Shown one piece after another: positions 1 to 45,020 of a stretch of DNA of 45,020 nt. The stretch lies in NCBI GenBank assembly GCA_025924835.1, contig JAICHO010000004.1, positions 1-45,020 on the forward strand, given 5' to 3'. This stretch comes from Candidatus Saccharimonadota bacterium (GTDB lineage Bacteria > Patescibacteriota > Saccharimonadia > Saccharimonadales > JAICHO01). A program made the translations under genes and the position numbers. The notes beneath the pieces were generated by a model. It searched no databases. It worked only from the letters and a program-made list of their open reading frames with translations, and was not told the origin of the DNA. How positions within the stretch are numbered: position 1 is the first letter of the stretch; each line of letters starts with the position of its first letter.

Positions 1-105
1 GTTATCGTAGAGACCCGCCCAATCAGCAAGCGCAAGAGCCACAAGCTTTCTCAAATCGTTGAGCGTGCCGGTGTTACCCACACCGAAAAGGAGACGGAAG
101 TATGA
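1..105 (+). CDS. rpsQ: 30S ribosomal protein S17 (C-terminal fragment, truncated by window start)
   Basis: Frame 1 reads [34 protein letters not shown], a S17-like C-terminus, directly upstream of and overlapping rplN (ATGA). Confidence 0.85.
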
Positions 106-470
106 TTCAACAAGAAACCCGTCTCGTAGTTTGTGACAACAGTGGTGCAAAAGAAATCCTTTGTATCCGTGTCCTTGGTGGTACGCGCCGTCGTTACGCG
201 CGCGTAGGGGATACAATAGTGGCTACAGTTAAAGAGGCCAGCCCGACAGGAAATGTTAAGAAAAAATCCGTGGTACGCGCTGTTGTTGTCCGCACTAGGG
301 ACGCCTTGCAACGCAAGGACGGGTCTGCAATCCGATTTGACGATAATGCGGCAGTTATTATTGGGGAAGATAAACTACCCAAAGCAACACGTATTTTTGG
401 CCCTGTTCCCCGCGAACTGCGCGATCAAGGTTATGCCAAGATCATTAGTTTAGCACCGGAGGTACTGTAA
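102..470 (+). CDS. rplN: 50S ribosomal protein L14
   Basis: [27 protein letters not shown]... typical L14; operon position. Confidence 0.98.
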
Positions 471-817
471 TGAATAACCTCCCCGCGGCTAAAACTATAA
501 GCAAAATTCGTCTTAAAAAAGGCGACACGGTCGTAGTGCTTTCGGGTAAGTATAAAGGCAAAACAGGCAAGGTCAGCGCCACGCATCCTAACCAGAATAA
601 AGTAACCATAGACGGTATAAATATCGTTAAACGTCACACTAAACCCAACCGTGCTTATCCGCAAGGCGGCATTATTGAAACGACCAAACCACTGTGGGCA
701 AGTAAGGTAGCTATCTATGAACCTACTACCAAAAAACCAACTAAAATCGGCTACAAGCTTGATAAAGATGGTAAAAAGATGCGGATCTATAAGTCCACTG
801 GCAAGGAGATGAAGTAA
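470..817 (+). CDS. rplX: 50S ribosomal protein L24
   Basis: KKGDTVVVLSGKYKGKTGKV KOW motif; operon position. Confidence 0.96.
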   Translation: MNNLPAAKTISKIRLKKGDTVVVLSGKYKGKTGKVSATHPNQNKVTIDGINIVKRHTKPNRAYPQGGIIETTKPLWASKVAIYEPTTKKPTKIGYKLDKDGKKMRIYKSTGKEMK

Positions 818-1428
818 TGGTAGATACAGCCTTAAAGGCACGAAGTCCTAAAAAAGCTGCCATAACCAATCAAGGCAATGCTCGACTTAAGGTATTATAT
901 AACCAACAGTACGTCAAAGAATTGATAGATGAATTAGGGTTAATTAATCCTAATCAAGTACCGCGTCTTGAAAAAGTCGTCATAAACATTGGCTTGGGAA
1001 AGGCTAAAGACGATAAAAAAGTCATGGAAACGGCGGCCAATACACTAAAGAAAATTACCGGGCAACAACCAATTGATACCATCTCAAAACTGTCAATTGC
1101 AGGCTTCAAATTACGTGAAGGTACGAAGATTGGGCTTAAAGTCACACTACGCGGCGAAAAAATGTATGAATTTACCGATCGCTTAATAAATATCGTCCTG
1201 CCACGGCTACGCGACTTTCATGGTGTTAAGGCGAAGGCCTTTGATAAATCAGGTAATTACAGTATCGGGTTAACCGACCAATCAGTGTTCCCTGAGTTAA
1301 CATTTGAAGAAACAACTACGGCGCACGGATTGCAAGCAGTGTTTGTAATCCGGTGTCATGAGCAAAGCCACGCTAAAGCACTGCTGACCAAATTTGGAAT
1401 GCCATTTGATAAGAAGGAGACAAAATAA
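817..1428 (+). CDS. rplE: 50S ribosomal protein L5
   Basis: [15 protein letters not shown]...; L5 signature; operon position. Confidence 0.97.
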
Positions 1429-1697
1429 TGGCCAAGAAATCTATGATAGCTAGAGATGAAAAACGAAAACGGATGATCTTACAATATGCCGCTAAACGCG
1501 CCGAGCTCAAGGCTATGGGCGATCGGGTAGGTTTGCACCTGTTGCCACGCAATAGCTCCCCGACTCGTCATAAAAACCGCTGCTCCGAAACAGGCAGACC
1601 GCGTGCGTATATGCGACAATTCGGCTTGAACCGTTTATCATTCCGGGAACACGCTTCTAAAGGCGAAATCCCGGGCGTAACTAAGGCTAGTTGGTAG
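1428..1697 (+). CDS. rpsN: 30S ribosomal protein S14 (long, Zn-independent form)
   Basis: [16 protein letters not shown]...[39 protein letters not shown]. Confidence 0.97.
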
Positions 1698-1708
1698 AAA
1701 GGAGCATT

Positions 1709-2110
1709 ATGTCTGTAGTTTCAACTGATCCAATAGCCGATATGCTTACACGAATCCGAAACGCCCTTGCTGTTAATAAGCAGGAAATCGTATTGCCTCA
1801 CTCCAAAGCCAAAGAAGCAGTTGCGCGTTTGCTTAAATCGTGTCAGTACATTGACGCCGTCAAAGTAACCGATGCCAAGATCGGCAAATCACTCACGCTT
1901 GTTCTGTATAGCTCTGATTCAAATTCCCGAATAACTGAAATTGTACGGCTTAGTAAGCCAGGACGCCGCTTGTATAGTTCCGCCGATAAAATACCGAGCG
2001 TTAAGCAGGGCCGCGGTATTGTCATCGTAAGCACCAGCAAGGGCATCATGACCGGCTATGACGCACGCAAACAGAAGGTTGGCGGCGAATTAATTTGTAA
2101 GGTCTATTAA
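1709..2110 (+). CDS. rpsH: 30S ribosomal protein S8
   Basis: MSVVSTDPIADMLTRIRNAL...; ATG at 1709 preceded by GAAAGGAG is a better start than the TTG at 1691. Confidence 0.96.
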   Translation: MSVVSTDPIADMLTRIRNALAVNKQEIVLPHSKAKEAVARLLKSCQYIDAVKVTDAKIGKSLTLVLYSSDSNSRITEIVRLSKPGRRLYSSADKIPSVKQGRGIVIVSTSKGIMTGYDARKQKVGGELICKVY

Positions 2111-2248
2111 ATGAATTTTCTTGTTACTCATCCTAGCGCAGTATATCTGGCAATTAATGCCATCCAACTGCTAACACAGGTAGCTATAGCAACGGCACTT
2201 ATACATATAGCGATGAGCCTCAGTAAATGTAATAAAAGAGAGAGTTAA
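2111..2248 (+). CDS. small hypothetical membrane protein (45 aa) between rpsH and rplF
   Basis: Uninterrupted ORF starting right after the rpsH stop: MNFLVTHPSAVYLAINAIQLLTQVAIATALIHIAMSLSKCNKRES*; hydrophobic helix then basic tail; fills the rpsH-rplF gap almost exactly. Confidence 0.5.
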   Translation: MNFLVTHPSAVYLAINAIQLLTQVAIATALIHIAMSLSKCNKRES

Positions 2249-2250
2249 TT

Positions 2251-2790
2251 ATGAGTCGTATAGGAAAACTACCGGTGGCAATACCGTCGGGCGTGACAAT
2301 CACTGTCGACCAAGACACTATAATTGTAAATGGCAGTAAAGGTTCTTTAACCCAGTTTACGATGCCAGGTCTCGGCGTAAAGATTGAAGACAATCAAATT
2401 GTAGTAAGTCGCGAGAACGATGAGCCTATGAACCGTGCCAAGCACGGACTCATGCGGGCCTTAATAAATAATATGGTAATCGGGGTTTCGACCGGTTTTA
2501 CCAAACAACTTGAGATTAATGGTGTTGGCTATCGTGTGGCCATGGCAGGGAATGGTCTTAAGTTGAACCTTGGCTTTTCACACGATGTAAACTATGCTCT
2601 GCCGGCCGGCATTACAGCCACCGTAGAACAGAATATAATCACGATTAGTGGTATAAGTAAGCAACAGGTTGGTCAAGCAGCAGCTGAAATTCGGGCGCTT
2701 AAGAAGCCTGAACCTTACAAAGGCAAAGGTATTAAGTATGTCGGTGAACGCATTATTCGTAAAAGCGGTAAATCAGGTAAGGACAAATAG
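2251..2790 (+). CDS. rplF: 50S ribosomal protein L6
   Basis: MSRIGKLPVAIPSGV...; KKPEPYKGKGIKYVGE motif. Confidence 0.98.
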   Translation: MSRIGKLPVAIPSGVTITVDQDTIIVNGSKGSLTQFTMPGLGVKIEDNQIVVSRENDEPMNRAKHGLMRALINNMVIGVSTGFTKQLEINGVGYRVAMAGNGLKLNLGFSHDVNYALPAGITATVEQNIITISGISKQQVGQAAAEIRALKKPEPYKGKGIKYVGERIIRKSGKSGKDK

Positions 2791-2793
2791 ACC

Positions 2794-3150
2794 ATGGAAA
2801 GACTTAAGCAAAAGGTACAAAATCTGGCGCGCCGAAAACACCGCGTACGTTCACGCGTTAGCGGAACGACTATACGCCCCCGTTTAACTGTATTCATAAG
2901 TAACTTGCATATTACCGCACAAATTATTGATGACGAAAAGCACAGCACATTGGTGTACGCTACGACGGTTGGCAATAAAACCGCAAGCGGCAACATGACT
3001 GAGCGGGCACAAGCAGTAGGGACAGATATAGCTAAGAAGGCAAAAACGGCAAAAATTTCGCGAGTTGTATTTGACCGAAATGGCCGCATTTATCATGGCC
3101 GCATTAAAGCTCTGGCTGAAGCAGCCCGAGCGGGAGGATTGGAGTTTTAA
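2794..3150 (+). CDS. rplR: 50S ribosomal protein L18
   Basis: RPRLTVFISNLHITAQIIDD... VVFDRNGRIYHGRIKALAEAARAGGLEF. Confidence 0.97.
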   Translation: MERLKQKVQNLARRKHRVRSRVSGTTIRPRLTVFISNLHITAQIIDDEKHSTLVYATTVGNKTASGNMTERAQAVGTDIAKKAKTAKISRVVFDRNGRIYHGRIKALAEAARAGGLEF

Positions 3151-3151
3151 T

Positions 3152-3724
3152 ATGGCTGAATTTGGACAAAACCAGGGACGCGATAATCGCCGCGGACGCA
3201 ACGATATGCCGCCAGAAGAAAAGCAATTTGACGAACGAGTCGTCCATATTGACCGTGTCGCGCGAGTTGTTAAAGGCGGACGGCGCTTCCGTTTCCGAGC
3301 TCTTGTCGTAGTAGGAGATCACAAAGGTAAAGTTGGTATTGGTATTTCAAAAGGTGCTGACGTAACTACGGCGGTCACTAAAGCCGTTGAAGTTGCCAAG
3401 AAAAATTTTGTTCAGATCCACCTAGTGAATGACACTATTCCCCATGAAGCTGAAGTCAAGGTGGGCGGCGCACGTATATTTATTAAGCCGGCCTCAGTTG
3501 GTACTGGACTTATCGCCGGTGGTGTCGTTCGTACTGTACTGGAAGTGGCAGGAATCCATAATGTTCTATCTAAATCCTTAGGCTCAACCAATAAGATTAA
3601 TACGGCGTACGCCACACTAGCAGCCTTACAAGCTGTTGAACATCCTGATAAGTGGATAACCAAGCAACGGCGCGGCACAAAGAAGACAGAAAATGTTAAG
3701 CAAAAAGCTGAGGTCGTATCATGA
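3152..3724 (+). CDS. rpsE: 30S ribosomal protein S5
   Basis: MAEFGQNQGRDNRR...ERVVHIDRVARVVKGGRRFRFRALVVVGD; ATG at 3152 in frame with the tracked ORF. Confidence 0.97.
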   Translation: MAEFGQNQGRDNRRGRNDMPPEEKQFDERVVHIDRVARVVKGGRRFRFRALVVVGDHKGKVGIGISKGADVTTAVTKAVEVAKKNFVQIHLVNDTIPHEAEVKVGGARIFIKPASVGTGLIAGGVVRTVLEVAGIHNVLSKSLGSTNKINTAYATLAALQAVEHPDKWITKQRRGTKKTENVKQKAEVVS

Positions 3725-4194
3725 AATATCACGAACTAATCATTACCGCCAATCATGGTGGTAAGCGAGTTGGACGCGGCATTTCTGCGGGGCAAGGGAA
3801 AACGGCGGGTCGCGGTACCAAAGGTCAAAAATCCCGTACCGGTAAAGGCCGTCGTCCAGGATTTGAAGGTGGGCAGAACCCACTCATGCAAAGATTGCCA
3901 AAGCTCAGGGGTTTCAGGGCGATCAACCCGGCAGCCGAAACTGTTTATACCGGTCAATTAAACGATCTTGGCGTCAACATAGATAACTTTACTTTAGCCG
4001 ACGCGGGTTTGGTATCGTCACCATATGTCCGGGTTAAGCTGATTGTTAAGGGTGACCTGAAAAAAAAGATGAATGTTAAATTACAGGCAGCGAGCATCAC
4101 GGCCACTGAAGCATTGCAAAAAGTCGGCGGTACATTTACTGCGACACCGCAGGTCAAACGTACTAGCCAAGAAAAGACCGACAAGCCACAATAG
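3721..4194 (+). CDS. rplO: 50S ribosomal protein L15
   Basis: KRVGRGISAGQGKTAGRGTKGQKSRTG...RPGFEGGQNPLMQRLPKLRGF. Confidence 0.97.
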   Translation: MKYHELIITANHGGKRVGRGISAGQGKTAGRGTKGQKSRTGKGRRPGFEGGQNPLMQRLPKLRGFRAINPAAETVYTGQLNDLGVNIDNFTLADAGLVSSPYVRVKLIVKGDLKKKMNVKLQAASITATEALQKVGGTFTATPQVKRTSQEKTDKPQ

Positions 4195-4249
4195 TCTTTC
4201 TGCAATTACAAACCACCATTCTTGATAAACTACCAATGCGTAGGGAGCC

Positions 4250-6055
4250 ATGGCAGTTAACTTTATTCAGTCAAAACGTGATAAGCAATTAACCCGCGAA
4301 ATCCATCGTATATTTTGGCGCGGTCATTTGCTGGATAAACCACGTTTATTCATAGGGCTTGTAGCACGAGTAATTGCCTTTAGCATCTACCATGTTCTAT
4401 TGCCTCTGATCAGCGCTTTTGGCGTACAAGCGATTTTGACCGGCAATATTACCCGGGTACATTATTATGCGCTAGTATTATTGTTGTTGTCGGCAGCTTA
4501 CTGTTTGTTTTTTACGATCGGGCAAACCATGATAGCCCGCGACGGTATTACGGCCCTAAAATATGTACAACAATTGGTATATGGTAACTTCCTGGAAAAA
4601 GATTACGAATTTTATAGTAATTCGTACATTGGCTCTCTGGGAGCGCAGGCAGCCAGGTTACGTGATGCGTGTAGTGCCTACGGAGAAATGGTTACCTTGT
4701 CCATCCCCAAACAAGCCACTATTGTCATTAGCTCTATAGCTGTTATAGCCTGGCAATCATGGCTTTTAGCAGGCATAACACTTCTCGCTATGCTTGTCAT
4801 TCTCAGCTTTACGCTTGTAACAAGTACCTGGAGACTTAAATATAGGCGCCAAACCAGCGAAGCCAGCAGCCGAGTAGCTTCGCAAATCGGCGATGCCTTA
4901 ACGCACGCCCAGGCTGTTAAGAGCTTCGCGAATGAAGCTAAGGAAAAAGAAGGGCTTAAGCGGCCATTAGAGACCTTCGGCGAGGTTCAGTATAGGTCAT
5001 GGATGGCGGCTGTACCGGCTGATAATGGCAGAATGCTCTTAGCTTCTGCCACAACGGCGGTGTTGCTTATTGTTTCGGCGCGGCTGTATCAACAGCACGC
5101 TATAACAATTATAATCGTCGTTTTAATTCAGTTGTACGTCATTAAGCTGGTCGCTGCGACTATCGATATTGCTGAAATTATCAAGCGCTACGAGGAAATC
5201 ATGGGGATGGCATATGAGCCAGTAAAGACCATGTTGTTAAAACCAACAGTTAACGACCCTGTTAAATTTGCAAAATTGAACCTAAACGGCGACTACAAGC
5301 TGGAAATAAAAGACGTTACCTACCATTATCCGGACGCGGCGGTGGGTGATAATGCCATTAGTCAGCTATCGCTAATTGTAGAAAAAGGCGAAAAAATTGG
5401 TCTAGTGGGCTATTCCGGCAGTGGCAAAACCACACTAACCAAACTTATCTTACGCTTTATGGATGTAACGAATGGTTCCGTTGAGCTGGCCGGCACGGAT
5501 ATACGCAAACTTCGCCAACAAGAACTGCGTAATCTCATTGCGTACGTACCACAAGAGCCAATTTTGTTTCATCGAACAATAGCCGAGAACATACAGTATG
5601 GTAAACCGACAGCTACGCAGAAAATGATTTTAGATGCGGCGCAACAAGCCTATGTGGACGAGTTTGTAAGCACACTGCCAAAAAGGTATGAAACGCAGGT
5701 TGGCGAACGCGGCGTAAAATTGTCGGGCGGACAACGTCAACGCGTTGCGATTGCCAGAGCTCTTTTAAAAGACGCTCCCATTTTACTGCTCGATGAGGCC
5801 ACTAGCGCGCTGGACAGTAAAAGTGAGAAATTTATTCAAGACGCTCTCTGGAAACTTATGAAAAACAAGACCGCGCTTGTAATCGCTCATCGCCTCAGCA
5901 CCGTCCAGCGTATGGACCGAATTTTGGTAATGGACAAAGGTCGGATTGTCCAGTCTGGCACGCATGAAGAACTCAAAAGTCAGCCAGGTATATACGCCGA
6001 CCTCTGGGAGCATCAAAGCGGCGGTTATTTGGGCGGTAGTATACTTAATGCGTAA
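4250..6055 (+). CDS. ABC transporter, fused permease/ATP-binding protein
   Basis: N-terminal TM domain, Walker A GYSGSGKTTLTKL, signature LSGGQRQRVAIARALL, Walker B ILLLDEATSALD. Confidence 0.95.
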   Translation: MAVNFIQSKRDKQLTREIHRIFWRGHLLDKPRLFIGLVARVIAFSIYHVLLPLISAFGVQAILTGNITRVHYYALVLLLLSAAYCLFFTIGQTMIARDGITALKYVQQLVYGNFLEKDYEFYSNSYIGSLGAQAARLRDACSAYGEMVTLSIPKQATIVISSIAVIAWQSWLLAGITLLAMLVILSFTLVTSTWRLKYRRQTSEASSRVASQIGDALTHAQAVKSFANEAKEKEGLKRPLETFGEVQYRSWMAAVPADNGRMLLASATTAVLLIVSARLYQQHAITIIIVVLIQLYVIKLVAATIDIAEIIKRYEEIMGMAYEPVKTMLLKPTVNDPVKFAKLNLNGDYKLEIKDVTYHYPDAAVGDNAISQLSLIVEKGEKIGLVGYSGSGKTTLTKLILRFMDVTNGSVELAGTDIRKLRQQELRNLIAYVPQEPILFHRTIAENIQYGKPTATQKMILDAAQQAYVDEFVSTLPKRYETQVGERGVKLSGGQRQRVAIARALLKDAPILLLDEATSALDSKSEKFIQDALWKLMKNKTALVIAHRLSTVQRMDRILVMDKGRIVQSGTHEELKSQPGIYADLWEHQSGGYLGGSILNA

Positions 6056-6150
6056 CTTTTACATCACGTAAATGTTAGAAACTGTTAACCAAATCTTGTA
6101 TACTTAGTGACAGTTTTTACGGTTAACCATCAAAGAGAGATACTAAAGAT

Positions 6151-7641
6151 ATGAGTTGGAAAGTAATCTGGGCTTCCTTAAAGAGCAGTGATATGCGCAA
6201 GCGTATCTTAGCGGTGTTAGGCATGTTGCTAGTTTTCCGTATTCTGGCCCATATCCCCATTCCTTTGAGTAACCCGCAGACTCTGCGACAAGTTTTACAA
6301 AACTTGTTTACCAGTTCAAAGAATACTTCACTGCTGAGCTTTATAGACGTTCTATCTGGTGGTGCTTTAGCTAACTTTTCAATAATGTTGGTGGGGCTAG
6401 GGCCGTATATTAATGCTTCCATTATTATTCAACTATTGACCAAAGCTATACCGCAGCTGGAAAACCTTAATAACGAAGGCGAATACGGCCGGAAGAAAAT
6501 CAACCAATATACTCGTATGTTGACATTTCCGCTCGCACTTATACAGTCAGTCGGCGCTATATATTTGGTACGTGCCCAAGCCCAGCAAATTGGTGGCATC
6601 GGCGACATTACCGCCAACACCTCACTGTGGCAATGGGCGCTTATGGTGGCCGCGCTTACTGGTGGCGCCATGATTTTGATGTGGCTCGGCGAACTCATTA
6701 CGGAACAAAGTGTCGGCAATGGTATTTCACTTATTATTACCGTCGGTATTGTAAGCCGACTACCGGGTACTATAAGCAGTATAGTCACCTCAGTTGTTGA
6801 TAAGGGCAGTAAGCTGGTGGTATTTGGTAAAACGTTGCCCATTAATAAACAAGCCCTGATCTATGGTCTGATAATTGCAGCAGTCGTCATAGTGGTAACC
6901 ATACTTATAGTCAAACTGAATGAAGCAGCCCGCAATATAACCATACATTACGCCAAACGCGTTCAAGGTAATCGAACGTACGGCGGAGTAACAACCATAC
7001 TGCCGATAAAACTTATAACCGCCGGCGTTATCCCTATAATTTTTGCGGTCGCATTCCTGAGTGTTCCCAGTTTTGCGGGTCAGCTCTTCGCAGCGTCCCA
7101 CAGTATGCGCTTGCAGCATATAGGATCTACCTTAGTGCAGTGGTTTCAAACACCCAGTGCCAGCACGTTTGCGGCACCTGGTTGGACTCCATACATTTAT
7201 CCTATCGTTTATTTTGTGCTGGTATTTGTTTTTACATTCTTCTACACCAGTATTACATTTAATGCCAAGGAGATTGCCGAAAATCTGCAAAAGCAAGGTG
7301 GATTTATAGCTGACGTCCGCTCGGGGCTGCAAACTGAAAAGTACCTGTCAAAGATCGTAAACCGCCTAACACTGTTTGGTGCCATAAGTTTAGGCCTATT
7401 AGCATTGTTGCCCATCCTGGGCCAGGTATTCCTGAAAACCAATATTGCTATTGGCGGAACAAGTATATTGATTCTGGTATCAGTCGCATTAGAAACCCTC
7501 CGATCCATAGAATCACGTGCCCTGATGGTAACCTATGATCAATATGAGCAACCGGATTTCTTCTATGATAGCGATGCGCCCGCATTAGCTGCCACCGGCG
7601 CTAAACGCCTCCGGTTTTTGTCACGTAAAAAGCGAAAATAA
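6151..7641 (+). CDS. secY: protein translocase subunit SecY
   Basis: Multi-TM SecY-like sequence (RILAHIPIP..., GGYGRKKINQYTR-like, QGGFIADVRSG). Confidence 0.97.
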   Translation: MSWKVIWASLKSSDMRKRILAVLGMLLVFRILAHIPIPLSNPQTLRQVLQNLFTSSKNTSLLSFIDVLSGGALANFSIMLVGLGPYINASIIIQLLTKAIPQLENLNNEGEYGRKKINQYTRMLTFPLALIQSVGAIYLVRAQAQQIGGIGDITANTSLWQWALMVAALTGGAMILMWLGELITEQSVGNGISLIITVGIVSRLPGTISSIVTSVVDKGSKLVVFGKTLPINKQALIYGLIIAAVVIVVTILIVKLNEAARNITIHYAKRVQGNRTYGGVTTILPIKLITAGVIPIIFAVAFLSVPSFAGQLFAASHSMRLQHIGSTLVQWFQTPSASTFAAPGWTPYIYPIVYFVLVFVFTFFYTSITFNAKEIAENLQKQGGFIADVRSGLQTEKYLSKIVNRLTLFGAISLGLLALLPILGQVFLKTNIAIGGTSILILVSVALETLRSIESRALMVTYDQYEQPDFFYDSDAPALAATGAKRLRFLSRKKRK

Positions 7642-7669
7642 CAACACCTGGTTTAATCTGAAAAACTCC

Positions 7670-7699
7670 TTTACAAGCTCTTGACTTGTCTGATATACT
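7670..7699 (+). promoter_or_regulatory. candidate promoter for infA-rpmJ-rpsM...
   Basis: TTTACA-N18-TATACT upstream of infA. Confidence 0.4.
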
Positions 7700-7716
7700 T
7701 ATACCTTGTTATATCT

Positions 7717-7935
7717 ATGGCGAATAAAGAGGTAATCGAACTTGCGGGAACGGTGGTCGAGGCCTTGCCTGGAACCCAATTTCGTGTAGAACTCGAAAAT
7801 GGCCATAAGATCATAGCTCATGTCGCCGGAAAGATGCGAAAACATTATATTCGCCTTGTACCCGGGGATAGCGTAACGGTTGAGTTGACCCCTTACGATC
7901 TTACTAAGGGCAGAATCACCTATCGCAAATCGTGA
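7717..7935 (+). CDS. infA: translation initiation factor IF-1
   Basis: [72 protein letters not shown]. Confidence 0.97.
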
Positions 7936-8002
7936 ACATTTACACGGAATATAAATTTAAGCAGTGTGTCATTCACTGGGAACCCAAAGGAGAATGATCC
8001 GC

Positions 8003-8119
8003 ATGAAAGTGCGTGCTAGTGTCAAAAAGATTAGTCCTGACGATAAGATTGTGCGCCGCAAAGGGCGTATTTACGTTATAAACAAACTTAAGCCCAAGCA
8101 TAAGCAGCGGCAGGGATAA
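8003..8119 (+). CDS. rpmJ: 50S ribosomal protein L36 (cysteine-free variant)
   Basis: [38 protein letters not shown]; canonical L36 ends, Zn-binding Cys absent. Below the ORF-track length cutoff. Confidence 0.93.
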
Positions 8120-8124
8120 AGCAT

Positions 8125-8511
8125 ATGGCACGTATATCTGGTATAACCATTCCTGACAACAAGCAGATCAACGTATCGCTGACGTATGTGTACGGAATTG
8201 GACCAAAATCATCGTTTGATATATTAAAGAACGCTAACGTTGAACCAACTACGAGGGTCAAGAACTTGACCGATAGCGAGGTTGCTGCCATTCAGGATAT
8301 TATCAATGAAAAATACATGGTTGAAGGCGAGCTGCAACGAGTCGTGGCAACTAATGTGAAACGACTAAAGGATATCGGCAGTTACCGTGGTTTACGCCAC
8401 AAAAACAGCCTCCCCAGCCGTGGTCAGCGTACGCGTACAAATGCACGAACCCGCCGTGGCAAAAAGACAGCCGTAGGCGGCTCGCAACCTAAGTCAGCGT
8501 CGAAGACATAA
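8125..8511 (+). CDS. rpsM: 30S ribosomal protein S13
   Basis: MARISGITIPDNKQINVSLTYVYGIG...GSYRGLRHKNSLPSRGQRTRTNARTRRG. Confidence 0.98.
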   Translation: MARISGITIPDNKQINVSLTYVYGIGPKSSFDILKNANVEPTTRVKNLTDSEVAAIQDIINEKYMVEGELQRVVATNVKRLKDIGSYRGLRHKNSLPSRGQRTRTNARTRRGKKTAVGGSQPKSASKT

Positions 8512-8522
8512 GGAATAAATAT

Positions 8523-8936
8523 ATGGCAGAACCAACAACTACTACATCCCCATCCCCAGCTCCCAAGAAGAAGAAATCTAAGCGTTCAGTACCAACTGGC
8601 CAGGTACACATTTTGGCTACATTTAATAACACGATTATTACCTTTACCGACAACAATGGGGGCTCATTAGCCGCCTCGTCTGCTGGCGCCTGTGGATTTA
8701 GAGGCTCCAAAAAAGGCACCGCTTATGCCGCTCAGGTTGCTGCGGAAAAAGCCGGTCAAATCGTTAAACAAATGCACGGGCTGAATAAGGTTGACGTATA
8801 CATCAAAGGCATCGGGCTGGGCCGCGAAGCCGCTGTTCGCAGTTTGCAGAACCTAGACATTCACGTTGATTCTATTAAGGACGTAACTACCGTTCCGCAT
8901 GGTGGAGTACGCCCTAAGAAAGCTCGGAGGGTCTAG
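8523..8936 (+). CDS. rpsK: 30S ribosomal protein S11
   Basis: GQVHILATFNNTIITFTDNNGGSLAASSAGACGFRGSKKGTAYAAQ... Confidence 0.98.
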   Translation: MAEPTTTTSPSPAPKKKKSKRSVPTGQVHILATFNNTIITFTDNNGGSLAASSAGACGFRGSKKGTAYAAQVAAEKAGQIVKQMHGLNKVDVYIKGIGLGREAAVRSLQNLDIHVDSIKDVTTVPHGGVRPKKARRV

Positions 8937-8939
8937 CAT

Positions 8940-9560
8940 ATGGCACGCGATACCGGATCAATTGTAAAAATGAGCCGCCGAGAAGGCTACGCTTTGCACC
9001 CCAAGGCTCATAAAGCACTCGTTAAACGCAGTACGATGCCGGGCCAAGTCACAACTGGGCGTGGCTCACGCAACAAGGCAAGCCAATATTCATTGCAGCT
9101 GCGCGAAAAGCAAAAGGTCAAAAGATTGTACGGACTACTGGAACGGCAATTCGCGAAGCTTATGGCCGAGGCCTCCCGTAAACAGGGGCAGTCAGGTGAA
9201 TCACTGCTGCAATTTCTAGAGCTTCGCGCTGATAATGCCGTGTACCGGGCCGGTTTGGCGACATCACGGCGTGCCGCCCGTCAGCTGGTTACCCATGGTC
9301 ATTTTATGCTTAATGATCGCCGGGTTGATATACCGTCTATTCGCTTAAGAACCGGTGATGTTTTAGTTGTGCGGACGCACAGTAAACAAACTGAATACTT
9401 TAAGAAAATTGAGGATGTAAGCCCCGCCCCAACAAGTTTACCCGGCTGGCTTAAAACTGATCGCAAGAAACTGGCTATCACTATCACTGGCGTTCCAACG
9501 CGGGAAGAAGCAGAACCAGATATCAATGAGCAACTAATTGTTGAGTACTACTCACGCTAA
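8940..9560 (+). CDS. rpsD: 30S ribosomal protein S4
   Basis: EKQKVKRLYGLLERQFAKL... LELRADNAVYRAGLATSRRAARQLVTHGHF. Confidence 0.98.
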   Translation: MARDTGSIVKMSRREGYALHPKAHKALVKRSTMPGQVTTGRGSRNKASQYSLQLREKQKVKRLYGLLERQFAKLMAEASRKQGQSGESLLQFLELRADNAVYRAGLATSRRAARQLVTHGHFMLNDRRVDIPSIRLRTGDVLVVRTHSKQTEYFKKIEDVSPAPTSLPGWLKTDRKKLAITITGVPTREEAEPDINEQLIVEYYSR

Positions 9561-9580
9561 CCCGAGGAGGGCAATAACTT

Positions 9581-10522
9581 ATGTCAAAAATCATTCACAC
9601 ACCTGGAGTCGTACACGTTGACGAGCACACCGCCAATAGCGCTACCTTTACCATCGAACCCCTGCACACCGGCTACGGTATGACACTAGGTAACAGCTTA
9701 CGGCGCGTTCTGTTGTCTTCTATATCAGGTGCTGCAGTTACCTCCTTTAAGATAGAGGGAGTGACACATGAATTTACTACTGTTAAGGGAGTGAAAGAAG
9801 ATGCTGTAGATATCATGCTTAATCTTAAGAGCATTCGCTTCCGTGTTTTTGGAAACGACGCTCAAAACCTGCGTATTGTAACCCAAGGCAAGGGCGTTGT
9901 TACTGCTGCGGACATACAAACCAATGCTGACGTAGAAATCGTTAACCCCGATCAAATCATTGCCACCATTGATGATGACAAAGCCAAATTTGTGATGGAC
10001 CTGGTGGTTGAAACCGGCCGTGGGTACCGCACTATAGAAGAAGGTACCGCTAAAAAAGCCAGTGATATGATTGCCCTTGACGCTATTTTCAGCCCGGTTG
10101 TACGCGTTCGCTACAAGGTTGAAAATACCCGTGTTGGCCAAATGACCGATTTGGACAAATTGCTGCTTACGGTAGATACCGATAACTCCATCACTCCCCG
10201 CGACGCTTTTGAAGAAGCGGCTGCTATCCTCGTAAATCAATACACGGCGCTAGCAGGTCAGACGCGCGTAGAAACATCGGCACCACTTACTGCTGGTTCG
10301 GACGCTACCGATACCAAAGACGGCGATGAACCAGCCGAACTCATGACTCCCATCGAGGACCTTAATCTATCGGCACGTACAACAAACGCGCTTATCAACA
10401 ATGATATTCACACCTTAAAGGACCTCTTCTCTTTAAGCGATATTGAGTTGCGCGAACTAAAAGGTTTTGGCAGCAAAGCCTTAGATGAAGTCAAAGAAAA
10501 AATGGCGGAGTTGGAGATTTAA
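9581..10522 (+). CDS. rpoA: DNA-directed RNA polymerase subunit alpha
   Basis: IEPLHTGYGMTLGNSLRRVLLSSISGAAVTSFKIEGVTHEF; C-terminal alpha-CTD. Confidence 0.98.
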   Translation: MSKIIHTPGVVHVDEHTANSATFTIEPLHTGYGMTLGNSLRRVLLSSISGAAVTSFKIEGVTHEFTTVKGVKEDAVDIMLNLKSIRFRVFGNDAQNLRIVTQGKGVVTAADIQTNADVEIVNPDQIIATIDDDKAKFVMDLVVETGRGYRTIEEGTAKKASDMIALDAIFSPVVRVRYKVENTRVGQMTDLDKLLLTVDTDNSITPRDAFEEAAAILVNQYTALAGQTRVETSAPLTAGSDATDTKDGDEPAELMTPIEDLNLSARTTNALINNDIHTLKDLFSLSDIELRELKGFGSKALDEVKEKMAELEI

Positions 10523-10524
10523 TT

Positions 10525-10968
10525 ATGCACCGCCACGGTTACAAAGGACGTAAGTTCAATAGAGAAAGCGACCAGCGTACGGCACTTGTCAAAGGCCTGG
10601 CGGATTCATTGATCATGCACGAGTCTATTGAGACGACTCTGCCAAAAGCCAAAGAAATCGTACCGTATGTTGAGAAGCTTATTACCAAAGCCAAAAAAGG
10701 CGATTTACATAATCGGCGGCAGATTATAGGCAGCCTGCAAACCACCAGTAGCGCCCACAAATTGGTTGACGATATCGCCCCCAAGCTTGGCGGCCGAAGT
10801 AGCGGCCATTTACGGGTTGTGCGAACACGGATGCGCCGCGGCGATAATGCTCAGTTGGCACGAGTAAGCTTTGTAGATGATTTGCAGGAAGCCCCTGTCG
10901 CCAAAGCGGTAACAAAACAACCTTCTGCCAAAAAGCCACGTCAAGCGGCCAAGGAGGACAAGCAATGA
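10525..10968 (+). CDS. rplQ: 50S ribosomal protein L17
   Basis: MHRHGYKGRKFNRESDQRTALVKGLADSLIMHESIETTLPKAKE. Confidence 0.97.
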   Translation: MHRHGYKGRKFNRESDQRTALVKGLADSLIMHESIETTLPKAKEIVPYVEKLITKAKKGDLHNRRQIIGSLQTTSSAHKLVDDIAPKLGGRSSGHLRVVRTRMRRGDNAQLARVSFVDDLQEAPVAKAVTKQPSAKKPRQAAKEDKQ

Positions 10969-11405
10969 AAACCTACAGTGCAAAACCATCTGATGTAACT
11001 AGGAAGTGGTATATTATTGACGCCAGCGAAGTACCTATGGGACGTCTGGCCACCCGGGCAGCGACGCTGCTTACCGGTAAGGGCAAGCCCCAGTTTACGC
11101 ATCACATTGATACCGGCGACTATGTAATAGTTGTTAACGCCGCATCACTTGTGGCTACTGGTAACAAACTGAATGATAAAGTTTATCAGCGCCACAGTGG
11201 TTATCCGAGCGGTCTGACGACTACAACGCTGAAGGATCAAATTGCCAAAGATCCAACTGCTCCAATTTTTAAGGCGGTTCGGGGGATGCTACCAGTTAAC
11301 AAACTGAGGGCCGAACGCCTCAAGCGTCTCAAAATTTACGCTGATGAGAATCATCAGCACGAAGCTCAAAAACCAGAACAATTATCTATGAAAGCAGGTA
11401 AATAA
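10965..11405 (+). CDS. rplM: 50S ribosomal protein L13
   Basis: RKWYIIDASEVPMGRLATRAATLLTGKGKPQFTHHIDTGDYVIVVNA. Confidence 0.98.
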   Translation: MKTYSAKPSDVTRKWYIIDASEVPMGRLATRAATLLTGKGKPQFTHHIDTGDYVIVVNAASLVATGNKLNDKVYQRHSGYPSGLTTTTLKDQIAKDPTAPIFKAVRGMLPVNKLRAERLKRLKIYADENHQHEAQKPEQLSMKAGK

Positions 11406-11809
11406 TGGCTGATAAATCCAAAAATTATTTTTATGCGTTAGGTCGGCGCAAAAGTTCTACTGCCCGTGTTCGGCTTATGAGCGGCAAAGGTCTAATTAGC
11501 GTAAACCATAAACCTGCTGCCGAGTATTTTGCTGATAGTAAGGCTATCTTGCACGAGCTAGAACGACCTTTGATCGCACTGGAAATAGAAAACAAGTACG
11601 ACGTAAGCGCAGTGGTATCAGGTGGTGGCCACAGTAGTCAATCTGATGCGATACGCCTAGGTATCGCTAAAGCGCTCGCTGTCATGAACGAAGACCTGAA
11701 GGCAACTTTACGCCGTGCCGATATGTTAGGCAGAGACCCCCGCGAAAAAGAACGCAAGAAGTTCGGCCTTAAAGGCGCCCGTAAACAACGTCAATTCACA
11801 AAACGATAG
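11405..11809 (+). CDS. rpsI: 30S ribosomal protein S9
   Basis: YFYALGRRKSSTARVRL...GLKGARKQRQFTKR. Confidence 0.98.
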   Translation: MADKSKNYFYALGRRKSSTARVRLMSGKGLISVNHKPAAEYFADSKAILHELERPLIALEIENKYDVSAVVSGGGHSSQSDAIRLGIAKALAVMNEDLKATLRRADMLGRDPREKERKKFGLKGARKQRQFTKR

Positions 11810-11826
11810 ACCTCCGCTGACAACTG

Positions 11827-11835
11827 TGTTAATAT
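11827..11835 (+). promoter_or_regulatory. candidate extended -10 element (TGtTAATAT)
   Basis: TG-N-TAATAT 8 nt upstream of the leader ATG; no good -35 seen. Confidence 0.3.
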
Positions 11836-11842
11836 ATTTGCG

Positions 11843-11908
11843 ATGTCAACAGCTAACCCAGTCGCTTCAGTCTATTGGTTTACCGACTTTATTAAGGCGG
11901 TTAGCTAG
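11843..11908 (+). CDS. putative Tyr-Trp-Phe leader peptide (21 aa)
   Basis: atg tca aca gct aac cca gtc gct tca gtc TAT TGG TTT acc gac TTT att aag gcg gtt agc tag = MSTANPVASVYWFTDFIKAVS*; sits in a trp-type attenuator upstream of aromatic amino-acid genes. Confidence 0.75.
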   Translation: MSTANPVASVYWFTDFIKAVS

Positions 11909-11955
11909 TTAAAGTGTGAACAATTTTAATCAACCGCCTCACCGGGCGGTTTTTT
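11851..11955 (+). promoter_or_regulatory. ribosome-mediated transcription attenuator of the aromatic amino-acid operon
   Basis: Segment 1 AGCTAACC (11851-11858) pairs with GGTTAGCT (11899-11906); segment 2 AGGCGGTT (11895-11902) pairs with segment 3 AACCGCCT (11932-11939); segment 3 AACCGCC (11932-11938) pairs with segment 4 GGCGGTT (11945-11951), followed by a T-tract. Confidence 0.82.
11932..11955 (+). terminator. intrinsic terminator (attenuator 3:4 stem)
   Basis: AACCGCC-tcaccg-GGCGGTT then TTTT. Confidence 0.8.
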
Positions 11956-11990
11956 AATACCAACCTAATGTATAAAGAGTAAGCAACCAA

Positions 11991-13172
11991 ATGAAAACAT
12001 TACTTTCGGGCAGAATTGGTAGCGCAGAAGAAATAGTTAGTGCGTTACCTGAACCAGATTACGAGCATAATTTTCAACCTACATACTCAAACCGTGATTA
12101 TTTGGTACAGACTGTTGGTGAACTACTTGTCACCGGAGCGGTAACTACACCTGCTCAAATCAACGCGATCACTAAGGATTTGGCTCTTGCCAGTCAACGG
12201 GGGCATGAACGTCCTATAATGATTACGGACAGTTGCTCAGAAAGCGTAAGCTTAAGAGCTGATTTTAATGCTATGGTTGGTAATGTGATTATGTCAAGAA
12301 GCCTGGTTTTAGGTATCTATGGGAACGCAATCTATTTTGGACGAAACCGCGGACAAAACACCAAGCCTAGGTCAAGTCAATTTCAGGTCTTGTCAAATGG
12401 TGTTATCGTGCCTTCATATTACGGAGACGCGGTAAACGGCTATGACCCATCGGATCGAGAACCCGATCCTAGCCGCATGGTGGCAGCGGCATCTCAGGCC
12501 AACGCCATAGAAGCCCATACACAACGCAGGCTTGGTATCCATGTGCCCGCAGCTCATGAAGCCCTGCTCTTGCCTTACGAGTTTAGCTTTGTTAGCGCCC
12601 GTGGAGGCAAACGATACCTCTTGTCTGCTGATTTACCGTGGTTAGGTAAACGAACAAATGACCCGAAAGGCCCTCATGTGCAGTTCCTGGCAACGGTTGA
12701 AAATCCGATTGGCGCTAAGATAGGTGATAATTCTGACGCCAATCATATCTCGGAACTTGCGCGCATACTTAATCCTAATAGGAGACCTGGCAGATTGCTC
12801 TTTATGCTTCGGCTTGGGAACAACGTGAAGGCTATGGACGAAATAGTCAAAGGTATCAATAAATATGCACCAGATTCTGATATTTTATATGACATGCACG
12901 GTACCACCGACCAATTACCAGACGGTACGAAAATACGGGCTGTACCTACTATTGTTGACGACATAGTACTGCTCGCGACGGTGTGTGCAAAGTATGGTCG
13001 CGCTTTGAAAGGGCTGCATCTGGAAACCCATACTGATAATTCTAGGTATGAGTGTGTTGACGAGGTAGGGCAACGACCTGCCCACAAGAGCATAGTTGAC
13101 CCCGGGCTTAACCCTAATCAGACACGACGGGTGCTACATAAGACAGCTCATTTATTCGCAGGTACTAACTGA
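11991..13172 (+). CDS. 3-deoxy-7-phosphoheptulonate (DAHP) synthase, class II, divergent
   Basis: Class II-like motifs: KPRSSQ, PDPSRMVAAASQAN, HEALLLPYE, ENPIGAKIG, DMHGTTDQL, GLHLETHTDNSRYECVD, VDPGLNPNQ. The expected C/H/E/D metal ligands appear retained. Confidence 0.85.
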   Translation: MKTLLSGRIGSAEEIVSALPEPDYEHNFQPTYSNRDYLVQTVGELLVTGAVTTPAQINAITKDLALASQRGHERPIMITDSCSESVSLRADFNAMVGNVIMSRSLVLGIYGNAIYFGRNRGQNTKPRSSQFQVLSNGVIVPSYYGDAVNGYDPSDREPDPSRMVAAASQANAIEAHTQRRLGIHVPAAHEALLLPYEFSFVSARGGKRYLLSADLPWLGKRTNDPKGPHVQFLATVENPIGAKIGDNSDANHISELARILNPNRRPGRLLFMLRLGNNVKAMDEIVKGINKYAPDSDILYDMHGTTDQLPDGTKIRAVPTIVDDIVLLATVCAKYGRALKGLHLETHTDNSRYECVDEVGQRPAHKSIVDPGLNPNQTRRVLHKTAHLFAGTN

Positions 13173-13918
13173 TGGAGTTAGGTAGTTTTGGAATAGTTGG
13201 CTACGGTGTATTCGGGGAATTACTAACAGAATTATTAGCGCCACATGCTAAGGTCGTAATAAGCAGTCGCAGGGAAATTCCGGCCTATGATCTGCCCGCT
13301 AATGTAATGGTCGGCTCATTGGCCGAAGCCGCTAAGTGCGATGTGCTTATTTTGTGCAATGAACTCGCTGCATTGGAGGCAGACTGCAAAAAACTGGCGA
13401 CGTTAGTAAAACCGGCCACAGTTGTTATGGATGTATGCTCAGTTAAACTGTTGCCGGCACAAATTATGCGCGATAACCTTAGCGACAAGTGCAGAATATT
13501 AGCAACACATCCATTATTTGGTCCGCAAAGCGTTCCAAAAGGTGACGGCCACGGCAAAAAAATAGTCTGGCATGAGGTATCTGGCGGACCGTTTCCTAAC
13601 CTGGAGGACTTTTTTGGCAAAACCTTGGGTCTCAAAATCATCAAAATGCTCCCCGAAGAGCATGATAAACAAATGGCGTGGGTGCACAGTTTAACTTTTT
13701 TTATAGGCCGCGGTCTTTTGGAACTGAATCCACCAGAGTCCGAGCTTTCAACCAACTACTACGAACGCTTACTTAGTGCTGTTGACGTGGAAAAACATCA
13801 TAGCTATGAATTGTTCAGATCTATTCAATTGGGCAATATTTATTCTGGTCAAGTACGAAAGGACTTACTCCGAATACTGCAGTCGCTTGACGAGCAACTG
13901 CTTGAGGATCATATATGA
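13172..13918 (+). CDS. tyrA: prephenate dehydrogenase / arogenate dehydrogenase-like
   Basis: Rossmann GIVGYGVFGELLTELL; D(V)CSVK, THPLFGPQS motifs; operon context. Confidence 0.88.
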   Translation: MELGSFGIVGYGVFGELLTELLAPHAKVVISSRREIPAYDLPANVMVGSLAEAAKCDVLILCNELAALEADCKKLATLVKPATVVMDVCSVKLLPAQIMRDNLSDKCRILATHPLFGPQSVPKGDGHGKKIVWHEVSGGPFPNLEDFFGKTLGLKIIKMLPEEHDKQMAWVHSLTFFIGRGLLELNPPESELSTNYYERLLSAVDVEKHHSYELFRSIQLGNIYSGQVRKDLLRILQSLDEQLLEDHI

Positions 13919-14976
13919 GTCAGTTAACCGAGCTTGAATCGACGCGTGAGAAAATAAATGGCATTGATGACGCGATCTTAGCGCTGCTAAAATCCCGTGG
14001 TGAATTGGCACTCCATGTCAAAAAGCTCAAAGCTGATGGAGTTATCTATAAACCCGACCGCGAGGCAGAAATTATCCGCCGCGTACTTGATGCCAATAAC
14101 GGGCCATTATCCGATAAAGCCATAGTGTCAATCTACAGGGAAATTATTAGCTCCTGCCGTAATCTTCAGAAAACACTTATGGCTGCTTATCTGGGTCCAG
14201 AAGGCACCTATAGCCACGAAGCAGCCTTGAAGCTGTTTGGTAATACGGCAGAATTAATCCCCGAACTGTCATTGTCGGAAGTCGTACAAGCAGCCGAGAA
14301 AGGGACGGCAGATATGGCGTTATTGCCCGTAGAAAATTCTACAGAAGGTGCGGTCATCGAAACCCACCGGTTATTATTAAAAAGTGATCTGAAGATATGC
14401 GCTGAATTTATACTACCCGTCAATCACTGCCTGCTCACCACAGCTAAAAATTTGTCGGATATTAGGTTTGTACATGCTCATCCGCAAGCGCTCGGACAAT
14501 GCCGCGAATGGCTGCAGCTCCATGTGCCAACAGCAGAATTAATAAACGAGGCTAGCAATGGCCAGGCTGTATTACACATAAAGAAAAAGCCTTCTCGCGC
14601 GGCGATCGCCAGCTCGCAAGCATCGGTCATATTTGATGTGCCGGTCTTTATGTCGGGTATTAGTGACTCCGGCAACAATCAAACACGTTTTATTGTTCTG
14701 GGACAAAGCGCCACAGCGCCGACCGGCAGGGATAAAACCAGCATCATTTGCAGCGTTCGTGATAAAGTAGGCGCTTTGCACGAACTGTTGTCAATTTTAG
14801 CTAAAAATAAAGTGAACTTGGTACGGCTGGAATCACAGCCTCACGCTGACCATGAATATGTATTTTATATGGACATAGAAGGCCACCAGGGTACGGCTAC
14901 TATTGCCAAGGCGCTTGATGAGTTAAATGTGGCCGCCAAAACATGTAAAATATTAGGGTCATACCCCAAAGGTTAA
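13915..14976 (+). CDS. pheA: bifunctional chorismate mutase / prephenate dehydratase
   Basis: N-terminal AroQ-type CM (REKINGIDDAILALLKSRGELALHVKKLK), PDT domain (AAYLGPEGTYSHEAAL, LPVENSTEGAV), C-terminal ACT domain. Confidence 0.95.
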   Translation: MSQLTELESTREKINGIDDAILALLKSRGELALHVKKLKADGVIYKPDREAEIIRRVLDANNGPLSDKAIVSIYREIISSCRNLQKTLMAAYLGPEGTYSHEAALKLFGNTAELIPELSLSEVVQAAEKGTADMALLPVENSTEGAVIETHRLLLKSDLKICAEFILPVNHCLLTTAKNLSDIRFVHAHPQALGQCREWLQLHVPTAELINEASNGQAVLHIKKKPSRAAIASSQASVIFDVPVFMSGISDSGNNQTRFIVLGQSATAPTGRDKTSIICSVRDKVGALHELLSILAKNKVNLVRLESQPHADHEYVFYMDIEGHQGTATIAKALDELNVAAKTCKILGSYPKG

Positions 14977-14978
14977 AT

Positions 14979-15884
14979 ATGCCTGCGTTTAAGCCATACC
15001 CTTTTGCTTTTATACAAAATACGGTGAAGCCTATAGAGGAAGCCACCATATCTATCATGACCAACGCTCTGCATTATGGCGGCGGAATATTTGGTGGGCT
15101 TAAAGCATACGATACGCCCAAAGGCATGGGCATATTCAGACTTGACGATCACCTAGCTCGCATGCAGACTAGCGCCAAGATCTTACGATTCCCTTATACT
15201 TTTAATAACAAAGTAGTTAGTCAACAAATTATCGATCTTGCCACCAAAAATAAACTTACCGGGAAAACCTATATACGGCCTATCCTGTATCGCAGCGACA
15301 CCCAGCTCTCACCCGATATTTCTGGTGAATACGACTTGGCAATTTATATGCTAGAAATGACCGCGGATTATCTGGCTACTAGTGATGGGCTTTCGGTTTG
15401 TGTTTCATCCTGGCAGCGCAATAGTGATAACGCCTTGCCGCCACGTACCAAAGCCACGGGCGGATACTTAAATTCTGCACTTGCAATCCATGATGCCAAA
15501 CAAGGCGGTTACGATTCTGCCATTATGCTAAATCATCGTGGCGAAGTAAGTGAAGGCGCTGTTATGAATTTGTTCCTGGTAAAAAATGGCATGTTGGTTA
15601 CACCATCAATGGAAGCGGATATTTTAGAAGGCATAACCCGGCGTACGATTATGGAACTAGCAGTTGAACTGGGTATTTCTGTGCAGGAGCGTCCTGTCAG
15701 CCGCAGCGAACTTTATAGCGCAGACGAACTTTTCTTTTGCGGTACAGCTGTTGAGATATCGTGGTGCAAATCAGTAGACAATGTAGAAATCAGTGCCCAC
15801 ACAGGTCACATTACAGCCAAATTAACACAGGCCTTCGCCTCACTGCCCAAAACGCACCCTCATCTCTACACTTTATTGGGATAG
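14979..15884 (+). CDS. ilvE: class IV (branched-chain type) aminotransferase
   Basis: TNALHYGGGIFGGLKAY..., RTKATGGYLNSALA, GEVSEGAVMNLF, LEGITRRTI motifs. Confidence 0.9.
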   Translation: MPAFKPYPFAFIQNTVKPIEEATISIMTNALHYGGGIFGGLKAYDTPKGMGIFRLDDHLARMQTSAKILRFPYTFNNKVVSQQIIDLATKNKLTGKTYIRPILYRSDTQLSPDISGEYDLAIYMLEMTADYLATSDGLSVCVSSWQRNSDNALPPRTKATGGYLNSALAIHDAKQGGYDSAIMLNHRGEVSEGAVMNLFLVKNGMLVTPSMEADILEGITRRTIMELAVELGISVQERPVSRSELYSADELFFCGTAVEISWCKSVDNVEISAHTGHITAKLTQAFASLPKTHPHLYTLLG

Positions 15885-15950
15885 GCTAACGCGCTTAGCG
15901 ATAACTAGCCGTAACGTATATAATAGTCGTAACAATGGGAGTAAAACAGT

Positions 15951-16970
15951 ATGGCTAAACAGGTAATCCTCACCGGTCTCCGAGCTAATAATGGATTGCA
16001 TATCGGCAACTATTTGGGCGCATTACTACCTATGGTTGATATGGCAAATAAACACGCTGCCGAATATCAAATTAATCTGTTTGTGCCTGATTTGCATAGC
16101 TTTACAACTCCGATTGACCATATGCAGTTGTATGAGCAGACCATTAACAACTTAAAGATATTTGTTGCCGCCGGACTTGATTTAAATAATCCTAATATAC
16201 ATATTTACCGACAAAGTTTCATACCAGCCCATAGTGAGCTGACGTGGATTCTGGACTGTTTCACTGGATTTGGTGAAATGTCTCGTATGACCCAATTTAA
16301 AGATAAATCAGATAAACTATCCGAGGACAGAATAAGCGTCGGTCTTTTTAATTATCCGGTGCTTATGGCGGCTGATATTTTGCTGTATGGTGCCAGTTAT
16401 GTACCGGTCGGCGACGATCAGTCGCAGCATATTGAATTTACTCGTGATATTGCTGAGCGGATGAATGCCAAGTTTGGCGAGCTTTTTGTGGTTCCTAAGC
16501 CCGTCAAAGAACAACATGCTTTTTTTGGCAAAGACCAAGGCTTGCGTATCCGCGATCTGACCGACCCACATAAAAAAATGAGTAAAAGCGACGAAACGGG
16601 CAAAGGTGTCGTTTTTTTGGGTGACAGCGCTGATACAGCCAAACGAAAGATTATAGGCGCCGCAACCGACTCACTGAATGAAGTCCGGCACGATTATACA
16701 GCGCAACCCGGCGTAAGCAATCTGCTGGACATTCTGACTTTGCTTGGGGGTAATGCACAAGATTTTGTAGGGCAGAACCAATATGGCCCCCTAAAATCAG
16801 CTGTGGCTGAAAAAGTCGCGGTATTTTTGGATCAGTTTCAGGGGAGCCTAAAACATGTGGATACATCGGCATTGACGCACAAACTAGAGACCAGCGAAGT
16901 GGCCATGAACGCTCAAGCGAGTCAGACACTCTATAGGGTGCAAAAAGCTGTTGGATTGAGAGTTGCATAA
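15951..16970 (+). CDS. trpS: tryptophanyl-tRNA synthetase
   Basis: TGLRANNGLHIGNYLGAL (HIGN), KMSKSDE (KMSKS). Confidence 0.97.
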   Translation: MAKQVILTGLRANNGLHIGNYLGALLPMVDMANKHAAEYQINLFVPDLHSFTTPIDHMQLYEQTINNLKIFVAAGLDLNNPNIHIYRQSFIPAHSELTWILDCFTGFGEMSRMTQFKDKSDKLSEDRISVGLFNYPVLMAADILLYGASYVPVGDDQSQHIEFTRDIAERMNAKFGELFVVPKPVKEQHAFFGKDQGLRIRDLTDPHKKMSKSDETGKGVVFLGDSADTAKRKIIGAATDSLNEVRHDYTAQPGVSNLLDILTLLGGNAQDFVGQNQYGPLKSAVAEKVAVFLDQFQGSLKHVDTSALTHKLETSEVAMNAQASQTLYRVQKAVGLRVA

Positions 16971-16974
16971 CGGT

Positions 16975-17133
16975 ATGCCAGCAGAAAAGGCACCACATGG
17001 ACTGGAAAGATTAACAGGGGCATTTGCCAATATCGTCATAATGCTAGGCGCACTGGCTGCCGGGGCCTTCTTTTTTAAGAAATCTTTAGGCTCTAAGTCG
17101 CCAGAGAGAAAAAAGCATGCACAGCAGCGATAG
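16975..17133 (+). CDS. small hypothetical membrane protein (52 aa)
   Basis: MPAEKAPHGLERLTGAFANIVIMLGALAAGAFFFKKSLGSKSPERKKHAQQR*; one TM segment, overlaps the start of the downstream gene. Confidence 0.5.
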   Translation: MPAEKAPHGLERLTGAFANIVIMLGALAAGAFFFKKSLGSKSPERKKHAQQR

Positions 17134-17998
17134 TCAGGTACCTGCAGACTATTCAAAAACCCAAAGACTGGACCAGTATGTACTTGCGAACTATCCGGAA
17201 CTTAGCAGGTCTTATGCTGTGCGGCTTATTGAAGAAGCCAAAGTGTTGGTTAATGGGACAAAAAGTAAACCCGGTTACAAGCTGAGGGCAACAGACAATG
17301 TCACTATTAATTACAATCCGGCCGAAGAAAGGCAAATCCCGAATATTGACTTGCCCGTTTTATATCAAGATGATAACGTGCTGGTGATTAACAAGCCAAT
17401 AGGTGTTATTAGCCATGCGAGAGGTAAATATTGGGATGAGCCCTCTGTGGCTTCATTTGTGCGCCAAATAACAGGACAGGCCGGCGATAGGGCGGGAATT
17501 GTACATAGACTGGACAGAGCAACGAGCGGCGTTATGATTTGCGCCAAAAATCAGCAGACATTGGCGCTGTTGCAACGGCAGTTTTCTGACAGAAAAGTTA
17601 AAAAAACCTATACAGCCATCGTAAGCGGCCACCTACAACCAGCGCAAGCTATAATTGATATGCCCATAGAACGTAACCCTAAAGCACCATCAACTTTCAA
17701 AGTCGGTAGTAATGGCAAATCAGCTCAAACGAAGTATACGGTAATTACGAGCAATGATATGTATGATCAGGTCACATTAGAACCAGCTACCGGCCGCACC
17801 CATCAGTTACGCGTCCATTTGAGTTACCAGGGCCATCCTATTGTCGGCGATTCATTGTATCAAGGACAAACTGCGGATAGGCTATATTTGCATGCCCACC
17901 AGTTGATTATTGCTATCCCCGAAATAGGCTTAAAGTCCTTTACCGCACCTTTACCTGCGGAATTTGACCGCTTAATGAAAGCCGGGAGAAATGACTGA
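17117..17998 (+). CDS. RluD-like 23S rRNA pseudouridine synthase
   Basis: S4 domain plus GIVHRLDRATSGVMICAKN, GRTHQLRVHLSYQGHPIVGDSLYQG motifs. Confidence 0.95.
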   Translation: MHSSDSQVPADYSKTQRLDQYVLANYPELSRSYAVRLIEEAKVLVNGTKSKPGYKLRATDNVTINYNPAEERQIPNIDLPVLYQDDNVLVINKPIGVISHARGKYWDEPSVASFVRQITGQAGDRAGIVHRLDRATSGVMICAKNQQTLALLQRQFSDRKVKKTYTAIVSGHLQPAQAIIDMPIERNPKAPSTFKVGSNGKSAQTKYTVITSNDMYDQVTLEPATGRTHQLRVHLSYQGHPIVGDSLYQGQTADRLYLHAHQLIIAIPEIGLKSFTAPLPAEFDRLMKAGRND

Positions 17999-18848
17999 TT
18001 TTTTAATTCACCCCGCCACCAAGATGCAGCTGCAAACCATGCTGGAAGCACTACCGCATGCGGTGCTGATGAGCGGAGAAGAAGGGGCTGGCAAAAAAGC
18101 ACTGGCCCTCTACAGCGCATGTCACATTCTGGGTATTCAAAATTTAGACAATTACCCTTATTTTTTTCAAATAACGCCCGAGAAACAGACGATAGGGATT
18201 GAGGCCATTCGTGCCTTACGATCCTTTTTAAACCGTAGAACAACAGGCTCAAGTACGATCCGACGAATAGTGTTAATAGGCGATGCCCAGACTATGACTA
18301 ATGAGGCACAAAACGCATTGTTAAAGTCGCTGGAAGAACCTCCTGATGATACGATTATCATGTTGACCGCGTCTGATATAAATCTTTTAAAGCCAACTAT
18401 CGTTTCCCGCGCACAACATATTAATGTGCGGCTTCTCAGCCTTGACTACGCCCTAGCAACTATAAAGGACCATGACGAAAAGGCAATTACAAGCGCCTAT
18501 TATATGAGCGGTGGCCGTATTGGATTACTTGTGGCATTGTTGGAGCAAAAGGCCGATCATCGCCTGGTTCAAGCCATTGAACAGGCAAAAACAATACTAC
18601 GATTAAACACGTACCAACGACTGCTGCTTATTGATGGTCTCAGTAAGCAAAAGGCTGACATTGAACATATGCTGGCAGGGTTGCAATGTGTGGTTACCAG
18701 CGGATTGGCCCAAGCAGCGCTGAAAAATAATAAAGAATTAACCAACAAATTTCATTTATTGAGTCGCCAGTTATCAGATAGCGGCAACAGCTTACGCAAA
18801 ATGGGCAATCCGAAACTAGTTTTGTCTGATCTGTTTTTACAGATGTAG
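17991..18848 (+). CDS. DNA polymerase III delta'-like clamp-loader subunit
   Basis: SGEEGAGKKALALYSA, GDAQTMTNEAQNALLKSLEEPPDDTIIMLTAS.. SRAQ. Confidence 0.85.
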   Translation: MTDFLIHPATKMQLQTMLEALPHAVLMSGEEGAGKKALALYSACHILGIQNLDNYPYFFQITPEKQTIGIEAIRALRSFLNRRTTGSSTIRRIVLIGDAQTMTNEAQNALLKSLEEPPDDTIIMLTASDINLLKPTIVSRAQHINVRLLSLDYALATIKDHDEKAITSAYYMSGGRIGLLVALLEQKADHRLVQAIEQAKTILRLNTYQRLLLIDGLSKQKADIEHMLAGLQCVVTSGLAQAALKNNKELTNKFHLLSRQLSDSGNSLRKMGNPKLVLSDLFLQM

Positions 18849-18865
18849 TATAATGAGGCGAGATC

Positions 18866-19519
18866 ATGTATGAATTAGCCTTATTGCTTGGGTTTGGGGT
18901 TCTGGCTTACCGCGGCAGCCGCTTACGCGAAGAGGAATTGTCGCCACTACCACGTAAAATCAGCGATAGAATGGGGCAGTTGTGGGATATTGCCCACCAG
19001 GGTATGCGCGAAAACCGTTTCTTGCGTGCAGAGAAGGCATTGCTTACCATTCTGAAGATTGACCAGAAAAACGCCGCGGCATATAACCGCCTAGGCATTT
19101 TGTATGCGAAGCAAAAAGAATATAAGGACGCTATAGACTGTTTTGAGATTGCCAGCAGTATTGAACCAACTGCGTCATCGTTGCATAACTTGGGGCTGAT
19201 TTATTACGAGACCGAGAGCTATATGAAGGCTTCGGCGGCATTTGAGCAAGCCTTGAAACTGGAAGATGAGTTGGCCGCCCGACATATCGCGTATGCTAAG
19301 GTGCAAGAAAAATTAGGGAACGATAAATTAATGATTCAAGAGCTTGAGCGCGCAAATGAGCTGGAACCAAACAAGGAAAGCTATACACTGCTTATGCACG
19401 CCTACAGGGCTCTTGGCATGGCGAGCGAGGCGGATCAGATAGAACGTAAGCTGCAACAGCTGATCATTCCCTCCGGAAAGCCCAAAAGGATAGCTCGCCC
19501 TAAGCGCGCCGTGCTTTAA
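18866..19519 (+). CDS. TPR-repeat protein with N-terminal hydrophobic segment
   Basis: Tandem TPR-like repeats (NAAAYNRLGILYAKQKEYKDAIDCFEIASSIEPTASSLHNLGLIYYETESYMKASAAFEQALKLE). Confidence 0.85.
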   Translation: MYELALLLGFGVLAYRGSRLREEELSPLPRKISDRMGQLWDIAHQGMRENRFLRAEKALLTILKIDQKNAAAYNRLGILYAKQKEYKDAIDCFEIASSIEPTASSLHNLGLIYYETESYMKASAAFEQALKLEDELAARHIAYAKVQEKLGNDKLMIQELERANELEPNKESYTLLMHAYRALGMASEADQIERKLQQLIIPSGKPKRIARPKRAVL

Positions 19520-19580
19520 CTACTACATATCAGTGGTAAAGTTAAGGGGTTTTTGGTACACTTTAGAACTGTTGCGGTTT

Positions 19581-19655
<75 letters not shown>

Positions 19656-19667
19656 TATACCAACCAT

Positions 19668-19752
19668 GCAGGGATACTCAAGCGGTCAACGAGGGCTGAC
19701 TGTAAATCAGCTGGCTTCGCCTTCGGGGGTTCGAATCCCTCTCCCTGCACCA
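19668..19752 (+). tRNA. tRNA-Tyr(GTA)
   Basis: Acceptor GCAGGGA/TCCCTGC, anticodon loop CTGTAAA, long variable arm, encoded CCA. Confidence 0.95.
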
Positions 19753-19754
19753 GC

Positions 19755-19830
19755 GCCGACGTAGCTCAGTGGCTAGAGCGGCTGTTTTGTAAACAGCGGG
19801 TCGTGGGTTCGAATCCCTCCGTCGGCTCCA
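19755..19830 (+). tRNA. tRNA-Thr(TGT)
   Basis: Acceptor GCCGACG/CGTCGGC, anticodon arm GCTGT-TTTGTAA-ACAGC, encoded CCA. Confidence 0.95.
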
Positions 19831-19837
19831 TATAATT

Positions 19838-20041
19838 ATGAATACAAGACAATCATTAGAAACTGGTGTCGCAATTGGTCTGGGTCTAATTGGCGCGCCT
19901 GAAATAGTCATGCCGACCACACGTGTTAATGTTGTTTTAGAAGTCATAGCTTGTTCGGCCGCCGCGAAACTGGCTCACAATCTGTATAGGTCTCTACATC
20001 AATCAACGCCTCCTCTTGAACAATTAAGCGATATCTGTTAA
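19838..20041 (+). CDS. hypothetical protein (67 aa)
   Basis: ORF between tRNA-Thr and rpmG with a hydrophobic N-terminal half; no recognised family. Confidence 0.4.
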   Translation: MNTRQSLETGVAIGLGLIGAPEIVMPTTRVNVVLEVIACSAAAKLAHNLYRSLHQSTPPLEQLSDIC

Positions 20042-20053
20042 ACTCGTGTAAAT

Positions 20054-20260
20054 ATGGCTAAAAAAGGCGACAAGCGAAAAGTTATAGGATTGGTGTCGGA
20101 AGAAAGCGGACACCGGCATTATTACACACGCAAGAATACCCAAAATACACCCGACAAACTAAGTCTGCGCAAATACGATCCTGTGCTGCGCAAACACGTA
20201 CTGTACGTTGAGACCAAAAAGAACCTCGGCCGCAACGAAGTCAAGCCCAAAAAACGCTAA
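20054..20260 (+). CDS. rpmG: 50S ribosomal protein L33 (Cys-free)
   Basis: IGLVSEESGHRHYYTRKNTQNTPDKLSLRKYDPVLRKHVLYVETKK. Confidence 0.95.
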   Translation: MAKKGDKRKVIGLVSEESGHRHYYTRKNTQNTPDKLSLRKYDPVLRKHVLYVETKKNLGRNEVKPKKR

Positions 20261-20264
20261 ATAT

Positions 20265-22202
20265 TTATTTTACTTTAGACAGATCTAGTACCGTGTTGAT
20301 TAGCTCAGCGTGGCTCCATACTAACGGCGTAACGGATACAGGGTCACCATTACTAGGGTTTACCTGTTCTGATAACATGCCACTGGGCAGAGCATGGCCA
20401 ATTGTCCAATCTACGTATTTGCGAGCCTTTTCGGCTTGGCCTGAACGTATATAATATTGAGCCAGCCACAGAGTGGTTACAAACCACGGATTTCCTAAAA
20501 ATGGTGGTGATGACGCAAAATAATTATCATTTTCGTAGCGCGGACACCCGCCGGCAGGGGTCTTATCAATCATCATGCGTTCAACCTCAACTACCGAGTC
20601 CTGCAGATAATCAGTGTCGTCTTTATGAAAGCCATAAATCATCACACCATACAGCGACGAAATATCCAATGTATTATCAAAATTAAGCGTACTGTCCGGC
20701 TGCAATAAAAAACCTTTACGCAAAATTTTGCGCTCCGGCTCAAAGAATATATCGCTACCGCCCAGAATTTTGTCGGCAGAGGCAGTCCATGTCACGACAT
20801 CATCAGGATATTCAAATTTCTCGGCGAATTCCGCGGCTACCAGCAACGCTTGGTAGACTACGGCAGAGGTGTATGTGGACGTAAGAAACTTTTCTTCCCA
20901 AAGATCATAGCTCGCATGAGGCAGGTTGGTTGTTTCGTCGGTAAATTTACATAGGAAGTTAGCGGCAGGTTGTATAAATGTAGTGTAAAGACTGCGCACA
21001 AAATCTTCGTCATGCGCGTATTCATAAAACTCACCCAGCATATACAGCACCACCGCGGTTTCGTCCTCTTGAATCGCCAGTTCCTTGCGTTCACCATGAA
21101 GCATAGGATGCCATGTGCTGCCGATCGCGCGGTCTGGCTGGTATTTGTGCATCAGATAGCCCTCAGGCGTCAGGATGTCACGGCAAAATTCAAAGAACTT
21201 TTTGGGTTCATCGGTGTACCCCAGCCTTATTAACGGCCAGATCGCATAGGCGCCGTCACGGGGCCATACGTAGCTGTAATAGTCCCTCCCATAGTTGTAT
21301 ATAGAGGAATCGCAACTGGCAATAATACCACCTCGGCGATCAATATGCGCCTTAATAACCAATAGCGATTTTTTGGTGTGTTCGAGGTACTCTTTGTCCA
21401 CTTCGTGCAAGGCGTTGGCACCGGTGGCTAGCCAATGTTTCCAATAATTACGCGTAGATTCCAGCCGGGTTTTTAAACCTTCTTTCTTAATCTGATCATG
21501 CAGTTTTTCGGCGCTGTACTGTGAGTCGGCCGCTACGATCCAGTATGAGATATCGGTGCTTTGGCGTGCCTCAAGAGAGCTATTAAACCGTATGACGGAA
21601 TCTACACCGCCATGCTCCACCGCGCTGCCCGACAGCTCACCATCTTCCGCGTCTTTAAATGTTCCTTCTTTACCTTCAATACCGTAATTACCGATCGCGA
21701 ACTGGTCATAGACCTGGCCATTATCATCCTGGCCATAAATAAGCAAGCTGCAGCGACCCTTATAATCCAAAATATAGCTTTCATCAGGTACAAACAGTGC
21801 AGTATCGGCGCGACCGCCACGCGAAATCTCGAATACTTGATGCATGAAGAGCCGGATTATTCGCGGTTTATCCGCCTGATTCGTTAGGGTGATTTGACGG
21901 CAGAAGGCATTCATATCGCTATCCACAAAGTCACTAAATAACAGTTCGGTTTGCAGTTCATCGTTCTGCATACGAATAGAGCTGATTAAGGCGTCGCTAT
22001 CAAAATTAATGCTGATATCCCAGCTCCCATCGTCAACCCATGAAAATGTGTCTTCAGTCCAGATCCCAATTTTATGGTGTACGCTACGGGCTGTCGTGAG
22101 GTTATCTAAACCTACGTATGGATAATAAAAATCATGGACTAGCCCATGTTCATTAAGCCCGACCGTCAGAGACCCATTTCCCAGCATTACCGGTCGGCCC
22201 AT
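20265..22202 (-). CDS. glycoside hydrolase family 15 (glucoamylase-like)
   Basis: GRPVMLGNGSLTVGLNEHGLVHDFYYPYVGLDN, YYSYVWPRDGAYAIWPLIRLG, NPWFVTTLWLAQYY motifs. Confidence 0.9.
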   Translation of the reverse strand: MGRPVMLGNGSLTVGLNEHGLVHDFYYPYVGLDNLTTARSVHHKIGIWTEDTFSWVDDGSWDISINFDSDALISSIRMQNDELQTELLFSDFVDSDMNAFCRQITLTNQADKPRIIRLFMHQVFEISRGGRADTALFVPDESYILDYKGRCSLLIYGQDDNGQVYDQFAIGNYGIEGKEGTFKDAEDGELSGSAVEHGGVDSVIRFNSSLEARQSTDISYWIVAADSQYSAEKLHDQIKKEGLKTRLESTRNYWKHWLATGANALHEVDKEYLEHTKKSLLVIKAHIDRRGGIIASCDSSIYNYGRDYYSYVWPRDGAYAIWPLIRLGYTDEPKKFFEFCRDILTPEGYLMHKYQPDRAIGSTWHPMLHGERKELAIQEDETAVVLYMLGEFYEYAHDEDFVRSLYTTFIQPAANFLCKFTDETTNLPHASYDLWEEKFLTSTYTSAVVYQALLVAAEFAEKFEYPDDVVTWTASADKILGGSDIFFEPERKILRKGFLLQPDSTLNFDNTLDISSLYGVMIYGFHKDDTDYLQDSVVEVERMMIDKTPAGGCPRYENDNYFASSPPFLGNPWFVTTLWLAQYYIRSGQAEKARKYVDWTIGHALPSGMLSEQVNPSNGDPVSVTPLVWSHAELINTVLDLSKVK

Positions 22203-22204
22203 AA

Positions 22205-23416
22205 TTAAACCTCAATTCCTTTTTCGCTGAGACGAAATTTTATATCATGCCAGGCGTTCATAAAGTTAGTAAAAGCTTCATAAGGTGTTTCATAAGGACT
22301 AAAGTACGCATGGATATCACCGTCATTGAACCACTTCGTACACATATAGTAGAGGTGGTCAGAGGTTTGCAGCTTGCGCCAATCTTCTATTAATGCCAGA
22401 TCACCGGACTTAATAATTGGGTCCTGCAAGCCGTAGAGCGCCTGAACTGCTTGCGTTTGCATTGGGTTCCCCAACCATGCCGATAGGTCACGCTCTGTAT
22501 CTGCCCACGTAATCGTAGTCGGTACGTCTATGCGGTCTACCGGATCGAAGCTGTCGATGGTTTCACTCACGGTCATAAATGTATGGTCGTCAGAAGCAAG
22601 CCAATGTTCTGGCAAATGATGCAGAAAATCAAAGATACCACTGTCACTCCATTGGTGTTCGCCAAACGTCTCATAATCCATGAATAAATTAAAGTTAGTA
22701 GCATCACCGGATTCGCTCAACCAATGAGAAAATTTATCGGCCGTGAGTGGCCAGCCCGCCCATTCACGGTCACCAAATCGGAAGGCTATATCGTCACTCA
22801 GCTTGTAATTTTTCATAAGCAGCCGGATATTGTTGGTGTACGTTGGACGGTATACAAAGTTTGGGCTGCGCCAGCCTAATACCGGGTCCCATCCTTCCGT
22901 TAAAATCCCTTTGTAGCCCGCCCGGTCTGCCCAGTATGCTAGGTCATTGTTATAGCTAAGTTCAGTATTCCTAAAGACATGCGGTGTTTGTCCAAACAAC
23001 TCCTGCACTTTGGCACGATGCATATCAACCTGCATCTCAAATTCGGCCAGCGAATAGAAAAAGGCCAGACTGTGATGATACGTTTCGCCGACTATTTCTA
23101 CCCGGCCTGTGGCCGTTAGTTCCTGAAAGGACCGCAAAACATTGGGCGCATAACGTTCAAACTGCTCCAGAACCGTACCAGTAATTGAAAGACTCAGCTT
23201 AAACTCGGGGTGGCGATGTAAAAGTTCCAATAACTTTTTGTTAGTAGGCAAATACGACTTTTCAGCTACCTTGTTCAGAATCTGCTCGTTACTAGTACGT
23301 GAATCATACGGCGCGTCAAAATAATCATGCTTATTGGCCGTGTCAAAAATAGTGTAGTGACGAACGCGAAACGGTTGATGCACATGCATGTACAATACGA
23401 TTGCTTTTTTGCTCAT
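22205..23416 (-). CDS. glycoside hydrolase family 57 (alpha-amylase-like)
   Basis: YMHVHQPFRVR, EIVGETYHHSL, FRNTELSYNNDLAYWADRAGYKGILTEGWD, FNLFMDYETFGEHQW. Confidence 0.92.
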   Translation of the reverse strand: MSKKAIVLYMHVHQPFRVRHYTIFDTANKHDYFDAPYDSRTSNEQILNKVAEKSYLPTNKKLLELLHRHPEFKLSLSITGTVLEQFERYAPNVLRSFQELTATGRVEIVGETYHHSLAFFYSLAEFEMQVDMHRAKVQELFGQTPHVFRNTELSYNNDLAYWADRAGYKGILTEGWDPVLGWRSPNFVYRPTYTNNIRLLMKNYKLSDDIAFRFGDREWAGWPLTADKFSHWLSESGDATNFNLFMDYETFGEHQWSDSGIFDFLHHLPEHWLASDDHTFMTVSETIDSFDPVDRIDVPTTITWADTERDLSAWLGNPMQTQAVQALYGLQDPIIKSGDLALIEDWRKLQTSDHLYYMCTKWFNDGDIHAYFSPYETPYEAFTNFMNAWHDIKFRLSEKGIEV

Positions 23417-24621
23417 GCCGACACCGCCGACATGTGGTGTTTATACATAGTAACAAGCTTATCAGCGGCATTGTTCCAGCTTAACTGTTCATATTCACGC
23501 ATCGCGTTAGTTTGTAAGGTCTGTTGTAAACCGTCGTTCTGAACCACAGCCGTCATTTGATTGGCCATTTCATCCGTATCCCAGAAATCCGTCTTAAGAC
23601 AATTAACGAGCACCTCTGCCACACCAGATTGTTTGCTAATAAGTGCAGGCGTGCCATAACCGGCTGCTTCCAGCGGTGTCAGGCCAAAGGGTTCGGAAAT
23701 AGACGGCATGACAAACAGATCACCAACTGCAAAAGCATCTCGCCACTGCTTACCGCGTAAGAAACCAGTAAAAATAACATTACGGCTAATGCCGAGTTCC
23801 GCGGCCAGCAGCAACAATTCCCGTTCTTGTTCACCACTGCCAACTATTAGAAATAGCGTCTTGGGAGCACGCAGTATGACTTGTTTGGCAGCCTTTAATA
23901 AATTGGGTAAACCTTTTTGTATGGTAAGCCGACCAACGTTGACAATAACACGGTAGCCCTGGGATTTCATTTTTTCCAGATAACGATAGGTATTGTCAGC
24001 GTCCAATGGTGCCAAATCAGCAATGTCTAAGCTATTATGTACTACCTCTATTTTATCGGCCGGGATACCATATTCGCGTACAATGCTTTTTTTGGTATGA
24101 CCGCTGACCGCAATAACTTTATCGGCCAACATCATGGCAGTATATTCGATTTCGCGCACCATAGGATTCCCACCCATTTCCATACCGGCTCTATCCGATT
24201 CTATCGAGTGCACATGTACCACTAGGGGTTTGTTTGTTTTTTCTTTGGCGCGCAGAGCGGCCCGAAAGGTCAGCCAATCATGAGCGTGGATAATATCGTA
24301 TTCCTCTATAGAAACGATCCGTTCTACGGCCGTTTCATAGATAGCGCTCTGTCCAAACAAATCCACCCACTTTATATCGCCCGACTTACTTACGTACTTA
24401 AAACTATCATATGCTATACCTGCCTTCAGTACGCGCTCAACATCTTGCGGATGAGCTGAGTTGATCCGCATAAAATCAATATCGTGGTCAGCGGTGTAGG
24501 GCACCACGAACTCAATATCAACTTCTTTTTTGGAGAGAGCCTTACACAGCTGGTAGCATGCCACGCCAAGCCCACCACTGTTGTGCGGGGGAAGTTCCCA
24601 CCCCAACATCAATACTTTCAT
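23413..24621 (-). CDS. glycosyltransferase family 4 (glycogen synthase-like)
   Basis: MLGWELPPHNSGGLGVACYQL, HAHDWLTF, VGRLTIQKGLPNLLKA, PSISEPFGLTPLEAAGYGTPALIS. Confidence 0.92.
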   Translation of the reverse strand: MKVLMLGWELPPHNSGGLGVACYQLCKALSKKEVDIEFVVPYTADHDIDFMRINSAHPQDVERVLKAGIAYDSFKYVSKSGDIKWVDLFGQSAIYETAVERIVSIEEYDIIHAHDWLTFRAALRAKEKTNKPLVVHVHSIESDRAGMEMGGNPMVREIEYTAMMLADKVIAVSGHTKKSIVREYGIPADKIEVVHNSLDIADLAPLDADNTYRYLEKMKSQGYRVIVNVGRLTIQKGLPNLLKAAKQVILRAPKTLFLIVGSGEQERELLLLAAELGISRNVIFTGFLRGKQWRDAFAVGDLFVMPSISEPFGLTPLEAAGYGTPALISKQSGVAEVLVNCLKTDFWDTDEMANQMTAVVQNDGLQQTLQTNAMREYEQLSWNNAADKLVTMYKHHMSAVSA

Positions 24622-24812
24622 AGCCCTCTGTTTTTAATGTTTTTAAGTTTAGTTCGTTGGTATTATACCTAGTAACAGCGGTAAGCACAACCATATTGTG
24701 TGACTTTATCCACAAAATGGTAAAAATATCTATAATTAAGATTACACACATAGTAGTTACCCTTGTTACGGTGACAAACCAGCCAAGATTGAGTATCATA
24801 TCAGAGTTGTAT

Positions 24813-24887
24813 AGGGGCATAGTACAATGGTTAGTATAAGGGTCTCCAAAACCCTAGATCGTGGTTCGATCCCACGTGCCCCTGCCA
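24813..24887 (+). tRNA. tRNA-Trp(CCA)
   Basis: Acceptor AGGGGCA/TGCCCCT, anticodon arm AGGGT-CTCCAAA-ACCCT, encoded CCA. Confidence 0.95.
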
Positions 24888-24927
24888 TTTTTGCAACTGA
24901 GGTACAAATGTTATACGATAGGAGTCA

Positions 24928-25590
24928 ATGGCCAAGCTTCAATTAAACCATCCTACTTTGTTCTTACTTTATGGGTTTCCGGGTGCAGGCAAAACCTATT
25001 TTGCCCGGCAGTTATGTGAAGAGGTGCAAGCAGCTCATGTGCAGGGTGATCGTATACGTGGTGAGCTATTTGATCAGCCCCGATATGATCGCCAGGAAAA
25101 TGACATTGTCAATCAACTTATGGCTTATATGACGGAGGAGTTTTTGCAGGCCGGTATAAGCGTAGTTTATGATACCAACGTGATGCGAGCCGCTCACCGG
25201 CGTAACTTACGCGAGATGGCACGGCGCATGAAGGCAAAAACAGTGTTAGTCTGGTTTCAAATTGACACCGAAAGTGCGTTTGTGAGGGTGGTTAAGCGGG
25301 ATCGCCGCAAGGCTGACGATAAATACGCGGCGCCCATGGACCGCACGACGTACGAATCGTTAGTAAGCGGCATGCAGAACCCTGAAGTGACAGAAGATTA
25401 CGTAGTGGTTAGTGGTAAACGGACTTTTCAGACGCAGCGTAGCGCGATTTTGAAAAAATTGTATGATTTACGGCTACTTTATGCAGAGCAGTCAACCACC
25501 GGCATTGGCAAGCCGGCGTTAGTTAATCTCGTCCCAAGTCATTTACCAGGTCGCGTCGACCCCACACGCCGCAATATTACCATCCGATAA
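24928..25590 (+). CDS. P-loop ATPase / predicted kinase (AAA_33/zeta-like)
   Basis: LYGFPGAGKTYFARQL Walker A; VVYDTNVMRAAHRRNLREMARRMKAKTVLVWFQID. Confidence 0.8.
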   Translation: MAKLQLNHPTLFLLYGFPGAGKTYFARQLCEEVQAAHVQGDRIRGELFDQPRYDRQENDIVNQLMAYMTEEFLQAGISVVYDTNVMRAAHRRNLREMARRMKAKTVLVWFQIDTESAFVRVVKRDRRKADDKYAAPMDRTTYESLVSGMQNPEVTEDYVVVSGKRTFQTQRSAILKKLYDLRLLYAEQSTTGIGKPALVNLVPSHLPGRVDPTRRNITIR

Positions 25591-26300
25591 TGCCTCAAAA
25601 AAAGCTTCTTATTGCTGGAATTGGCGAAGTATTGCTGCAGAAGCGCAAAGGATCACGCAGTATTCGCTTGACCGTAGGACATGAAGGGCAAGTACGCGTA
25701 AGCATGCCGCTATGGTCGCCTTATAAAGCGGGCGAAACGTTCATATTAAGCAAGACCGCCTGGATCAAAAAACAACAGTCAGTGAAACAAATCAGGCCGT
25801 TTGGAGCCCATGATCGCATTGGCAAAGCTCATCGGTTGCGCTTTATCTCTGAACAACGCAGTACTATTACCAGCCGCGTTAGTGCCACTGAAATCGTCAT
25901 AAAATTACCCCTCACGCATAGTTCTTCCGACCCAGCAGTTCAAAAAGTGTTGCGGGCAGCTGGGACACGAGCATTAAAGCAAGAGGCAAAACAACTTTTG
26001 CCACGTCGTTTGCAGGCTTTAGCTGCTCAGCATGGTTTTGAGTATCGATCCGTTTCTATTAAGCAACTTAAGACCCGTTGGGGGAGTTGTAGCTCAACCG
26101 CGGACATAGCACTTAACTGTTACTTGATGCAGCTGCCCTGGGATTTGATAGATTATGTATTGCTGCACGAACTGCTGCATACGCAGATTATGGCCCACGG
26201 CAAACCGTTTTGGGATGAACTTGGACATTATGTTAAAGATTTGCCCACCAAACGATTAGCGATGCGTTCACACCAACCGGCGCTTATTGCGGCCATTTAA
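25590..26300 (+). CDS. YgjP/DUF45-type M48-like metallopeptidase
   Basis: LKTRWGSCSSTADIALNCYLMQLPWDLIDYVLLHELLHTQIMAHGKPFWDEL (HELLH). Confidence 0.9.
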   Translation: MPQKKLLIAGIGEVLLQKRKGSRSIRLTVGHEGQVRVSMPLWSPYKAGETFILSKTAWIKKQQSVKQIRPFGAHDRIGKAHRLRFISEQRSTITSRVSATEIVIKLPLTHSSSDPAVQKVLRAAGTRALKQEAKQLLPRRLQALAAQHGFEYRSVSIKQLKTRWGSCSSTADIALNCYLMQLPWDLIDYVLLHELLHTQIMAHGKPFWDELGHYVKDLPTKRLAMRSHQPALIAAI

Positions 26301-26315
26301 GCTATAATTATCCTT

Positions 26316-27476
26316 ATGGCTAGCAATACAAACACCCATGCCACTCAAAAAGTCATGTCAACAGCCAAAAATCTTGCCAAAAATCTCAAGGCAAGCGTCG
26401 TGCCCAATGCCGAGCTGGAACGCGAACGCCTCATCAGTCTCATTAACAGCATGGCTGACGGCGTAATCGCGACGGATGAACACACCAAAATAGTATTATC
26501 TAACGGTGCCGCGCTAAATGTTCTTGACGTGAATGATACCCTAAACGGCAAACAAATTAATCATGTGTTGCAGTTAGTGGATAAGGACAACCAGCCCGTA
26601 GACATCCGCAAGATTATTTTGGATACCAAAACTCAGTTCAGCAACCGTGAATGGCGCTTAAAATATGCGGATGGCAGCACCGCCAATCTGTACATCAGCA
26701 TAGCGCCCGTCAGGCTTGGTTATGGTCAACGGGGTAGAAAGGGTTATGTTATTTTATTACGTGATATTACCCGTGAAAAGTCGCTAGAAGAAGAGCGGGA
26801 TGAATTTATTAGCGTGGTCAGTCATGAGCTGCGTACGCCAATTGCAATATCAGAGGGCAACATCAGCAATGCCCAGTTTATCGCTGATAAATCAGGTGAC
26901 ATGAAAGCCGTTAAAGAAGCGCTGAAACAGGCCCATGATCAGATTGAATTTTTGAGTGGCATGATTAATGACCTAGCCACGTTGTCGCGCGCCGAACGGG
27001 GCACACTGCAAGTAGAAATAGAGTCTATCAATGTCCACGAACTTATTCAGGATTTAGCGCACAATTACACACCGAGCGCAGAAGCTAAAAACCTGAAATT
27101 TACGACAGACGCCGATAGCCGACTGGAATTGTTGCAATCGTCCAAGTTATATGTGCGTGAAATACTCCAAAACTTCATAACAAATGCAATCAAATATACC
27201 GAAACCGGCAGCGTCATGTTGAGTGCCAGCCCCAAACCGCGTGGCGTAGAGTTTCAGGTGAGCGACACCGGAATTGGTATAAGCAAAGGCGACCAAGAAA
27301 AAATTTATGATAAATTTTTCAGATCAGAAGATTATCGTACCAGACAGAATAACGGCACTGGCTTAGGTTTATACGTGACCATGAAATTGGCACGGCTTAT
27401 CCATGCCGAGATTGATTTGCAAAGCGAACTTAACAAAGGCTCTAACTTCACAATTTTTATTCCCAACCTCCAGTAG
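26316..27476 (+). CDS. PAS-domain sensor histidine kinase
   Basis: PAS-like N-terminus; HisKA FISVVSHELRTPIAI; N-box NAIKY; GTGLGLYVTMKLARL. Confidence 0.93.
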   Translation: MASNTNTHATQKVMSTAKNLAKNLKASVVPNAELERERLISLINSMADGVIATDEHTKIVLSNGAALNVLDVNDTLNGKQINHVLQLVDKDNQPVDIRKIILDTKTQFSNREWRLKYADGSTANLYISIAPVRLGYGQRGRKGYVILLRDITREKSLEEERDEFISVVSHELRTPIAISEGNISNAQFIADKSGDMKAVKEALKQAHDQIEFLSGMINDLATLSRAERGTLQVEIESINVHELIQDLAHNYTPSAEAKNLKFTTDADSRLELLQSSKLYVREILQNFITNAIKYTETGSVMLSASPKPRGVEFQVSDTGIGISKGDQEKIYDKFFRSEDYRTRQNNGTGLGLYVTMKLARLIHAEIDLQSELNKGSNFTIFIPNLQ

Positions 27477-28989
27477 AAGAAGACCCCCTGTTTGTTAGGG
27501 TTGGCAACCCGGGGATAACATGCATAACAGGGATGCATATATTGCGATCCTTCCAGTCCACCCTGAAGAATTCATACTGTATCATTGAGACATAACTTAT
27601 GACCACTTCGGTAGCTACAACCAGGGGGAATGTGAATACAGCCAACAAACTATTAGCCGGATCGGTCACGCTCACTAGTAGTACGTGCGTAAGGATTAAA
27701 AAGATGACGCTACACAAAGGAATCCACAATGCCGTCACCGGCCACCAGTGGTGAGTTAACAACAAACCAAACGGCAATAACAAAAACATGCAGTTGAAAA
27801 CACCCATAAGCAAGACCCACTCTGGCCGACGGTGCAGGCGAGGATAGTGTGTCCGTACGGCGGTAGCATATTGTTCGTGAAAGTTTTTGGTGGTTTGTAC
27901 CTCAAGCTCGGCACTGCTACGAACAAAGCTATACTGGTCGGTTTTAATTAGTTCGCGCGCAAAGAAAGCTTCTGGGGTAATCGAGTGACTGACAGCAGAA
28001 AATCCCCCGAGAGCTTTTAAGTCTTGGCGACCAATCATCCAACACGTACTCAACACCGCGGGTCGATTAAATAAACGGCGGGGCCAAGCCAATTCCCACC
28101 AATATCTCATGGGCTGTATAAAAGCAGATATTGGTGAGTGTAAAAAGCGTATTGGCAATACGCTTAACATGGATTTCTTGCGTGCATATAACAGATTCAC
28201 CATGCTTCTTATCGCGAGAGGCCCAAAACGCGCGTCTACACCGCAAAACAATATAAGTTCGCCGGCTGATTCTTCGTATAGTTTTTGATAGGCTTGATTT
28301 TTGGCAAGCCAACGTTCGGCCGGTTCTTGACCGCGCACAAAACGGACACCTTCGTGCGCAAAACTCTTGATAACCTCAGCGGTTTGGCTTTGCGAGCAGT
28401 CATCCAAAACTATTATTTCCAGTTTGGGGTAATCACTGGCCAGCACCGAACGTAAGCAGCCTTGTAAATCATCAGTTTCATTGCGCGCCGGAATGGCAAC
28501 GGTAACCGTTGGTAACTCTCGATCGCTCAAAAATATTTCTGGCATTTTGAATCGCAGCTTCCTGATATTCTTGATGGTAATCAATGTTATGATCACGGCT
28601 ACAACGGCCTGGATCAGCGAAAGAATACGAATACCTGTGCGGGCAGTTACTATGATCGGTATTACAATACCTATTAAAAGCACTAGATGAATGATAAATA
28701 CCCATATAGAAGTGCGTAGTACGGCGTGTCGCAGATAAGTTTCGTTCATCCGTCCGGCCAATAGGCGTATCTGGTTGCCCAAACGATACATGGCCAAAAA
28801 TATAAGAACACCGGCCGGCAAGACATCAAGCTGCACGCTAAGACCCGCGGTTGTGACAACAATAAAACAACAAACAAGTATCGCCATGGCACGACGATAT
28901 CGCCACAGAAGTGGCAGCAATGGCACTAGAGCTTCTAAAACAAAGGCAAACAGCCATAGCGATAACATATTGTTACTATCATAACGCAT
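27457..28989 (-). CDS. membrane glycosyltransferase family 2
   Basis: TVTVAIPARNETDDLQGCLRSVLASDYPKLEIIVLDDCS...; N- and C-terminal TM segments. Confidence 0.9.
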   Translation of the reverse strand: MRYDSNNMLSLWLFAFVLEALVPLLPLLWRYRRAMAILVCCFIVVTTAGLSVQLDVLPAGVLIFLAMYRLGNQIRLLAGRMNETYLRHAVLRTSIWVFIIHLVLLIGIVIPIIVTARTGIRILSLIQAVVAVIITLITIKNIRKLRFKMPEIFLSDRELPTVTVAIPARNETDDLQGCLRSVLASDYPKLEIIVLDDCSQSQTAEVIKSFAHEGVRFVRGQEPAERWLAKNQAYQKLYEESAGELILFCGVDARFGPLAIRSMVNLLYARKKSMLSVLPIRFLHSPISAFIQPMRYWWELAWPRRLFNRPAVLSTCWMIGRQDLKALGGFSAVSHSITPEAFFARELIKTDQYSFVRSSAELEVQTTKNFHEQYATAVRTHYPRLHRRPEWVLLMGVFNCMFLLLPFGLLLTHHWWPVTALWIPLCSVIFLILTHVLLVSVTDPANSLLAVFTFPLVVATEVVISYVSMIQYEFFRVDWKDRNICIPVMHVIPGLPTLTNRGSSSTGGWE

Positions 28990-29089
28990 ATGCTCTTGGT
29001 TTTAGACTTGCTAGTTTTTATAGATTAAGGTATATTGACTTCTGACGACCCTATCATATGGTAGGGTTTTTAATTTGAGGAGAGACGAC

Positions 29090-29494
29090 GTGGCCGACAA
29101 TAAAGAAACGCCAAAAAAACGCCTTATAAAAAAACCGGAGTCAGTTAGGGAACGAGCCGCTAAATCAGAGACAAAAAACAAACCACGCCGCATTCAAATG
29201 GCTGGCACTACAGCCATGAGACCGCTTAAAGCCGTTGGCAGAACTGCACGCAAGGAAGTTTACTTGCCGCTGCCCGACAATAAGGCGGGCCGGTTTTTAA
29301 ATAAAAGACGTCATATAATTCCGCGTTATTTCAGACTGGCATGGCAAGAACTAAAACAGGTGGTCTGGCCGGGACGTAAAGAAACCGCCAAACTTACTGT
29401 TGCAGTTTTTATATTTGCTATTTTCTTTGGACTCATTATCAGCTTGGCAGATTATGGTCTAGACAAATTATTTAAAAACCTGATTTTGAAATAG
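29090..29494 (+). CDS. secE: preprotein translocase subunit SecE, with basic N-terminal extension
   Basis: GTG start after GAGGAG; C-terminus YFRLAWQELKQVVWPGRKETAKLTVAVFIFAIFFGLIISLADYGLDKLF; upstream of nusG. Confidence 0.9.
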   Translation: MADNKETPKKRLIKKPESVRERAAKSETKNKPRRIQMAGTTAMRPLKAVGRTARKEVYLPLPDNKAGRFLNKRRHIIPRYFRLAWQELKQVVWPGRKETAKLTVAVFIFAIFFGLIISLADYGLDKLFKNLILK

Positions 29495-29504
29495 GAGGTA
29501 TTTG

Positions 29505-30047
29505 ATGGTTAAACGATACGACGCTACCAAACAATGGTATGCCATCCATACATACAGCGGTTACGAAGAAAAGGTTGCTGAAAGCATACGCCAACGTAGC
29601 GAAAGTCTGGATATGAAGGACAAAATTATCCAAGTACTGGTGCCCAAAGAGAAAATGATTGAGGTTAAAAACGGTAAGCGCAAAGTTGTAGAAAAGCGTA
29701 TATTCCAGGGTTATGTATTGGTTCAGATTAAAATGACGGAAGATGCCTGGTATATCGTACGCAACACACCGTCGGTAACAGGCTTTGTGGGTAGTGGCAC
29801 CGAGCCGACACCTATAAGTACAGATGAAATTGAAAAAATCATGAAGCGCATGGGCAGGGATGAACCCAAGCACAAGATTGATTACAAAATCGGGGAGGTG
29901 GTTAGCATCACTGATGGACCGTTTAAGGGCTTTGATGGCAGCATCAACGAAGTTGACCAAACTAAGGGCAAGCTAAAAGTATTGGTCAATATGTTCGGCC
30001 GCGAAACACCGGTGGAGCTTGACAGTCTCCAGGTAAAAAGAGTATAA
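29505..30047 (+). CDS. nusG: transcription termination/antitermination protein NusG
   Basis: KQWYAIHTYSGYEEKVAESIRQR..., FQGYVLVQIKM, DGPFKGFDGSINEVDQTKGKLKVLVNMFGRETPVELD. Confidence 0.97.
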   Translation: MVKRYDATKQWYAIHTYSGYEEKVAESIRQRSESLDMKDKIIQVLVPKEKMIEVKNGKRKVVEKRIFQGYVLVQIKMTEDAWYIVRNTPSVTGFVGSGTEPTPISTDEIEKIMKRMGRDEPKHKIDYKIGEVVSITDGPFKGFDGSINEVDQTKGKLKVLVNMFGRETPVELDSLQVKRV

Positions 30048-30069
30048 CTTTTTTTAAGAACGGAGTTAA

Positions 30070-30375
30070 ATGATGCCGAGCATTGATGCTAGTGCTTTAA
30101 GACAAGAGCTTTATGCCGCACATAGAGGTGATATTACTCCCATTACCGTGGAGACATTCACGCAAATAGGTCAGAATGCCTTAGGTATGATGAGAGGTGG
30201 CGATGTCTACGGGGCTGTCTACTCTCTCCAAACGGCTATAATGGCCGGAAAAATGGCCGCAGTCTACCGTACTACCGGTTTCCATCCAGGATTAAGGCCG
30301 CTTGCGGTATATTTAGCCACCGATGAAGATCCGCCACTAAATCTTTTTGGATCAGTACTGTCGCACGTAGATTAG
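30070..30375 (+). CDS. hypothetical protein (101 aa) between nusG and rplK
   Basis: Complete ORF MMPSIDASALRQELYAAHRGDITPITVETFTQIG...; SD-like ACGGAG upstream; no family recognised. Confidence 0.6.
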   Translation: MMPSIDASALRQELYAAHRGDITPITVETFTQIGQNALGMMRGGDVYGAVYSLQTAIMAGKMAAVYRTTGFHPGLRPLAVYLATDEDPPLNLFGSVLSHVD

Positions 30376-30464
30376 ACAACAGGGGTAATTTGTAGTAGTA
30401 TTGATCAGTTACGCATGTGAGTGCCGATATGCTTCGTCGGCAAACTTCAAAGAGGAGAATACAG

Positions 30465-30893
30465 ATGGCAAATAAGCCTGTCAAAGCAAATTTAAAGATG
30501 AAAATACCGGCCGGCAAAGCTACAGCCGCACCGCCCGTGGGCAGCACGTTGGGTCAGCACGGTGTTAACATGATGGATTTTATTAATCCTTTCAACGAAC
30601 AGACCAAAGATCAAGGTAATGTGACCATAACGGCCCATATTACGATTTATCAGGACCGCACCATGGATTTTCGTTGGGTTGGCCAGCCAACTGACGATAT
30701 GATTCGCGGCAAACTAGGCATTCAGAAGGGGTCTGGCAAACCTAACAGTGAAAAAATCGCCAAAAAGCTAAGCCAAAGCGATCTAAGACAAATTGCCGAA
30801 ACAAAGGCAAAGGATACTAACACCGACGACATTGAGGCGGTCATGAAGCAAGTAGCCGGAACCGCCCGTTCTATGGGTGTTGAGGTAGGTTAG
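30465..30893 (+). CDS. rplK: 50S ribosomal protein L11
   Basis: MANKPVKANLKMKIPAGKATAAPPVGSTLGQHGVNMMDFINPFNEQT; ATG at 30465 after GAGGAG. Confidence 0.97.
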   Translation: MANKPVKANLKMKIPAGKATAAPPVGSTLGQHGVNMMDFINPFNEQTKDQGNVTITAHITIYQDRTMDFRWVGQPTDDMIRGKLGIQKGSGKPNSEKIAKKLSQSDLRQIAETKAKDTNTDDIEAVMKQVAGTARSMGVEVG

Positions 30894-30899
30894 AAAACC

Positions 30900-31163
30900 G
30901 TGGCCCATGAGTATAATCCGTTGTCTGATGTTCGATCGCATATTATAGCCGTAAGCGAAACAATGGCTGGGTGGCAGTTTGGCATACTTTTTGCACTTGC
31001 CGCTGTATATGAGGGCGTAACCGCTGCCAAAACACAGGATATTACGCGACTGCGCAACGCAACTGTGCTAGCTAGTTTATCTTTGGCGAGTGCCCAGATT
31101 GCTGAACATGGCTGGAGACAGCTGGAAGATCCAACTAATGATGGTGTTATACCAACTGACTGA
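30900..31163 (+). CDS. hypothetical protein (87 aa) between rplK and rplA
   Basis: ORF starting GTG at 30900: MAHEYNPLSDVRSHIIAVSETMAGWQFGILFALAAVYEG...; fills the intergenic space. Confidence 0.5.
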   Translation: MAHEYNPLSDVRSHIIAVSETMAGWQFGILFALAAVYEGVTAAKTQDITRLRNATVLASLSLASAQIAEHGWRQLEDPTNDGVIPTD

Positions 31164-31227
31164 TATAAATTAATACATTGTGGGACCATGTTATCAAACA
31201 TGGGCTTGGACCACGAAAGGAGCCAGT

Positions 31228-32250
31228 ATGGCAGAAGCAAAGAAAACAGCAACTAAAAAGGCTGTCAAGGCAAAAAAGACTGATGAAAAAGTTGAAAAGG
31301 TTAAGGCAGTAAAAGGCACGAAGGAGCAACTAGATGGGATTACTACGGAAACTAGTCAGGTATCGGTTGAAGCAAATCAAGAACCAAAAGTAGGCGACAG
31401 CGCTGCCCCTAAGGTCGCTAAGGCCGGCAAGCGCAGCGAAAAGGCACTAAAGGAAGCTGAAGAAAAACAGGCCAAAGAGGCGCGAAAAGCTCAGGCGGCA
31501 GACGCCAAAGCAGAAAGCGAAGCTAAACCTAAAGTTCAGCAAAAGCCTGCCCGCAGCAAGCTGGAACGAAAAAGTAAAGGCTTCCGTAAAGCCTCTGAAC
31601 TGATAGAAAAAAATAAGTCTTATAACATTAGCGAGGCTATGGAACTGGCTGCAAAGACAAATCCTGCAAAATTTGACGCTACCGTCGAGTTGCACATCAG
31701 ACTTGCGGTTGACCCCAGGCAGGCTGACCAGAATATTCGCGATATGGTGGTATTGCCCGCTGGTACTGGGAAGGCTATTCGCGTAGCGGTCCTGGCTGAT
31801 GCTGACGGTGTGACAGCTGCTAAAAAGGCCGGAGCTGACAGCGCCGGCAGTGACGAATTCCTGCAGGAGCTTGACAAGGGTAATCTCAATTTTGATATCC
31901 TAGTCGCTACCCCTGCATTCATGCCCAAACTTGGAAAATACGCCCGTGTTTTGGGGCCAAAAGGACTTATGCCAAACCCCAAGAGTGGCACCGTTACCAA
32001 CGACGTGGCCAAAGCGGTTACCGAAGCCAAAGCTGGTCGCGTAGAATACAGAGTTGATAGTACGGGTATTATCCATGTTGGCATTGGAAAAGTGAGTTTT
32101 GGAGGTGCCAAATTATCGCAGAACGCGCAGGCGATTTTAGCTAGTATCAAGCAGAACAAGCCAAGCAGTATTAAGGGCAACTATATACGTTCTATCTATG
32201 CCGCTAGCAGTATGGGTCCATCTATTCGCATTGCTACCAACGAAATTTAA
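31228..32250 (+). CDS. rplA: 50S ribosomal protein L1 with long Lys/Ala/Glu-rich N-terminal extension
   Basis: ATG at 31228 after GAAAGGAG; conserved L1 body from about SKGFRKASELIEKNKSYNISEAMELA... VLGPKGLMPNPKSGTVT. Confidence 0.96.
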   Translation: MAEAKKTATKKAVKAKKTDEKVEKVKAVKGTKEQLDGITTETSQVSVEANQEPKVGDSAAPKVAKAGKRSEKALKEAEEKQAKEARKAQAADAKAESEAKPKVQQKPARSKLERKSKGFRKASELIEKNKSYNISEAMELAAKTNPAKFDATVELHIRLAVDPRQADQNIRDMVVLPAGTGKAIRVAVLADADGVTAAKKAGADSAGSDEFLQELDKGNLNFDILVATPAFMPKLGKYARVLGPKGLMPNPKSGTVTNDVAKAVTEAKAGRVEYRVDSTGIIHVGIGKVSFGGAKLSQNAQAILASIKQNKPSSIKGNYIRSIYAASSMGPSIRIATNEI

Positions 32251-32302
32251 TTTTGCTAAATAGCTATACCGCGGCGGTACGGTTTGCTATATAGTAACTG
32301 CA

Positions 32303-32743
32303 GTGACAGCGACCCGTAGCCGTAAACAAGTCAAGTCTTATGAGCGGCATCTTAAGTATGTTGAACCACCGGCTAAGGGCTGTGTATTTTGTACAATCAG
32401 CGACAAAGACCATCAGTTTATAAAGCAAACGGCATTTTTTAAAGTTATCCGCAATATTTTCCCCTATTCGGTCTGGGATAATCAGCCGGTAGAAAGTCAC
32501 CTACTGCTCATACCTAAGCTGCACACCGACACTCTGGCAGATCTGCCGTCATCTGCCGCCCAGGAATTTGTAAAACTAATAAGCGAATATGAATCCGTCG
32601 GGTATTCCGTGTATGCCCGCGCTCCCGGGTCGGCCATGAAATCCTTGATACATCAACATACACATTTGATAAAAACCAGAAATCGCAATATACGTGGTCT
32701 GTTTTATGTCCGCAAACCGTATGTACGTTTGGTAGTTAAGTAA
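32303..32743 (+). CDS. HIT-family protein
   Basis: GCVFCTISDKD..., HLLLIPKLHTDTLADL, HQHTHLIK (HxHxH-like). Confidence 0.85.
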   Translation: MTATRSRKQVKSYERHLKYVEPPAKGCVFCTISDKDHQFIKQTAFFKVIRNIFPYSVWDNQPVESHLLLIPKLHTDTLADLPSSAAQEFVKLISEYESVGYSVYARAPGSAMKSLIHQHTHLIKTRNRNIRGLFYVRKPYVRLVVK

Positions 32744-32786
32744 ACATGCTTTTTGTCTTGCGGTGTTTTTTGGTTACAATGTGCTC

Positions 32787-33542
32787 ATGATTATTTTAGG
32801 TATGACCGGGCCGATTGGCCATGGCAAATCCACGTTCGCGGACGCATTAGCGGTACTGGAAGAATCCACTGTTCATTTTGAGTCATCATTGATCATTGCC
32901 GAGGTCGCTAATGCCATGCAAAACGCGCTTACTGATATTCCGGATCCATACAACGTTGAGCAACTGAATAATTGGCTTCGTTGCTTGCCACCCATTTTAG
33001 CAGAAATTATCCATGTGAATTGCGCGTATGAGCAACTAAAACTAGAACAAAAAGCCATGGAAGAACACCCGGTGGAATATCAAAAGCTGATACTGCATGT
33101 TGAGAACATGCAAAGAAAGCCGGAGCTGATGCATCAATTAATTACTAAGGAAAATAAAGAAAGCTACCGCCCGCTGCTGCAATGGTTAGGCGGGTATCTG
33201 GTACAGAAAATCGATAGTGGTGTGTGGTATAACGAGATTGTTCGGCGAATGCGCCAAGCGGCAGACGCAGGCTGTAAGCTCTGTATCGTCGGCGGATTAC
33301 GCTATCCAACTGACGCGGCTATTTTGCGCGGAGCCGGCGCCATAATAGTCAAGGTTTACCGGCCGGGACACTTACAAAGTGACATGCTTGACCCGACTGA
33401 ACGTGAACGACAAAACATACAAGTAGATTGCACCATCATGAGCAACGGTACCGTGGCAGACGTGCGTAAATTTGCCGAGTTATTTTACCAGGATTTAAAA
33501 GATAATAAGATCGAAAAAATTTACCATACAGCTACCGTATAA
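32787..33542 (+). CDS. P-loop (deoxy)nucleotide kinase-like protein
   Basis: MIILGMTGPIGHGKSTFADALAVLEES; Walker A; terminal REN/adenylate-kinase-like architecture uncertain. Confidence 0.6.
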   Translation: MIILGMTGPIGHGKSTFADALAVLEESTVHFESSLIIAEVANAMQNALTDIPDPYNVEQLNNWLRCLPPILAEIIHVNCAYEQLKLEQKAMEEHPVEYQKLILHVENMQRKPELMHQLITKENKESYRPLLQWLGGYLVQKIDSGVWYNEIVRRMRQAADAGCKLCIVGGLRYPTDAAILRGAGAIIVKVYRPGHLQSDMLDPTERERQNIQVDCTIMSNGTVADVRKFAELFYQDLKDNKIEKIYHTATV

Positions 33543-33552
33543 ACCGCTGACA

Positions 33553-35232
33553 TTATCTTGTTTTACTCATAACCTTGTTAAGGGCATTTAGCGTACGACT
33601 AAAGCCTCGAATACCACCACGATAGGCAATATAGCGGCTGCTCCACTCGGGCTCATACTTGGACTTAAAACGCTTTAGGCCGCTAAAGGAATAGAAGCGA
33701 TCGCTATTGGCATATACAAAACGTAATGCATTGTCAAGAAGAGCACTGCTTTGATCATCATTGTCCAAGCCTGCCAAAGGACATAAGCCTAGGTTTAAGC
33801 GTGTAATTCCGGCACCCTGTAAGTAGCGGATAAACTCGGTTAGCAGAAAGTCATTGCTATTAGTCGGAGCGTCTTTCGTATGACGTAATAAGTCGTAACT
33901 GGCTTCTTGCCAACCTAAGGAAGGCATTTGATTCATGAAAGCCTGGATTTGGCCTGCCTCATCGCGTAATATCATAACTTTGCACTGCTGTATATATGAT
34001 ACCTTGAAATAGCCCATCATAAAGCCCCTCTCCGTACGGCCTGGCAATTGGAGCCATTCGTTAGACACTTGGCGTAATCGCTTGATGAGTGCCTCGCTGT
34101 GTGGTGGCGTCATAACTTCGGTCTTAAACCCGTGCTTTATAAACCGATTATTAATTTGACGAAAGTATTTATTATTCAAAGTGTTCGTAGCAAAATGTTC
34201 TAAGTTTAAGCAAGCTTCTTCACCAATTTTTTGCAGCGTAAAGTGGTGCGAGGTATAGAGCGCGTTATTGGGTGGTTCTGTATGTATGAATGACGGAAGC
34301 CAATCATTCACTCGGCAGAATTCCATGAATTGATCTATAAGTCTTGGAAACTGGCGAGGATCACCTGCCGGATCACGAACCGCTAATGCTACACCACTAT
34401 GAACACGGTAGGCCAGCGCTGCTGTGTGCTCTTCGTTAAAAAAATAGACTTTGTCGTGCGGCCAAATCTTAAAAAAGTCTTCACTACTTGACGGATATGA
34501 ATGTAGTAGTTCTTCTACTAGCCGGCGACTCCGTGTTTGATCAGTTAATCGTGCCCGAATTGGTTGGAATAATGACACAAATACATATCCCACCGCTACC
34601 GTACTTACCAGACTAAGGGAGTCCTGAAACAACCGAGAGCGCCGTGTGTAACCCATCAATTCATGGTCACTTGTTATATTAAACTGATCAATTGTTCGGT
34701 GGACGGCTTCTGGAAAACTTATTTCTTGCCTAAAATCATGAGAGTCAAGCAATATAAACCCAGACACACCGTACATAAGCGCTACAACCAACAAAAGAGC
34801 GCTTGTGCGAAGCGCTAATGTAAAGTTTTGTATGTCACTTTTAACCTGAAATTCCGCTCGGTAGTGAATTAACCCCAATGTTATGATGGCCGGCAATAGT
34901 ATGTTCCGCGCCAGAGACACAAGGCCTAGGTCATGATACGTCCTAAATATAAACACCTGAGCTAAACCAAATCCGAAGATACAGGCATACACAGGGAGTA
35001 TGACTAACCATGCAGCTCGTTTACGGCGCCTTAACAGCGTTGCTAAATAGATAAGCGTCAGACCAAGAAGCAGTGGTACATGGGGAAACAGTGCATCTGA
35101 ATGCTCGCCATGCGTAAATATGAGCTCTGCCAGTGAGGTCCCGACAATTATAAGTCCGTTAGCCAGCACGCTACCGGCAATTAACCACAGCATAAAATCA
35201 CCCCGAACGTACCTTGAGAGCAACCTATTCAT
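33553..35232 (-). CDS. MprF-like membrane protein with C-terminal DUF2156 (phosphatidylglycerol lysyltransferase-type) domain
   Basis: Multiple N-terminal TM segments followed by DKVYFFNEEHTAALAYRVHSGVALAVRDPAGDPRQFPRLIDQFMEFCRVNDWLPSFIHTEP. Confidence 0.82.
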   Translation of the reverse strand: MNRLLSRYVRGDFMLWLIAGSVLANGLIIVGTSLAELIFTHGEHSDALFPHVPLLLGLTLIYLATLLRRRKRAAWLVILPVYACIFGFGLAQVFIFRTYHDLGLVSLARNILLPAIITLGLIHYRAEFQVKSDIQNFTLALRTSALLLVVALMYGVSGFILLDSHDFRQEISFPEAVHRTIDQFNITSDHELMGYTRRSRLFQDSLSLVSTVAVGYVFVSLFQPIRARLTDQTRSRRLVEELLHSYPSSSEDFFKIWPHDKVYFFNEEHTAALAYRVHSGVALAVRDPAGDPRQFPRLIDQFMEFCRVNDWLPSFIHTEPPNNALYTSHHFTLQKIGEEACLNLEHFATNTLNNKYFRQINNRFIKHGFKTEVMTPPHSEALIKRLRQVSNEWLQLPGRTERGFMMGYFKVSYIQQCKVMILRDEAGQIQAFMNQMPSLGWQEASYDLLRHTKDAPTNSNDFLLTEFIRYLQGAGITRLNLGLCPLAGLDNDDQSSALLDNALRFVYANSDRFYSFSGLKRFKSKYEPEWSSRYIAYRGGIRGFSRTLNALNKVMSKTR

Positions 35233-35393
35233 TCAATCTTATTGTATCGCTTTAACCTCCGCAACAACTATCAATGTGTTTATTCCATGTCCGTTCAAGC
35301 TGAAATGCAAACAATAATACAACAATAAGTCAGCATTTGGGCTTGCGTCACCCTTTTGACAAAACGTACAATAGGTTCAGATTGTGAGGACGA

Positions 35394-36095
35394 ATGGGTG
35401 TATATAGTAATACGCAGATCAAGCAGGCTATCAAAGAGGGCCATATTATCTTTTTCCCTTACATCGAGCAACATATCGCTGGTAGCAGTGTAGATGTAAC
35501 ACTAGGGGATTGGTATTACCGCACGGAACGGCCCAGCGAAGGCGGGTTTTATAACCCTTTTGACGAGGCGGCCGTAAAACAGTACTTTGGCTCACCACTC
35601 CGAGCCGAGATTCACCATGAATGGGCGGAGAAACATGGGCGCAAGCCGTTTGCAAATATACCGCTCGACCACCGTATCATAGTCCTGCGGCCGCAAGAAC
35701 GAATACTCGGTCATACGCATGAGTTTATCGGTATTAAGGCGCCCGGCACAAGTACCATGCAGGCCCGTAGCACATGGGGGAGAAACGGCGTGGCAGTTTG
35801 TCTAGACGCTGGGTGGGGAGACCCAGGATATATAAACCGTTGGACAATGGAAATTTATAATATGAACCAGCACGAAAGCGTGGTTCTGCCGGTGGGCGAG
35901 CGGGTGGCGCAGATGGTTTTTTATGAAACAGGTCCCGTGGACAGCGAGTACAAAAAGCTAAGCGGTAAATATCAGCCAGGCGAGAGTGATGACCTGGATA
36001 ACATCATAGCCAGCTGGAAGCCCGAACAAATGCTACCACGCGCCTATAAGGATAAACGCCGTGTTCCTGAGGTAATAAAAGGTTTAAAAGCATGA
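35394..36095 (+). CDS. dcd: dCTP deaminase family protein
   Basis: GSSVDVTLGDWYY, STMQARSTWGRNGVAVCLDAGWGDPGYINRWTMEIYN. Confidence 0.9.
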   Translation: MGVYSNTQIKQAIKEGHIIFFPYIEQHIAGSSVDVTLGDWYYRTERPSEGGFYNPFDEAAVKQYFGSPLRAEIHHEWAEKHGRKPFANIPLDHRIIVLRPQERILGHTHEFIGIKAPGTSTMQARSTWGRNGVAVCLDAGWGDPGYINRWTMEIYNMNQHESVVLPVGERVAQMVFYETGPVDSEYKKLSGKYQPGESDDLDNIIASWKPEQMLPRAYKDKRRVPEVIKGLKA

Positions 36096-38443
36096 TTGAC
36101 GCCAAAGAAGCCGCCAGGGAACGCGGCACATTTATTGTAATTGAGGGAACAGATGGGTCAGGCAAGGGCACGCAGTTTGCCAAGCTTGTGCAGCGGTTGG
36201 AGTCCGAGGGTTACGATGTTGTGACGTTTGATTTTCCGCTTTATGATGATCCGTCGTCATATTTTATTCAGCAGTATCTAAATGGCAAATATGGTAGTAG
36301 CAAAGAAGTCGGCCCATATACAGGTTCTCTATTTTTTGCCCTGAATCGCTACGACGCATCCTTTGCCATCCGTGATGCCCTAGATGCCGGCAAGATAGTA
36401 GTCGCCAATCGTTTTACTGGCAGCAATATGGCCCACCAGGGTGGTAAATTTGAACATGCCGAGGAACGGCGTGGATATTTTATCTGGGTGGATAATTTGG
36501 AATTTGAAATGCTCAAGATTCCGCGACCCGACAGGTCAATTGTACTCCGCATGCCGGCGGATATGGCCCAAAAACTGGTGGACAAAAAGCCTGCCCGCAG
36601 CTACACGGAGCACAAACGAGATCTTCATGAGGCCGATTTACATCATATGGAACGATCTGTTGAAGTGTACGACGATTTGTGCCAACTGTTTCCGAAAGAT
36701 TTTGTAAGGCTGGACTGCGTACGGGATGGCAAACTGCTGGACATAGATACTATACATGCTCTGCTTTGGCAAAATATTGAGCCTTTATTACCCGCTAAAC
36801 CAAAAAAGTCTAGTACTGCCGAGCTTAAAGCTGAAAAATCAGTTAAGTCCATTGTGGCCGATAACCCCTATATTAAAAAAACAAAGGCAGGTTATGAGAT
36901 AACAAAGGCTGGCGAGGAGTTTTTGGCCGAATGTGTCACCGATATTAGTGATAACGTTTATGCCTTTAATAGCAAGCTTGGTCCATTGACAGTTGCGGCG
37001 GCCATGGCTCGCTTATCGCGCCGTGGCGATGATATGCGCATTACTATTTTGGATGAATTCGCCGGTAATTTGGGTAAAGATGAGAAATTGTTACAACGGG
37101 TCATCACGGCATACGGCGATGATTCGGTCCAACAACTTGCCGGCGTGCATGTAGTGGTAGAGGGCGCGTCAAACATTTTGACCAAAAAACTAGAATGGGG
37201 GCGTCTGGGGGCATATCTGGAGCAGTCAACCCGATACATTTATCTAGATAAAAAAGATTCGGATGGCAACTATAGATACTACACGCCAGAACGCCTAGAT
37301 GCTAAGGCCAATAAAATCTACAGAATTGCCATGGATGAAATTTTTGATGAGTACTCAGATATGGTCCATAAAGTTACGGATTACGTCCGCAGCAACGACA
37401 AAACCCCTAAAAGCGAACAAGACATAGCGTGGCAGGGTGCTACGCGGGCTCAAGCCTGTGACGCCGTACGGCCGGTGCTGCCCGTGGCCACTAAATTAAC
37501 CGTTGGGATTTTTGCGTCCGGCCAGGCACTGGAAAGCCTAATCATGCACTTGTTAAGTGATGAGCTACAAGAAGCCCGTGAAACGGGTCAAAAAATCCTG
37601 GATCAGGCACGCCACGTTATCCCAGCACTACTGGAACGTGCCGACAAGCCAGACCGCGGTGGAGCTCTCATCGCATATCGTGCCAATAAACACCGTGAGA
37701 TGCGTGAGCTAGCCCAAAAGTATTTACCAGACACACACAGCACTTCGACAGAAGCCATTAGCCTGAATTCCTTTTGGCCACGTAACGAAACTGATTTAGT
37801 CCCCGACATGCTTTATGAACACAGCACTCTATCCCTCAAAGAATTACAGGATACGGTCAGCAAATGGCCGATCGCCAAAAAAGAAGAAGTCTTTGTTGCC
37901 TATATGGGTGAGCGCTTAAACCGGCGTCACAGGCCCGGACGAGCTTTAGAAAAAGCTCATTATAGCTGGGATTTATTGTGTGATTATGGCATCTTCCGCG
38001 ATCTGCAACGTCACCGTATGGTTGACGATATGGAATGGCAAACACTTACACCACGTTACGGATATGAAATACCACAACTCATAGAAGATGCCGGCTTAAG
38101 TGAACAATATGAAAAATGCTTTGAGCTAAGCTTAAAGCTACACAGCCACTTGCAGTCAGCAGGATATGAAGCCGAGGCGCAGTATACTACGCTTCTGGGC
38201 CACCGTATGCGCTGGAAAGTTACCTACAACGCGCGGGAGGCCTTTCACCTGCATGAGCTCCGCACCAGTCCGCAAGGCCACCCAGGCTACCGCAAGCTAG
38301 TTCAGCAAATGCACGAAAAGCTGGCCGAGGTTCATCCTATGATGGCCGAAGCCATGAAATTTGTGAATCAAGGTGAGGACGAAGCCCTGACACGTTTAGC
38401 TGCCGAACGCTACACTCAATTCAAGCTGCAACAGCTAAGCTAG
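36092..38443 (+). CDS. fused thymidylate kinase - tandem ThyX (flavin-dependent thymidylate synthase-like) protein, 783 aa
   Basis: N-term FIVIEGTDGSGKGTQFAKLVQRLESEGYDV...RYDASFAIRDALDAGKIVVANRFTGSNMAHQ = Tmk; first ThyX-like repeat with EWGRLGAYLEQSTRY; second with DLQRHRMVDDMEW and NAREAFHLHELRTSPQGHPGYR. Confidence 0.85.
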   Translation: MIDAKEAARERGTFIVIEGTDGSGKGTQFAKLVQRLESEGYDVVTFDFPLYDDPSSYFIQQYLNGKYGSSKEVGPYTGSLFFALNRYDASFAIRDALDAGKIVVANRFTGSNMAHQGGKFEHAEERRGYFIWVDNLEFEMLKIPRPDRSIVLRMPADMAQKLVDKKPARSYTEHKRDLHEADLHHMERSVEVYDDLCQLFPKDFVRLDCVRDGKLLDIDTIHALLWQNIEPLLPAKPKKSSTAELKAEKSVKSIVADNPYIKKTKAGYEITKAGEEFLAECVTDISDNVYAFNSKLGPLTVAAAMARLSRRGDDMRITILDEFAGNLGKDEKLLQRVITAYGDDSVQQLAGVHVVVEGASNILTKKLEWGRLGAYLEQSTRYIYLDKKDSDGNYRYYTPERLDAKANKIYRIAMDEIFDEYSDMVHKVTDYVRSNDKTPKSEQDIAWQGATRAQACDAVRPVLPVATKLTVGIFASGQALESLIMHLLSDELQEARETGQKILDQARHVIPALLERADKPDRGGALIAYRANKHREMRELAQKYLPDTHSTSTEAISLNSFWPRNETDLVPDMLYEHSTLSLKELQDTVSKWPIAKKEEVFVAYMGERLNRRHRPGRALEKAHYSWDLLCDYGIFRDLQRHRMVDDMEWQTLTPRYGYEIPQLIEDAGLSEQYEKCFELSLKLHSHLQSAGYEAEAQYTTLLGHRMRWKVTYNAREAFHLHELRTSPQGHPGYRKLVQQMHEKLAEVHPMMAEAMKFVNQGEDEALTRLAAERYTQFKLQQLS

Positions 38444-45020: not shown

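Follow-up and report, generated by a model that had tools for sequence, protein, structure and literature searches.

The window analysed here is a 45,020-nucleotide stretch of genomic DNA from a Candidatus Saccharimonadota bacterium, in which rpsI, ending at position 11809, adjoins on the 5' side a short leader region that is followed by the operon listed in Table 1. The first structural gene encodes a short form of class II DAHP synthase (DAHPS) that is clear kin of solved class II enzymes (PDB 5uxm, 6bmc and 2b7o). The initial annotation of this DNA had named DAHP synthase, TyrA, PheA and an aminotransferase as the downstream genes; these were all recovered, and the operon also contains trpS, which had not been listed. 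Elsewhere in the window, positions 41860-41999 match the Rfam L10_leader model (RF00557, 53.2 bits).

Table 1. Features of the leader region and of the downstream operon, in window coordinates.
Feature	Position	Strand	Remarks
Putative leader promoter	11807-11835	+	-35 TAGACC 11807-11812; 17-nt spacer; extended -10 TGT-TAATAT, hexamer 11830-11835
Leader peptide ORF, MSTANPVASVYWFTDFIKAVS	11843-11908	+	ATG 11843, stop TAG 11906-11908; no Shine-Dalgarno; probably leaderless
Segment 1 of the initial annotation, AGCTAACC	11851-11858	+	pairs with 11899-11906; outside the family-conserved helix
Regulatory codons TAT TGG TTT (Tyr-Trp-Phe)	11873-11881	+	[YF]WFT kept in the family
Segment 1, family-conserved, ACCGACTT	11882-11889	+	pairs with AAGGCGGT 11894-11901, one A-G mismatch
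Segment 2, AAGGCGGTT	11894-11902	+	partner is segment 1 or segment 3
Segment 3, AACCGCCT	11932-11939	+	partner is segment 2 (antiterminator) or segment 4 (terminator)
Segment 4 (GGGCGGTT, 11944-11951) and T-tract to 11955	11944-11955	+	intrinsic terminator
Class II (type II) DAHP synthase, short form	11991-13172	+	TIGR01358 E 1.5e-45, under equivalog cutoff
TyrA-like prephenate dehydrogenase	13172-13918	+	best 85.9 bits; all below equivalog cutoffs
PheA, chorismate mutase-prephenate dehydratase	13915-14976	+	245 bits (cutoff 219); CM_P2 70.2 (cutoff 69.55)
Branched-chain-type aminotransferase (IlvE-like)	14979-15884	+	
TrpS, tryptophan-tRNA ligase	15951-16970	+	TIGR00233 264 bits (cutoff 177); constant operon member in relatives

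Direct reading of the leader confirmed the 21-codon ORF with tandem TAT TGG TTT codons described in the initial annotation. The exact complementarity that it had reported between AGGCGGTT (11895-11902) and segment 3 was also found, as was its terminator with a T-run (stem 11932-11951), although the arm given as 11945-11951 had to be corrected by one position. Its segment 1 held up in part: AGCTAACC is indeed the exact complement of GGTTAGCT (11899-11906), and this pairing is also present in the fold of the full leader, but no conserved block appears at 11851-11858 when the region is aligned with relatives. We rejected it as the conserved segment 1, as it pairs in the window only and the conserved 1:2 helix lies just 3' of the Tyr-Trp-Phe codons; it is a possible local addition. 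The proposed folding, run on 11820-11965, gave -35.0 kcal/mol (z = -2.0). Among 20,000 dinucleotide shuffles of 11810-11990, consecutive Tyr-Trp-Phe codons in an ATG ORF arose in 36 and a comparable terminator in 49, and none contained either this ORF together with a terminator or a terminator together with a perfect antiterminator.

The constituents of a trp-type attenuator are present at this locus: a short ORF, predicted to be translated, with codons for the end products, an intrinsic terminator (11932-11955) ahead of the first structural gene, a mutually exclusive antiterminator that shares segment 3 and, according to folding, a segment 2 that is freed by a stalled ribosome and covered by one that has finished. 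The window contains no match to the Rfam Trp_leader model RF00513 (gathering score 41 bits); in one relative (L096) a sub-threshold match of 25.9 bits falls exactly on the leader. No Rfam T-box match was detected in the window or in any of five relatives.

In order to examine homologues free of any leader-based selection, leaders were picked by the presence of a downstream class II DAHPS gene. This enzyme is rare (6 of the 401 genomes of the Saccharibacteria order), and together with metagenome loci the set came to eight independent, readable upstream regions. Their leaders are MSTANPVASVYWFTDFIKAVS (window), MLRMHMQSNQYWFTGLNEGGEFCTYA (G189), MLRKRINKAYWFTGQSWTVYSA (G052), MLTYPFWFTNSC (G050), MGKMLPLYYTWNFNYFFRKRRFSLY (G064), MNIVSNTYFTSYYYASKAGFLL (L012), MSLRKMTTWFNPYFFTEGGKVSF (L013) and MVRQSFSFTGFFYVEETELVLE (L014-L017). 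All eight are rich in aromatic residues (Tyr, Trp and Phe make up 44 of 173) and each has a terminator behind it, the 5' arm of which can instead form an antiterminator with the 3' end of the leader. These homologues keep both the aromatic codons and the exclusive pairings, the joint loss of which had been named in the initial annotation as the outcome that would count against it. At distant DAHPS-like loci (e.g. L019, L020, L022-L026 and L034, from metagenome and genome scans), no such leader was seen in the upstream regions inspected.

A pattern search combining the Trp-Phe-Thr core with both pairings matched 39 of the 401 genomes, 35 of which look real; the matches in G051, G198, G164 and G332 look like chance in coding sequence and were dropped. 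A covariance model built from 34 leaders then matched 110 genomes, belonging to 85 of the 157 genera of the order. The tetrapeptide [YF]WFT is near-fixed and the codons TAT TGG TTT ACC are fixed in many family leaders; since both searches contain TGGTTYAC and GGCGGT/ACCGCC, the conservation of these letters among the matches is partly by construction. Of the 32 loci newly identified by the pattern, 28 have trpS downstream, and in three of the remaining four the contig ends first; trpS is also among the next four ORFs in 73 of 92 further loci found by the model. The genes that separate the leader from trpS vary: some encode class I DAHPS, class II DAHPS, prephenate dehydratase, TyrA, TrpE or a TrpB-like enzyme, others an Asp/Glu racemase, an aspartoacylase-like protein, an M20 peptidase or a LysE exporter, and many are uncharacterised ORFs of 62-115 amino acids. 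The constant downstream member in most relatives is trpS and not aromatic biosynthesis; DAHPS as the defining partner is ruled out by the rarity of the class II enzyme.

Alignment of these regions, as the initial annotation had suggested, revealed kept aromatic codons and compensatory changes in helices 1:2 and 3:4, but not in the outer pairs of helix 2:3. Family segment 1 has the consensus ACCGACNN, directly 3' of the Phe codon, and its partner is NNGGCGGT. Over the 34 leaders, one distal pair of helix 1:2 is found as AU (18), UA (4), CG (2) and UG (1), and another as CG (15), GC (4), AU (3), GU (2), UA (2) and UG (1). Taken together, helices 1:2 and 3:4 have 90.8% of cells paired, compared to 26-55% in slid controls, and 22 cells changed on both sides, compared to 7.2 in shuffles (0/500); because the leaders share descent, shuffle and Fisher values overstate significance. 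The six-pair core of helix 2:3 is kept in at least 34 of 36 loci and is nearly invariant, its second pair changing from G-C to A-U in some rows. Outside this core covariation was not above shuffles (545/2000), and the outer pairs were dropped as evidence.

Promoter-like hexamers occur at set distances from the leader start codon. Across 120 leaders, hexamers resembling a -10 box are most frequent 6-9 nt 5' of the ATG, with 34 leaders at 7 nt as against about 4-9 when shuffled, and TTGACA-like -35 hexamers peak at 30-32 nt. A Shine-Dalgarno-like motif precedes only 4 of 126 family leaders. This spacing and the scarcity of such motifs suggest that the leader is probably leaderless, with its ATG at +1, and the transcription start in the window is accordingly predicted at 11843.

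For each codon of a leader, we folded the RNA 3' of a ribosome stalled at that codon, up to segment 3, with a mask of 13 nt beyond the A site. In all eight DAHPS-anchored leaders the antiterminator was likely across the aromatic codons and collapsed one to three codons later. Over 125 leaders, its median probability was 0.86 with the ribosome stalled at the most permissive codon and 0.03 with the ribosome at the stop. In the six-codon stretch that ends at the switch, 330 of 746 residues are aromatic, compared to 310 of 2119 elsewhere; the aromatic fraction is 0.56-0.73 at a distance of 2-4 codons ahead of the switch and about 0.05-0.14 where that distance is eight codons or greater. These modelled folds support the stall and stop geometry put forward in the initial annotation.

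The codon content of the leaders appears to track the gene that comes next, with Tyr before tyrA, Trp before trpE or trpB and all three aromatic residues before DAHP synthase, in small numbers of cases (tyrA n = 2, trpE n = 1, trpB n = 2). The two leaders directly 5' of tyrA, whose TyrA products are identified with E of about 1e-45, are Tyr-only (MINLNVAQSYLVPYYLAD, L208) or Tyr-dominated (STYYVRIYLADYYSVS, L191), and both lack Trp. The trpE leader reads W..W (L036:6551), that of a TrpB-like enzyme WRW (L210) and that of a TrpB-TrpS pair from another class WW..W (L219). Leaders of class I DAHPS genes contain Tyr, Trp and Phe with one exception, and an FFF leader (L192:1530) precedes an uncharacterised gene of 212 amino acids.

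The eight DAHPS-anchored leaders, the 110 genomes, the covarying helices 1:2 and 3:4 and the gene-tracking codons uphold the earlier proposal of attenuation by a Tyr-Trp-Phe leader, and we consider it highly probable that a trp-type, ribosome-mediated transcription attenuator occupies 11843-11955 and reads the charging of Tyr, Trp and Phe tRNAs. The transcript would begin at the leader ATG or no more than about 2 nt away from it, and a ribosome would load there, on a leaderless start. Scarcity of any one of these charged tRNAs would make the ribosome stall on TAT TGG TTT and cover segment 1, leaving segment 2 free to pair with segment 3, and transcription would read through into DAHPS-tyrA-pheA-AT-trpS. 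If all three were charged, it would reach the stop codon and cover segment 2, segments 3 and 4 would pair and transcription would end near 11955. We infer that stalling, termination and readthrough take this course in vivo, with any one of the amino acids sufficient by itself. For free RNA the picture is mixed: helix 1:2 may aid termination in some relatives, but in the fold model the free RNA of the window favours the antiterminator.

Ribosome-mediated attenuation is a classical mechanism, and the E. coli trpL, pheL and pheM (pheST) leaders, like RF00513, likewise combine a leader ORF carrying regulatory codons with four segments, an antiterminator and an intrinsic terminator; pheST is in addition a tRNA synthetase operon under attenuation, like the trpS operons of Saccharibacteria. 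The E. coli attenuators read one amino acid and possess a ribosome-binding site, whereas the window leader would read three, has no Shine-Dalgarno sequence and has no Rfam match at gathering score. Closer to the window leader in codon content, the aroR leader of Corynebacterium glutamicum carries Phe-Tyr-Phe codons before aroF (PMC11802643, PMC4046766), hence aromatic codons before a DAHP synthase gene as here, but it contains no Trp codon and C. glutamicum has a full shikimate pathway. In Streptomyces avermitilis a candidate attenuator precedes trpS2, a tryptophanyl-tRNA synthetase gene (PMC1262725); it was predicted for Trp in some Streptomyces, while the Saccharibacteria leaders occur across the order with variable genes between leader and trpS. 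Three related amino acids are also combined in IlvL, the leader of C. glutamicum ilvBNC, with Ile, Val and Leu codons, a start site one nucleotide from the ATG and no ribosome-binding site (PMC11857589). IlvL thus provides a leaderless precedent, although its codons are branched-chain and not aromatic, and its phylum and sequence are different.

The initial annotation had suspected that a single leader combining all three aromatic codons in such a genome was novel. In view of aroR and trpS2 it is not wholly new; what appears undescribed is a codon-programmable leader family in Saccharibacteria. Our examination of the open-access literature found no leader-peptide attenuator described for Saccharibacteria or for any other bacteria of the candidate phyla, and within that literature this appears to be the first such family from the candidate phyla radiation and among the very few leaders that read three amino acids at once.

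That trpS is the most constant downstream gene, and Trp the most enriched residue (149 of 2889 versus a background of 0.5%), might indicate that the element is basically a trpS leader whose flanking Tyr and Phe codons do little. The aroR precedent points the same way: Phe limitation acts there, and Tyr availability is without effect despite the Tyr codons (PMC11802643), so that three codons need not mean three signals. We nevertheless regard a Trp-dominated attenuator as unlikely. Tyr and Phe are themselves enriched 2.5-fold and 2.9-fold and lie at the same switch position, substitutions ahead of Trp are mostly Tyr to Phe, and two DAHPS leaders (L012 and L016) are rich in Phe and Tyr without any Trp. 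The tyrA leaders are Tyr-rich and also lack Trp, and Tyr codons therefore appear to be selected.

The near-fixation of [YF]WFT and of its codons would also be expected if YWFT were a TnaC-like nascent-chain stalling motif that senses a metabolite and not tRNA charging. Such an arrest peptide is very improbable, since outside the core of the family the motif is lost while aromatic richness is kept (YYTWNFNYFF, YFTSYYY, WFNPYFF, FFY), and the Thr ACC codon is accounted for by segment 2 pairing. Codon content that follows the next gene is what a codon-reading attenuator predicts, and would be unexpected for a specific arrest peptide. A terminator 3' of rpsI would be unremarkable, and the whole element could be just that, crossed by a chance ORF. 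We give this explanation almost no weight: it is refuted by the conservation of the leader in 110 genomes and runs against the shuffle odds and the leader's own promoter signature, and leaders also occur with no rpsI upstream, before tyrA (L208, L191) and between DAHPS and trpE (L036:6551).

Since its codons match the gene controlled, the leader of the three-amino-acid attenuator that we favour would work as a label, indicating that the cell treats its DAHP synthase as a source of aromatic amino acids. This enzyme looks orphaned, because the DAHPS-bearing genomes (G000, G050, G052, G064 and G189) lack AroB, AroA and AroC, the steps covered by our search. Neither chorismate synthase (AroC) nor dehydroquinate synthase (AroB) was found in the five or six DAHPS-bearing genomes, which are 92-99% complete, and PF00275 has a single match in each, MurA-like in both cases inspected. 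Prephenate dehydratase occurs in two of these genomes and TrpE in one. The window genome retains the two ends of the aromatic pathway, and the three middle steps searched for are missing. Separately, two MurA-like enzymes with an N-terminal helix-turn-helix-like region were noticed in Saccharibacteria (L042 and L043).

Saccharibacteria are tiny, parasitic bacteria, and one may speculate that the DAHPS product is exchanged with the host. In its full form, in which the leader family is the main aromatic control in Saccharibacteria, driving orphan DAHPS, PheA, TyrA and TrpE, and intermediates are exchanged with the shikimate pathway of the host, we hold this idea to be quite doubtful; if true, a starving episymbiont would raise aromatic amino-acid synthesis in its host. 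Through the leader, the puzzling partial amino-acid pathways of episymbionts become open to direct test.

Weak matches to the covariance model were obtained in other classes of the phylum (E 1e-5 to 1e-3), some with the same anatomy and different stems, such as L219 with WW..W before trpB-trpS. Leaders in L215, L216, L218 and L219 carry YWFT, FYFWFT or WW..W, with differing stem sequences. Because some matches share anatomy but differ in their stems, convergence is indistinguishable from common descent, and either is compatible with them. LysE-type translocator genes lie 3' of aromatic leaders both in Saccharibacteria (L181:931-1548) and in another class (L216:2950-3576). In the interval between leader and trpS, small ORFs of about 64-87 amino acids were noted at L089:845-1036, L090:4199-4405, L078:899-1120, L093:1486-1737 and L099:2567-2827; several share an IEVxPxDxRxPxEI-like motif and may form one undescribed family. 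Lastly, Tyr codons in 126 family leaders are TAT 157 times and TAC 46 times, compared to 1377 and 1085 in nearby genes, an excess that possibly reflects a preference for the wobble-read codon.

Follow-up and report, generated by a model that had tools for sequence, protein, structure and literature searches.

A dTMP kinase-tandem ThyX fusion in Saccharibacteria whose two ThyX halves keep complementary active-site residues

Flavin-dependent thymidylate synthase (ThyX), a drug target, has an unusual mechanism. Because its four active sites are identical, the roles of its subunits are difficult to tell apart. Chlamydial ThyX is unusually long. In Chloroflexi, a duplicated-domain ThyX was noted in 2009 as an uncharacterised protein (PMC3224940), and no further open-access paper on ThyX domain duplication was found. 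Here, we describe an open reading frame of 783 amino acids (36092..38443, + strand; all features below lie on this strand unless stated otherwise) in a 45,020-nucleotide stretch of Saccharibacterial DNA (the window), which joins a dTMP kinase to two ThyX halves and raises the question of whether two halves that have each lost different active-site residues could form working sites together. Neither a partition of residues between ThyX halves nor a fusion to a kinase was found in the open-access literature searched, and open-access papers on Saccharibacteria and thymidylate synthase held nothing on this protein.

The preliminary description of the locus had read it as a single polypeptide of Tmk and a tandem ThyX, and this reading holds, with start, stop, strand and length exact and Pfam domains in agreement: Thymidylate_kin (PF02223) matches residues 17-167 (E 8.5e-16), and Thy1 (PF02511) matches two stretches behind the kinase (protein E 4.3e-34). 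The fusion scores below the NCBIfam ThyX equivalog cut-off (44.8 vs 87.9 bits). The dTMP kinase domain (about aa 11-235; 36122..36796), of a lineage here called type I, has M. tuberculosis Tmk as its closest solved relative and carries the P-loop EGTDGSGKGTQ (aa 18-28; 36143..36175), conserved in fused rows. A linker (aa 236-284; 36797..36943) leads to the dUMP-side half, ThyX-N (about aa 285-545; 36944..37726), and the FAD-side half, ThyX-C (about aa 546-760; 37727..38371), which match a profile of 58 canonical ThyX (hhalign, E 7e-17 and 7e-21, respectively) and barely align to each other. Modelling of the full-length fusion with AlphaFold from 52 homologues gave a mean pLDDT of 90.5, with low confidence only at residues 1-5 (N-terminus), 241-255 (linker; pLDDT < 50 and probably flexible) and 760-762, and the tandem ThyX by itself gave a pLDDT of 91.1 and a pTM of 0.87. 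All 50 PDB matches listed for the tandem model are ThyX-family chains (TMt about 0.7 at the top), the highest-ranking of which include PolB and the ThyX of M. tuberculosis, T. maritima and PBCV-1, and the top 50 matches listed for the full-length model are Tmk only. No solved structure of any tandem ThyX was found by profile search. The C-terminal region, which might have proved unrelated to ThyX, is ThyX-like by Pfam, hhalign and predicted fold.

Immediately upstream of the fusion, a dCTP deaminase family gene (dcd; 35394..36095; PF22769, E 3.7e-33) overlaps it by 4 nt (ATGA). At 58 of 60 fused loci, some of which share a genome, the fusion is preceded on its own strand by a dCTP deaminase homologue, which is mostly overlapping or adjacent. 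The host genome (1.0 Mb) has one PF02223 kinase, SHMT (a methylene-folate source) and DHFR, and neither ThyA nor a second ThyX was detected in it. On sequence grounds the fusion is likely to be a bifunctional enzyme of the dTTP pathway, a dTMP kinase joined to a duplicated flavin-dependent thymidylate synthase, and could carry dUMP to dTDP in one protein. Together, dcd and the fusion would lead from dCTP through dUTP (or dUMP) and dTMP to dTDP, and the fusion would mark a compact dCTP-to-dTDP module of cells whose genomes measure about 1 Mb; channelling or fixed stoichiometry may be its benefit. Three further features of the window were recorded. About 2 kb upstream of dcd, an ORF (32763-33542) matches Pfam DNMK, the phage-type deoxynucleotide monophosphate kinase family, above cut-off (E 9.7e-9) and is a possible second dTMP kinase of the genome. 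A convergent 139-aa ORF (38421-38840, - strand), which overlaps the 3' end of the fusion by 23 nt, has no family match and was found, among the compared fused loci, only at the window's own. At 39954-41809, the gene for a threonine dehydratase shares 4 nt with a gene of the RidA family, which is known to clear the reactive imine product of that enzyme.

Separate profile-profile alignments were made of each ThyX half against a canonical reference of 58 sequences: T. maritima ThyX, whose residue numbers are used here, and 57 single-domain enzymes of Chloroflexi and Actinomycetota. Viral single-domain ThyX made poor references, some being without RHR, and cellular ThyX were used instead. The tandem set comprised 128 distinct sequences (67 from Saccharibacteria and near relatives, 14 from other Patescibacteria, and 47 from Actinomycetota, Chloroflexi and Rokubacteria). 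H53, E58, R78, H79, R80, S88, R90, R147 and R174 are invariant in the canonical enzymes, and Y91 and N163 nearly so (57/58 each). In the tandems, ThyX-N keeps S88, R90, Y91 and R147 (128/128 each) and E86 (127/128) and has lost R78 in 125/128, while ThyX-C keeps R78 and R174 (128/128 each), R80 (127/128) and H79, N163 and R165 (126/128 each). No ThyX-C has an Arg at the R147 position (0 of 128) or a conserved Ser/Arg at the place of S88/R90, where the alignment of the active loop is gapped, and R80 is the sole residue kept by both halves. Each half conserves its own retained set at 98-100%.

In the window, ThyX-N carries EQSTRY (aa 377-382; 37220..37237), corresponding to E86 L87 S88 G89 R90 Y91, and R460 (37469..37471), corresponding to R147, which contacts the dUMP phosphate. 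Where canonical enzymes have the FAD motif R78-H79-R80, ThyX-N has W369-G370-R371 (37196..37204). ThyX-C carries that motif as R640-H641-R642 (38009..38017), along with N713, R715 and R724 (38228..38263), the counterparts of N163, R165 and R174. The signature RHRx7S is therefore absent from any one domain, RHR being found only in ThyX-C and the Ser only in ThyX-N, and the halves summed contain the full dUMP/FAD set (R78, H79, R80, S88, R90, Y91, R147 and R174). Complementary degeneration had been proposed from W369-G370-R371...S379 (first half) and R640-H641-R642...Q650 (second half); both motifs are present, opposite sets are kept by the halves in 128 tandems, and the partition is wider than the RHR and Ser first noted, extending to R90, Y91 and R147 in the first half and R174, N163 and R165 in the second. 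The folate-stacking H53 is missing from both halves, its position being Asp in 126/128 ThyX-N (D343 in the window) and aligning to no His in ThyX-C. In the region that holds H53-T55-E58 in canonical enzymes, ThyX-C has R608-x-N-R-R-H-[KR]-P-G-R-A-x-E620 (37913..37951), in which R608 (128/128), R611 (126/128) and E620 (126/128) are conserved among tandems, and the conserved C-half residues H613, H719 and H730 are candidate substitutes for H53.

Since the catalytic machinery is divided between the two copies, neither should work alone. In crystal structures, RHR and the uracil-contacting Arg (R174) lie on one subunit and E86', S88', G89', R90' and R147' on its neighbour (PMC5003785; M. tuberculosis and H. 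pylori ThyX, PMC6514825). The PolB structure sets residues 82, 83 and 193 of one monomer against 94', 96', 97', 98' and 166' of the next (PMC5003785), and in M. tuberculosis ThyX the RHR of subunit A binds FAD with Ser71 and Arg190 of subunit B (PMC6514825), which correspond to T55 and R165 in T. maritima numbering. The partition in the tandems matches the boundary between subunits A and C, and the prediction that residues of one subunit go together held for every partitioned residue in the 128 tandems. Had each of seven residues (R78, H79, R174, S88, R90, Y91 and R147) disappeared from one or the other half at random, agreement with the subunit assignment would be expected by chance at 2/2^7 = 1/64. 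Because the partition follows the crystallographic subunit boundary, composite active sites are in our judgement its best explanation (probability about 0.8, from sequence comparison), and the joint loss or retention of one-subunit residues supports the composite assembly suggested in the preliminary description. ThyX-C would supply the FAD/uracil-side set (RHR, N163, R165 and R174) and ThyX-N the dUMP-phosphate/active-loop set (E86, S88, R90, Y91 and R147). We infer a catalytically active dimer of tandems, a homodimer of the fusion that would restore a ThyX tetramer having, instead of four identical sites, two working ones, each made of a ThyX-C and a ThyX-N; two sites per dimer would follow with either arrangement of the halves. 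Retention of R165 in the C half favours a C-half/C-half pair that binds two FADs and to which the N halves would contribute the dUMP loops; as S345 (T55) is retained in the N half, this placement is tentative. Three observations count against the composite-site account, namely the loss of H53 from both halves, the split of the third-subunit contribution, with the T55/S71 phosphate contact in ThyX-N and R165 in ThyX-C, and the gaps in the alignment of the ThyX-C active loop.

Duplicate domains often give rise to one catalytic and one scaffold copy, and one ThyX half could accordingly form complete sites with its own copies, leaving the other as a structural or regulatory leftover; in one Chloroflexi tandem (L270), indeed, the first half is complete and the second is without R90 and R147. 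We consider this very unlikely for the fusion, since each half of the 128 tandems is without residues that are invariant in the 58 canonical ThyX and both maintain their own sets almost without exception. The concern that a frameshift, assembly or sequencing artefact has joined separate tmk and thyX genes could draw on split versions in some relatives (G016, G019, G045 and G048), and the kinase is a separate gene in other genomes as well (e.g. G034). It is refuted by recurrence, which leaves this explanation a negligible probability: kinase and both ThyX domains occupy one open frame in 35 of 61 independently assembled genomes of the same order, where matches of the fusion are mostly 54-72% identical, and the fusion is also present in named public MAGs; the best-matching named relatives are Saccharibacteria/Saccharimonadales MAGs. 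The single ORF in these genomes, along with the residue pattern in 128 tandems, excludes chance, frameshift and mis-assembly. Two in-frame stops interrupt the fusion ORF of one relative (L199 1534-3873, G032; 342 + 433 aa), and a contig labelled Parcubacteria (L137) bears a Saccharibacteria-like fusion, by transfer or from a mislabelled MAG.

Saccharibacteria are host-dependent, and the tandem might make no dTMP at all, catalyzing some other flavin-dependent nucleotide methylation or hydroxymethylation, with dTMP obtained by salvage from the host bacterium. The absence of H53 would suit a changed substrate, and PolB, a relative of ThyX, methylates UMP (PMC5003785). This is unlikely given the fused dTMP kinase, the adjoining dCTP deaminase gene and the retention of all dUMP-binding residues, and also given the distribution of ThyA: among the 61 relatives, an intact tandem occurs in 46, ThyA in 8 and both in none (Fisher p = 2e-6, kinship ignored). 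In five ThyA genomes the fused ORF is still open at 464-678 aa (L190 in G056, L191 in G036, L192 in G037, L193 in G002 and L194 in G052), and RHR, R174, S88 and R147 are gone from it; L192 and L193 have lost the kinase P-loop too. Decay of ThyX alongside ThyA behaves like a natural relaxation experiment. One further ORF (L195, G026) is decayed likewise, yet its genome has no ThyA match.

The kinase domain keeps its P-loop residues E18, G19, G24, K25, T27 and Q28 in 33/33 fused rows, and nucleotide-site R86 (with K25) equally in 33/33, while the aspartate of DR(Y/F) is N106 in the window (N in 21 and D in 12 of the 33). The N-terminal slot is filled by either of two unrelated dTMP-kinase lineages, type I (33 rows, with the window's kinase) and type II (26 rows). 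Between the window and the type II proteins, identity is 20-24% for the kinase, although it is 63-79% for the ThyX halves. On the kinase tree, the fused label must have arisen at least twice. Repeated kinase swapping, suggested by a quick ThyX tree in which the types were mixed (7 changes), was rejected; because the fit improved when type II formed a single clade (p-AU 0.948), we claim one replacement or a second fusion and no more. Other Patescibacteria carry the same type of kinase with a dUTPase fused C-terminally (L202 712-2115 and L203 1440-2774), and in another Patescibacterium a kinase stands behind a nucleoside 2-deoxyribosyltransferase-like domain (L204 533-1780).

Tandem ThyX without a kinase is widespread and thus not special to the fusion, and the complementary degeneration is older than the window's lineage. 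Five Chloroflexi tandems (L271-L275) have mostly lost RHR from the first half with H53 still there, and others among the Chloroflexi tandems show the pattern of the window. One duplication with complementary losses afterwards may account for these sequences. A relative in a jumbo phage of Tunturiibacter covers 87% of the tandem. A broader proposal, which we put at slightly less than even odds, is that the tandems form a large, unrecognised ThyX class that is obligately asymmetric, spread over several bacterial phyla and a jumbo phage, with two composite sites per tetramer-like particle and with folate handled, in most members, without the His53 that is universal elsewhere, to which Saccharibacteria would have recruited two unrelated dTMP kinases. 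In a natural tandem the halves are separately mutable, making testable the role of each subunit per step, the sufficiency of two sites and the role of H53.

Compared with known systems, the fusion is a variant within a known enzyme family and no new kind of system. Each tandem half shares the fold of ThyX (PF02511; T. maritima TM0449 and M. tuberculosis ThyX), and, halves summed, the FAD- and dUMP-binding residues other than H53 are all present; the tandem differs in having two non-equivalent domains per chain, each without half of the site and with H53 replaced, and in the two sites predicted for a dimer of tandems against four in ThyX. The kinase shares with M. tuberculosis-type Tmk (PF02223) its fold, its P-loop and the positions of thymine-contacting R86 and N112, and differs in its fusion to a tandem ThyX and in N106 for the DR(Y/F) aspartate, as in 21/33 fused rows. 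Protozoan DHFR-ThyA is also a bifunctional fusion around a thymidylate synthase, but it involves another synthase family and another pathway step is fused. The Tmk-dUTPase of Perigonia lusca nucleopolyhedrovirus likewise joins a dTTP-pathway enzyme to Tmk, with dUTPase rather than ThyX as the partner (PMC4895240). The duplicated ThyX of Chloroflexi is, like that of the window, a tandem in one chain, and the examined ones mostly show the same partition, but they have no kinase fusion, and the residue partition is not described in PMC3224940.
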